In this document: positions 1 through 64,000 of the stretch, piece by piece
Numbering within the stretch: position 1 is the first letter of the stretch
How the letters are laid out: each line of letters opens with the position of its first letter
Assembly (NCBI GenBank): GCA_965249615.1
Contig: CBDFMI010000006.1
Coordinates: forward strand, 310,001 to 374,000
Source: G963555815 sp965249615 [NCBI: bacterium]
GTDB taxonomy: Bacteria > UBA8248 > JACPRG01
Reading direction: 5' to 3'
Length of the DNA: 64,000 nt
Translations under genes and position numbers: made by a program
Notes under the pieces: generated by a model
The model's database searches: none
The model's input: the letters and a program-made list of their open reading frames with translations, nothing else
Told to the model about the DNA's origin: nothing

Positions 1-1470
1 CCTTTCTTGCATGGCCCGCATGGCCACCACATGCGCCAGGTAGACGGAGATGATGTGGCCTGACACGATCGCGATCACCGAAGTGAACCAGACGAACCGG
101 GCGCCAATGAGCCCGATGTTGATTCGGTACTGTGCTGTTCCCAGAAGGTCCCAGCCGAATCCGAAGGGGTCGGATGCTGTGCGGATGATGCCCTGGCCCT
201 GGACCAGGAGGAAGGAGAGGTTGTGGGACAGGTGGTAGGCGATGGCGATAGGGACGAGAGAAAAGACAAAGAGGCTGGCCATCTTCCCCGTGGAAAGCCG
301 GTGGTCGCTCACGGCAGCCATCAGGGCACAGAAGATGAAATAGACACCCAGGAACAGAACCGGGAAGCCGACGAGCCCCAGAGTGGAGATAAGGGGACCT
401 TCAAACCCGCCCATCCATTGAAAGGAGTTGTAGAAGGAGAACACAATTTTTACCCATGGAGGAGTCTCGGTGAAGCCGTCAAAGGTGACCGTCGAGAGGA
501 CCAGCAGGACAAATACGACCATGGAAAGAGGGACCCCCCCGTCCCTGATGAGACCCACGGCGGGGGGCCGCAAGTTCCACTCGCGGTCTGATTCGTCTGC
601 CCGGTTGAAGCACTCGTAACAATTAACGCAACCCTTGTCCTCGTGCCCGCATTCGGCGGACCCGTATTCGACTGAGGAACAGGTCTGACAGACGGCCGGG
701 TTTCGCACCCGGACCTCAGTGGGGGCAAACCGCGCCAGGATGCCGAAGGCCACGGAGAAGGCTTCCCCGTGCCGAAGCCATTGTTCTCTTCCAAAGAGGA
801 ACATTCCGAACCAGGTGATGAAGGAGTAAACAGTCACCGCGAAGGAGAGTTTGAGAGGCACCACGCTGCCGTCCCATACCAGCTCCGCCCAAGCAAATGC
901 GAGGAACAGGATGACCCCAGGCCAGACCCCAAGCCATTTTGGATAGGAGTGGTGGGCCGAGAGTTCTTCGCCGGGTCTGAAGCGGCGGTAGAGGGCTTCT
1001 GCCCAGGCGAAGGAGATCTTCCAGGGGTTAATCAACGCCCACAGGTTTCCCAACAGGGGGGAGACAAAGGCCAGACCGACCCACCAGATGATCCACACCA
1101 TGGTTGGGAGCACATTCCTGATCGGGTTTTGGTTTCCCAGGTAGCCCGCGAGGATGACCAGGACGAACACGCCCAGGGCGAACAGCTTCACCACGAAGAG
1201 GGTGAAAGGATGAGCGAGAAAACGGCCCCCGCGCCAGCGAAGCAGGTTGAGGCGGGGGTAGGCATGGAGTCCTCGGTTGCCTCGGACAAAGAGACCCACG
1301 GCGGCGAAGGAGAGGACGACCGCCGCGCCCGCACCGGCCATATAAAGCCAAAGGGGGACGGGCAGGTCATAACGCTGGCCGAAAGCGTGGGCGTGCGCGA
1401 GCACAGTCCAGCCGAGGGTGGCGACGATCCCCCCCAGGCCGACCAGCCACTTTCTCCAGTGTCCACTCAC
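1..1470 (-). CDS. Multi-pass membrane protein, 3' end beyond window (fenitrothion hydrolase-annotated family)
   Basis: This reading frame is open from a GTG at 1470-1468 to the window edge, giving 490 codons without a stop. The GTG overlaps the upstream TGA by 4 bp (GTGA), so the two genes are probably translationally coupled. The protein has an N-terminal membrane segment followed by an AHAFGQRYDLPVPLWLY motif and about ten further hydrophobic segments. A cysteine-rich loop near residues 266-291 (CQTC, then C, then CVNCYEC) could bind metal or an Fe-S cluster. From memory, the AHAFG-RYDLP-P motif is typical of membrane proteins annotated as fenitrothion hydrolase in many genomes; that name rests on little biochemistry. 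Pairing with a cupredoxin-like protein suggests a copper or redox role (inference). The C-terminus is missing. Confidence 0.75.
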   Translation of the reverse strand, partial: MSGHWRKWLVGLGGIVATLGWTVLAHAHAFGQRYDLPVPLWLYMAGAGAAVVLSFAAVGLFVRGNRGLHAYPRLNLLRWRGGRFLAHPFTLFVVKLFALGVFVLVILAGYLGNQNPIRNVLPTMVWIIWWVGLAFVSPLLGNLWALINPWKISFAWAEALYRRFRPGEELSAHHSYPKWLGVWPGVILFLAFAWAELVWDGSVVPLKLSFAVTVYSFITWFGMFLFGREQWLRHGEAFSVAFGILARFAPTEVRVRNPAVCQTCSSVEYGSAECGHEDKGCVNCYECFNRADESDREWNLRPPAVGLIRDGGVPLSMVVFVLLVLSTVTFDGFTETPPWVKIVFSFYNSFQWMGGFEGPLISTLGLVGFPVLFLGVYFIFCALMAAVSDHRLSTGKMASLFVFSLVPIAIAYHLSHNLSFLLVQGQGIIRTASDPFGFGWDLLGTAQYRINIGLIGARFVWFTSVIAIVSGHIISVYLAHVVAMRAMQER

Positions 1471-1814
1471 TGGGGGTGGACCTCTAGATAGAGGAGGATG
1501 GTTTCTTCTCCGTGCGCAGGCCCGCCGAGCCCGTGGGCGGCGATGGGAAACCGGCCGGTGGCGTGGGCCTTGAAAGTGAACACGACGGAGGCGTCCGGGT
1601 TCACCTGTTTTTCGATGTCGTAGCCGTGGAGATGAACGGATGTTGCTTCATCGCTCGTCCAACGGAGGGTCACCGTCTCCCCCTGCGTGACGCGCAGCAC
1701 ACTATCGTCCCTCGTTAGTTTTTGGTCCTGGATGCTCAATTCAAAAACCCGCCCCTCCTCTTCGGCCTCTGGGTCCGGGGGCGAGTCAGGGTGCTGGGCG
1801 GCAACCGGGGTCAC
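1467..1814 (-). CDS. Cupredoxin-like periplasmic protein with an apparently frameshifted signal peptide
   Basis: The 115 codons from GTG 1814 encode a cupredoxin-like beta-sandwich. It has the pattern expected of plastocyanin-like copper proteins: VTQGETVTLRWTSDEATSVHLHGYDIEK, an F-A-TGRFPI strand, then a His-containing loop. No obvious Cys ligand is seen. From GTG 1814 the protein would start at MTPVAAQH, the tail of a signal peptide. A better start, GTG 1863-1861 with GGAG 7 nt upstream, lies in another frame. Joining the frames near 1840 by removing one base gives a normal signal peptide (MRVVLVLVGLLSAALF, then VTPVAA-Q). The gene is therefore either a recent pseudogene or carries a sequence error. 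It overlaps the following membrane-protein gene by 4 bp. Confidence 0.65.
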   Translation of the reverse strand: MTPVAAQHPDSPPDPEAEEEGRVFELSIQDQKLTRDDSVLRVTQGETVTLRWTSDEATSVHLHGYDIEKQVNPDASVVFTFKAHATGRFPIAAHGLGGPAHGEETILLYLEVHPQ

Positions 1815-1919
1815 AAAAAGCGCCGCAGATAGCAGTCCTACCTAGGACCAGAACCACTCGCACTTATTTTCTCCTCTCTCTCTTGTGTTGCGAACGGGGT
1901 GGAGATCCAGGGGCTTTTA

Positions 1920-3305
1920 TCATGATTTAGGGTTCTTTTTTTTGTTTTTTGCCTTTCTCACGAGCTCCCGCCAGTGATTCAATTGCTCGGCGACGGATTT
2001 CTCGTAGCCCCGGTCGGTCGGCTGATAGTAAATGCGCTCAGACAGGTTGTCGGGCAGATGGGTCTGCTCGGGCACAAAGGCCTCTTCGCGGTTATGGGCA
2101 TATTGATAGTTTTTGCCGTAGCCGAGCTTTTTCATAAGGCGCGTCGGGGCGTTTCGGATGTGAAGGGGGACCGGCTCGTTCATGGTCTCCCGGACGTCGC
2201 GCGAGGCCTCGCCGTAGGCCTGATACAATGCGTTGCTCTTGGGCGCCGTGGCCAGATAGACGGCCGCCTCGGCCAGGGCCAAATGGCCTTCGGGCGGACC
2301 GATGAAATGAAAGGCGTCCTTTGCGGCGATGGCGATGGTGAGGGCCTGGGGGTCCGCGAGACCGATGTCCTCTGATGCGAACCGGACCATCCGGCGGGCG
2401 ATGTAGAGAGGGTCTTCCCCGCTCTCGATCATCCGGGCGAGCCAGTAGAGGGCGGCGTCGGGATCGCTCCCCCTGAGACTTTTGTGGAGGGCCGAGATGA
2501 TGTTGTAGTGCTCTTCGCCCGCCTTGTCGTAGAGAAGGGCGCGGCGCTGAAGGGCTCCTTCGGCGTCCTCCAGGCGGATCCGGCGTCTACCCTCGGGGTC
2601 CGGCGCGGCCGCCAGGGCCGCCATCTCAAGTGCGTTCAGGGCGATCCGGGCGTCCCCGTTCGACATCCGGGCCAAGTGTTCTGTGGCATCTTCATCGACG
2701 TCCACCCGAAGGGGGGCAAGCCCCTGTTCAGAGACGAGGGTTCGTCTCAGGATCTCGGCCACATCTTCCTCCTTGAGAGGTTCCAGGACAAAGACCTGGC
2801 ACCGCGAGAGAAGGGCGGAGATGATCTCGAAGGAGGGGTTTTCCGTGGTGGCGCCGATGAGGGTGATGAGGCCCGATTCTACGTGGGGCAAAAAGGCGTC
2901 CTGCTGGGCCTTATTAAAACGGTGAATCTCATCGACGAAGAGAATCGTGCGTTTTCTCTCGACGTTCAGGCGGTGCTGGGCGCCGGCAATCACCTCCCGG
3001 AGCTCTTTGACGCCCGAGAGGACGGCACTAAAAGCTTCGAAGTGGGTCCCTGTCTGGTGGGCGATGATGTGGCCGAGAGTTGTTTTTCCTGAGCCCGGCG
3101 GGCCCCAGAAGAGGAGGGAGGTGGGCTCGTCCCCCTCGATGATCCGGCGGAGGATCGTGCCTTCCCCCAGGATCTGTCGCTGCCCTAGAAAGGCCTCAAG
3201 GTTTTCAGGGCGCATCCGGTCGGCGAGAGGACGCACTTCTTCAGGCTCAGGGGATGTACGCCCCCTTCTCTTTGGTGATTCGAAGAGTTCTAAACTTTCG
3301 GTCAA
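1920..3305 (-). CDS. rarA: Replication-associated recombination protein A (RarA/MgsA AAA ATPase)
   Basis: This is a 461-residue AAA+ ATPase acting at stalled replication forks, related to clamp-loader ATPases and eukaryotic WRNIP1. Walker A is GPPGSGKT at residues 68-75 and Walker B is FVDEIHRF at about 123-130. The sensor-1 motif [11 protein letters not shown] and the long MgsA C-terminal region ([16 protein letters not shown]) are typical of RarA, and the length is normal. The start at 3305 (MTESLELF) leaves a short acidic/basic tail before the conserved [16 protein letters not shown]. The gene is divergent from purE. Confidence 0.95.
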
Positions 3306-3394
3306 ACAAAAAACCCCCGGGAAAACCGCACCAATCCAGCAAAAACCACCATAGGTTCAGATGCCCTTCCGGGTCAAGGCGGAAGGGGCTTCGA

Positions 3395-3423
3395 TTGACA
3401 GCCCCCCCGGCCCGTGCTAAAAG
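3395..3423 (+). promoter_or_regulatory. Predicted sigma70-type promoter for purE-tsaC
   Basis: TTGACA at 3395-3400 and TAAAAG at 3418-3423 are separated by 17 bp, about 70 bp upstream of the purE start. The -35 is a full consensus match and the -10 matches 4 of 6. Prediction from sequence only. Confidence 0.5.
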
Positions 3424-3490
3424 GCGGCAAGTCTTGCGAGGGTCTTTTTAATGAAGAAAACCGAACACATCGCCCACGTGTGAGCCCAAA

Positions 3491-3991
3491 ATGTCATCTG
3501 TACCCCTAGTTGGCATCCTGATGGGAAGCGACAGTGACCATCCGGTCATGTCAGAGGCTTTCGGTATCCTGAAGGCCTTGGATGTCCCCCATGAATTTCT
3601 GGCCGCCTCGGCCCACCGCTCGCCCGAAAGGCTGAGGGACTACATCCGAAAGGCCGAAGGCCGAGGGATAAAAGTCTTCATCGCGGGGGCTGGGGGGGCT
3701 GCCCACCTGGCAGGAGTGATCGCCAGCGAGACCGATCGGCCCGTCATCGGGGTTCCTCTTGATAGCCCTCACCTGAAAGGTCTCGATTCCCTCCTCTCCA
3801 CCGTTCAGATGCCGGGGGGCATCCCTGTGGCGACCGTGGCCATCGGGAAGGCGGGGGCGAGAAACGCCGCCATCCTCGCCGTCCAGATCCTCGCCCTAAA
3901 CGACAAGGACCTCGCTACAAGGTTCCGGCAGTACCGGGTAAAGATGGCGGAAGAAGTCGCCAAAAAATCCAAAAGGATCGGCGGGCTTTGA
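3491..3991 (+). CDS. purE: N5-carboxyaminoimidazole ribonucleotide mutase PurE
   Basis: PurE class I converts N5-CAIR to CAIR in de novo purine synthesis in the cytosol. The 166 residues match the usual size. The phosphate-binding GSDSD motif (12-16), the catalytic SAHRSPE loop (His41, Arg42) and the GAGGAAHLAG motif (65-74) are all present. No purK follows; the next gene is tsaC, starting 1 bp after the purE stop, so the two are probably co-transcribed from the promoter at 3395-3423. Confidence 0.95.
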   Translation: MSSVPLVGILMGSDSDHPVMSEAFGILKALDVPHEFLAASAHRSPERLRDYIRKAEGRGIKVFIAGAGGAAHLAGVIASETDRPVIGVPLDSPHLKGLDSLLSTVQMPGGIPVATVAIGKAGARNAAILAVQILALNDKDLATRFRQYRVKMAEEVAKKSKRIGGL

Positions 3992-3992
3992 T

Positions 3993-4652
3993 TTGCAAGA
4001 AAGCCAAAAGAAGGTCCTTCGAGTTAATGTAGTGCCCGACCACCCTTCTCCTGAAATCATCCACCAGGCAGCTCACGTCCTCACCGAAGGCGGCCTCGTC
4101 GCCCTTCCGACCGACACTCTTTATGGCCTTGCGGCCGACGGGCTGAACGCCGAGGCCGTTGCGCGCGCGGTCTCTCTCAAGAGTCGTTCCGGCCAAAAAC
4201 CCCTGGGGCTTCTCATCTCCGAAGAGGAGATGGCGAAGCTCATCGGGCAAAAATTTTCGGCGTTGGCGAGACTCCTCATCCAAAAATTCTGGCCCGGCCC
4301 GCTCAGCCTCGTCGTCACCGGGCGAGACGACCTCCCCCCAGGCCTAAAAAGTCCAGACGGGGGTGTAAGTCTGAGGCTTCCGGCCTCGGCCCTGGCTCGA
4401 TCGGTCATCTCGGAGCTCGGCCACCCCGTGACAGCCACCAGCGCCAATTTGTCAGGCGGCCCCGACCCGGTCTCGGCCGATCAAGTGGAAGAGAGTCTCG
4501 GGCAGGGAGTTGATCTCATCCTGGATGGGGGCCCCTGCAAGACCACGATCGCATCGACTGTTTTGGATGTCCGCGGAGATCAGCCAAAGCTCATCCGCGA
4601 AGGAGCTGTTCCTTGGGCAGAAATCCTCAGGGTTTTGGGCGAGACTTCCTGA
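3993..4652 (+). CDS. tsaC: L-threonylcarbamoyladenylate synthase (Sua5/YrdC/TsaC family)
   Basis: The protein makes threonylcarbamoyl-AMP from threonine, bicarbonate and ATP, the first step of t6A37 tRNA modification. The YrdC fold is indicated by LPTDTLYGLAADG near the N-terminus, the KSRSGQKPL nucleotide-binding segment and TATSANLSG. At 219 residues it is a single-domain TsaC type without the Sua5 C-terminal domain. The TTG start at 3993 lies 1 bp after the purE stop; a GTG about 14 codons later is possible. The last 26 bp overlap, tail to tail, the dehydrogenase gene on the other strand. Confidence 0.9.
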   Translation: MQESQKKVLRVNVVPDHPSPEIIHQAAHVLTEGGLVALPTDTLYGLAADGLNAEAVARAVSLKSRSGQKPLGLLISEEEMAKLIGQKFSALARLLIQKFWPGPLSLVVTGRDDLPPGLKSPDGGVSLRLPASALARSVISELGHPVTATSANLSGGPDPVSADQVEESLGQGVDLILDGGPCKTTIASTVLDVRGDQPKLIREGAVPWAEILRVLGETS

Positions 4653-5622
4653 GAACCTCAGGATTGACGGGCGTGAAGGGGGGCTTCCCGCGGAGGACGT
4701 TGATCAGATTCTCTGCGGCCAAAGTGCCCATGGCCGTCCGCGTCTCGACGGTGGCGGAAGCGATGTGAGGACAAACGACGACGTTCTCGAGCTTGAGAAG
4801 TTTTGGCTCGACCCTGGGCTCATTCTCAAAGACATCAATTCCAGCCCCGGCGATTCCCCCTTTTTTTAGGGCCTCAGCCAGGGCCTTCTCGTCCACCACG
4901 GGTCCCCTTGACGTGTTGATGAGGTAGGCGCTTTTTTTCATCATCCGAAGGGCCTTTTGGTCGATGAGGTGCCTCGTCTCCGGCCGTAGGGGGGTGTGGC
5001 AGGTAACGAAATCGGCCTCCCGAAGAAGCGTTTTTAAGGGCTTGAACTCAACCCCAAGGAGCTTCTCCAACGCGGGTTTTTGGCGGATGGCGTTGTAGTA
5101 GATGAGCCGCATGTTGAACCCCTTGGCCCTTCGGGCCACCGCCTGACCAATTCGCCCAAGACCCAAGATCCCGAGCGTCTTTCCATGGACGTCCCGCCCA
5201 AGGAACATGAGGGGCGCCCAGGCCCAGGGCTTTTTCTTTCTGAGAAATTTGTCTCCCTCGACGATCCTGCGGGCAACGGCCATGATGAGCGCCCAGGTCA
5301 TGTCGGCGGTGGTCTCCGTCAAGACCTCGGGGGTGTTGGTCACCACGATCCCGCGGCGCGTTGCCTCGGCCACCTGGATGTTGTCAAACCCGACGGCGTA
5401 GTTGGCGATGACCTTGAGCTGGGGGCCGGCCCGGTCCATGGCCTCGGCGTCCATCCGGTCATTCAGAAGTGAAAGAACACCCGCCTTGCCTTTAAGGCCC
5501 TGCAGAAGCTTTTGGCGGCTCATGGGCCGGTCGTGGGGGTTCACCTCGGCGTCGAGGGCCTTTGTGACCATCCGCATCGCCTGTTCTGGCAAAAGCCGTG
5601 TCACCAGGACTTTTGGTTTCAT
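4627..5622 (-). CDS. D-isomer 2-hydroxyacid dehydrogenase (glyoxylate/hydroxypyruvate reductase-like)
   Basis: This is an NAD(P)-dependent D-2-hydroxyacid dehydrogenase of 331 residues. It has the Rossmann motif GLGRIG (154-159) and the catalytic set Arg239 (INTSRGP), Glu268 (ENEP) and His286 (CPHIASAT). It most resembles GyaR/GhrB-type reductases acting on glyoxylate or hydroxypyruvate; the exact substrate cannot be read from the sequence. The frame is open 59 codons further upstream, but that part lies inside the dehalogenase gene and is not protein-like, so ATG 5622 (MKPKVLVTRL) is chosen. Its 3' end overlaps tsaC. Confidence 0.9.
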   Translation of the reverse strand: MKPKVLVTRLLPEQAMRMVTKALDAEVNPHDRPMSRQKLLQGLKGKAGVLSLLNDRMDAEAMDRAGPQLKVIANYAVGFDNIQVAEATRRGIVVTNTPEVLTETTADMTWALIMAVARRIVEGDKFLRKKKPWAWAPLMFLGRDVHGKTLGILGLGRIGQAVARRAKGFNMRLIYYNAIRQKPALEKLLGVEFKPLKTLLREADFVTCHTPLRPETRHLIDQKALRMMKKSAYLINTSRGPVVDEKALAEALKKGGIAGAGIDVFENEPRVEPKLLKLENVVVCPHIASATVETRTAMGTLAAENLINVLRGKPPFTPVNPEVLRKSRPKP

Positions 5623-5647
5623 GATCCGATTGGTTTTCTCTGGGGTG

Positions 5648-6526
5648 TTAGGCGGCCCCTTGGAACCAGTTGTGGATCGCGCTACAGATTTCCTCTGCGG
5701 CATCTTCTTGAATAAAGTGTCCCGCTCCTTCCAGCAGTACAACTTTATTTTTTCGGAAGAGACCTTGAAAGCGTTCACGCTCGGGCTGCTGAAAAGCAAA
5801 ATCTTTCAGCCCCCAAACGATAAGCGCCGGATGATCAGCGATGGTCTCGAAATTCCATTCGATTTCGGCGAGAAACCGCTCAGCGTGTACAAGCTGGCGG
5901 GGGAAGATGTGCGTGGGTGCGCGAGAGCTGCGTTTTCGAAACGGCTCCAGATACATCTGGTGCTCAGCGCGCGGTAGGCCGGTTTTTACCCCTTGGCGCA
6001 TAAAGAATCGCACCACCCCATTAAACCAGAATGCCGCAAGCCTCCCGACCGGGCCGCCCATGATTTGGCTGAACCTGGCCACCCTGGGATGGTCGGCAAG
6101 TGGCCATGCCCACGTATTGCCGACAATGAACCGATTCACCAGCTCAGGCCTGCGAATAGCCAGGCTGAATTCAATCGGACCGCCCCAGTCCTGCACCATT
6201 ATTGTGGGTTTGCTCAGGTTCAGCCGATCGACGAATTCCTCAACGATCAGACTGTGCTCACGCGGGGTGAACGTGTACCCATCCGGCGCGCTCGAGAGGC
6301 CGAAACCGGGATAGTCGAGGGCCACGCATCGGAAGTGGTCTTTTAGGCCCTTGATGAGCTTTCGATAGAGAAAGGACCACGTCGGATTACCGTGAAGCAG
6401 GAGCAGGATTGGACCGGCCCCTTCGTCGACATAGTGGACAGAGGCGCCAATTTTCATTGAGAGAAAGCGTTGTTGATATGGAAACAGGTGCGTGGGGACC
6501 TGGAATTTTAGCGGAACGTCAGCCAT
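5648..6526 (-). CDS. Haloalkane dehalogenase-like alpha/beta hydrolase
   Basis: This 292-residue alpha/beta hydrolase has aspartate as nucleophile (VQDWGG, Asp113), the hallmark of haloalkane dehalogenases. The oxyanion/halide motif HGNPTWSFLYR carries Asn47, Trp114 follows the nucleophile as the usual second halide-binding residue, and the triad is completed by a likely Asp242 and His270 (GAGHFIQED). It has no signal peptide, so it should be cytosolic. Family knowledge indicates hydrolytic release of halide from short haloalkanes; the natural substrate is unknown. The first ~25 codons and the ribosome-binding region are duplicated upstream of the neighbouring carbonic anhydrase gene at about 7211-7306. 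Confidence 0.85.
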   Translation of the reverse strand: MADVPLKFQVPTHLFPYQQRFLSMKIGASVHYVDEGAGPILLLLHGNPTWSFLYRKLIKGLKDHFRCVALDYPGFGLSSAPDGYTFTPREHSLIVEEFVDRLNLSKPTIMVQDWGGPIEFSLAIRRPELVNRFIVGNTWAWPLADHPRVARFSQIMGGPVGRLAAFWFNGVVRFFMRQGVKTGLPRAEHQMYLEPFRKRSSRAPTHIFPRQLVHAERFLAEIEWNFETIADHPALIVWGLKDFAFQQPERERFQGLFRKNKVVLLEGAGHFIQEDAAEEICSAIHNWFQGAA

Positions 6527-6613
6527 GGCCCTAGCCCTCCCTTCTCATAGCCGGCCGTCATGCGACAAGGTTTCTTGTCTTTCCCACGCGCCCACCCGGG
6601 TTCAACCTTGGGT

Positions 6614-7192
6614 TCAGGAGGCGCGGAGTGGGGCCGGCGGCACAACTTGCTTAATCGTCCCGTTGCTTACGTCGTAGACGAAGCCAGAGACGACCAGTTG
6701 GTCTGGCGTTCCGGGAGTGTTCCGGAGTCGCTCGACGTCGTCTTTCACAGACGTGGTGGGGTCGCTGATCGCCATTGCCGATACTTCGTCGGCACTGAGG
6801 CCGAGCCGTTTTACCACCTGTCCCTGGATGGCCGGGTTGGCGAGATGAGACATTCCGCAATCGGTGTGGTGGATAACGACAAGTTCCGGCTGCATAGGGC
6901 TGGTTCCTGGCGGGTTGGCGGCAGCGCCCAGAGTGCTGAGAATGCCGAGATCTCTCATCACCGCGGGCGTGATCCTGCCGCCTGCGTTACGTATGACGAC
7001 TGCGTCGCCGAGTCCGAGCCCGAAGAAGTGTGCAGGATCGACGCGGGCGTCGACACAGGTCAAAATGATCGTTGACAGACGGGGCAGGATCTTGAGGTCT
7101 CCTGCTGCGAACTGCTCAGCAAAGCTCCGGTTGCGATCGAGTAGCGTGGTCAGGGCAGCCGTCTCTCCCCCTGTTGTCTGTTTCTTAGTCAT
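6614..7192 (-). CDS. Beta-class carbonic anhydrase
   Basis: The 192-residue protein carries the beta-carbonic anhydrase zinc site: Cys46, the Asp48-Arg50 dyad (CVDAR), His109 and Cys112 (HHTDCGM). It interconverts CO2 and bicarbonate in the cytosol. ATG 7192 (MTKKQTT) is preferred over an in-frame TTG seven codons earlier because AGGAG lies about 9 nt before the ATG. A 34-codon relic ORF of the dehalogenase N-terminus ends across this start codon (the relic TAA lies within ATGACTAAG), so translation may be coupled to the relic. Confidence 0.88.
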   Translation of the reverse strand: MTKKQTTGGETAALTTLLDRNRSFAEQFAAGDLKILPRLSTIILTCVDARVDPAHFFGLGLGDAVVIRNAGGRITPAVMRDLGILSTLGAAANPPGTSPMQPELVVIHHTDCGMSHLANPAIQGQVVKRLGLSADEVSAMAISDPTTSVKDDVERLRNTPGTPDQLVVSGFVYDVSNGTIKQVVPPAPLRAS

Positions 7193-7289
7193 TTTGTCTT
7201 TCTCCTCTCTCAATTTTCACCGAAAGAAAGCGTTGTTGGTATGGAAACAGGTGCGTTGGGACCTGAAATTTTGGCGGAACGTCAGCCAT
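7185..7289 (-). pseudogene. Duplicated N-terminal fragment of the haloalkane dehalogenase gene
   Basis: The ORF from ATG 7289 reads MADVPPKFQVPTHLFPYQQR and on to FLSVKI, nearly identical to the first 26 residues of the dehalogenase at 5648-6526, then diverges into 8 unrelated codons and stops inside the start of the carbonic anhydrase gene. The nucleotide similarity spans about 7211-7306 against 6448-6545, with roughly a dozen differences over 90 bases, and includes the GGAGG ribosome-binding region. It is a duplication remnant; it might still be translated as a leader peptide. Confidence 0.8.
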
Positions 7290-7427
7290 AGGCCCACCCT
7301 CCTTCTTCTGGTACAAAGGGTTGAGAGATACGGGGATCCTAGCACCGACCCTATCTCATGGGAAGGAGCGGGGGATCTCAGGCCTGTCTTCGAAGGAGAA
7401 CCTTACGAGAGGCCGGTTGCGGTCTCT

Positions 7428-8450
7428 CTATCTCGTCTTTTTTTCGGAAGGGTGGTGTCTGAGGATATAGAGAGGTTTTTTCTCATAGTAGATCCGGGCG
7501 ACGAGCTCCCCCAGGAGACCCATCATGATGAGCTGGACTCCTACGAGGAGCAGGAGGGCCCCGAGGAGGAGAAGGGGTCTTCCGCCAATCTGCTGACCCA
7601 GGGCCAGCTTGAGGAAGGTGAGATAAACGGAGATCCCGAACCCCCCCAGAAAGGCGAGGGCCCCGATGCCGCCGAAGATGCGGATGGGAGAGGCCGAGAA
7701 GCTCAGGAAGAATTTGACCACGAGGAGGTCCATGAGGACGCGGAAGGTCCGCCAGATGGAATATTTCGATTTGCCAAGGCGGCGGGGGTGGTGACGGACC
7801 TCCATCTCCACCAGGTCGATTCCCACCCAGGCGGCAAGGGCCGGGACGAAGCGGTGAAGGTCCCCGTGGAGATGGATGTTCTCGATGACCTCCCGGCGGT
7901 AGGCCTTGAGGGTGCAGCCGTAGTCGTGGAGCTTGACCCCCGTGATCCAGGAGATGAGCCAGTTGGCGATGGCGGAGGGAAGCCGGCGAGACCAGAAGGG
8001 ATCCTTTCGGGTCCGGCGCCAGCCGCTCACGACATCGTGGTGGCGGGCTTTCTCCAGGAGCGCGGGGATGTCCCGAGGGTCGTTCTGCAGGTCTCCGTCC
8101 ATGGTGATGATAATGTCCCCCCGGGCGCGATCAAAGCCCGCCTGGAGGGCTGCGGTCTGTCCGAAATTTCGGCGGAAGGGGATGAGAACTGCGCGAGGGT
8201 CTCCTTTCCGGATGCCCTTCAGGATCTCGCCCGTCCCGTCGGTGCTGCCATCGTCCACATAAAGGATCTCGTAGCTCACCCCAAGGGGGGAGAGAGTCTG
8301 GGAGATCTCGTCGTGCAGGGTGGGGACGTTCCCCGCCTCGTTGAAGAGGGGGATAACGACGGAAAGATCCAGGGCCCCGGTCGCTCCGGCAGAGCTTTCT
8401 GATCCCTCAACGGCGTTTTTTGTCATCCCTACAGCCATAAAAGTTCCCAT
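7428..8450 (-). CDS. Family 2 glycosyltransferase with C-terminal membrane anchor (ArnC/GtrB/DPM1-like)
   Basis: The protein transfers a sugar from a nucleotide donor, most likely to a polyprenyl phosphate at the cytosolic membrane face. The GT-A domain shows VVIPLFNEAGN, VDDGSTDGT, the metal-binding MDGDLQND and SGWRRTRKDPF. It is followed by a long amphipathic segment and two C-terminal membrane helices (FGGIGALAFLGGFGISVYL and the LLLLGALLLLVGVQL region), the typical ArnC/GtrB layout. The start is uncertain: ATG 8450, or ATG 8426 (MTKNAVEG). It lies just downstream of the PAP2 phosphatase gene, suggesting joint work in undecaprenyl-phosphate-linked sugar chemistry. Confidence 0.88.
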   Translation of the reverse strand: MGTFMAVGMTKNAVEGSESSAGATGALDLSVVIPLFNEAGNVPTLHDEISQTLSPLGVSYEILYVDDGSTDGTGEILKGIRKGDPRAVLIPFRRNFGQTAALQAGFDRARGDIIITMDGDLQNDPRDIPALLEKARHHDVVSGWRRTRKDPFWSRRLPSAIANWLISWITGVKLHDYGCTLKAYRREVIENIHLHGDLHRFVPALAAWVGIDLVEMEVRHHPRRLGKSKYSIWRTFRVLMDLLVVKFFLSFSASPIRIFGGIGALAFLGGFGISVYLTFLKLALGQQIGGRPLLLLGALLLLVGVQLIMMGLLGELVARIYYEKKPLYILRHHPSEKKTR

Positions 8451-8463
8451 CGACAGGAAGGGG

Positions 8464-9045
8464 TCAGCCAGGAGGATGACGACGACGGGCTCGGAATGTC
8501 AAGAAACTTTGCCATAGAAAGAGAAGACCCCGTCTGACCCCGAAGGCGACCGCAATTCCGATGACCGCTCCCGCGGTCACGTCGGATGGATAGTGCTTTC
8601 CCTGAGATACGCGAGAAAGGGAGACAAGCCCCGCCACAGGCAGGGAGACAGCCAGGGAGGGCGGGTAGAAGAGGCCCAGGATGGCCGCCTGCCCGAAAGA
8701 ATTCGCCCCGTGGCCCGACGGCATGGAGAAGGAGCTTGTGCACCCTCCAACCAGCCGGACGCCGGAAAGCACCTTGCAGGGTCTTGGCCTTGCGATGAGA
8801 GGCTTTAGGGCGCTCGAGACGACAAGCTCTGTGAGGGCGAGCGCGATGATGGCAGAGGCCACATAAAGTCTCGCCCGGCTCTTCCCGATGATGACCAGGA
8901 GGAGGAAGGAAATGCCGATGGGCGCCGTCCAGAGGCTTGAGCGCGCGACAACGGCGAGGAGCGTAGAGAACCACTCGGGCCACTCGGCGGAATTGACGAG
9001 GTGGAAAAGTTGGACGTCGAAGCTGAGGAGACCGGCAAGGTCCAT
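8464..9045 (-). CDS. PAP2-family phosphatase (undecaprenyl-diphosphatase-like)
   Basis: This integral membrane lipid phosphatase of 193 residues has all three PAP2 signature motifs: KPLIARPRP, PSGH, and SRVSQGKHYPSD, with about five to six membrane segments. Members dephosphorylate undecaprenyl diphosphate or phosphatidic and lipid A phosphates at the periplasmic face. Its place directly before the polyprenyl-phosphate glycosyltransferase favours a C55-PP recycling role (inference). ATG 9045 is preferred; a TTG lies directly before it. Confidence 0.85.
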   Translation of the reverse strand: MDLAGLLSFDVQLFHLVNSAEWPEWFSTLLAVVARSSLWTAPIGISFLLLVIIGKSRARLYVASAIIALALTELVVSSALKPLIARPRPCKVLSGVRLVGGCTSSFSMPSGHGANSFGQAAILGLFYPPSLAVSLPVAGLVSLSRVSQGKHYPSDVTAGAVIGIAVAFGVRRGLLFLWQSFLTFRARRRHPPG

Positions 9046-9121
9046 CAACTGTATCCGAAAAAGAAAATCATCAGGTCCCGGCCTCTCTCGTCTCGGCGAA
9101 GTCTCTTCGGCGGAAAGTCCC

Positions 9122-10150
9122 TCAGGCGAACTCCGGCTTCAGCTCTCGCGCCATCAGTTCTCCCATGGCCTTCCGCGGCGGTTTTCCCTCGAAGAGGATC
9201 TGGCACACCTTCTCCGTAATGGGTAGTTCTGCATGAAAACGCTCACCCAGTTGGCGCGCCGCCCGGGATGCCTCGACACCTTCTGCAACCGTCCGCATCC
9301 CTTGAAGGATATCTTTTAGCTTCTCGCCCGCGCCGATGCGAAGGCCCAGGGCACGGTTTCGGCTCGCATCGCCCGTGCAAGTGAGGACCAGATCTCCGAA
9401 TCCCGCCAGGCCTGCGAAGGTCTGGGCGCATGCCCCCATGGCCTCCCCAAGTCGGGCCATTTCGGCCATCCCACGGACGATGAGGGCGGCCCGCGCATTA
9501 TAGCCAAGCCCAAGCCCATCTGAAATCCCGGCTCCAAGGGCCATGACGTTCTTCAACGCACCTCCCAGCTCCACCCCGAGGACATCGTCATGGGTGTAGA
9601 GGCGCAGGGAGGGACCCGACAGGAGTGTCTGCACTCTTTGGGCAAGGTCGGGCTCCTTGGAGGCCACGACGGCCGCCGTGGGGTATCCCTGGCTGACCTC
9701 ACTCGCGAAGGTTGGCCCGGAGAGGGCGGCGAGGCGAAGTGCGACGGAGTCCGGCACGGCCTCGCGGATGACCTGGGTCATCGTCAGTAGAGAGCTCGTC
9801 TCGATCCCCTTGGAGACGCTGACCGCGTCAGTGGGAGACGCGAGGCGAGGGGAGAGCGTTTGCCAGAGGGAGCGCACCACCTGAGAAGGGGCCGCCGAGA
9901 TGATGAGAGAAGCGTCCTGGGCCACATCGGGGAGACGATGGGTTGGGGAGATGCCGGGATGAAGGGAGACCCCCGGTAAAAATTGCGGGTTCTCGCGCCG
10001 ACTTCGGATGGCCTCGCAGACCTCGGGCTCGTAGGCCCAAAGGGAGACGGGGTGGTCCCTTTTGGCGATATGGTTGGCAAGCGCCGTCCCCCACGCGCCA
10101 GCCCCGATGACGGAGATCTTCTCTTTTTCCATTCTCCGAGCGGACTCCAT
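9122..10150 (-). CDS. gpsA: Glycerol-3-phosphate dehydrogenase [NAD(P)+]
   Basis: GpsA reduces dihydroxyacetone phosphate to sn-glycerol-3-phosphate for phospholipid synthesis. The 342-residue protein has the N-terminal GAGAWGTALA dinucleotide motif, the VSKGIE segment, the catalytic-lysine region GGALKNVMALGAGISDGLGLG and the C-terminal LPITEKVCQILFEGKPP. It starts 6 bp after parB. ATG 10150 or ATG 10132 (MEKEKISVIG) could be the start; neither has a clear ribosome-binding site. Confidence 0.93.
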   Translation of the reverse strand: MESARRMEKEKISVIGAGAWGTALANHIAKRDHPVSLWAYEPEVCEAIRSRRENPQFLPGVSLHPGISPTHRLPDVAQDASLIISAAPSQVVRSLWQTLSPRLASPTDAVSVSKGIETSSLLTMTQVIREAVPDSVALRLAALSGPTFASEVSQGYPTAAVVASKEPDLAQRVQTLLSGPSLRLYTHDDVLGVELGGALKNVMALGAGISDGLGLGYNARAALIVRGMAEMARLGEAMGACAQTFAGLAGFGDLVLTCTGDASRNRALGLRIGAGEKLKDILQGMRTVAEGVEASRAARQLGERFHAELPITEKVCQILFEGKPPRKAMGELMARELKPEFA

Positions 10151-10156
10151 CTTTTT

Positions 10157-10990
10157 TTATTCTGTCAAAAGAGAGAGCAGGCCCTCCAGCTCTTCTCCCG
10201 TAAAATAGTTGATCTCGATCTTGCCTCTTTTCGCACTCCCCTGGATCCTCACTTTTGTCCCAAGCCGCCTTCTAAGCGCCCCCTCGGCCTCCGAAAGGAA
10301 GATGTCCTTGGGCCTGGGTGAGGGACCCTTTCTTTCTGGCTGTCTCGCAAGGGCCTCTGTTTGCCTTACCGAAAGACCTTTGGCTTTTATCTTCTTGCAG
10401 AGGTCAAGTTGCGCTTTCTGAGAGGAGAGCGCGAGGAGGGCCCGAGCGTGACCCGCGGTCAGCCTGCCCTCCAGGACCTCTTCTTGGATGATCTTAGGGA
10501 GATTCAGGAGCCTTAGAAAGTTTGAAATAGTCGTGCGGTCCTTCCCCGTCCGTGCGGCCACGTCTTCCTGGGAGAGGCCAAATTCATCCATGAGCCTTCG
10601 GTAGGCCTCGGCCTGTTCGATCGCGTTCAAGTCTTCCCGCTGGATGTTTTCAACGAGGGAGAGCTCGGTGGCTTCTCGATCATCTGCCTCCCTGACGATC
10701 GCGGGTATGGCCTGAAGGCTTGCCAGCCTGGCCGCTCTCCAGCGACGCTCGCCGGCCACAAGCTCATAGCCCCCCTCAAGAAGGGGTCTGACGACGACTG
10801 GCTGGAGGAGCCCCTGTCCTCGGATGGAGGCGGCGAGTTTATGGAGTGTTTTTTCGTTAAATTTTCGCCTCGGCTGGTGTGCCCCTGGTTGGATTTCCTC
10901 CATCGAAATCTCTACAACGCCATCTAAAACACATGGTTCTGGCGTTGCGAGAAGCGCCCCGAGGCCTTTTCCAAGAGCTTTTCTAGCCAT
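10157..10990 (-). CDS. parB: Chromosome partitioning protein ParB
   Basis: ParB (277 residues) binds parS sites near the origin and spreads as a CTP-dependent clamp. It starts with the usual MARKALGKGLGALL, contains the GERRWRAA CTPase motif, the ENIQREDLNAIEQAEAY segment and a helix-turn-helix (DVAARTGKDRTTISNFLRLL), and ends with a dimerisation domain. The frame is open upstream into parA, but ATG 10990 fits the family and overlaps the parA stop by 8 bp. The target parS site is at 11770-11785. Confidence 0.95.
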   Translation of the reverse strand: MARKALGKGLGALLATPEPCVLDGVVEISMEEIQPGAHQPRRKFNEKTLHKLAASIRGQGLLQPVVVRPLLEGGYELVAGERRWRAARLASLQAIPAIVREADDREATELSLVENIQREDLNAIEQAEAYRRLMDEFGLSQEDVAARTGKDRTTISNFLRLLNLPKIIQEEVLEGRLTAGHARALLALSSQKAQLDLCKKIKAKGLSVRQTEALARQPERKGPSPRPKDIFLSEAEGALRRRLGTKVRIQGSAKRGKIEINYFTGEELEGLLSLLTE

Positions 10991-11747
10991 TGGCGAGGAT
11001 CTCCTCTGTAAGGTGAAGGTAGGCCATGGACCCGCTCGCTTTGCTATCGTACAGGACAGCGGGCTTCCCGTGGCTGGGAGCCTCTCCCAGCCGGACATTT
11101 CTAGGGATCACGCTTTCAAAGACCTTCCCGTCAAAGTGAGCCCTGACCTCAGCGGCCACTTGGTGGGAGAGGGCCGTCCTCGGGTCGAACATCGTGAGAA
11201 GGACCCCCTCAATCTTCAGCGAACCGTGGTGGAAACGGGTCCTCACCAAGTCCACCGTCCGAAGGAGCTGGCTCAGGCCCTCCAGGGCATAATATTCGCA
11301 CTGGAGGGGGATGAGGATGGACTGAGCCGCCAGCAGGGCGTTCAGGGTGAGGAGACCGAGGGAAGGGGGACAGTCGATGAGGATGAACTCGTACTGGTCG
11401 TCAAGGGACGAGATCGCAGCCCGAAGACGTCCCTCTCTGTCATCCACGTCGACCAATTCCACCTCCGCCCCGATGAGGTCCACGCCGGAGGGGATCACCT
11501 GAAGAAAAGGCAGAGAGGTTCCCCGGGTGACCTCCTGGGCCCCTATCTTGCCGAGGAGGACTGGATAGGTCCCCCCCGAAGGGCCCGGGTCTACGAGGCC
11601 AAGGCCGCTTGTGCTGTGACCCTGAGGGTCCATGTCGATGAGAAGGGTTCTCCGCTGCGCAAGGGCGAGACCGGCAGACAGATTCACTGCCGTTGTAGTC
11701 TTTCCAACCCCGCCCTTCTGGTTGGCAACTGCGATAATTTTTGCCAC
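10983..11747 (-). CDS. parA: Chromosome partitioning ATPase ParA (Soj)
   Basis: This 254-residue ParA-type ATPase starts with MAKIIAVANQKGGVGKTTTA, a deviant Walker A with the signature lysine (KGGVGKTT, 11-18), followed by the switch I region DMDPQGHSTSGLG and DCPPSLGLLTLNAL (Walker B). It lacks the long N-terminal DNA-binding domain of plasmid ParAs, so it is the chromosomal Soj type working with ParB. It lies 4 bp after rsmG. Confidence 0.96.
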   Translation of the reverse strand: MAKIIAVANQKGGVGKTTTAVNLSAGLALAQRRTLLIDMDPQGHSTSGLGLVDPGPSGGTYPVLLGKIGAQEVTRGTSLPFLQVIPSGVDLIGAEVELVDVDDREGRLRAAISSLDDQYEFILIDCPPSLGLLTLNALLAAQSILIPLQCEYYALEGLSQLLRTVDLVRTRFHHGSLKIEGVLLTMFDPRTALSHQVAAEVRAHFDGKVFESVIPRNVRLGEAPSHGKPAVLYDSKASGSMAYLHLTEEILANG

Positions 11748-11751
11748 TGGA

Positions 11752-12447
11752 TCAGCCTACCCGCAGGGGGGTTTCACGTGAAACATCCCCCTTTTGAAGC
11801 GCAAGGAGGCGGCCCTCTTCCATGGGCCTCTCGCCTGCCACCTGCACGCCAAGCCCCTCCCACTGGCGAAGGGCGTCCTCCGTCTCTTTAATATATTGTT
11901 TTCCTTGCCGCAAGAGGAAAATCCCCCCTTGGACGAGAAAGGGCCACACCCAGGGAAGGAGCCTCCCAAGGGGGCCAACCCCCCGGGAAAAAGCAGCGTG
12001 GTAGTGCCCCCGGTGGTCCTCGGACTCGCAGAGTTCCTCGGCCCGGGCGCACAGAACCTTCACCCCCTGAAGGCCGAGCTGGCGGACCTGCTCCTTCAGA
12101 AAGGCCGTTTTCCTCTCGTTTGCTTCCACGACGGACAGGAAAAGATGGGGCCTTAGAATTTTCAAGGGGAGTCCGGGAATGCCGGCGCCCGAGCCCACAT
12201 CCACGGCTCTGCCCGAAACAGGGGGCTCCCAGAGATTCAAAAACTCAGCCGACTCAACAAGAAGCGCTTTCAAGATCTCCTCTGGGCTCCTAATGCCAGT
12301 CAGCCTGACGCTTCGATTCCACCTGCAGATCCCCTCGAGAAAGGTGGCGAACTGCTCTTCCTGCTTTGGAGTTAGGAGAATACCCTGTCCCTCAAAGGCA
12401 GGGGCGATCTGGTGGTGATTAAGCCTCGAAGGCGGGATGTTAGCCAC
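11752..12447 (-). CDS. rsmG: 16S rRNA (guanine527-N7)-methyltransferase RsmG
   Basis: RsmG (GidB) methylates G527 of 16S rRNA with S-adenosylmethionine. The 231-residue protein has VDVGSGAGIPGLPLKI as motif I, VVEANERKTAFL and AFSRGVGPLGRLL. Its last 12 codons contain the parS sequence, which accounts for the DVSRET residues near the C-terminus. In many bacteria mnmE and mnmG lie next to rsmG; here jag is directly upstream and neither is present. Confidence 0.93.
   Translation of the reverse strand: MANIPPSRLNHHQIAPAFEGQGILLTPKQEEQFATFLEGICRWNRSVRLTGIRSPEEILKALLVESAEFLNLWEPPVSGRAVDVGSGAGIPGLPLKILRPHLFLSVVEANERKTAFLKEQVRQLGLQGVKVLCARAEELCESEDHRGHYHAAFSRGVGPLGRLLPWVWPFLVQGGIFLLRQGKQYIKETEDALRQWEGLGVQVAGERPMEEGRLLALQKGDVSRETPLRVG
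11770..11785 (-). promoter_or_regulatory. parS centromere-like site
   Basis: The minus strand reads TGTTTCACGTGAAACC, a 15/16 match to the bacterial parS consensus TGTTNCACGTGAAACA, with a perfect 14-bp palindrome (GTTTCACGTGAAAC, 11771-11784). It lies within the 3' coding end of rsmG and just before parA-parB, the usual place for the origin-proximal ParB loading site. I saw no second copy in the window. Confidence 0.92.
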
Positions 12448-12505
12448 CTTTGGAGCAGGCAGGGGTGGGGGTGTGGGATGTCGGGTGAAACGCTCCGCCG
12501 ATGGG

Positions 12506-13138
12506 TTATGCCCCTTCGCGGGTCCGGGATATCACGACACGCCGCAGGGTGCCTTCTCCCGTGCTGGAGGTCTCGACATCCTTATCCCCCTGGAGGGCGA
12601 GGTGAATGATTCGCCTCTCATCAGGGGTCATGGGCTCACACGGTACAGCCTCGCCTGAGGTTTTTACCTGCTCGGCGAGACGGGTCGCTATATGGCGGAG
12701 CCTCTCCTCACGGTAGCAGCGGTAGCCTTCTGTGTCCACGACCACCCGGATCTTGGAAGAGTAAGCCCGGTTGACAATCCTATGGGTGATGAACTGAAGG
12801 GCGTCAATGGTCTCACCGTGGCGTCCGATGAGGAGGCCGCTGCTCTCGCTGTGAAGATTCAAATAGAGGGCCCCATCCCGGCGGTCGCCTTCGACCCGGG
12901 CCTGGACGCCCATCTTCGCCAGGATTTCCTCCAGGGTCCGCTTCGCAGTGGTCAGCCGGAGGAGCTCGTCGTCAAACCACACCTTGAGCCGGACAGATTG
13001 GCCCCCAATGAGTCCAAGAAATTTTCGTCCTTCCTCCAGGACCTCAGCGTGAACCTCCTGCTCCACCAAGCCAAGCTGGCCAAGGGCCTTGGCCATGGCC
13101 TCTTCTTTGCTTTTCCCTTCTACTTCGATGCAGCCCAT
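12506..13138 (-). CDS. jag: RNA-binding protein Jag/KhpB (KH and R3H domains)
   Basis: This 210-residue protein has the Jag_N domain (MGCIEVEGKSKEEAMAKAL), a KH domain with GLLIGRHGETIDALQFI, and a C-terminal R3H domain (MTPDERRIIHLALQG). It belongs to the SpoIIIJ-associated/KhpB family, RNA-binding proteins linked to cell division and elongation. It lies 11 bp after yidC in the conserved rpmH-rnpA-yidD-yidC-jag order. The 58 bp to rsmG, where mnmE often sits, hold nothing recognisable. Confidence 0.93.
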   Translation of the reverse strand: MGCIEVEGKSKEEAMAKALGQLGLVEQEVHAEVLEEGRKFLGLIGGQSVRLKVWFDDELLRLTTAKRTLEEILAKMGVQARVEGDRRDGALYLNLHSESSGLLIGRHGETIDALQFITHRIVNRAYSSKIRVVVDTEGYRCYREERLRHIATRLAEQVKTSGEAVPCEPMTPDERRIIHLALQGDKDVETSSTGEGTLRRVVISRTREGA

Positions 13139-13149
13139 CAGTGGCCCCT

Positions 13150-14850
13150 TTATTTAGCTCTCTTCGCGGGCTTTGACGGAGCTTTTGCGCTTACCGCCGG
13201 CGACGAGGTCATCTTGTTCGTCATGTACTGCTGGCCGATGCTCAAGAGGTTATTCGCTAACCAATAGATGACCAAGCCTACGGGAAAACTCCAGAACAAG
13301 AAGGTGAAGAGGATCGGCATGAACATCATCATCTTGGCCTGGGTGGGGTCCATCGAGGTCGGGCTCATTTTTTGCTGAAGCCACATCGAGGCCCCCATGG
13401 CGAGGACGAAGACAGGAATCGTCGTCGCCTCCGCGGCTGACAGGTCGTTGATCCACAGGAAGGGGGCCTGTCGAAGCTCGATGGAGCTCAGGAGAACCCG
13501 GTAGAGGGCAAAGAAGACGGGGATCTGAAGAAGGAGGGGAAGGCAGCCACCCAGAGGGTTCACCTTGTGCTCCCGGTATAGCTTCATGACCTCTTCGTTC
13601 AAGCGCTGCTTGTCATTCTTATAGATCTCGCGAAGGGACTTCATCTTGGGCTGAAGCTTCGCCATCTGCTGCATCGACTTCGTGCTCTTATGGGTCAGGG
13701 GAGCAAAGACGAGCTTGATGAAGACGGTCAAGATAATGATGGACCAGCCGTAGTTGGAGGTGAGCCGAAAGATAAAGTTCAGCCCCAGAAGGAGGGGTTT
13801 CGCCAGGAAGCCGAAAAAGCCAAAGTCAACGGCCCGATCCAGGGAAGCGCCATAGGTCTTCAGGTGCGAGTACTCCTTAGGACCCGCGTAGAGAGAGAAA
13901 CTCGCCTCCCCTTTATCGCCCGGAAATTCAAGCCCCACGGCCGTCGTCCCATCGTGGGTCTTCTCCACCAGCGCTCCCACTGCCGAATCCCTCGGGATGA
14001 GGGCTGCCATGAAATATTTGCTGTGAAGGGAGGTCCACGTGATGTCTCCCCGGTGGCGAAGGGCCTGAGGTTCCTCTGAGTCGTCCTCAACCCGCCTCGC
14101 TCCCTCTGCCCCCCCTAGGAGCGTGACGGGTCCGACGGTGCTGTAGTAGTCTCCCCCACCACCGAAAAAGCCTCCCTGACCGCCGCTCGCCTCGCCCCCA
14201 ATGCCGGGCCCCCAAAGGATCGAGAGCCCTTCGGGTATGGCCGCGCCGCCCCACTCCAGCCGGACATCCGTCGCGTAAGAACCGTACTGGAAGGAGAGCG
14301 TCTTGCGTAAAAAGTCCTCCCCGTTCTCCTGAAGGATCATTGAGATCTCACCCTGGGGTGCCTCGGGACTCAGGGTTAATCTTTTTCGACTCGCCTGATA
14401 GAGGCCCTCGTTCGCCATCTGGGCGAAGGGGTGGGCGGATCGGAACTGAAGAGGAAGGAGCGGGAGGGCCTCCCCATTCTGGGCGACAACGAGCTTGACG
14501 GGTTCCCCCGCGTCATCGACGTAATGGATGAGATGAACCTGCTTGATGGCGGCCCCGCGGGTCGTGAGGACAATCCGGGCCACACCGGTATCGATAGTGA
14601 TGTCCTCTCCCCCTTTGGCAAGCGGTCCCGGCCAGGGGGATGCGGCGATGCCCCCTTCCTCCCTTGGAGGAGCCGGTCTCCCCTGAGGGGTTTCTGCCTG
14701 AGGACGTGTCCTTTCGACTTCCGCCACCCCCTCTTGAGATCCTTGTCCCTCTATTTCCGCCTCTCTCTCTGGGGGGCGGACAAAGAGAAACTGCCAGCCA
14801 ATGAGGATGACGATTGAGAGGACAGCCGCCAGAATAGCCCGCTTTTCCAC
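13150..14850 (-). CDS. yidC: Membrane protein insertase YidC
   Basis: YidC (566 residues) inserts and folds inner-membrane proteins alone or with SecYEG. It has an N-terminal membrane helix (ILAAVLSIVILIGWQFLF), a large periplasmic domain of the Gram-negative type, and the conserved five-helix core with FGFFGFLAKPLLLGLNFI, GWSIIILTVFIKLVFAPLT and GGCLPLLLQIPVFFALYRVL. The large periplasmic domain supports a two-membrane envelope. The C-terminal tail is basic. Confidence 0.96.
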   Translation of the reverse strand: MEKRAILAAVLSIVILIGWQFLFVRPPEREAEIEGQGSQEGVAEVERTRPQAETPQGRPAPPREEGGIAASPWPGPLAKGGEDITIDTGVARIVLTTRGAAIKQVHLIHYVDDAGEPVKLVVAQNGEALPLLPLQFRSAHPFAQMANEGLYQASRKRLTLSPEAPQGEISMILQENGEDFLRKTLSFQYGSYATDVRLEWGGAAIPEGLSILWGPGIGGEASGGQGGFFGGGGDYYSTVGPVTLLGGAEGARRVEDDSEEPQALRHRGDITWTSLHSKYFMAALIPRDSAVGALVEKTHDGTTAVGLEFPGDKGEASFSLYAGPKEYSHLKTYGASLDRAVDFGFFGFLAKPLLLGLNFIFRLTSNYGWSIIILTVFIKLVFAPLTHKSTKSMQQMAKLQPKMKSLREIYKNDKQRLNEEVMKLYREHKVNPLGGCLPLLLQIPVFFALYRVLLSSIELRQAPFLWINDLSAAEATTIPVFVLAMGASMWLQQKMSPTSMDPTQAKMMMFMPILFTFLFWSFPVGLVIYWLANNLLSIGQQYMTNKMTSSPAVSAKAPSKPAKRAK

Positions 14851-14865
14851 AGAGGTTTTTCCTAA

Positions 14866-15162
14866 TTAAAGCGGGTCATGCCCGCCCGGGTGGAAAGGAT
14901 GACACCGCAAAAGCCGCCAACCAATTAGCTGCATGGCTTTTAGCAGCCTGTGGCGTGTGACGGCCTGCAGGGCATATTCGGAGCAAGAGGGGCTGAACCG
15001 GCAGGTGGGGGGCAGGAAGGGCGAGAGACTGACACGGTAGAGGGTGATGGCGTATGAGAGGGTGGTCCCAAGAGCGAGCTCGACTCGCCCTCTAGCCGCT
15101 TGAACCCTTTGTGGCTGCGACAGCCTCAAAAGACTCAAGGAGCGCAGTCCGAAGCTCATCAT
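14866..15162 (-). CDS. yidD: Membrane protein insertion efficiency factor YidD
   Basis: YidD is a small membrane-associated protein assisting YidC-dependent insertion. The diagnostic [19 protein letters not shown] and the C-terminal [15 protein letters not shown] are present. Family members are usually 70-85 residues. Here the only ATG/TTG starts in frame lie upstream of the rnpA stop, so the gene overlaps rnpA by up to 71 bp and has about 20 extra N-terminal residues. The true start is uncertain. Confidence 0.88.
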
Positions 15163-15454
15163 ATGAAAGGTTCACAATCCCGGGTCGTGCCACCAGCACG
15201 ATGTCGGTTCCGTCGGGGAGAAGAAAGGCGTTTTGCCGGTGGATCTCCTTCGCACGCCGCCTCACCCGATTTCGCACCACCGCCGACCCGACCCTCCTGG
15301 AGACCGACAGCCCTAGGCGCTTCAGCCCCCCTGTGTTCGACGCCCAGAAGAGTCTGAAGGTCGGTGTCGACCGAAGGGGCCTGGCTGTACATATGGTGCT
15401 GAAGTCCCTCTTGCCAAGACGGTCGGAGATTCTTTCCGAAGACTTCTCAGCCAT
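15092..15454 (-). CDS. rnpA: Ribonuclease P protein component
   Basis: RnpA is the protein subunit of RNase P, which matures tRNA 5' ends. The 120-residue protein shows the RNR signature [24 protein letters not shown] and VLVARPG. It carries about 12 residues before the usual LGKRDFSTI start. ATG 15454 lies 21 bp after rpmH. Its 3' end overlaps yidD. Confidence 0.93.
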
Positions 15455-15475
15455 CCCTGAAGAAGGATTTGCCCC

Positions 15476-15610
15476 TCAGACAGTGAGACGTTTTCGTCCT
15501 TTTCGCCGCCTGGCGCTCAGGACTCTGCGACCCCCCCGCGAGCTCATTCGCTCAAAAAAGCCGTGGACCCTTTTTCGTTTCCTGCGCTTGGGTTGATAGG
15601 TCCTTTTCAT
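15476..15610 (-). CDS. rpmH: 50S ribosomal protein L34
   Basis: The 44-codon ORF from ATG 15610 reads [20 protein letters not shown], continues with [19 protein letters not shown] and ends KRLTV, the standard L34 protein. It is a basic, short ribosomal protein and heads the rpmH-rnpA-yidD-yidC-jag-rsmG-parA-parB block. The upstream 155 bp contain no clear DnaA-box cluster, and dnaA is not next to it. Confidence 0.96.
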
Positions 15611-15765
15611 CCGAGATCTCCGGACACTTCGGAACGGGAGGGCAAAGCAATCCTCAGGTTAACTCACCTTTTATTCTAGGAACCTCAAGGTCCTGTGTCA
15701 AGGCGGTCTGCTCATCCACGACATATTCAGACAGGGGAGCGCTTAGGGGGAAATTAAACCCTCTC

Positions 15766-16551
15766 TCAGCGACCCCGATACTGGGGCCGGCGACGCTCGG
15801 CAAAGGCCCGAAGGCCTTCCTCTCGATCCTCTGTCGCCAGGGTCATCTTGTAGGCGGCGTCTTCGATCTCCCAGCCTTGCTCTGGGCTTCGCCCAAGACC
15901 TCCATCAATCGCCCTCTTTGCCTGACGCAAGGAGATGGGAGCGTTTTGGGCCATCTCCTCCGCCAGGGCACGGGCCCTGTTCACGGCCTCGCCAGGGGGA
16001 ACGACCTCGAGGACGATTCCCAGGTGTTCGGCCTCTCGGGCGTCGATGCGCCGGCCCGTGAAGATGAGCTCTTTCGCCCGGCTGGCGCCGACCCAGCGGG
16101 GAAGGGCCTGCGTCCCGCCACCGCCCGGGATGATGCCGAGGCTTACCTCCGGGAGGCCGAAGACGGCCGTCTCATCGGCCAAGATGAGATCGCAGGCCAA
16201 GGCCAGCTCGAAGCCACCCCCCAGGGCAAATCCGTGCACGGCGGCAATAAGGGGCTTCGGAAAGCATGTAACATTTTGAAACATAAGGATTAATTCATTT
16301 CGAAGCGTCTCCGTCTCCGCTGCGGGGAGGGTCTTTCGCTCCTTCAGGTCGGCCCCCGCTGAAAAGGCCCGCTCGCAGGCGCTCTCGATGACGGCCACCC
16401 GAACCTCGTCCAAGCCGGACAACTGATCAAAGGACTGACTCAGGGATCGAATCATTTCTGTGTTCAAGGCGTTCAAGGCCTCAGGCCGCTGGAGGACGAT
16501 CCGGCCGATGGGGCCCTCCCTCCCAACCCGGACCACTTGCGAGCCAGTCAT
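15766..16551 (-). CDS. Enoyl-CoA hydratase/isomerase family protein
   Basis: This 261-residue crotonase-fold enzyme has the oxyanion motif HGFALGGGFELALACD and GLPEVSLGIIPGGGGTQ. Both catalytic glutamates of true enoyl-CoA hydratases are in place (the E of FELA and the E of PEVS), so it should hydrate 2-enoyl-CoAs in beta-oxidation or amino-acid degradation. No other fatty-acid genes are adjacent, so the pathway is not defined. Confidence 0.92.
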   Translation of the reverse strand: MTGSQVVRVGREGPIGRIVLQRPEALNALNTEMIRSLSQSFDQLSGLDEVRVAVIESACERAFSAGADLKERKTLPAAETETLRNELILMFQNVTCFPKPLIAAVHGFALGGGFELALACDLILADETAVFGLPEVSLGIIPGGGGTQALPRWVGASRAKELIFTGRRIDAREAEHLGIVLEVVPPGEAVNRARALAEEMAQNAPISLRQAKRAIDGGLGRSPEQGWEIEDAAYKMTLATEDREEGLRAFAERRRPQYRGR

Positions 16552-16603
16552 TGCGCCTCTCCTTTTGTAAAACCTTCTCTGAGTCGATGTCTCAGCGGGA
16601 GCG

Positions 16604-17461
16604 TCAACCCTTCGGCTCTCGGGCGATCTCTTTGAGGAACTCGGCGAGTGTCTTCAGATAGGGCGCACCGCCGACGAGGTAGGTATCGTTATGGTCCGCC
16701 CCAGCGATGAGGTAAAAAGATTTCGGCTCGTTGGCCGCCTCAAAGAGCGCCTTCCCCTGGCTGAGGGGGACGATGGTGTCCTGGTCTCCGTGGAGAACAA
16801 GGAGGGGGACCTGGACCTGCGGGATCTTGGCCAGGGAATCGTAGCGGGTCCTGAACAGCCGCCCGATTGGGAGGGGGATGATGGAGCGAGCCATGGCGGG
16901 GACGGAGAGAAAGGGGCTTTCGAGAATGAGGCCGGCCGGCGGGTAGCGCAGGGCGAGTTCCACCGCGACTGATGCCCCGAGGGACCGGCCGAAGAAAACC
17001 ATTTTCTTTGGGTCCACATCCGATCTGGACTGAAGGTAAGTCCATGCACCTTCGGCGTCCTGATACGTCCCCTTCTCCGAAATCCTCCCATCGCTGTTGC
17101 CATAGCCCCGGTAGTCAAAGAGGAAGATGTTGACCTCCAGGCTGTCGTGAAAGATCTTGAGATTTTCCAGGCGATCGCTGATGTTTCCGGCGTTGCCGTG
17201 GAACCAGACGAGCGTTGCAGAAGCGGCGCCCTCTCGGGCCGGAACGAACCAGCCGTGAAGCTTCGTCCCGTCGGCGGCCCGGAAGCGGACGTCCTCAAAG
17301 CGGAGTCCCAGGGCGCTGGGCGTTCCGCGTACCGTGCGGCCTGGATGGAAGATGAAGAATTCCTCGATGGCCCCGCACCCGCGAAGAAGGCCCCCCAGGA
17401 GCAGAAGGAACACCCGAGGGGAGTAAAAAGACAGCGAGGTTTTCACCTCCGATGAACCCAA
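16604..17461 (-). CDS. Membrane-anchored alpha/beta hydrolase (BEM46/ABHD13-like)
   Basis: This 285-residue alpha/beta hydrolase has an N-terminal hydrophobic segment (VFLLLLGGLLRGCGA) that could be a signal anchor or an imperfect lipobox. The core shows VWFHGNAGNISDRL, FDYRGYGNSDG, the nucleophile elbow FGRSLGASVAVEL (Ser), HGDQDTIVP (Asp) and a late His (AGADHNDTY). The HGNAGN and YRGYGxS motifs are typical of the BEM46/serine aminopeptidase S33 group. The substrate is unknown. It is transcribed away from the HEAT-like gene. Confidence 0.85.
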   Translation of the reverse strand: MGSSEVKTSLSFYSPRVFLLLLGGLLRGCGAIEEFFIFHPGRTVRGTPSALGLRFEDVRFRAADGTKLHGWFVPAREGAASATLVWFHGNAGNISDRLENLKIFHDSLEVNIFLFDYRGYGNSDGRISEKGTYQDAEGAWTYLQSRSDVDPKKMVFFGRSLGASVAVELALRYPPAGLILESPFLSVPAMARSIIPLPIGRLFRTRYDSLAKIPQVQVPLLVLHGDQDTIVPLSQGKALFEAANEPKSFYLIAGADHNDTYLVGGAPYLKTLAEFLKEIAREPKG

Positions 17462-17637
17462 GATTTGAGAAGGTTGGCGCCTGCATGTCCCATTTTAGAT
17501 GAATCCTTCCGCACCCGTAAATGGGGGGTGGCCGTTGAATGGGCTGGAGGCAATTCATTGTACCCTACTGGGCCAGAAAAGGCGCTGGCCCGGTGTGGAG
17601 TGCGCCTATGTTTGAAATGCATGCATCCATGCAGGGG

Positions 17638-17666
17638 TTGACAAAAGCCCAGGCTCCCCAGATACT
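17638..17666 (+). promoter_or_regulatory. Predicted promoter for the HEAT-like protein gene
   Basis: TTGACA (17638-17643) and GATACT (17661-17666) are separated by 17 bp, about 75 bp upstream of ATG 17740. The downstream gene has no clear ribosome-binding site. Confidence 0.45.
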
Positions 17667-17739
17667 GGCTGGGGAAGGTTTCAGCGGTATTTGAAGGCTT
17701 TTCAGGGGACCGAAGGTCCTCTTTTTCCTCTTTATTTTT

Positions 17740-19467
17740 ATGCCCAAACATTCTGGAAAAACTCGAAAGAAGCGCGGGACTGGACAGGTTGAACCAGTCG
17801 TTCAGTCTGCTCTCCCTGACGCCTCCAAACGAAAGAAATTTGCCAAACTCCTGAAGACCGTTCTCGAGGCCATCCGGCATGAGGGGACCTTTCAGGAGGC
17901 GGAAGAGCTCTTGGGGGAACTTCGCCGATGGGGCGGGGACTATCTGGCCTCCCTCGCCCAGCGGATTGAAGAGGCCAAACCCGCCGAGCGCCTGGAACTC
18001 TTGGAAGTCATCTCACGGTTGGAGGATCACGCCGCGGTCCCTCAACTGGAGCGCCTTGTTTTTAGCTCGTCCGTTGACTTGAGGGCCAAGTTTAAGGCGG
18101 CTGAGATCCTGGAGGAGCTCGGGAGTCCCCTCGAGCGCGGGCTCGCCGAATGTTTGGCCGACGCCGTGGAAGTCTTGGAAGGGCTCCCCGGGCTTCGGCC
18201 GGAAGCCCTTCACGGCTCCCACCCGCTCTTTCTGAAATTCCTTCAGCTTCCTGCGGACCTCCGCCGGGACACGCTGGACGAACTGGCGGCGTCCCATGCT
18301 CAGGCCGCCTTTGACGTCATCCGGCTCTTTCAGAGTCGAGAGCCGCGCCTTCACGCCGAGGCCATTGACGCCCTCGCACGGATTGAGGACCCGAGGGCGG
18401 CTGACCTCCTTGAGAGTTTCCTCGAGGCCAATCCTGAAAAGGAGACATCCCGGCGCCTTCGCCGCGCCCTTTATCGCCTGCGGGAACGGGGCCTGACCCC
18501 GAAAGGGGCCAAGTCCCAGGCCAAGAAGGCTATCTACCGGCCGTCGGTGACGCCCCCTCAGGGCTATCTCAGCGCCATCGATGGCTCAGGGAGTCAGATG
18601 ATCGGGATCTCGAGGCCCCAGCCCAGGGGGGTGAGGGTCTTTTTCCAGGGCGTCTGCAATGATGTTCAGGGCCTCCTCGACTTCAAGGCCTTTGAGGCCT
18701 CCCACCGCGCCCTCAAAGAGTTCCTGAAGGAGGCCTTCAGCCGCGACGAGTTCCCCCTCGTCGAGGCCCCGACTCCCCACTGCGCCCACCTCCTGGGGTT
18801 GGCCTATCAGAGAACCCAGGAGCGACAAGGGGAGGTCCCGGAGGACTACCCCCTTTATAAAAGTCAGGTGGAAGCCCTCATCTCCACGAGTGAGGAAGCC
18901 CCGGTTTCCCCGGTGGAGGACCACCGGGCCGACATCTTGAGTGAGGCGGGGTCTGAGCTCTGGTGCCAGGGGGAAGATCTTTTAAAAGAGCCGGAGCTCG
19001 CCGGGTGGGCCGTCGAGAAGGAGGCGCTGAAGGACTTTGCAGAGGAGGTTCGGGGGCTAAAAAAGAGCGCTCTCATCGTGAGCCCACATCAGCGCGAGAC
19101 CCAGATAGAGGAGATCTGCCGAAAGGCCGCGAACACCATAATGGACGAGGGCAGGCGCGAGCAGTATGGGCGAAGGTTGGACAATATGGCCTATATTTTT
19201 TATCGTCTTGGGCGAAAGGAGGCGGCCCGTCTGGCCCTTTCGGCCGCCGATCGGGCGAAAGCGGGAGAAGGTGAACCTGCAGACCACCCCTTCCTGTTCG
19301 GTCTCGTCAAAAGGAGGCTTCTGGCCACCCTTGAAGATGAAAAACAAGAAGCCCAGATTGAGGAACCCTCAGAATCCTCCCTCATCGTTAGTCCCTATGA
19401 GCAGCAAGAAACCCCAAAAGAACCGCCCTCCCAAAGACCGGACTCCCCCATCATCCTCCCCGGGTGA
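17740..19467 (+). CDS. HEAT-repeat-like protein of unknown function
   Basis: I do not recognise a named family. The 575-residue soluble protein has a basic N-terminus (KTRKKRGTG), then about 230 residues of helical, HEAT-like repeats (LERLVFSSSVDLRAKFKAAEI; AIDALARIEDPRAADLLESF). A helical region follows, with an EGRREQYGRRLDNMAYIFYRLGRKEAARLALSAADR segment that looks TPR-like. A short motif recurs: SALIVSPHQRETQIEE, SSLIVSPYEQQETPKE, and a final SPIILPG at the C-terminus. HEAT and TPR arrays mediate protein-protein contacts, so a scaffold role is plausible. No signal peptide or membrane helix is seen. Confidence 0.8.
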   Translation: MPKHSGKTRKKRGTGQVEPVVQSALPDASKRKKFAKLLKTVLEAIRHEGTFQEAEELLGELRRWGGDYLASLAQRIEEAKPAERLELLEVISRLEDHAAVPQLERLVFSSSVDLRAKFKAAEILEELGSPLERGLAECLADAVEVLEGLPGLRPEALHGSHPLFLKFLQLPADLRRDTLDELAASHAQAAFDVIRLFQSREPRLHAEAIDALARIEDPRAADLLESFLEANPEKETSRRLRRALYRLRERGLTPKGAKSQAKKAIYRPSVTPPQGYLSAIDGSGSQMIGISRPQPRGVRVFFQGVCNDVQGLLDFKAFEASHRALKEFLKEAFSRDEFPLVEAPTPHCAHLLGLAYQRTQERQGEVPEDYPLYKSQVEALISTSEEAPVSPVEDHRADILSEAGSELWCQGEDLLKEPELAGWAVEKEALKDFAEEVRGLKKSALIVSPHQRETQIEEICRKAANTIMDEGRREQYGRRLDNMAYIFYRLGRKEAARLALSAADRAKAGEGEPADHPFLFGLVKRRLLATLEDEKQEAQIEEPSESSLIVSPYEQQETPKEPPSQRPDSPIILPG

Positions 19468-19582
19468 GGAAATTTAAGGGGCAATCAGTGTCGCGGCGAT
19501 CATCGAATGGGCGGATTTATATCTTTAGTTCCTAAATGTCGGATAGCCGAATGATGCTCGCAGGAAGGTCGCCTAAGGGTTT

Positions 19583-20380
19583 TTATTGAGAGATTTTTTG
19601 GGCGACAAAGGTCCAGTAACCCAGCTTGCCGTTTTCTACGAGCTCCTTGACCGCGGCGACGGTCTCCTCCAGGCGATGGCCCCACTCTTGGCCGCCGTCT
19701 TTCGCAAAGGCGGCGACGAGCCCCAGCTTCGCCCTAATATCTTCCAGAAGGGGCAAGATCGTCTGGGAACAGTCCGTCGCTTGCTCCACCGTCAAACCCA
19801 CACTTTCCATGGCCTGGGTGTACTTCTCGGGCCCTGTCTCAAAAGGGATGCACATCGCCTGAGTCTCTAGAAAGTCCAGGGCGGGGGGCAGGGCGTCCAG
19901 GACAAAAGTGACGTCGCTGAGCCCCAAACGGCCTCCGGGTTTTAAGGCGCGGGCCATTTCAGTCAACGCCTTCCGATCGTTGGGGAACAGGGTGAGGGAG
20001 CATTCGCAAAGGGCGGCGTCAAACACATTTTGTGAGAAGGGAAGACAGGAGGCGTCGCCTGTCAGGAAAGTGGTGAGAGGTTCCAGACGGTAGCGTTGCG
20101 CCTCTCTTTGCCCCATTCCTACGGCCTTTCGACTCAGATCCACCCCCGCCACATGACACTTGTAGGTCTGGGCCAGCATGATGGAACTGCGGCCAGGGCC
20201 GCAGGCCACGTCCAACAGGGCTTGCCCTGCGGACAGGCCCATCGTCTTGGCGAGGGATCGGGTCAGGGCCAGCCCGCCAGGGTGCAGACTGTCCCCCAGG
20301 AGATCCCGGACCAGATCCAGCTCGTAGAGGTCAGAGCAACACGCGAGTGGCGAGCGTGTCCCCTTATCGGCGTCGACCAT
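19583..20380 (-). CDS. Class I SAM-dependent methyltransferase
   Basis: The 265-residue protein has motif I LDVACGPGRS (56-65), the acidic residue of motif II in VAGVDLSRKAVG, and LKPGGRLGLSDV. A vicinal cysteine pair (Cys14-Cys15), Cys60 and several further cysteines are notable and could bind a soft metal(loid), but the ArsM signature is not clear. It overlaps the radical SAM gene by 17 bp and should be co-transcribed with it and with the MerT-like gene. The methyl acceptor is unknown. Confidence 0.85.
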   Translation of the reverse strand: MVDADKGTRSPLACCSDLYELDLVRDLLGDSLHPGGLALTRSLAKTMGLSAGQALLDVACGPGRSSIMLAQTYKCHVAGVDLSRKAVGMGQREAQRYRLEPLTTFLTGDASCLPFSQNVFDAALCECSLTLFPNDRKALTEMARALKPGGRLGLSDVTFVLDALPPALDFLETQAMCIPFETGPEKYTQAMESVGLTVEQATDCSQTILPLLEDIRAKLGLVAAFAKDGGQEWGHRLEETVAAVKELVENGKLGYWTFVAQKISQ

Positions 20381-21818
20381 TGCGCGCTTCCTCTGGTCGC
20401 TTGGCTAGCTGGGCCCTCACCTGTTCGCGGTAGCCCACGGTGTTGTAAGCGCAGAAGGGAATGAGGCGTCCGTCTGGCACCAGAACCCCGACACAGCACT
20501 TCATCACCTGCTTGACGTTGAAGGTGTAAACGTCCAAAAAATCCTTGATGGCGATCTGGAAGACGTGCTTTTTCAGTTTTTTCAGATCCCCAATCGGGCC
20601 GAGATCCACCCCACAGGCGCAGCTGAACTCCTTTGCCGTCTTTTCCGACCCCGCCACCGCCGATGACGACCACAGGGATTCCAATGCCTTCTGCACCTCG
20701 GGGGGGGGCGGCATCGGGGGCACAGTGCGATTGCTGATGTAGTCCAGGTAGTGCTCCACAGGCACGATCCTCGGCAAAGGCACCACCTTCTCGTCATCCG
20801 CGTACACGTAAGTGTTCATTTGACAGGTGGGGAAACAGCAGGGCACCGGAACAAAGTCCTCTTTTCTGAACACCCCTCCTGACTGCTCTACGATGCCGTG
20901 GACCACGTCCGGTATGGTCATGCGTTCCAGGGGGTTGAAGGGCAGGTGGCGGCCGGTGTGGGTGACAGGTTGGAAGAGAATGCCTCGCGCCGCAGGGTGC
21001 TCTATCCCGAATTTCACCAGAGCGCCCACCTCGTGCTCGTTGATGCCCTTCTCCACCGCCGCCACCAGCACCACGTTCAGGTCTATCTCCGCCAGGCGCT
21101 CCAGGCAGCGCAGCTTGACCTCCAGAAGGTCCTCCCCTCTGATCTTCCGGTACGTCTCCTGCTCCAGGCCGTCGAACTGAAGGAATATCGAGGGTTTTAC
21201 CTCCTCCAATTCCTCCAGGAAGCGGTCGTCCTTGGCGATCCGCACACCGTTGGTGTTGATCGCGACAGAGCGGATGCCCCGGGCCTTTGCCGCCCGCACC
21301 ATGTCCATGATCTGGGGATGGATGGTGGGCTCCCCCCCGCTGAACTGCACCACGTCCGGGTCCCCCTCCAGCTCCACGAACCGGTCCAGCATCCGTTCTA
21401 CCTCTTCCAGCGTGAGGCTAAAACCATCGCCGGCGTCGGCAAAGCAGATGGGGCAATTGAGGTTGCACCCTGTGTTCACTTCAATGAGGGCCGTGCAGGT
21501 GTGCTGTTTATGCTCGGGGCATATGCCGCAGTCCAGGGGGCAGCCGTCCTTCACCTCGGTGCTGAACTGCAGGGGGATGGTGCCCGGCTTGTTGTAGGCG
21601 GCGGCGGCCACGTACATGGCGGCGTCGGAGCTGACGAGCCCTTCGAACCATCCGTGCTCCGGGCAACGCTTGCGTATGTAGACCTTGTTGTTCCGGAAAA
21701 GGATCTCAGCATCGATCAGTTTCAAGCATTCGGGACAAATACTTCTCGTGAACTCGTGGAAGATAAAGTCCGCATCCCGCTTTTGCTGGACGCCCAAAGA
21801 CGGGTTTCCCTCGACCAT
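20364..21818 (-). CDS. Radical SAM protein of the Tes (tetraether lipid synthase)/MJ0619-like family
   Basis: ATG 21818 (MVEGNPSLGV) is preceded by GGAGGAG about 9 nt upstream; the upstream open frame is not protein-like. The 484-residue protein has a zinc-ribbon-like N-terminus (Cys28, Cys31, Cys52), a CPLDCGIC cluster (93-100), the radical SAM motif Cys118-x3-Cys122-x2-Cys125, a SAM-binding GGEP, and further C-terminal cysteine groups (CCFPTC, CACG, KCCVGVLVPDGR). This layout resembles archaeal Tes and its bacterial homologues, which join lipid chains, but relatives of other function exist. Its operon partners are a MerT-like protein and a methyltransferase, which is not the usual setting for lipid synthesis. 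Confidence 0.85.
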   Translation of the reverse strand: MVEGNPSLGVQQKRDADFIFHEFTRSICPECLKLIDAEILFRNNKVYIRKRCPEHGWFEGLVSSDAAMYVAAAAYNKPGTIPLQFSTEVKDGCPLDCGICPEHKQHTCTALIEVNTGCNLNCPICFADAGDGFSLTLEEVERMLDRFVELEGDPDVVQFSGGEPTIHPQIMDMVRAAKARGIRSVAINTNGVRIAKDDRFLEELEEVKPSIFLQFDGLEQETYRKIRGEDLLEVKLRCLERLAEIDLNVVLVAAVEKGINEHEVGALVKFGIEHPAARGILFQPVTHTGRHLPFNPLERMTIPDVVHGIVEQSGGVFRKEDFVPVPCCFPTCQMNTYVYADDEKVVPLPRIVPVEHYLDYISNRTVPPMPPPPEVQKALESLWSSSAVAGSEKTAKEFSCACGVDLGPIGDLKKLKKHVFQIAIKDFLDVYTFNVKQVMKCCVGVLVPDGRLIPFCAYNTVGYREQVRAQLAKRPEEARNGRRR

Positions 21819-21930
21819 GGTCCGCTCTCTCCTCCAAGGGAAAATCAGGAAGTCTGCGAGATCCGCCACCTCTCTTGAGGGTGACCCCGGGTTGGGACGG
21901 GAATCTGCGGGTAAGTTTACAAGAAACCGT

Positions 21931-22308
21931 TCAGGGGAGCGAGGGGGGCGACGCAGAGATCTGCTCAAGCCAGGAGGTGAAGAAAAGGAAACCGAAATAG
22001 ACCACGACCATGCTGACAAACACGACGGCGATCGTCTTTCGGTTAGACTTCGCCCCCTGGAGGCTGCAGGCGGTCCTCTTTTTCAGATGGATGTAGACAC
22101 CGATCCCCGCCAGAAGGAGCGCGGCTCCTCGGAAATACCATCCATAGTCGTAGTACAGGGTGTTGCCGAGGCTGATGGCGGCGGAAACCGAACTGAGTCC
22201 CAAGAGCACCATGACAACGGGCGTCACGCAACAAGAGATGCCCAGCAGGCCGGAGAGGAGCCCCAACCTTAAAGGAGAAAAACCTGAAACCTTTTTATGT
22301 GGGACCAT
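21931..22308 (-). CDS. MerT-like small membrane protein with twin cysteines
   Basis: This 125-residue protein has three to four membrane helices. The first contains LLSGLLGISCCVTPVVMVLLG, with Cys26-Cys27 followed by a proline, as in mercury transporter MerT. A further Cys81 lies in a loop (KKRTACSLQG). Known MerT proteins move Hg(II) across the inner membrane. No merP, merA or merR is visible, so a soft-metal role here is inferred. It is the first gene of the operon with the radical SAM and methyltransferase genes; the 112 bp gap before the radical SAM gene holds nothing recognised. Confidence 0.75.
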   Translation of the reverse strand: MVPHKKVSGFSPLRLGLLSGLLGISCCVTPVVMVLLGLSSVSAAISLGNTLYYDYGWYFRGAALLLAGIGVYIHLKKRTACSLQGAKSNRKTIAVVFVSMVVVYFGFLFFTSWLEQISASPPSLP

Positions 22309-22563
22309 TTTTCGTCACCTGTTACAAGGGCCTGGCTATCAAGATATAAGAGGGCGCTGGACCGCGCAAGGCTGAAAACCTTCGGCCGTGGGGTTTATTC
22401 CCCGAGGGCTCCGGACGCTTGCCCTTGAAGCAGGTAGGCGAGGGGTGGGATCAGCGCCTTTCTGTTCAGTCAATGTGAATCCCCCACTCGTCTTTGGTAG
22501 TATCCTAGTTTGATGTGACATTGAGGATCACGCTGACGGTGTGCAACTCCAGGGACATCTGAA

Positions 22564-23580
22564 ATGAAAATATTTGTGACAGGGGGCTCTGGCTTTGTCG
22601 GGACTAACCTGATCCGTCTCCTGGTGTCGGAGGGCCACGACGTCCGGGCGTTGGTTCGGCCCGGAAGCCTCCGCGCCCACCTGGCCGATCTGCCACCGGA
22701 GCGTCTAGAGTGGGTCGAGGGGGACCTCACGGCGCCGGATACGCTGCGCCCGGCGCTTGAGGGTTGTAGGCATCTCTACCACGTGGCGGCCGTTTATCGT
22801 CTCTGGGCTCGCGACGAGAAACGGACATACGCCGCTAACGTCGGAGGGACTCGTGCCATCCTGGAGGCCGCCCGGGACGCAGGGGTGGAGCGGGCCGTTC
22901 ACACCAGTTCCGTTGCGGTCCTGGGGGGTTCCCCGGATAGGACGCCCCTAGACGAATCTGCAGATCCTGGCGTAGAGGCCTTGTACGGGTCCTACCGGAA
23001 ATCGAAATACCTGGCGGAAAAGGAAGCCCTGGCTGTCCATGCCACCGGCTTTCCGGTGATCGTGGTGAACCCAAGCGCACCCGTCGGGCCCTGGGACGTG
23101 AAGCCCACCGCCACAGGAAAGCTCATCCTGGATTTTCTAAAGGGAAACCTCCCCGCCTACATCGAGACGGGTCTCAACCTCGTCGACGTGCGGGACGTAG
23201 CCCGGGGCCACCTCCTGGCCATGGAGAAGGGGAAGCCCGGAGAGCGGTATATCCTGGCGAATCGGAATCTCACACTAAAGGAGATCTTTGAGGTCCTGGC
23301 CGGGGTGACGGGCCTGAAAGCCCCTCGCATTCGAATCCCACACTCCCTGGCCCTTCTCCTCGCCTATGCCAACGAGTATCTCTCCAACTACGTGACCCAC
23401 CGCGCGCCCCGGATCCCGCTCGCAGGCGTCCGCCACGCGCGCAACTACATGTTTTACCGCTCTGACAAGGCTGTGCGGGAGCTTGGCATCCCCCAGACGC
23501 CTGTCGAGACCGCCCTCGCTGACGCCGCCCGTTGGTTCGAAGATTACGGATACATCCCTGGCCGTCCCAGGTTCTCCTGA
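22564..23580 (+). CDS. hpnA: Hopanoid-associated sugar epimerase HpnA
   Basis: This extended short-chain dehydrogenase of 338 residues has GGSGFVGTNL as its NAD(P)-binding motif, SS(V) and YRKSK as the catalytic Ser/Tyr/Lys set, and the HpnA-type VNPSAPVGPWDVKPT-G and YILANRNLTLKEIFEVLA segments. HpnA is encoded with hopanoid synthesis genes in many bacteria, where it is thought to act on the sugar side chain. No squalene-hopene cyclase gene is in this window. Start ATG 22564. Confidence 0.88.
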   Translation: MKIFVTGGSGFVGTNLIRLLVSEGHDVRALVRPGSLRAHLADLPPERLEWVEGDLTAPDTLRPALEGCRHLYHVAAVYRLWARDEKRTYAANVGGTRAILEAARDAGVERAVHTSSVAVLGGSPDRTPLDESADPGVEALYGSYRKSKYLAEKEALAVHATGFPVIVVNPSAPVGPWDVKPTATGKLILDFLKGNLPAYIETGLNLVDVRDVARGHLLAMEKGKPGERYILANRNLTLKEIFEVLAGVTGLKAPRIRIPHSLALLLAYANEYLSNYVTHRAPRIPLAGVRHARNYMFYRSDKAVRELGIPQTPVETALADAARWFEDYGYIPGRPRFS

Positions 23581-23636
23581 GCTTTGGGGCGTGTGAATGG
23601 ACGGCGAGGCCCTCCCCTGCCCCGATGGGAAAGGGG

Positions 23637-23665
23637 TTGACAGTAAAAGAGGCGGTTGATAACGT
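23637..23665 (+). promoter_or_regulatory. Predicted promoter for the ferredoxin gene
   Basis: TTGACA at 23637-23642 and TAACGT at 23660-23665 are 17 bp apart, about 160 bp before the ferredoxin start. The -35 is perfect and the -10 is weak. Confidence 0.35.
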
Positions 23666-23704
23666 GTACCTGTGTTTGGCTTCCGCTGCGGCGTTCACCG
23701 TTGA

Positions 23705-24127
<423 letters not shown>

Positions 24128-24160
24128 GCTCGGGCCTGAACCGTCCAGCCTGAAGATCGA

Positions 24161-24192
24161 CCCCCGGTCCTTTTGGGCCGGGGGTTTTTTGT
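24161..24192 (+). terminator. Rho-independent terminator after the ferredoxin gene
   Basis: A 10-bp GC-rich stem (CCCCCGGTCC / GGGCCGGGGG, one G-U pair) with a TTTT loop is followed by TTTTTTGTT. It lies 33 bp after the ferredoxin stop and just before the protease gene. Confidence 0.9.
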
Positions 24193-24210
24193 TAGCCACG
24201 CGGTGCCTCT

Positions 24211-24990
24211 ATGGCGAAGATGGCCAAGCCAAAGCTCAATCCGGTCCTTTTGAGCGTCGTCCTGATAAAGCCCCTTCAGGAGGACAAGGAGATCGGGACG
24301 GCCACCGGCTTCTTCTTCACCAGAGAGAGGCGGCTCTTCCTCGTCACGAACCGCCACGTGGCCCTCGGTGAGAAACGCGACTTCCGGCCCACCCACTTCC
24401 GCCTCCACCTCCACGAGGACGCCCGCGATCTGCGGAAGAGCACGTGGGTCACCCTCCCCATCTATCGGGAAGACGGCTCCCCCCGCTGGCTCGAGGACCC
24501 GTCCGGCGACTCCGACATCCTCTGTCTCGAAGTCGAGGAGATCCGAAAGCGCGCCGCCCAAAAAACCCTCTTCATCTCGGCCCTCTCCGAGGCGGACTTC
24601 GTGCCGGGCGCCCTGGGCTTTGAGCTGGGCCAGGAACTTCTGGTGATCGGCTACCCGAGGGGCTACCACGATGAGTTTCACAACCTCCCCATCATCCGCT
24701 ATGCGACGCTGGCCTCCCCCTACCCCGTTCCCTTTCAGGGAAAGCCTCTTGTCTTGATCGACGCGAGCCTGCACCCGGGGACCAGCGGCTCCCCCGTCAT
24801 CCTAAAGCCCTCGTCGCTGCCCGTGCACAAGCGGGGCGATGACCCCCTGTCGCGCCGGCGGGTCTACCTGGTGGGCGTGCATTCTTCTTCCGTCAGGGCT
24901 ACCTTGAAAGATGGGGGGAAGGACCCCCTCGGTCTTCACTTCGTCTGGTTCGCCAACCTCATCCCCAACATCATCGTTGGGAAAGGCTGA
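24211..24990 (+). CDS. Trypsin-like serine peptidase without signal peptide
   Basis: The 259-residue protein has the trypsin-2-like fold with a plausible complete triad: His in FLVTNRHVAL, Asp in SGDSDILCL and Ser in HPGTSGSPVI. The segment GQELLVIGYPRGYHDEFHN is typical of this group. There is no signal peptide or PDZ domain, so unlike DegP it is probably cytosolic. Such stand-alone domains occur in stress responses and conflict systems; nothing here settles the role. It is followed 17 bp later by a lipoprotein gene, possibly co-transcribed. Confidence 0.82.
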   Translation: MAKMAKPKLNPVLLSVVLIKPLQEDKEIGTATGFFFTRERRLFLVTNRHVALGEKRDFRPTHFRLHLHEDARDLRKSTWVTLPIYREDGSPRWLEDPSGDSDILCLEVEEIRKRAAQKTLFISALSEADFVPGALGFELGQELLVIGYPRGYHDEFHNLPIIRYATLASPYPVPFQGKPLVLIDASLHPGTSGSPVILKPSSLPVHKRGDDPLSRRRVYLVGVHSSSVRATLKDGGKDPLGLHFVWFANLIPNIIVGKG

Positions 24991-25007
24991 ATGAAAGGGA
25001 GGACTCG

Positions 25008-25331
25008 ATGAACAGGTTCGGCAAATGGCTCTTTGTCGTGGGGATTCTCTTCGTGGCGGGTTGCGTGACCGTCGGGCGTGACTTCAATCAGCATGCCACT
25101 CTCCAGATCGAAGCCAACGAGACGACCCAGGGCGACATCCAGGAGTTGCTGGGAAGCCCGCACGAGAGAGGCCTGGAGGGCGGCTATGTGACTTGGACCT
25201 ACCGTTACATCGAGAAGGTCATTTTTGAGACAGAGCGGCACAAAGAGCTGAAAGTTTATTTCAAGCGGGACGGCACAGTCCACACCACGGCTTACAACAC
25301 CAGCAACGCCGAGTGGGAAGTGACGCCCTGA
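25008..25331 (+). CDS. SmpA/BamE-like small lipoprotein
   Basis: The 107-residue protein has a lipoprotein signal ending in LFVAGC (Cys20), then a compact domain with TTQGDIQELLGSPHE and YVTWTYRYIE, the pattern of the SmpA/OmlA (BamE) fold. BamE helps the outer-membrane BAM complex, but many such lipoproteins are unrelated to BAM, so only the fold is claimed. Predicted location is the outer-membrane inner face. Confidence 0.8.
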   Translation: MNRFGKWLFVVGILFVAGCVTVGRDFNQHATLQIEANETTQGDIQELLGSPHERGLEGGYVTWTYRYIEKVIFETERHKELKVYFKRDGTVHTTAYNTSNAEWEVTP

Positions 25332-25359
25332 GGTTTTAAGGCAGGATAACGATTAAAAC

Positions 25360-25446
25360 TGGTGCCGAAGAGGAGACTCGAACTCCTACGGGGTTACCCC
25401 CACCACCCCCTCAAGATGGCGTGTCTACCAATTCCACCACTTCGGC
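25360..25446 (-). tRNA. tRNA-Leu (GAG)
   Basis: The minus strand folds as an 87-nt class II tRNA. It has acceptor stem GCCGAAG/CTTCGGC with discriminator A and encoded CCA, D-arm GTGGTGGAATTGGTAGACAC, anticodon arm CCATC-TTGAGGG-GGTGG with anticodon GAG, a long variable arm, and T-arm with GTTCGAGTC. It reads CUC and CUU leucine codons. Confidence 0.96.
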
Positions 25447-25477
25447 ACCTGTCTTTTAAAATTTAGACCGCAAGTGG

Positions 25478-25507
25478 AATTTATCCCCCAGACCCCCTGC
25501 CTGTCAA
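25478..25507 (-). promoter_or_regulatory. Predicted promoter for tRNA-Leu
   Basis: On the minus strand TTGACA (25507-25502) and TAAATT (25483-25478) are 18 bp apart, ending about 31 bp before the tRNA 5' end. This spacing suits a tRNA promoter. Confidence 0.55.
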
Positions 25508-25592
25508 CGCAGATGTCTAGAGGTTTTAAGCCCACCAGCGAATCAATAAAACACATTAAATCAATCGATTGCAAGATCTAGGGCGCGTCGGA

Positions 25593-26021
25593 TCAGTCCG
25601 GCAACTGCAAACCGCCGTCGTCCCCCAACGGAAAGTGCGGGTTCCAGGCGACCTCCCACGGGTGACCGTCCGGATCGGCGAAGTAACCGGAATAGCCGCC
25701 CCAGAAAGCATCCTCGGCCGGCTTGAGAATTCGCGCGCCCGCCTCCTTAGCCCGGTCCAGGGTGGCGTCGACCTCCTCGCGCGTGCGGACGTTGTGGGCG
25801 AGCGCAGCGCCGCCAAATCCGCTTCCATCGCCCGGCAAGCAGGCGTCCTTCGCAAGATCTGCCCGGCCGTAGAGCGAAAGGGCGATCCCACCACCCAGCG
25901 GGAAAAAGACGATACTCTCCATGCTGGCGCTGGATGCCTTCCAGCCGAGCCGCTCGTAAAAGCGCCGGCTTCGGGAAATGTCGGCGACGCCAAGCGTCAC
26001 GAGGCTCAGCCGTTGCTCCAT
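25593..26021 (-). CDS. VOC-family (glyoxalase/bleomycin resistance-like) protein
   Basis: The 142-residue protein from ATG 26021 (MEQRLSLVTL) has two beta-alpha-beta-beta-beta modules of the vicinal oxygen chelate fold: GVADISRSRRFYERLGWKAS and the C-terminal FADPDGHPWEVAWNP. The open frame extends upstream but that part overlaps the permease gene and is not protein-like. The DPDGHPWEVAWNP ending is typical of uncharacterised glyoxalase-like proteins. Substrate unknown. Confidence 0.85.
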   Translation of the reverse strand: MEQRLSLVTLGVADISRSRRFYERLGWKASSASMESIVFFPLGGGIALSLYGRADLAKDACLPGDGSGFGGAALAHNVRTREEVDATLDRAKEAGARILKPAEDAFWGGYSGYFADPDGHPWEVAWNPHFPLGDDGGLQLPD

Positions 26022-26059
26022 CCTCTTCCTCTCTCTTTCTTTTTCAGAGGACGCGGCTT

Positions 26060-26965
26060 TTAGCCTTTTAGCCTGGGGTCCAGGGCGTCCCTCAGACCCT
26101 CGCCGAAGAGGTTGAAGGCAAGTACGGTGGTGAGGATGGCAAGTCCCGGAAAGACCGTGAGCCACCAGGCATCGAAGATATAGAGGCGCCCCTCGGTCAG
26201 GATGTTCCCCCAGGTGGCCGTAGGGGGCTGGACACCAAAGCCAAGAAACGAAAGCCCCGCCTCCGTCAAGATGGCCCCCGCCACCCCCAGCGTCGCCGAG
26301 ACCAAAACCGGGGAGAGGGCGTTGGGGAGCATGTGGCGGAACATGATGCGCTGTCCACCTGCCCCCAGGGCCCGGGCGGACTGGACGTAGTCTCGTTCCT
26401 TGATGGACAAAAACTCCGCCCGCACGAACCGGGCCGTCCCGGTCCACCCTGTCAAGCCGATGACGATCATGACGTTCCAAAAACTAGGGTTGAGAAGGGC
26501 GACGACGGTCAGGATGAGGAAGAAAGTGGGAAAGGAGATGACCACGTCCACAAAGCGCATCAGGATGTTGTCCACCCAGCCTCCAAAGAAGCCCGCGACG
26601 GCCCCCACCAGGATTCCGATCGTGATGGAGATCCCGACCGCCACGAAGCCCACCATCAGTGAGACCCGGGCCCCGTGCATCATCCGACTGAAAACGTCCC
26701 GCCCGAGCTGATCCGTCCCCAGCCAATGTTCCATTGACGGCGGTAGAAGCTGGGCCGAGACCTCGGTGGCCGCGGGGTCGTAAGGCCACTGAAAACCCTG
26801 CACCGAGAAGAGCCAAAAGACGAAGGAGAGAAGGAAGAAGGACCCGATGACGAACGTGCCGCCGACGGCAAGCTTGTTTTGCTTGAAGCGGGAGACAAAG
26901 GCGGCAAAGGGCCGGTAGGCCTCACGGGGCAGGACGGCGGCGATGGCCGGGGCTTCAGCGATCAT
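26060..26965 (-). CDS. Peptide/nickel-type ABC transporter permease (DppC/OppC family)
   Basis: This inner-membrane permease of 301 residues has an N-terminal OppC_N region, HWLGTDQLGRDVFSRMMHGARVSL, and the EAA loop RALGAGGQRIMFRHMLPNALSP. It pairs with the DppB-type permease 4 bp upstream and the solute-binding protein gene before that. No ATPase genes follow in this window, so the importer must use ATPases encoded elsewhere. Substrate not determined. Confidence 0.93.
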   Translation of the reverse strand: MIAEAPAIAAVLPREAYRPFAAFVSRFKQNKLAVGGTFVIGSFFLLSFVFWLFSVQGFQWPYDPAATEVSAQLLPPSMEHWLGTDQLGRDVFSRMMHGARVSLMVGFVAVGISITIGILVGAVAGFFGGWVDNILMRFVDVVISFPTFFLILTVVALLNPSFWNVMIVIGLTGWTGTARFVRAEFLSIKERDYVQSARALGAGGQRIMFRHMLPNALSPVLVSATLGVAGAILTEAGLSFLGFGVQPPTATWGNILTEGRLYIFDAWWLTVFPGLAILTTVLAFNLFGEGLRDALDPRLKG

Positions 26966-26969
26966 GGGG

Positions 26970-27929
26970 TTATTTCACCTTGACCCGGGGGTCCACGACG
27001 CCGTAGAGGACGTCGGCCGTCAAGTTCCCCAGGATGACAAGGACGGCCGAGATCATGTTGATGGTCATGATGGTGGGGTAATCCCGAGAGAGGACCGACT
27101 GGTAGGCCAGCCGGCCGATCCCCGGCCAGGCGAAGATGGACTCGATGATGACCGAGCCCCCGATGAGGGCTGGGATGAGGAAGCCGAAGATGGTGATGAT
27201 GGGCATCAGGGCGTTTCGAAGGCCGTGTCGGTAGCGGACCTCCTCCTCGGGGAGCCCCTTGGCGAGGGCCGTCGTGATGTAGTCCTGCCGGGTCACCTCC
27301 AGCATGCTCCCCCGCATGTAGCGGGAGAGAGAGGCGATGCCGGCGACGGAGAGGATGACGGAGGGGAGAAAGAGGTGCCACAGGCGGTCCGCGAGGCCCG
27401 CCACGGCTCCCACTTCCGTCAGACCAAAGGTACTTGACCCCAGGATGGGGAGACCCAGACCCTGGACGATGAGGAGGATCAGCATATAGGCCAGCCAGAA
27501 GCTGGGCATACTGATCCCCACAAAGGCGAAGAAAGTGGTCGTGTGGTCAGCCAGGGAATACCGGTGTGTGGCCGAATAGACCCCTAAGGGGATCGCGATG
27601 GAGAAGATGATGATGGTGGCCACGAGGTTGAGGATGAGGGTGGCCGGGAGCCGCTCCATGATCTTCTCGATAACGGGACGCCCATCCTTAAAGGATCTGA
27701 GGTCGCCCGTCGCCAGGTTTTTTAGCCAAAGGCCGTACTGCGTGGGCAAAGATTTGTCCAGATTGAAATTCCTCTCCCACTGCTCCACGACCTTGGGGGG
27801 CACCTTGGGGTCCATGAGGACCCCCAGGGGGGAGCCGGGGGCGAGGTGGATCATGGCGAAGGAGATGACGCTGATCCCGAAGAGGACCGGGATGGCCTGG
27901 ATGAGCCTGCGAAGCACGAAGTTGAACAT
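26970..27929 (-). CDS. Peptide/nickel-type ABC transporter permease (DppB/OppB family)
   Basis: The 319-residue permease has the DppB N-terminus (RLIQAIPVLFGISVISFAMIHL), PGSPLG, six membrane helices and the EAA loop AKGLPEEEVRYRHGLRNALMP. It forms the membrane channel with the DppC-type protein. It follows the binding-protein gene by 7 bp in a three-gene operon. Confidence 0.93.
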   Translation of the reverse strand: MFNFVLRRLIQAIPVLFGISVISFAMIHLAPGSPLGVLMDPKVPPKVVEQWERNFNLDKSLPTQYGLWLKNLATGDLRSFKDGRPVIEKIMERLPATLILNLVATIIIFSIAIPLGVYSATHRYSLADHTTTFFAFVGISMPSFWLAYMLILLIVQGLGLPILGSSTFGLTEVGAVAGLADRLWHLFLPSVILSVAGIASLSRYMRGSMLEVTRQDYITTALAKGLPEEEVRYRHGLRNALMPIITIFGFLIPALIGGSVIIESIFAWPGIGRLAYQSVLSRDYPTIMTINMISAVLVILGNLTADVLYGVVDPRVKVK

Positions 27930-27936
27930 TTTCCCC

Positions 27937-30054
27937 CTAGGAGGACGTGAAGACGGCGCGGCCTCTCACCCGAAACCAGTCCTTGGAGAAGTAGAGGAGA
28001 CCATTCTCGGTCATGTCGATATCCTCGACGACCTCCTCGCGATCGACACTCCGCTTTAACCTAAACTTCCCTTTGTGAAGGGCAGGCGTCCCCTTGCCCA
28101 CGTAGAGGAAGGTGTAGGGCTGGTCCTCGTGGATGAGCTCATGGATCTTCCAGTAGATGGGCGTTCGCTCTTCTCGGTTGAAGGTGGTCCTTCCGGCCTC
28201 GATGAGGCGGTCCACCTCAGGGTTGCTATAGCCGACAAAATTAAAACCCTTCTCTGTCTGGCTTGAATGCCAGATCTCATAGACATCGGGGTCCAGGCCG
28301 AGCCCCCATCCGAGGACCACTGCCTCAAAATTCCTCGGATTGACCTTGTCCCGGATGAAGACGGACCACTCGAAGAGCTCGATCTTGACGTCGATCCCAA
28401 TCTCCTCGAGCTGGCGCTGGACCAGGACCGCGGTGTTGATCCGAAGGTTGTTTCCGTTATTCGTCATGAGGGTGAAGCGAAACGGCTCCCCGTCCTTGTC
28501 CAAGAGGCCATCCCCATCCGTGTCTCTCCAGCCGGCCTCGTCGAGAAGACGCCTGGCCTTCTCGGGGTCATAAGAGAGCGGTTTCACGTCGGGTGGCGAG
28601 TACCAGAACTGAGGGGGAAAAGGGCCTGTCGAAGGGACGCCGAGGTCAAAGAGAAGAAACTTCACGATGGCTTCTCGGTCGATGGCGTGGGTTAAGGCCT
28701 GGCGCACCCGCACATCTTGAAAGAGGGAAAGCCTCAGGTTGTATCCGATGTACGTATAGCCGTTTCCGAGACGTTCATAGACCTTGAACCGCTCGTCGGT
28801 GATGTAGCGGTGGTGCTGGTGGGGCTGGGGCGTGTCGAGGTCCACCCCCTCGATGAAAAACTCCAGCTCCTTCAGCGGAGGCTCGGGGATGATGCGGTAG
28901 GAGATCCGGACGAGGTTGGGAGCACCCTCAAAGTAGTGGGGGTTGGCGACAAGGGTGATCACCTCGTCGGCTTCCCACACCTTGAACTTAAAGGGCCCCG
29001 TCCCCACGGGATTTCGGTTGAGAGGGGACGTGTTGATGTCCTCGTTCCGGAAGAGGTGCTCGGGAATGACGCCGATGCCCCAGCTTTCTAGGCTTGGGGC
29101 AAAAGGCTTCCAGTAGGTGACCCGAACGGTGTCAGGGTCTGGAGTCTCCATCCGGTCTACGAGCTCAAACATGGGTCGGCGGACCGTGTTCGTCCCGGGG
29201 TCCATGACCTTGAGGAAGGTGAACTCCACGTCCTTCGAGCTGAAGGGCTCCCCGTCATGCCAGAGGACATTGGAGCGGAGAGAGAAGGTGATGACCGGCC
29301 GATGCTCGATGGGGAAAGATTCCATGGAGCTTAAGTGAACCACGGGAGTCTTCTCTTCCCCCTCCCCTGTCTCCAGGATGGGGCGAAGGGCCAGGCGGAC
29401 CGTTTCTTCCTCTCCAGCTGTTCGAAGGGAGACGGTCCCCCAGGGTTTGATCTCAATCTCGACCACCGAGAGACCCGCATTGGAGAGTTCTTGCCGAACC
29501 TTCTCCGAAAGCTCTTCAGGCCCTTTGAAAACTTCCTGCTCAGATGAGAGGTCCAGATCGGCCCGCGTTAGGGGGACAAGAACCTCTTCCGGGAGGGCGG
29601 CGACCAGAAATTCCTCCACCGCTGTTCCCGCCGTATCGAGGAGGACCTCTACCTCTCTCTCACCGACGGGGCGGATCTCCGTGATCCGAAACTCCTCTCG
29701 GATCTTGGGTTCGAGGGCGGCATCCAGGCGGCGGGCCGCCTCTTGCGCCGACAGGGCGGCCTCCGACCGAAGATAGATCCGCGAGACCTGCTGCACTGTC
29801 CACCGCTCGGCCAGGTCTCCGACCATCTCCAGGTTTTCATTGAACTTGACGAGGCCGTTGAAGACGAAGCCATTGATGTCGTTTGAGGCCGAATCCACGG
29901 AAAGGAGGGGGTTCAGCTTCTCGGCGTCGCCGATGGAGCTCAAGACAAGCTGGTTGACCTTTTTGTCAAAATTTGGAAGTGCCCTGAGAAAGGCCGCCAC
30001 GAAGAGGAGGGCGACGGCCACGGGCAGTAGGAAAAGGACGCGCTTAATGACCAT
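27937..30054 (-). CDS. Family 5 extracellular solute-binding protein with a large insertion
   Basis: The 705-residue protein has an N-terminal membrane segment (VLFLLPVAVALLFVAAFL) and the SBP_bac_5 fold: LNPLLSVDSASNDINGFVFNGLVKF, LAERW (81-85), ITFSLRSNVLWHDGEPFSSKDVEFTF (from 255) and VRQALTHAIDREAIV. Between Trp85 and residue 254 there is a ~165-residue insertion not found in typical DppA/OppA proteins, which run directly from this Trp into the strand before WHDG. The insertion seems to contain two similar helix-strand-strand units (FRITEIRPVGEREVEVLL and SVVEIEIKPWGTVSLRT). It delivers a peptide-like ligand to the two permeases encoded downstream. Confidence 0.9.
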   Translation of the reverse strand: MVIKRVLFLLPVAVALLFVAAFLRALPNFDKKVNQLVLSSIGDAEKLNPLLSVDSASNDINGFVFNGLVKFNENLEMVGDLAERWTVQQVSRIYLRSEAALSAQEAARRLDAALEPKIREEFRITEIRPVGEREVEVLLDTAGTAVEEFLVAALPEEVLVPLTRADLDLSSEQEVFKGPEELSEKVRQELSNAGLSVVEIEIKPWGTVSLRTAGEEETVRLALRPILETGEGEEKTPVVHLSSMESFPIEHRPVITFSLRSNVLWHDGEPFSSKDVEFTFLKVMDPGTNTVRRPMFELVDRMETPDPDTVRVTYWKPFAPSLESWGIGVIPEHLFRNEDINTSPLNRNPVGTGPFKFKVWEADEVITLVANPHYFEGAPNLVRISYRIIPEPPLKELEFFIEGVDLDTPQPHQHHRYITDERFKVYERLGNGYTYIGYNLRLSLFQDVRVRQALTHAIDREAIVKFLLFDLGVPSTGPFPPQFWYSPPDVKPLSYDPEKARRLLDEAGWRDTDGDGLLDKDGEPFRFTLMTNNGNNLRINTAVLVQRQLEEIGIDVKIELFEWSVFIRDKVNPRNFEAVVLGWGLGLDPDVYEIWHSSQTEKGFNFVGYSNPEVDRLIEAGRTTFNREERTPIYWKIHELIHEDQPYTFLYVGKGTPALHKGKFRLKRSVDREEVVEDIDMTENGLLYFSKDWFRVRGRAVFTSS

Positions 30055-30072
30055 CGATAAAGGGCTCCGGCA

Positions 30073-30444
30073 CTATCTGTCCTCGTGAGTGCTCCCCTCA
30101 AAGGGGGTGCTTTCTCCGAAGGGAGAGCCTTGCTCGAAGGGAGAGCTTCCCTCGAATGGAGAGGAGGGGGCGCCTTCCTCAAAGGCGGAAGGGGGCTCGG
30201 GGAAGACCAGCGTCCTGGGCTTTGACGCGACGAAGGCCAGGATCAAGGAGGTCAGCATGAAGATGATGGCGGCGGCGGTCGTCAGCTTGCCGAGAAAGCT
30301 TCCGGGGCCGCGACTGCCAAAGATGGTCTGACTCGCCCCTCCAAAGGCGGCCCCCAGGGCGGCCCCCTTTCCTGTCTGGAGAAGGACGATCCCGATGAGG
30401 ACAAGGCTCACTACGATATGGAGTAATACGAGGGGAATTTGCAC
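30073..30444 (-). CDS. secG: Preprotein translocase subunit SecG
   Basis: SecG (123 residues) is the small SecYEG subunit with two membrane helices (LVLLHIVVSLVLIGIVLLQ and LTTAAAIIFMLTSLILAFV) and the GKGAALGAAFGGASQTIFGSRG loop. GTG 30444 is used, with GGAGG about 9 nt upstream; the upstream open frame lies in tpiA. The C-terminal tail is unusual: after PEPPSAFEEG it has four imperfect repeats (SPFEG, SPFEQ, SPFGE, TPFEG). It is the last gene of gap-pgk-tpiA-secG. Confidence 0.92.
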   Translation of the reverse strand: MQIPLVLLHIVVSLVLIGIVLLQTGKGAALGAAFGGASQTIFGSRGPGSFLGKLTTAAAIIFMLTSLILAFVASKPRTLVFPEPPSAFEEGAPSSPFEGSSPFEQGSPFGESTPFEGSTHEDR

Positions 30445-30448
30445 CGCT

Positions 30449-31234
30449 TCACCTTCCTCCGTAGATGATGGAGAGGAAGCTCTTGGCCGACAGGGATGCC
30501 CCGCCCACCAAGGCCCCGTCCACATCGGGCTGGGCCATGACGCCCCCAATGTTCTCCGGGGTCACGCTTCCGCCGTACTGGATCCGGACCTCATTGGCGG
30601 CGGCCGGGCTTCCTGTCTCCGCCAGCCGTTCCCGGATAAGGGCGTGCATCTCTTGGGCCTGCTCTGGGGTGGCCGTATCCCCGGTCCCGATGGCCCAAAC
30701 GGGCTCGTAGGCCACCACCAGGCGGGCCAAAGCTGGGGCCTCGACACCCTTTAAGCTCCCCGCCAGCTGACGGGTGACGACCTCGGCCGCCTGGCCCTGC
30801 TTTCGGGCGGTGGCTGACTCTCCCACGCAAAGGATGGGGGTCAGCCCGACCGCAAGAGCCGCTTTCACCTTCCGATTCACTGTCTCGTCGGTCTCAGAGA
30901 GGTGCGTGCGGCGTTCTGAGTGACCCAAGATGACGAAAGCGCACCCCACATCCTTGAGCATAGACGGGGACACCACGCCTGTAAAGGCGCCGGACTCGGC
31001 CCATCCGGCGTCTTGCCCCCCAAGGGCCACTTCCGTCCCCTCCAGCCGGCGGGCCACCAGACCCAGGTAGGGAAACGGGGGAGCCACCATCACCTCCACA
31101 TCGGGCGCCGGACGCTCTCGAAGGTTTCTGGCGATGGCCTCCGCCAGGGCCTCTGCCTCCCGGGCCGTTGTGTTCATCTTCCAGTTGCCGGCGATGAAGG
31201 GCCGTCGGCCTAAGCGGGCTTCCGCCTCAGCCAT
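30449..31234 (-). CDS. tpiA: Triosephosphate isomerase
   Basis: TpiA (261 residues) interconverts dihydroxyacetone phosphate and glyceraldehyde 3-phosphate. The substrate lysine is in AGNWKMN, the catalytic His in ILGHSERR, the catalytic Glu in VAYEPVWAIGTG, and the phosphate loop in IQYGGSVTPEN. It overlaps the end of pgk by 8 bp in the glycolytic operon. Confidence 0.97.
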   Translation of the reverse strand: MAEAEARLGRRPFIAGNWKMNTTAREAEALAEAIARNLRERPAPDVEVMVAPPFPYLGLVARRLEGTEVALGGQDAGWAESGAFTGVVSPSMLKDVGCAFVILGHSERRTHLSETDETVNRKVKAALAVGLTPILCVGESATARKQGQAAEVVTRQLAGSLKGVEAPALARLVVAYEPVWAIGTGDTATPEQAQEMHALIRERLAETGSPAAANEVRIQYGGSVTPENIGGVMAQPDVDGALVGGASLSAKSFLSIIYGGR

Positions 31235-32428
31235 GGGCTGAAGGTCTCCTTGTCAAAGCCGCCACCCCAGGGAGCGCTCTTCCTTCCAGAAATTCCAGAA
31301 ACGCCCCACCCCCTGTGGAGATGAAGGAGATTTTTTGGGCCACCCCCGCCTGATGGACAACCACATCGGTATCCCCTCCCCCGACAACTGTCCGGGCCCC
31401 CGAGGTGACCACTTGCTCCAGGACCTCAAAGGTCCCACGAGAAAAAGGCTTCATCTCAAAGACACCCATAGGCCCGTTCCAGACAATGGTCTGGGCGTCT
31501 TTGAGGGCCTTGCCGAAAAGAGAGAGCGTCCTCGGTCCGATATCAAGCCCCATCCAGCCAGGCGGGATCTCCTCGGCCGAGACGATGCGGGTCTGGGCCT
31601 CGGGCGAGCACTGCTCTGCCACCACCAAGTCAACGGGCAGCAAGAAGGCGACCCCCGCCTTTTTTGCCTTCTTCAGGATCTGGGAGGCCTCCTCTGTCAA
31701 CCCCTGCTCCACCCGCGAGGCCCCCACTTCAAGACCCTGGGCCCGAAGGAAGGTGAAGGCCATGGCCCCCCCCACGAGGATCTTGTCCACCTGGTCCAGC
31801 AACTTGTTGATAAGATTCAGCTTGTCCGAGACCTTCGCTCCTCCACAGATGGCCACCATAGGCCGGCCAGGCGAGTCCATGACCTGCGAGAGAGTTTGGA
31901 GCTCCTTCTCCAGGAGAAGTCCGGCGACAGCAGGCTGCAGAAACTCGGCGATAGCGGCCACAGATGCGTGAGCCCGGTGTGAGCTTGCGAACGCGTCATT
32001 GACATACAGTTCGCAGGGCCCGGCCAGGGCCTGGGCAAACTCGCGGTCATTTTTCTCCTCGCCCGGATGGAATCGGAGGTTCTCAAGGAGAAGGAACCCA
32101 CCCTCCTGAAGCGCGGCGGCCGCCGATTTCACCTCGGGACCCACACAGTCCGCAACAAAAGGGACCTCTTTTCCCAGGATCTCCCCCAGACGCTTCGCCA
32201 CGGGGCGAAGGCTCAGAGACGGGTTAGGCTTCCCCTTCGGTCTCCCAAGATGAGAGGCCAGAAGTGCCCGCGCGCCCCTCTCTTGAAGCCGCTTCAGGGT
32301 TGGAAGGGTGGCCCGGATCCGGGTCTCGTCGGCGACCTGGCCGTCCTCACTGAGGGGGACATTGAAGTCGCATCGGACGAACACCCCTTTTCCCTCCACC
32401 TCAACGTCCGCCAGCGTCAAAAAGGCCA

Positions 32429-32429
<1 letters not shown>
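31227..32429 (-). CDS. pgk: Phosphoglycerate kinase
   Basis: Pgk (400 residues) makes ATP and 3-phosphoglycerate from 1,3-bisphosphoglycerate. It shows VRCDFNVPLSEDG, SHLGRPKG, ENLRFHPGEEKND, GGAKVSDKLNLI and the C-terminal GGGDTD followed by FISTGGGAFLEFLEG. ATG 32429 shares one base with the gap stop (TGATG); an in-frame GTG sits just before it. Confidence 0.97.
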
Positions 32430-33544
<1,115 letters not shown>

Positions 33545-33576
33545 TTAAAGGGGTTATCTCTTAACGGATAGCTTAT

Positions 33577-33605
33577 AGAATATAATCCTCGCTCGCTCAG
33601 GTCAA
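33577..33605 (-). promoter_or_regulatory. Predicted promoter of the gap-pgk-tpiA-secG operon
   Basis: On the minus strand TTGACC (33605-33600) and TATTCT (33582-33577) are 17 bp apart, in an AT-rich patch about 90 bp upstream of gap. Confidence 0.5.
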
Positions 33606-33636
33606 AAGTTTCTTCAGCTTCTTCGGTGACGAGGGC

Positions 33637-34410
33637 CTAGGTGGTCCGGGCGAGGGCATAGACGTAGACGGCCTCAGCCCCTCCCTTCTTGAGGACCTTG
33701 GCGCACCCACTCGCCGTGGCCCCCGTTGTCAGAACATCGTCCACCACGAGGACCCGCTTGGACTGAACCAGGGAAGGGGCCTTCAGTACAAAGGCGCCCC
33801 GGACATTTATCCATCGGGCCTCCTCCTTCAACTCCGCCTGAGGGCCGCCCCACCGGACCCGGTCCAGGACGTATGCCCTTGCCCTGAGACCCGAACGCCT
33901 CGCGAGGCCTCGGGCCAGGAGCCAGGCCTGGTCAAAGCCGCGCGCTCTCCACCTTTGAGGGCTCGGGGGCACGTGGGTCACCAAATCGATGGCGTCCTTC
34001 CCGAAGTGTTCCCCAAAGTGATCCGCGAGGAGCCCGCCCAGGGAGGTGCCCAAGGCGCTGACATTTCCGTATTTATAGGTGTGGATGGTCTCCCGCAGGG
34101 CCCCCTCATAGACCCCTACCGCACGGGCGGCGTCGAAATGAGGCTCCCTCAGACGGCAGTCCCCGCAGCGGTGCTCCGGGGAGTCGCTCAATGCCGCTTC
34201 TGAACCAAAGGGACGGCCGCATTTTGGGCAGAAGGGAGGGCGGAGGATGGAGATTTCCGCCCAGCAGCAGGCGCAGAGGCGGGGAATCTCCCCTCTCGCC
34301 ACCCCGGGTGTCAGACTCACCCGGCAGGCGGCACAGGAGGGTGGCAGGAGAAGGTTGAGGGCTCCCGCAAGGAACCCTCTCACGGGGTAAGGCCATCGAA
34401 CCCTTCGCAT
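33637..34410 (-). CDS. comF: ComF-family phosphoribosyltransferase-like protein
   Basis: The 257-residue protein has an N-terminal zinc-binding region with paired cysteines (CAAC, CACC, CPKCGRPFG, CGDC), then the GVYEGALRETIHTYKYG and THVPPSPQRWRARGFDQA segments of ComF, and a type I phosphoribosyltransferase PRPP loop (RVLVVDDVLTTGAT). ComF/GntX proteins are linked to DNA uptake in competent bacteria but their reaction is unsettled. No other competence genes are nearby. Confidence 0.92.
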   Translation of the reverse strand: MRRVRWPYPVRGFLAGALNLLLPPSCAACRVSLTPGVARGEIPRLCACCWAEISILRPPFCPKCGRPFGSEAALSDSPEHRCGDCRLREPHFDAARAVGVYEGALRETIHTYKYGNVSALGTSLGGLLADHFGEHFGKDAIDLVTHVPPSPQRWRARGFDQAWLLARGLARRSGLRARAYVLDRVRWGGPQAELKEEARWINVRGAFVLKAPSLVQSKRVLVVDDVLTTGATASGCAKVLKKGGAEAVYVYALARTT

Positions 34411-34743
34411 TTTTCAGCCCCAGCCCAAAAACCCCAGGTCCAATCATGTGCTGTTTGTTTCATATATACGCCCGATCTCCAGGGATCGGGCAGAGAATTT
34501 CTTGTTCTGAAAGGATGAGACGGCATCATTTCCCCCCTGCGCCAACCTCTCGGGCACGATCATATTCAGGACGCTGAGATGACTTCTTGCCCCCATTGGT
34601 GCGCAATCTCTGTGAATCTGCAAAAATTGTGGATATAATTCGAGGTTGCCGAAAGGGCTGGATGACCTTCGGCGCTCCCCAATAACCGTTAGTAAGATCC
34701 TTTTCTTCAGCCGCTGGCTGAGACATGGGGTGAGAGACGACCA
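34411..34743. other. Divergent intergenic region between comF and the Kelch gene
   Basis: This 333-bp stretch separates two divergently transcribed genes. Apart from the perfect inverted repeat at 34470-34491 and AT-rich patches (for example CATATATACG at 34461-34470) I see no gene, tRNA or structured RNA. Short reading frames in it have no protein-like composition. Confidence 0.6.
34470..34491. repeat. Perfect 8-bp inverted repeat, candidate operator
   Basis: GCCCGATC (34470-34477) and GATCGGGC (34484-34491) flank a 6-nt centre. No T-tract follows on either strand, so it does not look like a terminator. It abuts a CATATATACG patch that could form a -10 element for comF, so a regulator site is possible. 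Confidence 0.4.
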
Positions 34744-35718
34744 ATGAGAGAGATAAGGCGGCCTCGGCCAGGCTGGGGGCTCAAATCCACCCTTAAAACC
34801 CTTCTCCTCTTAACCTGCGTTTTTCTCCTGGGGCAAAGATCTTCAGCCGCCCAGGGGAGTTGGGCCATTGAGCCTTCGGTGCCCACGGACCGGAGTGAGG
34901 TGGGGGTTGGCGTCCTTGGAGGAAAGATCTACGTTATTGGCGGGTTCATGGGGGGTGGGATGACCCGTCTGGTTGAGGTCTATGACCCGGAGACCCAGAT
35001 CTGGCGGCAAGCGGCTCCTGTGCCACAGATCCTTCACCACATGGCCGTCGCCGTCGTCGGCCAAAAACTCTATGTCATAGGCGGCTTCGGGGGAGACCTC
35101 ACCTGGCAGGCGTTAGAGAACCTCTACGAGTATGACCCCAAGGAGGATCACTGGCGGGAGCGGGCGCCGATGCCCACGGCCCGGGGGGCCCTCGCCGCAG
35201 GCGTTGTCGAGGGGAAGATCTATGCCGTGGGCGGACGAGCTTTTGGGTCAGACGTCACGGCCCATGAAGTCTATGACCCGGAGACCGACCGCTGGGAGCA
35301 AAGGACCCCCACGCCGACGGCCCGCAACCATATCGCCTTAGCCGTCGTGGGAGACCGCCTTCATGTCATCGGGGGGAGAGTTGGGAATTTTGAGAGGAAT
35401 CTTGGCACACATGAAGTCTACGACCCCAAGGAGGACACCTGGGAGGAGCGCGCCCCGCTTCCGACCCCAAGGAGCGGGATTGCGGCCGCTGTCTTTGCCG
35501 GTCATATCTTTATCTTCGGAGGGGAGTCCGAGAATAAAACCTTCCCAGAAAATGAGGAGTATGACCCCGCCACGGATCGTTGGACCCAAAGGGCGCCGAT
35601 GACGACGGCCCGTCACGGACTTGGGGCCGCAGTCATCGGAGACCGGATCTTCGTTCTCTCAGGGGGCACTAGGCCGGGCGGTTCCTACAGCGGGGTCAAT
35701 GAGGTCTTCACACCTTAA
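34744..35718 (+). CDS. Secreted Kelch-repeat beta-propeller protein
   Basis: The 324-residue protein has a signal peptide (TLLLLTCVFLLGQRSSAAQG) and then six Kelch repeats. The second strands read GGKIYVIGG, GQKLYVIGG, EGKIYAVGG, GDRLHVIGG, AGHIFIFGG and GDRIFVLSG, each followed by a YDP-x5-W-x3-P-x-P-T-x-R unit. It should fold as a six-bladed propeller in the periplasm or outside the cell. Ligand unknown. ATG 34744. A 17-nt piece of the repeat coding sequence recurs after the stop codon (35750-35766). Confidence 0.9.
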   Translation: MREIRRPRPGWGLKSTLKTLLLLTCVFLLGQRSSAAQGSWAIEPSVPTDRSEVGVGVLGGKIYVIGGFMGGGMTRLVEVYDPETQIWRQAAPVPQILHHMAVAVVGQKLYVIGGFGGDLTWQALENLYEYDPKEDHWRERAPMPTARGALAAGVVEGKIYAVGGRAFGSDVTAHEVYDPETDRWEQRTPTPTARNHIALAVVGDRLHVIGGRVGNFERNLGTHEVYDPKEDTWEERAPLPTPRSGIAAAVFAGHIFIFGGESENKTFPENEEYDPATDRWTQRAPMTTARHGLGAAVIGDRIFVLSGGTRPGGSYSGVNEVFTP

Positions 35719-35825
35719 GGGGTTTCGAGGAATTTTGTCTGGAGAAATTCGTTGGACCCAAAGGGCAATGAGGGTTATTCTTAATAGAATAGGTAGGAGG
35801 AAATAGGATTGCAGGAGAAAACGAG

Positions 35826-36377
35826 ATGACATCTTGGATTCGGGGAATCTTCCTTGTCTCCCTTTTGGGACTTGTCCTCTGGGCCGGTCCGGCGCTGGCG
35901 GCAGATGAATCTTTCTTCGCGAATCTTCAGCTGGTCCGGTTCAAGACCCCCGTTGATGTCCCGAACTTTGCGCTGCCGGACGTTTCGGGAGAGCGCGTCA
36001 ACTTTGGGGATTTCGAGGGCAAGGTGGTCCTCATGAATTTTTGGGCCACATGGTGACCCTACTGTCTACGAGAGCGGCCGGCTCTCGAAGCCCTTTATCA
36101 AAAATATAGGGAGCAGGGGTTCACCATTTTGGCCATCTCTATTGACTCTTCGGGTGAGAGGGCTGTGAAGCCTTATGTCGAAGATAACGATCTAACCTTC
36201 CCCCATCTCATTGACCAGACCACTGAGGTCTCGAGGGTTTTCATGGTTCCGGCGACCCCGACGACCTTTCTTGTGGACCGAGAAGGGCGTCTTGTCGGCG
36301 GCGGAGCGGGCTTCAGAGATTGGGCCACGCCGGAGGCCCACCAGCTCATCGAGGCCCTTCTTGAAGACGGTTCGTGA
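35826..36377 (+). CDS. TlpA/ResA-like thioredoxin with in-frame UGA (probable selenoprotein, U-x-x-C)
   Basis: ATG 35826 (GGAG upstream) opens a 183-residue frame interrupted only by TGA at 36054-36056. Residues 1-25 form a signal peptide ending ALA-A; then VPNFALPDVSGERVNFGDFEG and KVVLMNFWATW lead to codon 77, the UGA. The same frame continues PYCLRERPALEALYQKY, GFTILAISIDSS, VPATPTTFLVDREGRLVGG and EALLEDGS to a TGA at 36377. TlpA/ResA proteins have W-C-x-x-C here, so the UGA replaces the first active-site cysteine: U77-P-Y-C80. A stem-loop fits a SECIS at 36069-36087. Being followed by ccdA, it is likely a periplasmic thiol reductant for cytochrome c or CuA maturation. A pseudogene is less likely because everything else is intact. 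Confidence 0.87.
36069..36087 (+). promoter_or_regulatory. Candidate bacterial SECIS element of the TlpA-like selenoprotein
   Basis: CGAGAGC and GCTCTCG form a perfect 7-bp stem with loop GGCCG. The loop begins 19 nt after the UGA at 36054-36056 and starts with GG, fitting the described bacterial SECIS features (short apical loop with an early G, 16-37 nt from the Sec codon). Confidence 0.75.
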
Positions 36378-36445
36378 GAAAGAAGGGGTGAGGGGCTTGG
36401 CGTTTCAAGGCCCCGCCTTCGCTGACGGTAAACCGCTCTCAGGCC

Positions 36446-36474
36446 TTGACAGGTTGGTCTTTGCGGTGATACCG
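36446..36474 (+). promoter_or_regulatory. Possible promoter for ccdA
   Basis: TTGACA at 36446-36451 is followed after 16-17 bp by a poor -10 (GATACC/ATACCG). The distance to ATG 36500 is short, so this is tentative; ccdA may simply be co-transcribed with the gene before it. Confidence 0.25.
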
Positions 36475-36499
36475 TGGGCTAAAAGCGGAGACAGATAAT

Positions 36500-37243
36500 A
36501 TGGATCTAGGGTTTGGTGTATCTGCATTTGTCGCCTTTGTGGCAGGTCTCATCTCATTCCTTTCTCCATGTGTGCTTCCTCTGATCCCCTCTTATCTCTC
36601 TGTTGTATCAGGGGTTTCCCTAGAGGAGATGCAGGAAGGGGGGGGCACCTCCGTCCGCAGGAGAGTCTTCGTAAGCTCCCTTCTGTTCGTGTTCGGTTTT
36701 TCAGCCGTCTTTATCGCCCTGGGGGCCTCCTTCAGCCTTATCGGCCAGGCCCTTTTTCAGTTTCGCGGCGTACTCACGCACATAGGCGCCGTGGTGATCA
36801 TCCTCTTTGGACTCTATGTCGCCGGGGTGTTCAAGCCGAGTCTTCTCTCTCGGGAATACCGGCTGATGGGAAATAAAAAGCCTATCGGCTACGCGGGGGC
36901 GCTCCTCGTGGGGATCTCCTTCGGGATAGCTTGGACTCCCTGTGTGGGGCCGGCGCTGGGGGCCATTCTGACCCTGGCGAGCAGTCAAGGAGGGTTCAGC
37001 CAGGGGACGGGTCTTCTGGTCGTATACTCGGCGGGTTTGGCCATTCCCTTCCTCCTGAGCTCCCTGGCTTTGAACACCTTTTTCAAATTCTCGAAGGGGT
37101 TTCGAGGGTGGATGCCGGCCTTTCAACGGGCGGGCGGCGTGGTCCTGATCCTGATGGGGGTTCTATTGTTGACGGGCCAGTTTACCCGTCTCAACAATAT
37201 TGCCACCGCCTTTACCCCGGAGTGGATCTTGAGGTGGCTCTAA
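36500..37243 (+). CDS. ccdA: Cytochrome c biogenesis thiol-disulfide transporter CcdA
   Basis: CcdA (247 residues, six membrane helices) carries electrons from cytosolic thioredoxin to periplasmic thioredoxin-like proteins. The two essential cysteines are in LSPCVLPLIPSYLS and WTPCVGPALGAIL, with the internal pseudo-symmetry of the DsbD core. Its periplasmic partner is most likely the TlpA-like selenoprotein encoded 122 bp upstream. The cupredoxin and cytochrome oxidase genes follow. Confidence 0.94.
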   Translation: MDLGFGVSAFVAFVAGLISFLSPCVLPLIPSYLSVVSGVSLEEMQEGGGTSVRRRVFVSSLLFVFGFSAVFIALGASFSLIGQALFQFRGVLTHIGAVVIILFGLYVAGVFKPSLLSREYRLMGNKKPIGYAGALLVGISFGIAWTPCVGPALGAILTLASSQGGFSQGTGLLVVYSAGLAIPFLLSSLALNTFFKFSKGFRGWMPAFQRAGGVVLILMGVLLLTGQFTRLNNIATAFTPEWILRWL

Positions 37244-37288
37244 ACCCACCCTAGATCAGTAACCCCTTTCGGAAAGGAAGAGAGAATT

Positions 37289-38038
37289 ATGCGAGTGAAG
37301 TGGGTCGGGTTTGTCGTGCTCGCTCTGGCCTTAGTGGCCGTGGTGTGGACCTTCAAAGGGGGCGAGGCGGCGTACGAGGAGGGTGATGTGACGGATGGTG
37401 GCACCATCGCCGGCGCCATAAAATTCATGGGAACTCCCCCCCCGCCCAACCCGCTCGAGATCACCAAGGACCTGGAAGCCTGCGGGAAAGAGCCCATTAT
37501 GGATGAAAGCTTGGTCGTCGGCGAGGACGGCAGTGTCAGGTGGGCCGTTGTCTCCTTGACCGACGTGGAGTCGGGGAAAAAGTGGGACCTGCCAGAGGCC
37601 GTGCTGGACCAAAATGGGTGCATCTACCGTCCCCACGTCTTGCTGGTCCGCACGGGGGAGGACGTCAACGCCCTCAACAATGACGGGGTCCTGCACAACA
37701 TTCACACCTTTCCTGAAAAGAACGCGCCTTTGAACAAGGCCCACCCGAGGTTCCTGAAGCCCCCGAGGAAGCTTGTATTGAAAGGAAAGTCCTTCCGGAC
37801 GCCAGAGACGATCAATGTCAGGTGCGATATACACCCCTGGATGAATGCGTATATCGTAGCCGCCGACCACCCTTACTTTGCGGTGACCGACAAAGGCGGC
37901 CAATTCACCCTGACTAACGTGCCCCCCGGCACCTATACGCTGGAGGTCTGGCAGGAATCACTCGGCAAGGCTTCTCAGCAGGTCACTGTAGAGCCCAACG
38001 AAACGACCACCCTGACCGTGGCCCTCGAGGGGAAGTAA
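37289..38038 (+). CDS. Periplasmic cupredoxin with C-terminal carboxypeptidase-regulatory-like domain
   Basis: The 249-residue protein has an N-terminal signal/anchor (VGFVVLALALVAVVW) and a plastocyanin-like copper site: His136 (HNIHTF), Cys179, His182 and Met185 (RCDIHPWM). The C-terminal ~60 residues (YFAVTDKGGQFTLTNVPPGTYTLEVW) match a carboxypeptidase-regulatory-like beta-sandwich. It lies between ccdA and coxB, so it could donate electrons to, or handle copper for, the oxidase (inference). Confidence 0.85.
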   Translation: MRVKWVGFVVLALALVAVVWTFKGGEAAYEEGDVTDGGTIAGAIKFMGTPPPPNPLEITKDLEACGKEPIMDESLVVGEDGSVRWAVVSLTDVESGKKWDLPEAVLDQNGCIYRPHVLLVRTGEDVNALNNDGVLHNIHTFPEKNAPLNKAHPRFLKPPRKLVLKGKSFRTPETINVRCDIHPWMNAYIVAADHPYFAVTDKGGQFTLTNVPPGTYTLEVWQESLGKASQQVTVEPNETTTLTVALEGK

Positions 38039-38176
38039 TCGAGGGCACCTATCCCCAGTCCATGCGGGTGGTGTCGCCGGGTTTGTGTGTGTGTCTTGAT
38101 GGATATTTGCCACCCTTACAAGTCCTAATCGCCCTCTCGGCCAAAGCGAGACCGTGAAAAGCGCTGGGAGATCCTG

Positions 38177-38851
38177 ATGCTCAGGTGGCTTCCTGAGAAT
38201 GCATCAACCTACGGGAAGGATATCGACTCCCTCTTTTCTCTCATCTACAACATCACGGGCGTGACCTTCATTCTGGTGATGACCGCCATGGTGGCCTTCC
38301 TCATTTTGTTCCGCCACCGTGAAGGCCGGCGGGCGAGATATCTACACGGGAATACCTATCTGGAGATCCTTTGGACCGTCGTCACCGCCGGCATCATGAT
38401 CATGCTGACGATCATGAGCAGGCCGCTGTGGGGGAGAATTAAAGAATCCCTCCCAGCCAGCGAGATCCATGTCCGCGTTACGGCAAGACAGTTCAGCTGG
38501 GAGATCGTCTATCCGGGGCCTGACGGAAAGTTCGGAACCGAGGATGACCTCCGGGCGGACAATGATCTGAACGTCCCTGTCAATCAGGTGGTGCGGGTCA
38601 TCCTGAAGTCGGACGATGTCATCCACAGCCTTTTTATCCCGAACCTGCGTTTCAAGCAGGACGCCGTGCCGGGGCGAGACATCGATTCCTGGTTCGAGGC
38701 GACCCGACCGGGTAAGTACGAGATGCCCTGCGCTGAGCTCTGCGGATTCGGACACTCCGGGATGAAGGGATATCTCACCGTCCACTCTGCAGAGGATTAC
38801 CAAAGATGGGTCGAGAGAAACTGGCCGTCCTCCCAGGAGGAGGATTCGTGA
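38177..38851 (+). CDS. coxB: Cytochrome c oxidase subunit II (CuA)
   Basis: Subunit II has two N-terminal membrane helices and a periplasmic cupredoxin domain with the complete CuA site: His150 (DDVIHSLFIP), Cys185, Glu187, Cys189, His193 and Met196 (CAELCGFGHSGM). It accepts electrons from a soluble c-type cytochrome; no fused cytochrome c domain is present. The 224-residue length is typical. The aromatic ARQFSWEIVYPG patch is conserved. First gene of the oxidase operon. Confidence 0.96.
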   Translation: MLRWLPENASTYGKDIDSLFSLIYNITGVTFILVMTAMVAFLILFRHREGRRARYLHGNTYLEILWTVVTAGIMIMLTIMSRPLWGRIKESLPASEIHVRVTARQFSWEIVYPGPDGKFGTEDDLRADNDLNVPVNQVVRVILKSDDVIHSLFIPNLRFKQDAVPGRDIDSWFEATRPGKYEMPCAELCGFGHSGMKGYLTVHSAEDYQRWVERNWPSSQEEDS

Positions 38852-38900
38852 GACGTGGGCCAGCGGGTCAACCAGCCCCCGGGGAAGATGGGGTGAGGCG

Positions 38901-40655
38901 GTGAGCGAGTCGGCGGCGAGGGCGATGCAGGATGCCCATGTCCACCACGGGCATCTGGGCTTTTGGCGCACGTACGTCTTCTCGACAGACCACAAAATGA
39001 TCGCCAAGCAGTTTCTCTTCATGGGCCTTTTCATGATGGTCCTGGGAGGGCTGATAGCGCTCCTGATGCGCTGGCAGCTGGCGTGGCCGGAGACGTCGGT
39101 GCCAGGCTTCGGGTGGGTTCCTGAGCCCTACATGTACAGCGGGATCATCCCGCCCGACTTCTACAACGTGCTCTTCACGATGCACGCCACGCTCATGATC
39201 TTCTTTGTACTCATGCCCATCCTGGTCGGCTGTTTTGGGAACTTCTTGATCCCTCTCATGATCGGGGCCCGGGACATGGCCTTTCCTGTCCTCAACACGC
39301 TCTCCTTCTGGGCCGCTGCGCTGGCGGGCCTTGTGATGCTGGCCGGGTTCGCCGTCCCGGGGGGACACGCGGCTGGCGGCTGGACCGCCTACGCCCCCCT
39401 GACGGCGAATGTGACCTATACCGGAGTGGACTGGGGCCAGAACCTCTGGATCATTAGCCTCATTATCCTCAGCTTCTCGTCCCTCATGGGGTCCATCAAC
39501 TACATCACCACGATCATCAACATGCGGGCTCCGGGGATGACATTCTTTCGCCTGCCGTTGGTGATCTGGTCCCTCTTCATTGTGGCGATCCTCCTCTTGC
39601 TGGCACTGCCCGTCTTGACCGCAGCCCTGACGATGCTCTTGTTCGATCGGGCCCTGGGGACGAGTTTCTTCCTCCCCGCGGGCGGGGGGGAGCCGCTCCT
39701 GTGGCAGCACCTCTTCTGGTTCTTCGGCCACCCGGAGGTCTACGTCTTGATTCTTCCGGCCATGGGGATCGGATCGGAGATCCTCGCGGTCTTTTCTCGA
39801 AAGCCCATCTTTGGCTATCGGGCCATGGTGTACGCCATGATGGCCATCGCCTTCCTGGGGTTCATCGTCTGGGGTCATCATATGTTCCAGAGCGGGATGA
39901 ACCCGGTGTTGGGCACGAGCTTCATGCTCTCGACGATGGTGATCGCCGTGCCGTCGGCCATCAAGACCTTCAATTGGCTCGGCACCCTCTGGGGCGGTTC
40001 GATCCGATTCACCACGCCGATGCTGAACGGGCTCGCCTTCGTTTCCATGTTCGTGATCGGGGGCTTGAGCGGTATTTTTATGGCGTCAACCCCGGTAGAC
40101 ATCTTCATCCACGACACCTATTTCATCGTCGCCCACATCCACTATGTGCTTTTTGGCGGCAGTCTCTTCGGCCTTTTCGGGGCGATTTACTATTGGTTCC
40201 CTAAAATGTTTGGCCGGATGATGAACGAGACCCTCGGGAAGATTCACTTCTGGGCAACGTTCATTGCGTTCAACGGCGTCTTCTTCCCGATGCACATCCT
40301 GGGCGTCGGGGGGATGATGCGCAGGATCTATAACCCTCTGCAGTATGAGTTTCTGCAGACGCTGCAGCCCCTCAATGTCTTCATCACCATCAGTGCTTTT
40401 GCACTCGGCGCGGCGCAGATCGCGCTGGTGATCAATTTCTTCTGGAGTCTCTTTGCTGGGAAGAGGGCGGAGGCGAACCCATGGCATGCGAACACCCTAG
40501 AATGGAGTGCTCCCTCACCGCCCCCCCACGGCAACTGGGGCGAGGCCGTTCCAATCGTCTATCGAAGCGCCTATGAGTACAGCTCGCCCGAGGTTTCGGA
40601 GGATTGGCTTCCGCAAGATCGACCCCTGGTCCCAAAACCGGCGGCAGCCCATTAG
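38901..40655 (+). CDS. coxA: Cytochrome c oxidase subunit I (A-type heme-copper oxidase)
   Basis: The 584-residue catalytic subunit has 12 membrane helices, with FTMHATLMIFFVLMP (heme a ligand), WQHLFWFFGHPEVYVLILPAMGI (CuB His, the Tyr cross-link and the Glu of A1-type enzymes), WGHHMF (CuB His pair) and DTYFIVAHIHYVLFGGS (heme ligands). It reduces O2 to water and pumps protons. GTG 38901 is the start, 49 bp after coxB. Confidence 0.97.
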   Translation: MSESAARAMQDAHVHHGHLGFWRTYVFSTDHKMIAKQFLFMGLFMMVLGGLIALLMRWQLAWPETSVPGFGWVPEPYMYSGIIPPDFYNVLFTMHATLMIFFVLMPILVGCFGNFLIPLMIGARDMAFPVLNTLSFWAAALAGLVMLAGFAVPGGHAAGGWTAYAPLTANVTYTGVDWGQNLWIISLIILSFSSLMGSINYITTIINMRAPGMTFFRLPLVIWSLFIVAILLLLALPVLTAALTMLLFDRALGTSFFLPAGGGEPLLWQHLFWFFGHPEVYVLILPAMGIGSEILAVFSRKPIFGYRAMVYAMMAIAFLGFIVWGHHMFQSGMNPVLGTSFMLSTMVIAVPSAIKTFNWLGTLWGGSIRFTTPMLNGLAFVSMFVIGGLSGIFMASTPVDIFIHDTYFIVAHIHYVLFGGSLFGLFGAIYYWFPKMFGRMMNETLGKIHFWATFIAFNGVFFPMHILGVGGMMRRIYNPLQYEFLQTLQPLNVFITISAFALGAAQIALVINFFWSLFAGKRAEANPWHANTLEWSAPSPPPHGNWGEAVPIVYRSAYEYSSPEVSEDWLPQDRPLVPKPAAAH

Positions 40656-40710
40656 GGCAAGGGGTGCTGGACCAACTTTACTTTTGAGGGGCTGCCCGAG
40701 GGCCGACCAT

Positions 40711-41643
40711 ATGGGGCTTCATCGGTTCGCCTTTTTGACGGCGTGGGCAACCTTCCTGCTGATCTTTGTCGGCGGGTTGGTGACCAGCACCGGCTCCGGC
40801 CTCGCCGTGCCCGACTGGCCCCTTTCCTTCGGGCAGTTCTTTCCCCCCATGGTGGGGGGCGTGCTATACGAGCACGGGCACCGGATGGCGGCCGCCTTTG
40901 TGGGCGTCTTGACGCTGGTCCTGACCGTTTGGATCTGCCTTCGAGAGACCAGAAGATGGATAAAAGCCCTGGCAGTGGGTGCCTTGTTGGCCGTTGTCCT
41001 GCAAGGGGTCCTCGGCGGGATCACTGTTCTATTTCTTTTGCCCACCCCAGTCTCGGTGGCTCACGCCTTGCTCGCCCACACCTTCTTTTGCCTGACGGTG
41101 GTGCTGGCCGTGCTCACAGGTCCGAGGTTTAAAACCCTCCAGGCTGTCGGGGAGGCCCAATCCTCTCTGCCGCGCCTTTGCGCCGCGACGGCCGTCGTGA
41201 TCTATGGTCAACTTGTCCTGGGGGCACTCGTGCGGCACACGGGCGCCGGCCTGGCGATCCCTGACTTCCCGTTGGCCTTCGGGGGGCTCCTGCCGCCGAT
41301 GAGCGATCCCGCGGTCGTTGTCCATTTTCTGCACCGCGTGGGGGCCGTAGCGGTCGCCGCGTTTATTATCTGGACACTGGCACGGGTGGTCCGGGGACAT
41401 CGAGCGGAGGGAAGGCTGTTCCGTCCGGCGCTGGGGATGACGGCCCTCCTGTTTCTAGAGATCACGCTGGGCGCCTTCACCATCTGGACCCAGAAGGCCG
41501 TCCTCCCCACGACGGGGCATGTGGCCATCGGGGGGGCGATTTTGGCCACCAGCCTTGTCTTGACACTTCGCTCCTACCGACTCCTGGCGCTGCCGAAGCC
41601 CAGGGTGGGTCTGGGGCTTGTCGCGGAGCAGGTGCCCGCATGA
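40711..41643 (+). CDS. ctaA: Heme A synthase (CtaA/Cox15)
   Basis: CtaA oxidises heme O to heme A for the oxidase. The 310-residue protein has eight membrane helices in two repeats, each with the STGSGLAVPDWPLSFGQFFPP / HTGAGLAIPDFPLAFGGLLPP motif, and the His ligands in EHGHRM, LAHTFF, HFLHRVG and TTGHVAIG. ATG 40711 (MGLHRFAFL) is chosen; the frame is open upstream but lies inside coxA. It overlaps ctaB by 4 bp. Confidence 0.93.
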   Translation: MGLHRFAFLTAWATFLLIFVGGLVTSTGSGLAVPDWPLSFGQFFPPMVGGVLYEHGHRMAAAFVGVLTLVLTVWICLRETRRWIKALAVGALLAVVLQGVLGGITVLFLLPTPVSVAHALLAHTFFCLTVVLAVLTGPRFKTLQAVGEAQSSLPRLCAATAVVIYGQLVLGALVRHTGAGLAIPDFPLAFGGLLPPMSDPAVVVHFLHRVGAVAVAAFIIWTLARVVRGHRAEGRLFRPALGMTALLFLEITLGAFTIWTQKAVLPTTGHVAIGGAILATSLVLTLRSYRLLALPKPRVGLGLVAEQVPA

Positions 41644-42545
41644 CCCTTGGCGCGCACATCTTGCACATGCCGTGGGCCCAGGCCCAGGGACGGGCGAGGG
41701 ACTTCCTTCAGTTGACGAAGCCCCGGGTCGTCCTGCTCGTCCTGGCCACGGTGCTCGCGGGTTTCTATCTGGGTTCCCAGGGAGGGATGGATGGGCCCTT
41801 GCTGGTCCGGACGCTCATCGGAGCGGCCCTGGCGGCCGGCGGCGCCGTGGCGGTGAACCAATACCTTGAACGCGAAGTGGACGGGCGAATGAAGCGCACG
41901 CGGCTCCGGCCACTGCCCGCCGGGCGGATGAAGCCCGCCGAGGCGCTGGCCTTCGGGGTGACCATCACGGTGGGTGGGTTAATCTACCTCGCCCTCATGG
42001 TCAACGGTCTCAGTGCCCTTGTCACTGCGGCCACCGTGATAGGCTACATCTTCGTCTATACGCCCCTCAAGCAGAAGACCTCCCTGTGCAGCGTCGCAGG
42101 AGCGGTTCCAGGGGCCCTCCCGCCGGTGACCGGCTGGGTGGCGGCCAGGGGCGAGCTGGGTCTGGAGGCTTGGGTGCTCTTTGCTATCTTGTTTCTCTGG
42201 CAGTTCCCCCATTCGCTTTCCATCGCATGGATCTATCGCGACGATTATGCCCGGGCGGGCATCCGCCTCCTCCCGGTCGTGGAGCAAGACGGCAGGAGCA
42301 CGGGGCGCCAGGTCGTGAGCAACTGCTTGGCGCTCATCGCCGTGGGCATCCTGCCGGCGCTCATCGGACTTTCAGGGCCCGTCTATTTTATGGCGGCCCT
42401 TGTACTCGGGGTGGCGTTCCTTGGCTGTGGGATCAGTCTCGCAGTCTCCAGATCGACTGCGGCTGCACGCCGCCTGCTGTTCGCTTCGCTGATCTATCTG
42501 CCGGTTTTGCTCGTGTTCATGACCCTCGACAAGGTTCCGACCTAA
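41640..42545 (+). CDS. ctaB: Protoheme IX farnesyltransferase (heme O synthase)
   Basis: CtaB/CyoE attaches a farnesyl group to heme B, giving heme O, the CtaA substrate. The 301-residue UbiA-family membrane protein has NQYLEREVDGRMKRTRLRPLP (the Asp-rich prenyl-diphosphate site), YTPLKQKTSLCSVAGAVPGALPP and WQFPHSLSIAWIYRDDYARAGI. It overlaps ctaA by ATGA, indicating coupled translation. Confidence 0.96.
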   Translation: MTLGAHILHMPWAQAQGRARDFLQLTKPRVVLLVLATVLAGFYLGSQGGMDGPLLVRTLIGAALAAGGAVAVNQYLEREVDGRMKRTRLRPLPAGRMKPAEALAFGVTITVGGLIYLALMVNGLSALVTAATVIGYIFVYTPLKQKTSLCSVAGAVPGALPPVTGWVAARGELGLEAWVLFAILFLWQFPHSLSIAWIYRDDYARAGIRLLPVVEQDGRSTGRQVVSNCLALIAVGILPALIGLSGPVYFMAALVLGVAFLGCGISLAVSRSTAAARRLLFASLIYLPVLLVFMTLDKVPT

Positions 42546-42590
42546 GCGAGGGGACGTGCGTGGTCTGAACGGACGCAATGGGTGGGTAAT

Positions 42591-43286
42591 ATGGCGCAAG
42601 GGGTAGCCACAGGTTCTGGAATCGGTCTCGCAAAGGATGTCCCCAGGGTGGGACGCCGGGCAGAAGGCCTTCCTCCGTCACCCCCCCCACCTCCATTTAA
42701 CGATGGCCCCTTATTCCCTCTCCCTCCCCTAGATCCGCCCATCAGCAACGCCCGCCTGGGCATGGTGATCTTTCTCGGGGCGGAGATGATGTTTTTTGTG
42801 GGGCTCATCGGCGCCTTCATCACCTTTCGCCTCGGGAGCCCAATCTGGCCCCCCGTCGACCAGCCGCGCCTGCCCATCGGAGTGACCGGGGTCAACACGG
42901 CCATCTTGCTCTTCAGCGCCTATTGGATGTTTCGAGCTTTGCGCGCCCCCCGGCAGGGGAACCAGCAAGGCCTCGCGGTCGGACTTTTAACGACGGCCCT
43001 TCTCGGGACGATCTTTCTGGGGGTCCAGGGGTACGAGTGGGCCCGCCTACTTCACTTTGGCCTCACATTGTCGGGCGGGGTTTACGGGGCGACTTTTTAC
43101 ACGCTGGTCGGATTCCATGGGATTCATGTGCTCGCCGCGGTCATCTGGCTCCTGGTCGTCCTCGTCAGGACAACGAGAAACCGCTTTTCTGCAAAGAGAC
43201 ACGTTGCCGTTCAGCTCTGTGGGATGTACTGGTTTTTCGTGGTCGGACTTTGGCCCGTTCTTTTTGCCCTTGTATATCTGAACTGA
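42591..43286 (+). CDS. coxC: Cytochrome c oxidase subunit III
   Basis: This 231-residue membrane protein has five helices of the bacterial subunit III type, including FLGAEMMFFVGLIGAFITFR, GVYGATFYTLVGFHGIHVLAA and the terminal YWFFVVGLWPVLFALVYL. Subunit III stabilises the catalytic core. ATG 42591 is preferred; a GTG three codons earlier is possible. A proline-rich, poorly conserved N-terminal segment precedes the first helix. A second subunit III-like gene follows at 43635. Confidence 0.93.
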   Translation: MAQGVATGSGIGLAKDVPRVGRRAEGLPPSPPPPPFNDGPLFPLPPLDPPISNARLGMVIFLGAEMMFFVGLIGAFITFRLGSPIWPPVDQPRLPIGVTGVNTAILLFSAYWMFRALRAPRQGNQQGLAVGLLTTALLGTIFLGVQGYEWARLLHFGLTLSGGVYGATFYTLVGFHGIHVLAAVIWLLVVLVRTTRNRFSAKRHVAVQLCGMYWFFVVGLWPVLFALVYLN

Positions 43287-43312
43287 GGTGCCCCATTGGT
43301 TGACAGGGAAAA

Positions 43313-43638
43313 ATGGGAAACGGGATAATCTCCAGGAAGTGTTCAGGCGTGTCGTTCAGGACGAAGAGATATCTCCTGGCTGGTTTGTGGGTGGCGTTTT
43401 TCGTCATTCCGGTTTCGGCAGAGGCATGCGCCTTCTGTTGGATCCAGGACGCCCCCTTCGCCAAGGGGTTCCAGGGGACCCTCCTCTTCCTGATGGTGGC
43501 GCCCTTCGCCGTCGTTGGGTCCATCGCGGGGTGGCTTCTCTGGGCACACCGGCGTGCTTCTGTACGCCACCGAAGAGAGATTTTGGCCCAAGGTGGCCCC
43601 ACCCGAAGCGTGGAGATGGATGGGAGCTGTTTCGATGA
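43313..43638 (+). CDS. Small CxxC membrane protein between two coxC genes, 3' end unresolved
   Basis: From ATG 43313 the frame gives a protein-like stretch of about 85 residues: signal segment (LLAGLWVAFFVIPVSA), a CAFC motif (Cys39, Cys42) and a membrane helix (TLLFLMVAPFAVVGSIAGWLL) ending in WAHRR. Beyond this the frame stays open to 44152 but runs out of frame through the next gene and loses protein character. In another frame a TGA at 43636-43638 overlaps the next ATG (ATGA), so a frameshift near 43550-43630 may have hidden the natural end. Small CxxC membrane proteins are common in oxidase loci; function unknown. Confidence 0.4.
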
Positions 43639-44234
43639 AGGCAACGGTCGAACCCACGGAATCCCCCCTCACTCCCGAGAGCTCGGGCAAGCTGGGGATG
43701 TGGATATTCCTGGTGGGGGACGCAATGACCTTCGGGGGGTTGCTCGCCGGGTATGGCGCCCTGCGCTATGGAAGCGTCGACTGGCCGGTCCCGTCGGAGG
43801 TGCTCGGGATACCCCTGACGGCGGTCATGACCTTCATCCTGATCTGCACCAGCGTCACCATGGTGGAGGGCCTGGCAGCGATTCGCAGGGGAAACCGCCG
43901 GCGAATGCGAAACTTCCTCCTGCTGACCGTCCTGGGAGGGCTGCTGTTTCTGGGATTGCAGGCCTTGGAATGGACCGAACTCATCCATCGCGGCCTCACG
44001 CTGACCGGAAATCCCTTCGGGTCCACCCTCTTCGGGGCCACCTTTTTCGTCCTGACGGGTTTTCACGGCGCCCACGTCGCCGGGGGCGTCATCTACCTTT
44101 CCTGCATCGTGATCCTGGGGGTTCGCGGCCGTTTTTCAGGAGAGAACCATAACCAGGTTGAAATCGCTGGGCTTTACTGGCACTTCGTGGATCTCGTTTG
44201 GATCCTGATTTTCACCTTTGTCTATCTGGTGTAG
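43635..44234 (+). CDS. Second cytochrome c oxidase subunit III-like protein
   Basis: The 199-residue protein is a five-helix subunit III homologue (GMWIFLVGDAMTFGGLLAGY, GATFFVLTGFHGAHVAGGVIYL, GLYWHFVDLVWILIFTFVYL). It is clearly different in sequence from the coxC product and closer to CyoC/quinol-oxidase-type subunits. ATG 43635 is chosen (MKATVEPTESP); the frame is open upstream without good protein character. It may replace coxC in one form of the complex or assemble with it. Confidence 0.88.
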   Translation: MKATVEPTESPLTPESSGKLGMWIFLVGDAMTFGGLLAGYGALRYGSVDWPVPSEVLGIPLTAVMTFILICTSVTMVEGLAAIRRGNRRRMRNFLLLTVLGGLLFLGLQALEWTELIHRGLTLTGNPFGSTLFGATFFVLTGFHGAHVAGGVIYLSCIVILGVRGRFSGENHNQVEIAGLYWHFVDLVWILIFTFVYLV

Positions 44235-44237
44235 CGG

Positions 44238-44570
44238 GTGGGAACTACAGCGCCGTCTCATAGAAAAGAACCGAATTATCTCGCGGTGTTCTGGTGGCTT
44301 GTCGGCCTGACGATCGTTGAGGTAGGTGCCGTATACCTTCCTTTGGACAAGGTTGTGATCAATATCCTGTTGGTGGGTTTCGCATTGTCCAAGGTGGCGC
44401 TGGTCGCCTTGTATTTTATGCACCTGAGGTTCGAGCCCATGACCCTCGGTGTGATTGCCCTGGTCCCACTGTTGCTCTGCGTTCTTCTGGTCTTCGCGCT
44501 TCTTCCAGACCACTTGGCGGTTCGCCACCAAACCGTGCCAACGCCTCAAAAATCGGTCATTATCCGTTGA
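44238..44570 (+). CDS. Cytochrome c oxidase subunit IV (prokaryotic COX4 type)
   Basis: This small accessory subunit of 110 residues has three membrane helices (YLAVFWWLVGLTIVEVGAVY, VALVALYFMHLRFEP, LGVIALVPLLLCVLLVFALL). The FMHLRFEP motif is typical of caa3/aa3 subunit IV. GTG 44238 starts 3 bp after the previous stop, so the two are translated together. Confidence 0.88.
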   Translation: MGTTAPSHRKEPNYLAVFWWLVGLTIVEVGAVYLPLDKVVINILLVGFALSKVALVALYFMHLRFEPMTLGVIALVPLLLCVLLVFALLPDHLAVRHQTVPTPQKSVIIR

Positions 44571-44601
44571 CCTCCTTGGCACTCTCAGACCGGAAACCAG
44601 A

Positions 44602-45180
44602 ATGACCGTGATGAATTCAGGGCGACGATTTTTCTACGGCGATGAGAAGGTGAGAGATCGATTGGCGCTCTCCGGGATAGGTCTTTTATCTCTCACGCTG
44701 CTCTTGATCTTGGGGTTTTTCTTGACGGGCCGGCAGACCCAGGTCCAAGTGGATTATCCTCTTTCGGCCTTGCCCGCCCTTAACGCCTTCCTCAACGGGA
44801 CGAGCGCCGTGCTGCTCGCCGTCGGGTATGTCTTCATCCGCCAGAAGAAGGTGGCGACCCATCGGGCCTGTATGTTGTCGGCTTTTGGGGTCTCCAGCCT
44901 CTTTCTTATTTCTTATCTGGTGTACCACTCCCAGGTTGGCCCGACTCCTTTCAGGGGGCAGGGCTGGGTCCGCTCGGTCTACTTTCCCCTGCTGATCTCC
45001 CACATCACGCTGGCCGCCGTTATCCTTCCATTCGTGTTGACCACGATCTATCGGGCGTGGAGCGAACAGTTTGATAAACACAAGAGGATTGCCCGCTGGA
45101 CGCTTCCCATTTGGCTGTATGTCTCGGTGACTGGGGTGATCGTCTATTTGATGTTGCATCAGCTTTTCCCGCCCTCCTAG
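44602..45180 (+). CDS. DUF420-family membrane protein
   Basis: The 192-residue protein has five membrane helices and the DUF420 pattern (DYPLSALPALNAFLNGTSAVLL, THRACMLSAF, YLVYHSQVG, HITLAAVILPFVL). DUF420 (YozB-like) genes are regularly found with heme-copper oxidase and CtaG/Sco genes, suggesting a part in oxidase assembly, but the function is not established. ATG 44602 is used; the upstream frame overlaps the subunit IV gene and is not protein-like. Confidence 0.88.
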   Translation: MTVMNSGRRFFYGDEKVRDRLALSGIGLLSLTLLLILGFFLTGRQTQVQVDYPLSALPALNAFLNGTSAVLLAVGYVFIRQKKVATHRACMLSAFGVSSLFLISYLVYHSQVGPTPFRGQGWVRSVYFPLLISHITLAAVILPFVLTTIYRAWSEQFDKHKRIARWTLPIWLYVSVTGVIVYLMLHQLFPPS

Positions 45181-45219
45181 GAGGGTGAGCGCTTTTTCGT
45201 TTTCGCAGAGGCATCTACA

Positions 45220-46191
45220 GTGAGCGGAACTGACCCTGGAATGGACACTCCCGCTGTCGCGGTTGAGGAGCTCCGTCACAGCTACGGGACCCGGGAGGCG
45301 CTGGCGGGCGTCACCTTTTCCGTGTCCCGGGGGGAGATCTTCGGCCTCCTCGGGCCGAACGGAGGGGGCAAGACCACCCTTTTTAATATCCTCTCCACCT
45401 CGATACTGGCGACGGGCGGGCGGGCCCGCATCTTTGGCCGAGACGTTGCTGCTGAGCCTCATGCCGTCCGCAGGGGTTTTGGGATCGTCTTTCAGCACCC
45501 CAGCCTCGATCCAAAGCTCACGGTGATGGAAAACCTGGAGCACCACGGACATCTCTACGGCTTACGAGGGAAATTGCTGAAAAGTCGGGCGACGGTGGTC
45601 CTGGATCAGCTGGGTTTGAGCGACCGCCGCCGGGACCTTGTGGCCAAACTCTCTGGGGGGCTTCAGAGAAGGGCGGAGCTCGCCAAGGCGCTACTCCATA
45701 GCCCGCCCCTCCTGCTCTTGGACGAGCCGAGCACGGGCCTTGATCCCGGCGCACGCCGAGACTTCACCAACCATCTGGACCGCTTGCGCCGGGAAGAGGG
45801 CGTCACCGTCCTCCTGACGACACACCTCACGGAGGAGGCCGAGCGGTGCAACCGGGTGGGGATCATCCACCAGGGGAAGCTGGTGGCCCTCGGAGTTCCA
45901 GACGGACTGCAAGAAGAGATCGGGGGGGACGTCGTGGTCATCCTCCCTCAGGACCCTGAAGGGCTGCGGCAAAAAATACGGGAGCGATTCGAATGTGAGC
46001 CCGTGTGCGTGGACGGGACCCTGCGGGTGGAGCGCCCCCGCGGGCACGAGTTCGTCCGGGAGGTTGTCGAGGCCTTTCCCGGCGAGGTCAAAGCGGTCAC
46101 CTTTGGAAAGCCGACCCTGGAAGATGTTTTTGTCCACCAGACGGGACAGCGCCTCTGGGGCGGGCAAGAAAGTTCGGGAGACGCGCCATGA
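45220..46191 (+). CDS. ABC-2 transporter ATP-binding protein (DrrA/CcmA-like)
   Basis: The 323-residue ATPase has Walker A GPNGGGKTTL, the Q-loop FQHPSLDPKLTVMENL, signature LSGGLQRRAELAKAL, Walker B LLLDEPSTGLDP and the H-loop LLTTHLTEEAERC. A ~90-residue C-terminal regulatory domain as in DrrA-type exporters follows. GTG 45220. It overlaps the permease gene by 4 bp. Its position after the oxidase genes hints at export of a cofactor or lipid, but the substrate is unknown. Confidence 0.92.
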   Translation: MSGTDPGMDTPAVAVEELRHSYGTREALAGVTFSVSRGEIFGLLGPNGGGKTTLFNILSTSILATGGRARIFGRDVAAEPHAVRRGFGIVFQHPSLDPKLTVMENLEHHGHLYGLRGKLLKSRATVVLDQLGLSDRRRDLVAKLSGGLQRRAELAKALLHSPPLLLLDEPSTGLDPGARRDFTNHLDRLRREEGVTVLLTTHLTEEAERCNRVGIIHQGKLVALGVPDGLQEEIGGDVVVILPQDPEGLRQKIRERFECEPVCVDGTLRVERPRGHEFVREVVEAFPGEVKAVTFGKPTLEDVFVHQTGQRLWGGQESSGDAP

Positions 46192-46970
46192 AGGGTTTTT
46201 TGCTTCCGGTGCTCACGCTCTGGTGGCGGGAGGTCCAGCGGTTCATTCGGCAGCGAAGCCGCCTCATTGGCGCTTTCGCGCAACCCCTGGTCTTTTGGCT
46301 CCTCCTGGGCGCCGGGTTGGGGGCCTCCTTTCAACCCCCTGGGACCCCCCTTGGGACGAGTTATATCGAATATTTCTATCCCGGCATTATTACCCTGGCC
46401 CTTTTGTTCACCGCCATCTTTGCCACCATTTCTACCGTGGAGGACCGCCAGAAGGGATTTTTGCAGGGTGTGCTGGTGGCCCCTGTCGGCCGGTCGAGCA
46501 TTGTCCTGGGTCAGGCCCTTGGCGGGACCACGCTGGCCCTTCTGCAGGGTGTTCTGTTTCTCTTTCTCGCCCCTGTCGCCGGGGTCCCCTTGACCGTCCC
46601 GTCGGTCCTCTTGCTGGTGGCGGTGATGTTCCTCGTGTCTTTTGGGATGACGAACCTAGGGCTGATCATCGCCTGGGGGATGGATTCCACCCAGGGATTC
46701 CACGCCATCATGAATCTCATTCTCTTCCCGGCCTGGTTGCTTTCCGGGGCTTTTTTTCCGATCTCTGGCGCCCCCCCATGGCTCGCGTGGGCGATGCGGG
46801 TGAACCCCCTGACCTACGGCATGGCGGCGCTTCGCCGTAGCGTATACCTCGGCGACCCCGGGGCCGCGGGAGATGTCCCTCAGATGGCCCTCTCGCTCGG
46901 GGTCACGCTTTTGTTCTGCGGCGCGACGTTCCTTGTCGCCATCTGGGCCGCCCGCCGGAGCAGGGCCTAG
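46188..46970 (+). CDS. ABC-2 transporter permease
   Basis: This 260-residue inner-membrane permease has six helices and the ABC-2 layout: LWWREVQRFIRQRSRL at the N-terminus, YFYPGIITLALLFTAIFATISTVEDRQKGFLQGVLVAPVGR, and a late FPAWLLSGAFFPISGAPPWLAWAMRVNPLTYGMAALR. It forms an exporter with the ATPase encoded upstream (ATGA overlap). Last gene of the plus-strand block; the next genes are convergent. Confidence 0.92.
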   Translation: MKGFLLPVLTLWWREVQRFIRQRSRLIGAFAQPLVFWLLLGAGLGASFQPPGTPLGTSYIEYFYPGIITLALLFTAIFATISTVEDRQKGFLQGVLVAPVGRSSIVLGQALGGTTLALLQGVLFLFLAPVAGVPLTVPSVLLLVAVMFLVSFGMTNLGLIIAWGMDSTQGFHAIMNLILFPAWLLSGAFFPISGAPPWLAWAMRVNPLTYGMAALRRSVYLGDPGAAGDVPQMALSLGVTLLFCGATFLVAIWAARRSRA

Positions 46971-47075
46971 ACGGAATACGTCTCAGCCATGGTGACGGTG
47001 TGTTCTTGTAAGGCGTGCGGGAAGATTTTGGTAGTTGGTAGGTAGAATAGGATTTAAGACCTGCTAATGCTATTT

Positions 47076-47576
47076 CTAAAACACCAGATCCCCGTGCTTT
47101 TTCACGTATTCGACAATTCCCCCCTCCTTCAGGATGGACTGCATGACAGGGGGGATAGCGCCGCTCTGATAAGTTTCTTTCCGGGTTAAATTCCTGATTT
47201 CGCCCTTCTCCATGTCAACCTCCAGCTCGTCGCCATGCTGGATCGACTCCGTGTCCAGGATGAGAGCCGGAAGGCCGATGTTAAAACAGTTGCGGTAGAA
47301 GATCCGGGCGAAGGATTTGGCCAGGACGACGGGCACGTTGACTGCCTTGATGAGCCGGGCGGCAACCTCCCGGCTTGAGCCCTGGCCGAAATTCCTGCTC
47401 CCCACGACAATATACGTTTTGTCCCCGGCGAGGGCGGCGGGGGCGAACTTCTCGTCTGCGTCCTCCAGGACATGTTTTACAAATTCCGGCATGTTCGAGC
47501 GCAGGTGGTAGTAGCGGCCGGGGGCGATGAGGTCGGTCGAGATGTTGTCCCCGAATTTCCAGGCGGTTCCCCGCAT
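47076..47576 (-). CDS. leuD: 3-isopropylmalate dehydratase small subunit
   Basis: LeuD (166 residues) is the swivelling domain of isopropylmalate isomerase in leucine synthesis. WKFGDNISTDLIAPGRYYHLRS, VVGSRNFGQGSSREVA and FARIFYRNCFNIGLPAL are characteristic. The sequence belongs to the short archaeal-type LeuD/homoaconitase small-subunit group, so homoaconitase cannot be excluded. It follows leuC by 12 bp. Confidence 0.92.
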   Translation of the reverse strand: MRGTAWKFGDNISTDLIAPGRYYHLRSNMPEFVKHVLEDADEKFAPAALAGDKTYIVVGSRNFGQGSSREVAARLIKAVNVPVVLAKSFARIFYRNCFNIGLPALILDTESIQHGDELEVDMEKGEIRNLTRKETYQSGAIPPVMQSILKEGGIVEYVKKHGDLVF

Positions 47577-47588
47577 GGATGCTCCTCC

Positions 47589-48851
47589 CTAGAGAAAGCG
47601 CCTTGGGTCTGTGATCTTCCCCTCCACAGCCGTCGCTGCCGCCGTGATAGGGGACGAGAGATAGACGAAGGCCTTGGGGTTTCCGAGGCGCCCTTTGAAA
47701 TTCCGGTTTTGTGCCGCCACGCATACCTCCCCGTCTCCCAGGACCCCCATGTGGATGCCAGGGCATGGCCCGCATCCCACGGACCCCACGACAGCCCCCG
47801 CGTCGACAAAACTCTCGATGAGGCCCTCTCGAAGGGCCTCACGGTAGACATGTTGTGAACCCGGGATGATGAGACACCGCGTTTTTTTGTGCACTTGGCG
47901 GCCCTTGAGGACGCGGGCGGCCGCCCTGAGATCGTCCAGGCGGCCGTTCGTGCAGGTGCCGATGAAGACCTGGTCCACAGCGACCCCCTCCTTTTCCACC
48001 TCCCGGGCCGTTTTCACGTTTCCGGGCTGGTGAGGGACCGCCATAAAAGGTTCCAGTTTATCCAGTTGGATCTCCATTGTTTTCTCATAGGAAGCCCCCG
48101 GGTCAGCGTCCAGGGCGATCCACCGATCCACACGCCCGTGGTGTTCGAGATGTTGTTTCGTGACCTCGTCGGAGGGCATGAGGCCCAACTTGGCCCCCAA
48201 CTCCTGGGCCATGCTGGTCATCGTGAACCGGGCGTCCATGGAGAGATCGGGCAAGGCCTCCCCGCCATACTCCAAGGACCGGTAGAGGCCCCCTTCTTCC
48301 CCGATAGTGCCGATGATGTGGAGGATGAGGTCTTTGGAATAAACCCCGTCAGGGAATTTCCCTTTGAGCTCCAACCGGATCGTTTCCGGTGTCCTAAACC
48401 ACATCTTGCCAAGGCTCATGGCGATAGCCGCGTCCGTCGAGCCCATGCCGGTGGCGAAGGCTGCTATCCCTCCCGCCGTGCTGGTGTGGGAGTCGGCGCC
48501 CACCACCACGTCCCCGGGTCCGACATAGCGCTCGGCCAGCAGGAGGTGGCTGATCCCCTGGCCCACGTCCTCCACGATGGCCCCCGTCGCCTCAGAGAAT
48601 TTTCGAAGGGCGACCTGGAAATTGCTCAAGTCGGCGCGGGGGCTTGGCCCTGTGTGATCAATGGTGAGGATGGCGTGAGAGGGGTTGTGGGCAAAATCCT
48701 TTCCCTTGAGGGCTCGGATCATCTCAAAGGTGAGGGGTCCCGTCCCGTCCTGGACCACAGTCCAGTCCACCGGCGAGATGACAATCTCCCCTGGCTTCAC
48801 CTCCCGCCCCACCTTCTGAGACAGGATCTTTTCTGCAAGCGTCATGGGCAT
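47589..48851 (-). CDS. leuC: 3-isopropylmalate dehydratase large subunit
   Basis: LeuC (420 residues) holds the [4Fe-4S] cluster with cysteines in GTCTNGR and GCGPCPG, plus DHTGPSP, GADSHTSTAGG and the SQHVYREALREGLIE region. It belongs to the ~420-residue LeuC2/homoaconitase group rather than the ~470-residue E. coli type. ATG 48851 or ATG 48845 is the start. Other leu genes are not adjacent. Confidence 0.92.
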   Translation of the reverse strand: MPMTLAEKILSQKVGREVKPGEIVISPVDWTVVQDGTGPLTFEMIRALKGKDFAHNPSHAILTIDHTGPSPRADLSNFQVALRKFSEATGAIVEDVGQGISHLLLAERYVGPGDVVVGADSHTSTAGGIAAFATGMGSTDAAIAMSLGKMWFRTPETIRLELKGKFPDGVYSKDLILHIIGTIGEEGGLYRSLEYGGEALPDLSMDARFTMTSMAQELGAKLGLMPSDEVTKQHLEHHGRVDRWIALDADPGASYEKTMEIQLDKLEPFMAVPHQPGNVKTAREVEKEGVAVDQVFIGTCTNGRLDDLRAAARVLKGRQVHKKTRCLIIPGSQHVYREALREGLIESFVDAGAVVGSVGCGPCPGIHMGVLGDGEVCVAAQNRNFKGRLGNPKAFVYLSSPITAAATAVEGKITDPRRFL

Positions 48852-48934
48852 TAAAGGACCTGCGATTCGAAGGCCAGAAAAAACTGCGCCTTCCGGAGAA
48901 GGGCAGATCATCAACGCTTCGTGGATTCCACCTA

Positions 48935-48963
48935 AGCATGCTTGAAAGCGTGCAAAACGTCAA
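48935..48963 (-). promoter_or_regulatory. Possible promoter for leuCD
   Basis: On the minus strand TTGACG (48963-48958) and CATGCT (48940-48935) are 17 bp apart, about 85 bp upstream of leuC. The -35 matches 5 of 6 and the -10 is weak. No attenuator-like leader with leucine codons was seen. Confidence 0.3.
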
Positions 48964-49081
48964 GGGGAAAGACTCCGCCTGGCCTGCCCCAGCGGACCTT
49001 CAGGCGCCCTCTGTTAGGACAAGGCAATCGACCAAAAGGTTTTAGAGCTCGGGGGCGATTTTTGCCTGTGAATCAGGAAGG

Positions 49082-50350
49082 CTAGCTGTTCAGCTCCAGG
49101 AGGTATTCACGGATCTGCTCTCGGTCCTTGGCCTTGGGCTCAAGGGACAGATATTTCTCAAGGGCCTCCTTGGCCTCCTCGCGCTTATCTTGCCCGTAGT
49201 AAATGAGGCCTATCGCGCGGAAGGGCTCAGGGTACTGAGGGTTATACTCCACGGCCACCTGGTAGCGGGAAATGGCTTTCTCCTCTCCCTCCGCGGTCTT
49301 CTCCGAGAGGCGGTGGAGTTCCCCGTAGTAGAAGTGGGCGATGGGGTCCCTTGGGGTGAGGCCGATGACCCGGTCCAGGGCCCTTTGGGCGAGGTTGAAC
49401 CGACCCCCTTGGATGTCGAGGAAGGCATTCTCCCTCACGATGACCCGGGTCCGCGGAAAAAAGGCGCCTGTATTTTTGATGCGGCCCTCTTCCTTTGCGG
49501 TCTCCGCATAGGGACCTGCCAGGAGTTCTTGGTAGTTTCCGATTCGATCGCTGTTCCGGGGGTGGCTCCCGAAGAAGAAGTTCTCCGCGGCGACGCTGTC
49601 CCCGTAAGTCTCCTGGAAAAGCACGAAGACCTTCGGGGCCTCGTTGAGGTCATAATTCGCCCTCGCCAGGAGACCCATCCCCACCTTGTCGGCCTCCCTC
49701 TCCATCCCCCGGCTGTATCCGTTGAGCGAGGCCAGGATCGCTAGGGGAAGGCCGAGTCCGATCAGAATCCTTGCCGTGTTGTTGAGGACCTGGGCCCCGA
49801 CCTGATTCCCCTCTTCCAGCTGTTGTCCCGTGAGGATGGCAAATAGGAAGCTCAGGCCGATGACGCCGCCAATGTAGAGCAACTGCTTGTTCTTCTGATT
49901 CCGGATAGAGCGGACCGCGTGCCGGTGGATGGAATGGGACATCTCGTGGGCGATGATGGTCGCGAGCTGGGCCTCGTTCTCCACCCGGGCAATCAAGCCT
50001 GAGTGGACATAGACGGCCCCGTTGGGATAGGCGAAGGCGTTGAGGGCGCTGTCGTTGATGACCTTGAAGCGGAAGCTGAGGAGATCGGAATCCCGAAGCT
50101 GAGCCGGAAGGAGACGAAGCCCGATCTCCCCCAGGTATTCCTCCATCAAGGGGTCCTGGATGATCTTCTCGCTCTTATCCAGCTTTCCCTGCTCCTCCAG
50201 GCTGCTTTCCCAAATCTGCTTTTCGTCCGACTCGAGCGGGGTTGCGGGATTGAGACTGAGAGGCGGAAGACTTGTGGAGGCGCAGAAGGTGATGAAGATG
50301 GGGAGGAAGATGAGGGCTGTGACGTGAAGGATGCGTTTCATTCTTTTCAT
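49082..50350 (-). CDS. M48-family metalloprotease with C-terminal TPR-like region (BepA-like lipoprotein)
   Basis: The 422-residue protein has a lipoprotein-type signal (VTALIFLPIFITFCAS), then an M48 peptidase domain with zinc motif HEMSH and downstream Glu in SRGMEREADKVGM, plus a hydrophobic stretch near the active site. The C-terminal ~130 residues (GGRFNLAQRALDRVIGLTPRDPIAHFYYGELHRL, then YPEPFRAIGLIYYGQDKREEAKEALEKYL) form TPR repeats. This layout is that of BepA/YfgC, which controls outer-membrane protein quality in the periplasm. Confidence 0.9.
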   Translation of the reverse strand: MKRMKRILHVTALIFLPIFITFCASTSLPPLSLNPATPLESDEKQIWESSLEEQGKLDKSEKIIQDPLMEEYLGEIGLRLLPAQLRDSDLLSFRFKVINDSALNAFAYPNGAVYVHSGLIARVENEAQLATIIAHEMSHSIHRHAVRSIRNQKNKQLLYIGGVIGLSFLFAILTGQQLEEGNQVGAQVLNNTARILIGLGLPLAILASLNGYSRGMEREADKVGMGLLARANYDLNEAPKVFVLFQETYGDSVAAENFFFGSHPRNSDRIGNYQELLAGPYAETAKEEGRIKNTGAFFPRTRVIVRENAFLDIQGGRFNLAQRALDRVIGLTPRDPIAHFYYGELHRLSEKTAEGEEKAISRYQVAVEYNPQYPEPFRAIGLIYYGQDKREEAKEALEKYLSLEPKAKDREQIREYLLELNS

Positions 50351-50544
50351 AATCTGGCTCTCTTCCGGCCGAAGAATGTTCGCACGGTGCCTTCAAAACT
50401 CTTTCTAACTAAAAAACACCTTTTAGCTGAAAATATGCCCTTTTTTCTTCACGGCCACCCCCGAAGGTCGAGAATTCTTATAGATGGGTGGGCATCTCGC
50501 CCAAGACGTCATTTGAGCGAGATGCCCGGCCCAACTCTGGCTGA

Positions 50545-51084
50545 TCACTTCAGCGGGGGTGCCTCTGGAAAGTCCACCTCCGTGTCCATGGCGATGTTGA
50601 AATAATTGGTGAACATGTGGAGGGCGACGTTGGCCACAATCTCTGAAATGTCACTGTTAGAGTAGCCGGCGGAGCTGAGGGCCTTCACGTCGCCGTCCGA
50701 GACCCTGGCCTTTTGCTTAATGACCTTCTCGGCGAATTTCAGCGCTGCGTCTATCTTTGCGTCGGACGACTTGGCCCGGCGGGCGTCTAAAACCTGCTCA
50801 TCTGTCAATCCCAGCGATTTCCCGATCGCTGTGTGGGCCGCGAGTCAGTAATGGCAGCCGTTAATCTCGCCGGTCAGGACGGCGATAGACTCCCGGAGTT
50901 TCGGGTCCAGGTCGCCGCCGCCCAGGGCGCCGCTGAACTGGAGGTAGCCCTCCAGGGTGGCCGGCGAGTTTCCCATGACCTGAAAGATGTTGAACACCTT
51001 CCCCAACTTCTGCTGGACGCCGTCATAGAGCGCCTTGGTCTTTCCTGTGGCCTGATCTGGTGCCAAAGGTGGAATTCGAGACAT
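50545..51084 (-). CDS. AhpD/carboxymuconolactone decarboxylase-like protein with in-frame UGA (probable selenoprotein, C-x-x-U)
   Basis: From ATG 51084 (AAGGAG upstream) the frame encodes 179 residues with one internal stop, TGA at 50847-50845. Before it: MSRIPPLAPDQATGKTKALY, FNIFQVMGNSPATLEGYL and VLTGEINGCHY. After it, in the same frame: LAAHTAIGKSLGL, then MTDEQVLDARR and the C-terminal VALHMFTNYFNIAMDTEVDFP. AhpD-fold peroxidases have C-x-x-C followed by a His; here the second cysteine is UGA: C77-H-Y-U80, with His84. A perfect stem-loop follows (50812-50831). It is probably a cytosolic peroxidase or thiol-disulfide enzyme of the AhpD group. An annotation pipeline would split it into two short genes. 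Confidence 0.87.
50812..50831 (-). promoter_or_regulatory. Candidate bacterial SECIS element of the AhpD-like selenoprotein
   Basis: On the minus strand CAGCGAT and ATCGCTG form a perfect 7-bp stem with loop CGGGAA. The loop begins 20 nt after the UGA and has G at its second position, matching bacterial SECIS rules and the layout of the hairpin at 36069-36087. Confidence 0.75.
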
Positions 51085-51338
51085 CCGGTTTTAGCTCCTT
51101 TCTTCGGCAATCCGGGTAAAAAGCCCGGGCCGATGAAGGGGGAAGACCTTGAGGGGCAGGCACACAGAGCGCCCGCTCGGTTTTCCCCTCAGCCCGTCAT
51201 GTGGCGGGTTTTAGGCCGATAGGGCGCCCCTCATCAGAGGAGATCTACCATTTCACGGTGCCTTAGTTATAGGCGGGGGGTGAACGCACTGTCAAAGGTG
51301 AAAGGGGCTTGCTTTCTCTTTCTTCGGGGCCACCCGGC

Positions 51339-52709
51339 TTACCGCAGAAGGAAGAACTGGATGGAAAGGAGGATTTGCGCCAGAAGAAGGGTGGGAATGC
51401 CCACCAGAAGCCCGGGTTTCAGCCACTCCATGAACGTCACGTGACGTTTCTCGTCTCGTTCCAGGATTCCCAGGGCCACAATATTGGCCGTGCTTCCCAC
51501 CATGGTCGCATTTCCAAAAAAGGTCCCGCCGAAGAGGAGGCCCCACCAGAGGGGCTCGACCGGGACATTGAGGGCCTGAAGGTCTGAAAGGACCGGGATG
51601 ATCGTGGCGACGGCCAGGACATTGTCCATGAAGGCGCTGAGGATTCCGCTTCCCCAGGTCACCACTCCAAGGAGCAAGACCTCCTGCCCTGAAATTTGTA
51701 GAAAGGCTTTGGCGATCTGCCCCGTCACCCCGACGAAGCGGAGCGTCCCGACCGAGGCGAAAAGCAGCATGAAGAAGGTGAGGGTCCACCAGTCCACCCG
51801 CTTCGACACCAGTTCTCTTGCCCCTTGCTGCTCGATGAGGAGGGCTGTCCCCGCTCCCCCGAGGGCGACCCCGACGAGCAGGCTATTCTTCTCGATACCC
51901 AGGAGGACTTCCAGGTTGTGGTGAAAGATGAGCCCCACGATGGTCCCGAGGAAGAGGGCGGTGCAGATGTAAGCGTCTGACCGAGAGAGGCGAGCCATTG
52001 CAGCGTGCGGGCTAGGAGGTGTGGCCTCTATGATGTCTCGAAGCTGGCCGATCTCGGAGCGGAAATACCACATCGCCAGTGGAATGCAGAGCCCGAGAGA
52101 GATGATGGAGATGGGGGTGGCCCACCTCAGAAAGTCGACAAAGGTCAGCCCACCCCGAAACGCGATGAGGACGCCGATGGGATTTCCGACCACCGTGGCG
52201 CTGCTTCCGATATTGGTGGCGAATACGATCATGATGATGAAGGGCACCGGATTCACGTGGTACCGACGGGCTATCTGAAGCGTAATGGCGGACATGAAAA
52301 GGATTGAGGTCACTTCATCGACCAGGGCCGCGGTGAGGGCCGAAACCACCATTAACACTGCCACGAGAAGAGACGTTCGGCTCAAAAATCGGCCCAGGAA
52401 ACGCTCCACAATGGCCTCAAAGAATTTCCGCTCCTCCAGGAAGCCGATGATGATCATCATGCCGATGAGGAAGAGGATGACGTCGAGGCTGGCAAACTCG
52501 ATCAGGTTGGGAAGGTCGATGACGCCCGTTGAGAGAAGGGCCAGGGTCCCTATCAGGGCAAAGGCCAGGCGAAAACGCCAGTACAACAGGGTCCCGAAGA
52601 TAAAAGACCCGAAGATGCTCGTCGCCAGAATCTGCTTCGGCGTCCAACCGAGAAGGGAGGTGCCCAGGATCGTCGCCGCCACCAGGGCAAGAAAACCGAT
52701 GAAACGCAT
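51339..52709 (-). CDS. ArsB/NhaD/CitM-superfamily ion transporter
   Basis: This 456-residue membrane protein has about 11-12 helices of the ion-transporter (IT) superfamily: LDVILFLIGMMIIIGFLEE, SALTAALVDEVTSILFMSAI, FATNIGSSATVVGNPIG and the symmetric second half WGSGILSAFMDNVLAVATIIP, FFGNATMVGSTANIVALGI. The paired GxxxNPIG and GSTANI helical hairpins are typical of ArsB and NhaD antiporters. Substrate (arsenite, Na+/H+ or an organic anion) cannot be decided; no arsenic genes are adjacent. Confidence 0.88.
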   Translation of the reverse strand: MRFIGFLALVAATILGTSLLGWTPKQILATSIFGSFIFGTLLYWRFRLAFALIGTLALLSTGVIDLPNLIEFASLDVILFLIGMMIIIGFLEERKFFEAIVERFLGRFLSRTSLLVAVLMVVSALTAALVDEVTSILFMSAITLQIARRYHVNPVPFIIMIVFATNIGSSATVVGNPIGVLIAFRGGLTFVDFLRWATPISIISLGLCIPLAMWYFRSEIGQLRDIIEATPPSPHAAMARLSRSDAYICTALFLGTIVGLIFHHNLEVLLGIEKNSLLVGVALGGAGTALLIEQQGARELVSKRVDWWTLTFFMLLFASVGTLRFVGVTGQIAKAFLQISGQEVLLLGVVTWGSGILSAFMDNVLAVATIIPVLSDLQALNVPVEPLWWGLLFGGTFFGNATMVGSTANIVALGILERDEKRHVTFMEWLKPGLLVGIPTLLLAQILLSIQFFLLR

Positions 52710-52886
52710 GGCCTCCCCTCAGATGAAAGCAGGAGAAGGGGACAGAGTCACCTCCCTTCTCCCGGGTTCGTTCTGGCCGGCGGAGCCCTCGGGTCTTCTG
52801 GAGCTCGGCCTAAGACCGGCCCCACGATAAAAGGGGGTCGCCAGTGTGTCAAGGTCCAATCGGGGATCCAGGGCAGGGGTCCGCTC

Positions 52887-53450
52887 TCAGAGACGGGTGA
52901 GCACGACCGCCCGCTGATCATCGCTGGGCTCGCTCTGCCAGTAAAAGGGCAGGCCGAGGACGCTCAGATAGGTGACCACCTGGAATTCAATGAAGCCCGC
53001 CTTTATCACGCCCCGCCGCGAGGCCCGGTTGGTCGAGGAGACGAAGATGAGAGCCCGCGAAAGGCTCTCATCTTGGGCATAGGAGGCGATCTCCCCGAGG
53101 AGGGCCGGGTAGAGCCCCTGACCACGCCAGGGCTTTAGTGTCATGGCGTTATAGAGATAGACCTCATCGGGCTGGGGTTGGACAGAAAGATCCACCTCCT
53201 CAATCCCCACCTCTCCTTGCGATAGCCAACAGTAAGAAACGACCTCCCCCTGGTGGAGGGCCACAAAACAGATCTCCCCTCGGTCAAAGCGCTGCTCGGC
53301 AAGTGTTTGGTCCTGGGCCTTGGTCACCTGTTCTGCCGTCCGGTCGCCTTTCTGGACGGGAATAAACTCCACCTTGAGCCGAGGCGGCAGCGCACTTGGG
53401 ACCTTCTGGAGAGGGAAGGCGTAAAGACAGAGCCGGTGGAAATAGATCAC
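52887..53450 (-). CDS. GNAT-family acetyltransferase-like protein
   Basis: GTG 53450 overlaps the kinase stop by GTGA and is preferred; the upstream open frame lies within the kinase gene. The 187-residue protein shows the GNAT core: EICFVALHQGEVVSYCWLS, VYLYNAMTLKPWRGQGLYPALLGEIASYA (the R-G-Q-G-L acetyl-CoA loop) and VSSTNRASRRGVIKAGF. Substrate unknown; it is co-encoded with MurNAc recycling genes, so a cell-wall sugar is possible. Confidence 0.82.
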   Translation of the reverse strand: MIYFHRLCLYAFPLQKVPSALPPRLKVEFIPVQKGDRTAEQVTKAQDQTLAEQRFDRGEICFVALHQGEVVSYCWLSQGEVGIEEVDLSVQPQPDEVYLYNAMTLKPWRGQGLYPALLGEIASYAQDESLSRALIFVSSTNRASRRGVIKAGFIEFQVVTYLSVLGLPFYWQSEPSDDQRAVVLTRL

Positions 53451-54544
53451 CCGTTGCCCCTCACCGAGGAGACCTCCGGCCCCCGAAACGAATCGGGGAC
53501 GTGACGTTTCAAGGTCTCCCAAAGGGGGGAGAGTTCAGGCACCCGGTGACAGTGGTTGGCGACATACCTCAGGGCGGGCTCGATGGCCTGCAAGTAGCGC
53601 GGGCGCCCAAGCACAGAGGCCTGGTAGGCGAAGGTCCCGATGGCCTTCAGGTTTCTTTGCACAGCGGCCAGACGGAGCACCTGGATAAAACCTGTTGGGT
53701 CGTACGGGTGACCCATGCGGTCCGCTCTATCCAGATAGTAGAGGAGGAGGCTTCGCCTCAGCCCGTCCGGGAGATCGACGTAGGAGTCATAGAGGAGAGA
53801 CGCCAGGTCGTAATGAGGCGGGCCCAGACGGGCGTCCTGGAAATCTAGTAGACCCAGGTCCTTTCGGCCCGGGCGCACCATGAGGTTTCGACTGTGGTAA
53901 TCCCGATGGGTGAAGACCTGGGGTTGAGAAGCCAGTTCTTTTGCCAGGTTGCCGAATTCTTCGATGAGGAGAGATCGGTCGCTGGAGGAGACCCTTCTCC
54001 CCCAAAGTCCCTCCACGGCGTGCTTCAAAAAGAAATTCAGCTCCTCCATGAACTTTTTCTCGTCAAAGGCGTAGGTGAAGGCGAAACAGTTGCCCCGGCT
54101 GTAGTGCATCGTGGCCAACATGTCGATGGCCGCCCGGTATTTCTCCTCTCTCTCGCCGGGCCGGAGGTCCTCTATCGCGGCCTCTAGAGTCTCGTCGCCG
54201 AGGTCTTCCAAGACCACCCATCCCTTTTCTGGGAAATAGGCGTAGTACTCGGGGACGCCAAGCCCCAGGCCTGCCAGGTGGACTCGGATGTTCAAGAAGG
54301 GGAGGTCCAGGGGATTCTCGGGGCCTGGGTCAGATAGCTCCTGGGCGATGACGCTCGACAGAGGCCCGCCGAACAGATAGATGCGGTAGTACTTTCTAGT
54401 TGAGGCGTCCCCCTCTAGGGGCTCCAGCCGAACGTCCGAAATTCGAGGGCTGAGGCTGTCGCGGAGGAGTTCCAGGAGCTCCTCGGGCTGGTCACTCAGA
54501 GAGGGCCGCGTCTCTTTCGCAGGCGTCTTTGGCTTCGCTGTCAT
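53447..54544 (-). CDS. amgK: Anomeric sugar kinase, AmgK-like
   Basis: The 365-residue protein has the aminoglycoside phosphotransferase fold: GDASTRKYYRIYL, the catalytic THRDYHSRNLMV and LLDFQDARLGPPHYDLASLLYD. In Pseudomonas, AmgK phosphorylates MurNAc/GlcNAc at C1 in cell-wall recycling and is encoded with the nucleotidyltransferase MurU. The same pair occurs here with a 4-bp overlap, which supports the assignment. ATG 54544 (MTAKPKTPAK) is chosen; the upstream open frame is not protein-like. Confidence 0.85.
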   Translation of the reverse strand: MTAKPKTPAKETRPSLSDQPEELLELLRDSLSPRISDVRLEPLEGDASTRKYYRIYLFGGPLSSVIAQELSDPGPENPLDLPFLNIRVHLAGLGLGVPEYYAYFPEKGWVVLEDLGDETLEAAIEDLRPGEREEKYRAAIDMLATMHYSRGNCFAFTYAFDEKKFMEELNFFLKHAVEGLWGRRVSSSDRSLLIEEFGNLAKELASQPQVFTHRDYHSRNLMVRPGRKDLGLLDFQDARLGPPHYDLASLLYDSYVDLPDGLRRSLLLYYLDRADRMGHPYDPTGFIQVLRLAAVQRNLKAIGTFAYQASVLGRPRYLQAIEPALRYVANHCHRVPELSPLWETLKRHVPDSFRGPEVSSVRGNG

Positions 54545-55584
54545 GAGGCGCGCTCTCTCCTCAAAGGGATCGCCTCCAGCCCCTCGCCTTTCGGGATTAC
54601 CACCTTTTCGATGAAAGAGCTCTCGGCCTTTGTGCGGACCCCCGACGCAATGATAGCATGCCGCGCTTGCGCGCCGGCCCCCAAGTGGACCTCCTCCCAG
54701 AGGACGCTCTCGGCCACCCGGGCTCCCTGACCGATGTGGCATCCCCGCCCGAGAACGGCGTGAGGACCCACCCGCGCGCCCTCCTCCAGCTGGACCCCTT
54801 CGCCGATTTGGACGGGCGGGATGATCTCAGCCGCCCCACGAAAATCCCCTCCTGTCGTGGTGGGACCAAAGCGCCCTTCGAGGGCGTCCTGGTTCGCAGA
54901 CAGGTAGCTGGTGGGCGTCCCAATATCCCGCCAGGGGCCCTCCATTATCCAGCCGAAGAGATCCCGCCCTGACTGAAGAAGACGGGGATAGATCTCCTCC
55001 GAGATGCCACAGGGGCGGCCGGGGGGGATCTCGGACAAAAAAGCCGGCTCCATGATCGTCACCCCTGTGAACATCGCCTCTCGGGATGGAGGGGTTCGTG
55101 TTTTCCCGTGCTTGAGAAAGCGCAGGAGCCGACCCTCGTCGTCCAGGGCGATGTCTTTCCCCTCCGGCGCCTTGGGATCTTCTCGAAGGACGAGGGTGGC
55201 CAGGGCCTGCCGATCCCTGTGATAGGAAAGGGCCTGGGAGAGGTCGAAATTCACGAGGAGGTCCCCGTTCATCACAACGAAGGTTTCCTGCCCAAGGAGG
55301 CCCTCGGCCTGCTTGATCCCGCCGGCCGTCCCCAAGATATCGGGAAACTCGGAGGAGTAGTGAATGACCACCCCGAGCCCCCGCCCGTCTCCCAAGCCCT
55401 GACGGACCTGATCAGGAAGATGGTGGAGGTTGACGATAAATTCCCCGATGCCGTGCCCTTTGAGGAACTCGATGGTGTAGTGGATCACGGGGCGATTGGC
55501 CACGGGGAAAAGGGGTTTTGGGCGAAAGAGACTGAGGGGGCGAAGGCGCTCTCCACGGCCCGCCGCCAGGATGAACGCCTTCAC
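54541..55584 (-). CDS. Sugar-1-phosphate nucleotidyltransferase, MurU-like with extra left-handed beta-helix
   Basis: The 347-residue protein starts MKAFILAAGRGERLRPLSLF, the nucleotidyltransferase signature, with PKPLFPVANRPVIHYTIEFL, GTAGGIKQA, VMNGDLLVN and GPWRDIGTPTSYL. It should make a UDP- or GDP-sugar from the sugar 1-phosphate supplied by the AmgK-like kinase. Known MurU is about 220-230 residues; the extra C-terminal ~100 residues are hexapeptide-like repeats (IGEGVQLEEGARVGPHAVLGRG) as in GlmU or GDP-mannose pyrophosphorylases, so the sugar specificity is open. Confidence 0.87.
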   Translation of the reverse strand: MKAFILAAGRGERLRPLSLFRPKPLFPVANRPVIHYTIEFLKGHGIGEFIVNLHHLPDQVRQGLGDGRGLGVVIHYSSEFPDILGTAGGIKQAEGLLGQETFVVMNGDLLVNFDLSQALSYHRDRQALATLVLREDPKAPEGKDIALDDEGRLLRFLKHGKTRTPPSREAMFTGVTIMEPAFLSEIPPGRPCGISEEIYPRLLQSGRDLFGWIMEGPWRDIGTPTSYLSANQDALEGRFGPTTTGGDFRGAAEIIPPVQIGEGVQLEEGARVGPHAVLGRGCHIGQGARVAESVLWEEVHLGAGAQARHAIIASGVRTKAESSFIEKVVIPKGEGLEAIPLRRERAS

Positions 55585-56480
55585 CGCCCCTCTCTTTCGA
55601 AGAGAACCTCGATGAGCACCCCCGCCACCTCGGCCAGGCTCTTTGGGCTCACCTGGTCCACGGTGTCTCTGCTGGTGTGCCAGGAGGGGTAGTCGAAATC
55701 GATGAGGAGGGCCGTCGGCACCCCAGCGTCATTGAAGGGGCCATGGTCGTCTATGAGGTAGTGCTTGACGTCCCGGTGAAAAGAGGGGGCGCCGACTCGT
55801 TCCGCAGCGTCCCAGACCCGTCGGACCACCTGTGGGGCTTGTTGCGACGAGAAGCCTTCCACGTGGATCTCAAGATCTTTGTCCCCCACCATATCCACCA
55901 CAATGCCGAAATCCGCTCTGGGGCCCATCCAGTTTTTGGCGAAGTGGGTCGAGCCGAGGATCCAGTTTCCTCCGATCCCGTAGTCCTCGCCGTCAAAGAG
56001 GACGATTAGGACGTCCCGGGGCGGGCGATGGCCTGAGAGGCCACGGGCGAGCTCAAGGAGGAGGGCCACCCCGGAGGCGCCGTCGTTGGCCCCAGGGACC
56101 GGGCGGCGGGCAAGGGCGCTATCCTCTTCGCGGGAAGCGAAAGGGTGGGTGTCCCAGTGGGCACCCAGGAGAACAGTCTCTTTCAGCTCGCCTGTCCCCT
56201 TGATCCAGCCGATGAGGTTGGTCAGCTCAAGATTTTTGTGCTGGAGCTCTTGGACGAAAAAGCGGTCGGAGTGAGCCTTCAGTTCATCCCGAAGAAAGAC
56301 GAGGGCCCGTTCATGGCCCGGGCGACCCGGAGTTCGGCTGCCAAAGGAGACCTGCTTTTTGAGGAGGCCGAAGGCCCTCTCGGCGTCAAAAGAGGGTTTT
56401 TGTCCTTCGGTTAGCCCAAAAAGCGGGAAAAGGAGACCGCTTAAGGCGAGTAGGATTAGAAGGCGAGCGTTTTTTCCCAC
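55581..56480 (-). CDS. M28-family zinc enzyme (glutaminyl-peptide cyclotransferase-like)
   Basis: The 299-residue secreted protein has a signal peptide (LLILLALSGLLFPLFG) and the M28 zinc ligands: GAHWDTHPF, PGANDGASGVALLLELA, LFDGEDYGIGG, DDHGPFNDAGVPTALLIDFDYPSWHT. The arrangement (H-D-T, N-D-G-A-S, D-G-E-D, D-x-x-W-H-T) resembles bacterial and plant-independent QC-type enzymes as well as aminopeptidases, so it may cyclise N-terminal glutamine or trim peptides in the periplasm. It overlaps the next gene by 4 bp. Confidence 0.88.
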   Translation of the reverse strand: MGKNARLLILLALSGLLFPLFGLTEGQKPSFDAERAFGLLKKQVSFGSRTPGRPGHERALVFLRDELKAHSDRFFVQELQHKNLELTNLIGWIKGTGELKETVLLGAHWDTHPFASREEDSALARRPVPGANDGASGVALLLELARGLSGHRPPRDVLIVLFDGEDYGIGGNWILGSTHFAKNWMGPRADFGIVVDMVGDKDLEIHVEGFSSQQAPQVVRRVWDAAERVGAPSFHRDVKHYLIDDHGPFNDAGVPTALLIDFDYPSWHTSRDTVDQVSPKSLAEVAGVLIEVLFEREGR

Positions 56481-56584
56481 ATCCCTAGAATGGTCGGGGG
56501 GAAACCCTTAGAGGTGCCTTGCCACCTCAGAAGAGAAGATTACCACAAGGCCATGAGAAGCGATGAACAATTACGCTGGTTGTC

Positions 56585-56971
56585 TTAAAGTGGCGTCGCT
56601 TTTGTGCCGGGGGTTCTTTTGGCGCTCGAGGGTTCAGGGCCAAAGCGGTTGCCGCCGGAAGTTCCCTTCAGCAACCCAAGATCAATGAGGAGCCAAATTG
56701 ACCCGACAATCGGGATAAGAACGATTAACAGGAACCAGCCTGGACGATTGCGGTCATGGCACCGTTTCACTCCAATCGCTATGCCGGGCCAAAGGGTGAG
56801 GAGCGAAAAAATAATAGTGAAAATCCCTGGCGATCCTATTACGAGATCAAGGATCGATCCCACATAAACGAGAACGGTGACGGCCAGCGTACCGATCCAA
56901 TAGGTGGGCCGGCGAATCCTGCCTTTGGTAGAAAAGAAAAGATTGCTAAAGGGCATATTTCGATCGAGCAT
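56585..56971 (-). CDS. DUF805 membrane protein
   Basis: The 128-residue protein matches DUF805: FSTKGRIRRPTYWIG, then membrane helices and the conserved IGVKRCHDRNRPGWFLLIVLIPIVGSIWLL. DUF805 proteins are small inner-membrane proteins of unknown function. ATG 56971 or ATG 56956 (MPFSNLFF) could be the start. It stands alone, divergent from thiE. Confidence 0.88.
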   Translation of the reverse strand: MLDRNMPFSNLFFSTKGRIRRPTYWIGTLAVTVLVYVGSILDLVIGSPGIFTIIFSLLTLWPGIAIGVKRCHDRNRPGWFLLIVLIPIVGSIWLLIDLGLLKGTSGGNRFGPEPSSAKRTPGTKATPL

Positions 56972-57089
56972 TTTTAGATCTCTCCCGGTATGGGGTTTTC
57001 ATCAAAACGTCTGTCAATCGTATCCGCGAGCGCGGGGATGTAAAGAACTTGGGTCGGGGGGCGTTTCAAAGGGTGATGCCCAGCTTGCC

Positions 57090-57118
57090 TTGACAGGGAG
57101 AGGGGCACTATTTATAGA
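57090..57118 (+). promoter_or_regulatory. Predicted promoter of the thiE-thiL operon
   Basis: TTGACA at 57090-57095 and TATAGA at 57113-57118 are separated by 17 bp, ending 37 bp before ATG 57156. This is the best sigma70-type match in the window. The short leader leaves no room for a TPP riboswitch. Confidence 0.65.
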
Positions 57119-57155
57119 TTCGATTGGGGACACGGTGATCCTTGCGGATATTTAA

Positions 57156-57806
57156 ATGCCTATGCTGGACCCAGGGCGTCTTCTATTTTATGTCATCACC
57201 GATGAAGACCTTGTGCTGTCCGCCGGGGCGGAGAGCCTCGAGGAGGCCGTTCACGGAGCCCTTCAAGGGGGCGCGACGGCCACCCAGCTTCGCGCTAAGG
57301 GGAAGACGGCGAGAGAACTGGTGGCCCTTGGCAAAAAGCTTCGAGGCCTCACCAGTGAGGCGGGGGCACTCTTCATCGTCAACGACCGCCTGGATGTAGC
57401 GATAACGGTTGAGGCGGACGGGGTCCACCTGGGCGCCGACGATCTGCCTATCCGCGCTGCCCGGAAGGTGGCGGGGTCTAAATTCATTATCGGGGGCTCA
57501 GTCGATACCCCCGAGGAGGCGAGAAAGGCCCAGGCCGAGGGGGCCAACTACCTGGGGGCCGGGCCCGTCTTTGCCACCCTAACCAAGGAGACGCAAAATC
57601 CCGTCATCGGTCCTGAGGGGTTTTCGGCCATCATCTCCGCTGTCCGTATCCCTGTGGTGGGGATCGGGGGCATTGGACCCAACGAGGTGGAACAGGTGAT
57701 AAAGACAGGGGCGGCCGGGGTGGCCCTCATCTCCGCCGTGATGGCTTCTAGGGACCCCGAAGGGACGGCTAGATCCATTCGCAAGGCCATGGAGGCGGCC
57801 CTGTGA
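57156..57806 (+). CDS. thiE: Thiamine phosphate synthase
   Basis: ThiE joins HMP-PP and the thiazole phosphate to thiamine phosphate. The 216-residue TIM barrel has FYVITDE, GGATATQLRAKGK, IVNDRLDVAITVEADGVHLGADDLP, GANYLGAGPVFATLTK and IPVVGIGGI followed by GAAGVALISAV. ATG 57156 or ATG 57162 is the start. It overlaps thiL by 4 bp, forming a two-step thiamine unit. Confidence 0.94.
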   Translation: MPMLDPGRLLFYVITDEDLVLSAGAESLEEAVHGALQGGATATQLRAKGKTARELVALGKKLRGLTSEAGALFIVNDRLDVAITVEADGVHLGADDLPIRAARKVAGSKFIIGGSVDTPEEARKAQAEGANYLGAGPVFATLTKETQNPVIGPEGFSAIISAVRIPVVGIGGIGPNEVEQVIKTGAAGVALISAVMASRDPEGTARSIRKAMEAAL

Positions 57807-58837
57807 AGGCCCGCAGAGCAGAGATGCGAGTCAAAGAGATCGGTGAGTTTGGCCTCATCGATCGGATCCGAGAACGCCTGGGCAAGACCGGTGAGGGTGT
57901 CGCTGTCCCCTTGGGGGATGACAGCGCGGGGGTCACCTTCACCCCCGGGAAGATCGTCCTCGCCTCTTGCGACCTCCTTTTGGAGGGCGAACATTTCGTC
58001 CCAGGCCAGTGCAGCCCGGAGCAGATCGGCCGAAAGGCCATGGCCATCAACCTGAGCGACATGGCCGCGATGGGGGGGGTCCCAAGATACGCCCTGGTCT
58101 CCCTCGGCCTCTCCGAGGAAACGCCCACCGCCTTCGTAGATGCCCTCTACGAGGGTCTTAAGGCGGAGGCCGGACGTTTTGGGACGGTCATCGTGGGGGG
58201 AAACACGGCGCGGTCGAAAGTGGGACTCTTCGTCGACGTCACCCTCCTGGGAGAGGTAGAGCCTGAGCGGGTCCTTCGCCGCTCCAGCGGGAGAGCGGGT
58301 GATACCCTCATGGTGACGGGGACGCTTGGGGATGCCGCGGCGGGCCTTGAGGTGTTGCGCCGGGGGCGAACTCCTGAAGGGGCAGCGTCTCTTTCCCTGG
58401 TTGAGATTTTTGTCACCCCAACCCCCCGGGTTCAGGAAGGAAGATGTATTGCCCTATCGGGCGCTGCAACTGCCATGATCGACGTCAGCGATGGCCTGGC
58501 AGGGGATCTCTTTCGGCTCCTGGATGAGAGCCATCTGGACGCCTCCATCGAGGCCGAGGCCCTCCCGCTCTCGGACGCCCTACTGGTGGCCGCCCCTGAT
58601 CTCGGTCTTGACCCGGTCCAGCGGGCCTTCAGAGGAGGGGAGGATTATGAACTCCTGGTTGCTGTGAGGCCGGAGGCCGTAGATGATCTGTCCGCCCGGG
58701 TTCACCAGGAGACGGGGACACGCCTCACACGCATCGGACAGCTGACCCCCCCCGGCTCGGGACGGCTCCTTCGACGGGACGGGTCCGAGGAGCCCATCCA
58801 CATCAGCGGCCATGACCACCTCAGGCGTGAGGAATAA
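57803..58837 (+). CDS. thiL: Thiamine-monophosphate kinase
   Basis: ThiL phosphorylates thiamine phosphate to thiamine pyrophosphate. The 344-residue AIR-synthase-like protein shows GEFGLIDRI, PLGDDSAGV, LLLEGEHF, KAMAINLSDMAAMGGVPRYALVSL, GGNTARS, MIDVSDGLAGDL and GGEDYELLVAV. The GTG start at 57803 overlaps the thiE stop (GTGA); an in-frame ATG seven codons later is also possible. Confidence 0.94.
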   Translation: MKARRAEMRVKEIGEFGLIDRIRERLGKTGEGVAVPLGDDSAGVTFTPGKIVLASCDLLLEGEHFVPGQCSPEQIGRKAMAINLSDMAAMGGVPRYALVSLGLSEETPTAFVDALYEGLKAEAGRFGTVIVGGNTARSKVGLFVDVTLLGEVEPERVLRRSSGRAGDTLMVTGTLGDAAAGLEVLRRGRTPEGAASLSLVEIFVTPTPRVQEGRCIALSGAATAMIDVSDGLAGDLFRLLDESHLDASIEAEALPLSDALLVAAPDLGLDPVQRAFRGGEDYELLVAVRPEAVDDLSARVHQETGTRLTRIGQLTPPGSGRLLRRDGSEEPIHISGHDHLRREE

Positions 58838-58867
58838 TTTCAGCCGAATTAAACCTCAGGGTGTCCT

Positions 58868-60925
58868 ATGTCTCAACGCGATCTTCGAAAGACCCGAAAC
58901 ATCGGGATTATCTCCCACATTGACGCCGGGAAGACGACCGTCACCGAGCGGGTCCTTTTCTACACGGGCGGCATCCACTGCCTGGGGGAGGTCCATGAGG
59001 GCCTGGCCACCACGGATTGGATGCCACAGGAGCGCGGGCGCGGGATCAGCATCACGGCGGCCGCAGTCACGATCTTGTGGAAAGATCACCTTGTCACCAT
59101 CCTGGACACTCCGGGCCACGTGGATTTCACCATTGAGGTGGAACGCAGCCTTCGCGTCCTGGACGGGGCCATTGCCATTTTCAGCGCCGTCGAGGGCGTG
59201 GAGCCGCAGTCCGAGACGGTCTGGCACCAGGCCGACCGATACCGGGTCCCCCGCATCGCCTTCATCAACAAGCTGGACCGGATCGGGGCCGAGTTCACCC
59301 GCGTCCTCCAGGAGATACGAGAGAAGTTGGGGGCCGATCCCCTCTGTCTTCAGCTCCCCATTGGCGCCGAACAGGGCTTTCGGGGGGTGGTAGACCTGAT
59401 CGGGGAACGGGCCCTCACCTGGTCTTCCGAGGACCAGGGGAAGGCCGTCGTCATCACTGACATCCCCGGGGAGTTGGCAAAAACCTCGCAGGAGGCGCGA
59501 GAGCAGCTCCTGGAGTCCATTGCCGAGCGGGACGAGACGTTTCTCGCGGCCTACCTGAGTGGCGAGGGGTCAAGCCCCGATGCCATCCGAGCGGCCCTTC
59601 GGAGGATCACGCTGGCCAACCTGGGCGTCCCCGTCCTCATGGGCTCCAGCCTTCGAAACCAGGGGATCCAGCCGCTTATGGACGCTGTGGTGGATTTTTT
59701 GCCCTCCCCCCTGGACCTCCCGCCGACCCAGGGGACCGATCCCAGGACCGGAGACCCTGCCGAACGGCCCCACGACCCCAAGGCCCCCCTCTCGGCCCTT
59801 GCCTTTAAGATCATCACGGACGAGGGAAGGCGTCTCACCTATCTTCGGATCTATTCGGGTCAGATCAAGCCGGGCACAAATGTCTTAAACGCCAACCGAG
59901 CGGTGGAAGAGCGGGCGGCTCGGATCTTTCGGATGTTCTCCAACAAGCGGGAGCGCCTGGAGGTGGCCGGGCCGGGAAGTATTGTCGCCGCGACGGGTCT
60001 CAAGGCGACCTATACCGGAGATACCCTCTGCCCCCCCGACGCTCCCATCCAGCTTGAGAGTCTCCAGATTCCGACCCCCGTGATCGATATCGCCCTGGAG
60101 GCCCAGTCCTCGGCCGAAGAGAAAAAGCTCAACGAATCCCTGGAGAAGCTCCTGGCCGAGGACCCCACCTTTCGGGTCCGGGTTGGTGAGGAGACCGGCC
60201 AAACCCTTCTTTCGGGAATGGGGGAGCTTCACCTGGATGTTCTCGTCCGGAGGCTGATTGACGAATTCGGCCTGAAGGTCAAGGTGGGCACGCCTCAGGT
60301 CGTTTACCGGGAGACCGTCGCCCAGGCGGCCGAGGCCGAAGGCGTCTTTGAGCGTGAGGTTTCCGGAAAGGCCCAGTTCGCTCAGGCGGTTGTCCGTGTG
60401 GAACCTCTTCCGAGGGGTGCTGGACTAAAGTCAGAGGTCCGCCTGAGTAATGCCGAGATCCCCGCCGAGTTCTGGCCCGCCCTCGAGCAGAGTATCGCCC
60501 TTCAGGCACAAAGCGGGCCCCTTCGAGGGTACCAGGTGGTTGACCTCTTGGCTCAGGTGGTGGGAGGGAGTTATAATGAGTCGAAGTCAACAGAGTTGGC
60601 CTATGAAGTGGCGGCCGCCAAGGCGTTTCAAACCGCCCTGGAACGGGCAAGGCCAGTCCTTCTTGAGCCCCTCATGAGGGTCGAGATCGTTGTGCCCGAG
60701 GATTTTATCGGGGCTGTTATCAATGACCTGAATGCAAGGAGAGGAAAGGTGGGGGCCATTGTGGACAGGGGTAAGGTGAAGCTCGTCAGGGCCAGCGCGC
60801 CCCTTTCCCGCCTCTTCGGCTACAGCACCGACCTTCGCTCGGCCACCCAGGGCCGAGCCACGTACTCGATGCAATTCTCCCACTACGACGTGGCGCTTGA
60901 ACCCGCCTCTTCGCCAGGGGCTTGA
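58868..60925 (+). CDS. Elongation factor G-like translational GTPase (EF-G type 2)
   Basis: The 685-residue protein has all EF-G domains: G1 [19 protein letters not shown], switch [20 protein letters not shown]3 [11 protein letters not shown]4 INKLDR, then domains II-V including [14 protein letters not shown] and [14 protein letters not shown]. Switch I differs from canonical EF-G (MEQEQERGITITSAA), and the gene lies away from rpsL-rpsG-tuf. This suggests the paralogous EF-G2 group rather than the main fusA product, with translocation or recycling specialisation unknown. Confidence 0.9.
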
Positions 60926-60936
60926 AGGAGATCACG

Positions 60937-61734
60937 ATGGACCAGGAAGGACCCGAGGGAAAGCCAGCGGAGTTCAGGGAAGACCCTTCGGCAGGAACGG
61001 AGAGCCTTGAAACTCCTTCAAAATCCGCCTGGACCTACACCCACTCCTGGATCGTCCGGAGCACCCACTGGCTGAACTTCCTTTTCCTGACCCTCCTGGC
61101 CCTGAGCGGCCTTCGAATCTATTGGGCCTACCCTGGTTTCGCGAGGGGGGGATTGCGAATCGGGTGGCAGGAACCCGTGTTCTGGCGGTTCTCACAGGCG
61201 TTTTACAGGGACTGGAGCCTCGGGGGGTGGCTGGCCGGGGGGCTCGATTGGCACTTCACCTTTATGTGGTTTTACATCGTCACCGCCCTCGTCTATTTTG
61301 GCAGCCTCGTTTTTGGGGGACGCTATCGCCACATCATACCCACGGTTCACGATGTTAAGAGCATCTGGGCGCAGCTTCGCTGGTACGTGGGGTTTCGGCG
61401 GCATGAGCCTCCACGGGTTGGCATCTATAACCCGCTTCAGAAGATAGCCTATTTGGGGATCAATCTCCTTGGGATCTTCTCCGTCGTGAGTGGTCTCGCC
61501 ATCTATAAGCCGACCCAGCTCAGCTGGCTCACCCAAGGGCTGGGCGGATACCAGATGGCCCGTCTCTGGCATTTTCTGCTGATTCCAGCCTTTCTCCTCT
61601 TCTTCTTGATCCACATCTTCATGGTCTTCCTCCACGGCTGGCCCAACTTGCGAAGCATGATCACCGGGTGGCGAAACCGGACCCACGGAATTCTCCTTCG
61701 CCTCATCCGGCGGGAAGGCTGGCGAGCGCAATAG
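60937..61734 (+). CDS. Cytochrome b561-family membrane protein (FdhI/HyaC/PhsC-like)
   Basis: ATG 60937 follows AAGGAG by about 6 nt. The 265-residue protein has a hydrophilic N-terminus, then four to five membrane helices with heme-ligand candidates in RSTHWLNFLFLTLLALSGL, DWHFTFMWFYIVTALVYFG, RLWHFLLIPAFLL and LIHIFMVFLHGW. This matches di-heme cytochrome b subunits that pass electrons between the quinone pool and periplasmic dehydrogenases or reductases. No catalytic subunit gene is next to it, so the partner is unknown. Confidence 0.87.
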   Translation: MDQEGPEGKPAEFREDPSAGTESLETPSKSAWTYTHSWIVRSTHWLNFLFLTLLALSGLRIYWAYPGFARGGLRIGWQEPVFWRFSQAFYRDWSLGGWLAGGLDWHFTFMWFYIVTALVYFGSLVFGGRYRHIIPTVHDVKSIWAQLRWYVGFRRHEPPRVGIYNPLQKIAYLGINLLGIFSVVSGLAIYKPTQLSWLTQGLGGYQMARLWHFLLIPAFLLFFLIHIFMVFLHGWPNLRSMITGWRNRTHGILLRLIRREGWRAQ

Positions 61735-61741
61735 CGGCGGC

Positions 61742-63706
61742 TTAGATTCTTTTCTTCTTCCGAAGCAGCCTGAGGCCGTTCGCCACAACCAGGAGGGTGC
61801 TTCCCTCATGGCCCACGACCCCGAAGGGGAGCGAGAGCCCCCCGGTCAGGGTCAAGACCACGAGAGCGGCCATCACGACGAAGGAGAAAAGCAGGTTCTG
61901 CTTGAGGATCCGAAGGGAGTGCCGGCTGAGAGAAAGGGCGTGGGGGATCTTTCTTAGATCGTCCCCCATGAGGACGATGTCGGCGGTCTCCAGGGCCACA
62001 TCGCTCCCGGCAGCCCCCATGACCAATCCCACCGTTGAGACCGCCAGGGCGGGGGCGTCGTTGACCCCGTCTCCCACCATGGCCACCTTTCCGTGGGTCC
62101 GGATGAGGTCTTGCACCACCTCCACCTTTTCCTCCGGGAGGAGATCGGCCCGGACCTCTTCGATCCCCAAGGCCGCCGCCACAGACCGGGCCGCGCGCTC
62201 GTTGTCCCCCGTCAGCATGACGGTCCGGTGGATGCCGTTTCGCTTGAGCCCCTCCAGGGCCTGGTGAACCCCCGGCCGAAGGGTGTCGGCCAGGCCGATG
62301 ACGCCCAGGGCCCCGTCGGAGTCTGAGGAGTCTCCCTCCCTCACGATCATCGTCGTCTTGCCCTCTTCCTCCAGGGTGGCGACCATCTGGTGAACGCGCG
62401 GGGAGAGTGAGATCCCCTCCTCCTCATAGAGGCGCTCGTTTCCGACGAGAACCGTCTTCCCCTCCAGCTCGGCCCGGACCCCTCTCCCGCCAATGGACTG
62501 CAGGGAGGAAGTGGGGATCAGGGTGAGCCCCTTGGAAGAGGCCGCTTCCATGACGGCCTCCGCCAGGGGGTGCCCTGAGAAGCGCTCTGCTGAGGCGGCA
62601 ATCCGAAGGATCTCTTCCGAGGGAGCTCCGTTCGTAGGCAGGATGTCCGTCACCCGGGGTCGACCCGTCGTCAACGTCCCCGTCTTGTCGAAGGTCATGA
62701 CCTGAACCCCGGCGAGATCCTCCAGATAGGTCCCTCCCTTGAAAAGGATCCCGTCACTGGCAGCCCGCGCGATGGCCGAGAGAATGGAGGCGGGGATGGA
62801 GATGACTGCGGCGCAGGGGGAGGACACGACCAGGAGTATCATGGCTCGATAGAACATCTGGGAGAATGAGACCTCAAAGAAGAGTGGCGGAATGAGGGCA
62901 AGGGCCGCCGCTCCTCCGATGACGCCCACGCTATAGTACCGGCCGAACCACTCCGTGAGACGCTGGGCCTGGGCCTTCTGGGCCTGGGCCTTTTCCACCA
63001 GCCGGATGATCCGGGCCAGGGTCGTGTCCTCAGCGCACCGGGTGACGCGGACTTCCAGGGCACCTTGCTGGTTCAGGGTCCCGGCGAAGACGGAGGCGCC
63101 AGGGCCCTTTTCCATCGGCAGGGCCTCCCCTGTGATGGAGGACTGGTCTACGGAGGAGTCGCCGGAGACGATGAGCCCGTCGGCCGGAATCATCTCTCCG
63201 GGCCGGACCATGATGTGGTCGCCTGCCGAGAGCGTATCGGCCGCCACCCGGACCTCACGCCCATCCTGAAGAACAAGGGCCTCGGCCGGCCTGAGATCCA
63301 CCAAGGAGCGGATGGCCCGGCGCGTGGAACCCATGGCCATGGCTTCCAAGGTGTTGCTGAGGGAGAAGAGGAACATGAGGACCGTCCCTTCCCCCCAATG
63401 GCCAATGGAGGCCGCCCCCAGGGCCGCCACCACCATGAGGAGGTTCACGTCCACCGTGAGGGACCAGAGGGCGGAGAGGGCGCTTCGGGTGGCGTAGAAC
63501 CCACCCGTGACATAGGCAAGGGCGTAGAGAAAAATTGGGACCCAAGGGGCTGTCAGAGAAAACCAAGAGAGGATCGCCCCGCTTAACCCCAGCGCTCCAC
63601 AAAAGGCCGTCAGGTAAGTCATCCGGCCCAAAGCCCCGTGGAGGAGTAAACGAATCCCGCCCCTCTTGGTCCCTGGGAAGGTTTTTTTCTTCTGCACGTT
63701 CTGCAC
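61742..63706 (-). CDS. P1B-4-type heavy-metal translocating ATPase
   Basis: The 654-residue P-type ATPase lacks N-terminal metal-binding domains. It has the SPC motif in the transport helix (VVSSPCAAVISIPASIL), phosphorylation motif DKTGTLTTGRP, the GHPLAEAV nucleotide-binding signature, MVGDGVNDAPAL, and HEGSTLLVVANGLRLL in the last helix (His633). SPC plus HEGS defines the P1B-4 group, which exports Co2+, Fe2+ or Zn2+ (CoaT, CtpD, PfeT). The Fur-family gene directly upstream suggests iron or peroxide control, as for PerR-PfeT in Bacillus (inference). Start GTG 63706; an in-frame GTG follows three codons later. Confidence 0.93.
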   Translation of the reverse strand: MQNVQKKKTFPGTKRGGIRLLLHGALGRMTYLTAFCGALGLSGAILSWFSLTAPWVPIFLYALAYVTGGFYATRSALSALWSLTVDVNLLMVVAALGAASIGHWGEGTVLMFLFSLSNTLEAMAMGSTRRAIRSLVDLRPAEALVLQDGREVRVAADTLSAGDHIMVRPGEMIPADGLIVSGDSSVDQSSITGEALPMEKGPGASVFAGTLNQQGALEVRVTRCAEDTTLARIIRLVEKAQAQKAQAQRLTEWFGRYYSVGVIGGAAALALIPPLFFEVSFSQMFYRAMILLVVSSPCAAVISIPASILSAIARAASDGILFKGGTYLEDLAGVQVMTFDKTGTLTTGRPRVTDILPTNGAPSEEILRIAASAERFSGHPLAEAVMEAASSKGLTLIPTSSLQSIGGRGVRAELEGKTVLVGNERLYEEEGISLSPRVHQMVATLEEEGKTTMIVREGDSSDSDGALGVIGLADTLRPGVHQALEGLKRNGIHRTVMLTGDNERAARSVAAALGIEEVRADLLPEEKVEVVQDLIRTHGKVAMVGDGVNDAPALAVSTVGLVMGAAGSDVALETADIVLMGDDLRKIPHALSLSRHSLRILKQNLLFSFVVMAALVVLTLTGGLSLPFGVVGHEGSTLLVVANGLRLLRKKKRI

Positions 63707-63718
63707 GCAACTACCCCT

Positions 63719-64000
63719 TCAAGAAAGGCCCCTTCTGTCTGGAGGAGCCTTTGTCTGGCACCGGGCGCAATAGCCCAGCGCCTCGAGACGGTGGCCCAGC
63801 ACCCTAAACCCGTTCACGTCCAAGGGGCCTTTTGGAAAGCCAGCCTTGAGCCCGGACGGGAGGTCTTGGATCTGGCCGCAGCGAAGACATCGGGTGTGAT
63901 AGTGCTCCCGGAGATCCCAATCGTATCGCGCAGGGGCGCTCCCACACTCCAGCTTTGCCGCAAGCCCGGACGCCACCAGGGCCTCCAGGGCCTTATAGAC
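63719..64000 (-). CDS. Fur/PerR-family metalloregulator, 5' end beyond window
   Basis: The frame is open from the window edge (VYKALEALVASGLAAKLECG) to the stop at 63719, 93 codons. It contains the end of the winged helix and the dimerisation domain, with EHYHTRCLRCGQIQDL and a C-terminal CARC, giving a four-cysteine structural zinc site, and His residues of the regulatory site. Fur-family members include Fur, PerR and Zur; the type cannot be assigned from this part. It is 12 bp upstream of the P1B-4 ATPase gene and most likely regulates it. Confidence 0.88.
   Translation of the reverse strand, partial: VYKALEALVASGLAAKLECGSAPARYDWDLREHYHTRCLRCGQIQDLPSGLKAGFPKGPLDVNGFRVLGHRLEALGYCARCQTKAPPDRRGLS

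What the first reader, a model, noticed from the sequence alone, without database searches (positions are those of the whole stretch)
35826..36377. TlpA-like thioredoxin is a probable selenoprotein: W-U-P-Y-C
A single in-frame TGA (36054-36056) sits exactly at the first cysteine of the W-C-x-x-C active site. The frame continues for 107 codons with intact TlpA/ResA features and no other lesion. A perfect 7-bp hairpin with a GG-starting loop lies 19 nt downstream, as a bacterial SECIS should. The next gene is ccdA, the electron supplier of such proteins. A periplasmic selenocysteine protein next to CcdA and a cytochrome oxidase would be a selenium-dependent branch of cytochrome c/CuA maturation.
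Basis: partly seen in the sequence, partly recalled or inferred. Interest (0 to 1): 0.92.

Follow-up and report, generated by a model that had tools for sequence, protein, structure and literature searches.

The report
Selenocysteine TlpA/ResA-type thioredoxin gene
The gene really does seem to use an in-frame stop codon to insert selenocysteine into the active site of an exported thioredoxin-like protein; this is a further member of a known type of selenoprotein, in a bacterial phylum already known to be rich in them.

Summary
One TGA (36054-36056) sits at the first Cys of W-C-x-x-C in an otherwise intact TlpA/ResA-type protein. A perfect 7-bp hairpin (36069-36087, loop GGCCG) follows; its loop starts 19 nt after the TGA. 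No genome is held for the window, but its oxidase gene places it in or near Methylomirabilota, where selB passes its cut-off in 84 of 95 genomes and tRNA-Sec in 79 of 95. Of 100 homologues taken from that phylum (enriched for internal stops), 41 have TGA and 59 Cys codons at the column, none TAA or TAG. All 41 keep a covarying hairpin at one register; the Cys genes do not. With the codon masked, the window gene falls in the Sec clade (99/95). A second likely selenoprotein gene lies in the window (AhpD-like, CxxU, 51084-50545). Sec insertion is therefore very well supported. UxxC thioredoxins of this type and a huge selenoproteome in this phylum are already in print. The selenium-dependent cytochrome/CuA branch is not shown: in a sample not chosen by ccdA, 0 of 38 Sec genes but 13 of 34 Cys genes have ccdA directly downstream; the window is the exception.

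The parts
35826..36377 (+). TlpA/ResA-type thiol-disulfide oxidoreductase, 183 aa when read through TGA: signal peptide (MTSWIRG...AGPALA-AD, judged by eye), W-U-P-Y-C active site, ATPTTF cis-Pro region
   Evidence: PF00578 2.9e-28, PF08534 7e-25; ResA 4nmu 9.9e-26; TlpA 1jfu 8.9e-21
36054..36056 (+). in-frame TGA, read as selenocysteine 77, at the first Cys of WCxxC
36069..36087 (+). putative bacterial SECIS hairpin, 7 bp, loop GGCCG (36076-36080), loop starts 19 nt after the TGA
36500..37243 (+). ccdA-like membrane thiol-disulfide transporter (DsbD_TM); likely electron donor (inferred)
37289..38038 (+). protein with a CarboxypepD_reg domain (probably exported, by eye); its homologue also lies before coxB in 14 of 18 related oxidase regions fetched, plus one partial match at a contig end
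38177..38851 (+). coxB (COX2) with an intact CuA motif CAELCGFGHSGM (motif judged by eye)
38901..40655 (+). coxA, cytochrome oxidase subunit I (named by eye, not scanned against Pfam; used as a search query)
50545..51084 (-). second likely selenoprotein gene: AhpD/CMD-like, motif NGCHYULAAHT (CxxU), TGA at 50847-50845, hairpin 50831-50812 with its loop 20 nt after the TGA

Best explanation
The gene encodes an exported TlpA/ResA-type thiol-disulfide oxidoreductase whose attacking active-site residue is selenocysteine. SelB with Sec-tRNA(Sec) decodes the UGA at codon 77 with the help of the hairpin just downstream (inferred from anatomy and comparison). The mature protein would work like ResA/TlpA: Sec77 attacks a disulfide in a periplasmic partner, Cys80 resolves the mixed bond, and a membrane transporter such as the adjacent CcdA re-reduces it (inferred from homology and adjacency). 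Likely clients are apocytochrome c or CuA/copper-chaperone thiols, but the client is not shown. The confidence given is for the selenocysteine reading; for the CcdA-fed reductase role I would say about 0.6.
For: TGA at the catalytic column with the rest of the frame intact. In 101 TlpA rows (window plus 100 homologues) the column is TGA in 42 and Cys in 59, with no TAA or TAG, although matches flagged with TAA or TAG were fetched too. In all 41 Sec homologues six consecutive pairs form at one register (Watson-Crick in 41 of 41 at five of them; 26 Watson-Crick plus 15 G-U at the sixth), with compensatory types (GC 32, TA 6, CG 2, AT 1; AT 30, GC 11). In the 59 Cys rows the outer four of these pairs are Watson-Crick in 12, 25, 2 and 7 rows. 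Tree with the codon masked: all 42 Sec rows, the window among them, on one side of one branch, 99/95, one change. selB over cut-off in 84 of 95 phylum genomes (2 of 14 controls), tRNA-Sec in 79 of 95 (5 of 14 controls). A second likely Sec gene with its own 7-bp hairpin in the same 64 kb, whose five closest homologues are Cys with at most 3 bp there.
Against: No genome is held for the window, so selA/B/C/D in this organism is untested. The window hairpin is centred one codon further out than in the 41 homologues. In the synonymous test, which ignores G-U pairs, only 23 of 41 Sec genes reach P<=0.05. Three of the 38 genomes behind the Sec rows lack both selB and tRNA-Sec over cut-off (G018, G070, G100). 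By plain match score the best hits to the window protein (queried with C for U) are Cys genes (G107, G103); only the tree puts it with the Sec rows, and the window is a long branch (0.88). CcdA as donor rests on a neighbourhood not seen in relatives.
Confidence: 0.95

Rival explanations
1. Pseudogene or sequencing/assembly error: a Cys codon TGC/TGT has become TGA by chance.
For: One copy in one contig of unknown depth; the genome is not available.
Against: 41 loci from 38 genomes share the TGA at the same codon, none has TAA or TAG, and the hairpin is kept; a second gene in the window shows the same pattern.
Confidence: 0.03
2. General reassignment of UGA (for example to Trp or Gly) in this organism.
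For: An in-frame TGA is read through.
Against: TGA ends 21 of 43 counted frames in the window; the TGA aligns with Cys in homologues; selB and tRNA-Sec are common in the phylum.
Confidence: 0.01
3. The gene is a selenoprotein and belongs functionally with the oxidase: a selenium-dependent reductant dedicated to CuA/cytochrome c maturation, as the first reader proposed (a narrower form of the best explanation, not exclusive with it).
For: Adjacent ccdA and an oxidase cluster with a CuA subunit. ResA/TlpA homology. Some Sec relatives also lie beside genes with CxxCH motifs (L160, L161, L163, L164; L126).
Against: 0 of 41 Sec relatives have ccdA directly downstream (38 with at least 900 nt in hand). 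In the sample not chosen by ccdA, 13 of 34 Cys and 0 of 38 Sec genes do. No tlpA or ccdA match in 18 related oxidase regions, 14 of them with 1.5 kb or more upstream.
Confidence: 0.25

Closest known systems
UxxC thioredoxin-fold selenoproteins: 'Thiol-disulfide isomerase-like' (cd02966), 'Trx-like 1' (COG0526), 'Prx-like thiol:disulfide oxidoreductase' (PF00578)
   Same: Same fold class and UxxC position, predicted by the same logic of TGA plus SECIS. Listed in PMC13188914 (passages), PMC1088965 (passages) and PMC2398784 (passages).
   Different: The passages seen do not mention ccdA linkage or a Methylomirabilota TlpA clade. The sequences of those entries were not compared here.
ResA / TlpA (Cys) thiol-disulfide oxidoreductases
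   Same: Homology over the soluble domain (4nmu_A 9.9e-26, 1jfu_A 8.9e-21); NCBIfam ResA model 116.3 bits.
   Different: Sec replaces the first Cys; scores are below the curated cut-offs of NF002854 (170) and NF047696 (230).
ResA-like WAxxUGC motif protein (NF041054)
   Same: ResA-like family with Sec in its name motif; matches at 72.9 bits.
   Different: Cut-off of 300 bits not reached; UGC motif, not UxxC.

Membership tests
Bacterial selenoprotein | in-frame TGA aligned with Cys in homologues | tested here: met
   59 of 100 homologues have TGC/TGT there, 41 TGA
Bacterial selenoprotein | hairpin soon after the TGA with a small apical loop holding a G | tested here: met
   7 bp, loop GGCCG, 19 nt; the G-in-loop feature is from a passage of PMC1088965. 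bSECISearch itself was not run.
Bacterial selenoprotein | SelA/SelB/tRNA-Sec/SelD in the same genome | not testable with these tools
TlpA/ResA family | thioredoxin-fold sequence homology with WCxxC and cis-Pro regions | tested here: met
   (with C written for U)
TlpA/ResA family | curated NCBIfam cut-off for ResA or TlpA | tested here: not met
   116.3 of 170 and 98.4 of 230 bits; so filed as TlpA/ResA-type, not as either named model
TlpA/ResA family | exported, with reductase activity on periplasmic disulfides | not testable with these tools
   signal peptide judged by eye only
Methylomirabilota Sec-TlpA clade | groups with Sec homologues when codon 77 is masked | tested here: met
   42 rows 99/95; inner set of 9 rows 99/83

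The most novel reading that the evidence does not exclude
In this lineage a Sec-TlpA has taken the place of the usual Cys-TlpA beside ccdA and upstream of the terminal oxidase, giving a dedicated selenium-dependent reducing branch for CuA or cytochrome c assembly in an aerobically respiring Methylomirabilota bacterium.
Probability: 0.2. Interest if true: 0.6.

Novelty: new member of a known kind. Interest (0 to 1): 0.4.

Why it matters
It adds a well-supported exported selenoprotein to a phylum for which a very large selenoproteome has been predicted, and it is the kind of gene that an annotation reading TGA as a stop would split or miss. Within the sample the Sec/Cys split is a single change on the tree, and the two sides tend to have different neighbours, so paired Cys and Sec paralogues make the question of what Sec buys in a periplasmic reductase testable.

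Tried and rejected
Hairpin folding energy alone was weak (8 of 200 shuffles as good for tlpA; 73 of 200 for the second gene with its flanks), so synonymous recoding and covariation were used for tlpA and helix length against homologues for the second gene. A first read-through scan used thresholds too strict to recover even the target and was replaced by a looser one; of its nine hits two were kept (36054+, 50847-), and the other seven were set aside by inspection, without a homology search. Genome loci from the pattern scan gave 82 matches at the column, all Cys; one of the search patterns itself contained the Cys, so this says little about Sec frequency. In two other genome sets (198 genomes of the phylum of G004 and 235 of the phylum of G010), the 30 best loci of each gave 39 and 30 matches at the column, of which 3 and 0 were TGA; flagged matches without a locus were not checked. 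Structure prediction was not run. PGK was a poor placer (60% identity at best over near full length).

Sampling: the 100 homologues are not a random sample. They are the loci given, all further listed matches flagged with an internal stop (TGA, TAG or TAA; the list was cut off), and 30 loci found by ccdA, with duplicates removed and rows that did not span residues 60-150 dropped. So 41 of 100 is not a frequency, and 38 of 59 ccdA-linked Cys rows is inflated; one search gives the figures without the ccdA-chosen loci.

Papers: only passages and search listings were seen (passages of PMC13188914, PMC1088965 and PMC2398784; PMC12013277 was searched for six terms with no hits). The listings of seven searches showed no title or abstract on a ccdA-linked Sec-TlpA or on this clade; the library lacks most subscription journals. 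Deng et al. 2026 (Cell Rep), cited by the review for the MAG with 63 selenoproteins, and Haft and Tolstoy 2025 (not held) were not read.

Full report
What is there. The frame 35826-36377 is intact except for one TGA at codon 77, exactly the first Cys of the WCxxC site. Pfam and PDB comparisons make the read-through product a TlpA/ResA-type thiol-disulfide oxidoreductase (PF00578 2.9e-28, PF08534 7e-25; ResA 4nmu 9.9e-26, TlpA 1jfu 8.9e-21), below the curated cut-offs of the named ResA and TlpA models. A signal peptide is judged by eye. A perfect 7-bp hairpin follows, its loop 19 nt after the TGA. By synonymous recoding a helix that long in that loop range arises in 188 of 20,000 draws.

Where it comes from. 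No genome is held. The window's coxA is 78% and 76% identical to partial copies in a Methylomirabilota and a Rokuibacteriota MAG, and 54% or less to the other genomes matched in that call (the record titles are). In the 95 genomes of that phylum held, near-complete copies reach 83%. PGK is less decisive, 60% at best over near full length. I place the window in or near Methylomirabilota.

Sec machinery. In those 95 genomes selB passes its curated cut-off in 84 (2 of 14 control genomes) and tRNA-Sec passes its gathering score in 79 (5 of 14 controls). selA and selD were not searched there.

Homologues. The window protein has a match in 95 of 95 genomes. I took the 30 loci given and fetched the further listed matches flagged with an internal stop of any kind. 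A first pass over 72 distinct matches gave TGA 38, TGC 20, TGT 14 at the column, no TAA and no TAG. With the wider regions and 30 loci found through ccdA the set became 100 homologues: 41 TGA, 59 Cys. The 41 come from 38 genomes (my count from the locus tables); of these, 33 have selB and 29 have tRNA-Sec over cut-off, and three have neither (my counts; completeness of these genomes is not given).

Hairpins. At one register (positions i+j=42, counted from the T of TGA as 0) six consecutive pairs form in 41 of 41 Sec genes: Watson-Crick throughout at five, and 26 Watson-Crick plus 15 G-U at the sixth. Several pair types occur: GC 32, TA 6, CG 2, AT 1; AT 30, GC 11; AT 16, GU 15, GC 10. In the 59 Cys genes the outer four pairs are Watson-Crick in 12, 25, 2 and 7 rows; the inner two, largely fixed by the shared peptide, still pair in 47 and 58. 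The window's helix is centred one codon further out, so a hairpin is kept though its register moved. In a per-gene synonymous test that ignores G-U pairs, 23 of 41 Sec genes and 0 of 59 Cys genes reach P<=0.05.

Tree. With codon 77 masked, the window and the 41 Sec rows lie on one side of a branch with 99/95 support, and U versus C needs one change (quick tree with the same split, 95). The window is a long branch, with 42% identity at best to any row in the tree columns. By plain match score its best hits are two Cys genes.

Neighbourhood. In the 100 homologues a ccdA match lies directly downstream of 38 of 59 Cys rows and 0 of 41 Sec rows (38 of the 41 with at least 900 nt downstream in hand). 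Because 30 loci had been found by ccdA, I recounted on the 72 matches: 13 of 34 Cys and 0 of 38 Sec rows (Fisher 1.3e-5, kinship ignored). One Sec locus (L149) has a distant CcdA-like match (24.8% identity) upstream. Eighteen related oxidase regions show no tlpA or ccdA match; 14 of them had 1.5 kb or more upstream in hand. So the order Sec-tlpA, ccdA, oxidase is special to this window as far as sampled. No terminator-like or promoter-like site was found between tlpA and ccdA, which fits co-transcription but does not show it.

A second likely Sec gene. A scan of in-frame TGAs led to 51084-50545, an AhpD/CMD-like protein (PF02627 5.7e-14; TIGR00778 core domain over its cut-off, TIGR01926 74.6 bits against a cut-off of 81.8) with NGCHYULAAHT and a 7-bp hairpin whose loop starts 20 nt after the TGA. 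Folded with its flanks it is no better than shuffles (73 of 200 as good). Of 30 homologous loci examined, 23 have TGA and 7 TGC at the column; the five closest are TGC with at most 3 bp at that place; 22 of the 23 TGA loci have 5 to 7 bp and one (L254) only 3; one TGC locus (L264) has 5. Two Sec genes in 64 kb support Sec use by this organism.

What is known. A 2026 review lists 119 prokaryotic selenoprotein families or subfamilies, among them UxxC 'Thiol-disulfide isomerase-like' (cd02966) and 'Prx-like thiol:disulfide oxidoreductase', and reports a Methylomirabilota MAG with 63 predicted selenoprotein genes, with a caution about co-assembly (PMC13188914, passages). UxxC relatives were found in Sargasso Sea and GOS data (PMC1088965, PMC2398784, passages). 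Three Sec-TlpA matches also turned up in a second phylum (that of G004, whose locus L007 is titled Nitrospirae). The gene is therefore a new member of a known kind.

Mechanism. Shown by comparison: homology, Sec column, hairpin, clade. Inferred: SelB-dependent decoding, export, Sec77 as attacking and Cys80 as resolving residue, CcdA as donor. Open: the client. The selenium-dependent cytochrome/CuA branch remains a fair hypothesis that the neighbourhood of relatives does not support.

Noticed in passing
window 50545-51084 (-): Second likely selenoprotein gene in the same window: AhpD/CMD-like with CxxU, TGA 50847-50845 and a 7-bp hairpin; the five closest homologues found have Cys.
   Followed up: yes
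L086 (810-1313 and 1501-2001): A Cys-TlpA and a Sec-TlpA lie next to each other on the same strand, a natural paired comparison.
   Followed up: no
L160, L161, L163, L164: The Sec-TlpA gene is followed by a gene with several CxxCH motifs (multihaem cytochrome-like, by eye) in all four; a radical-SAM-like gene (by eye) comes next in L160, L161 and L164.
   Followed up: partly
L274, L292, L299: Sec-TlpA with the same kind of hairpin (6-7 bp, loop 16-17 nt after TGA) in genomes of a second phylum, that of G004.
   Followed up: partly
L149, 4-600: A distant CcdA-like match (24.8% identity) upstream of a Sec-TlpA.
   Followed up: partly
window 42582-43286 and 43515-44234: Two COX3-like genes in one oxidase cluster (the second scanned as PF00510; the first by cross-match only); pairs of matches also occur in related regions such as L222-L225.
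   Followed up: no
window 37289-38038: CarboxypepD_reg protein of unknown role; a homologue lies before coxB in 14 of 18 related regions plus one partial.
   Followed up: partly
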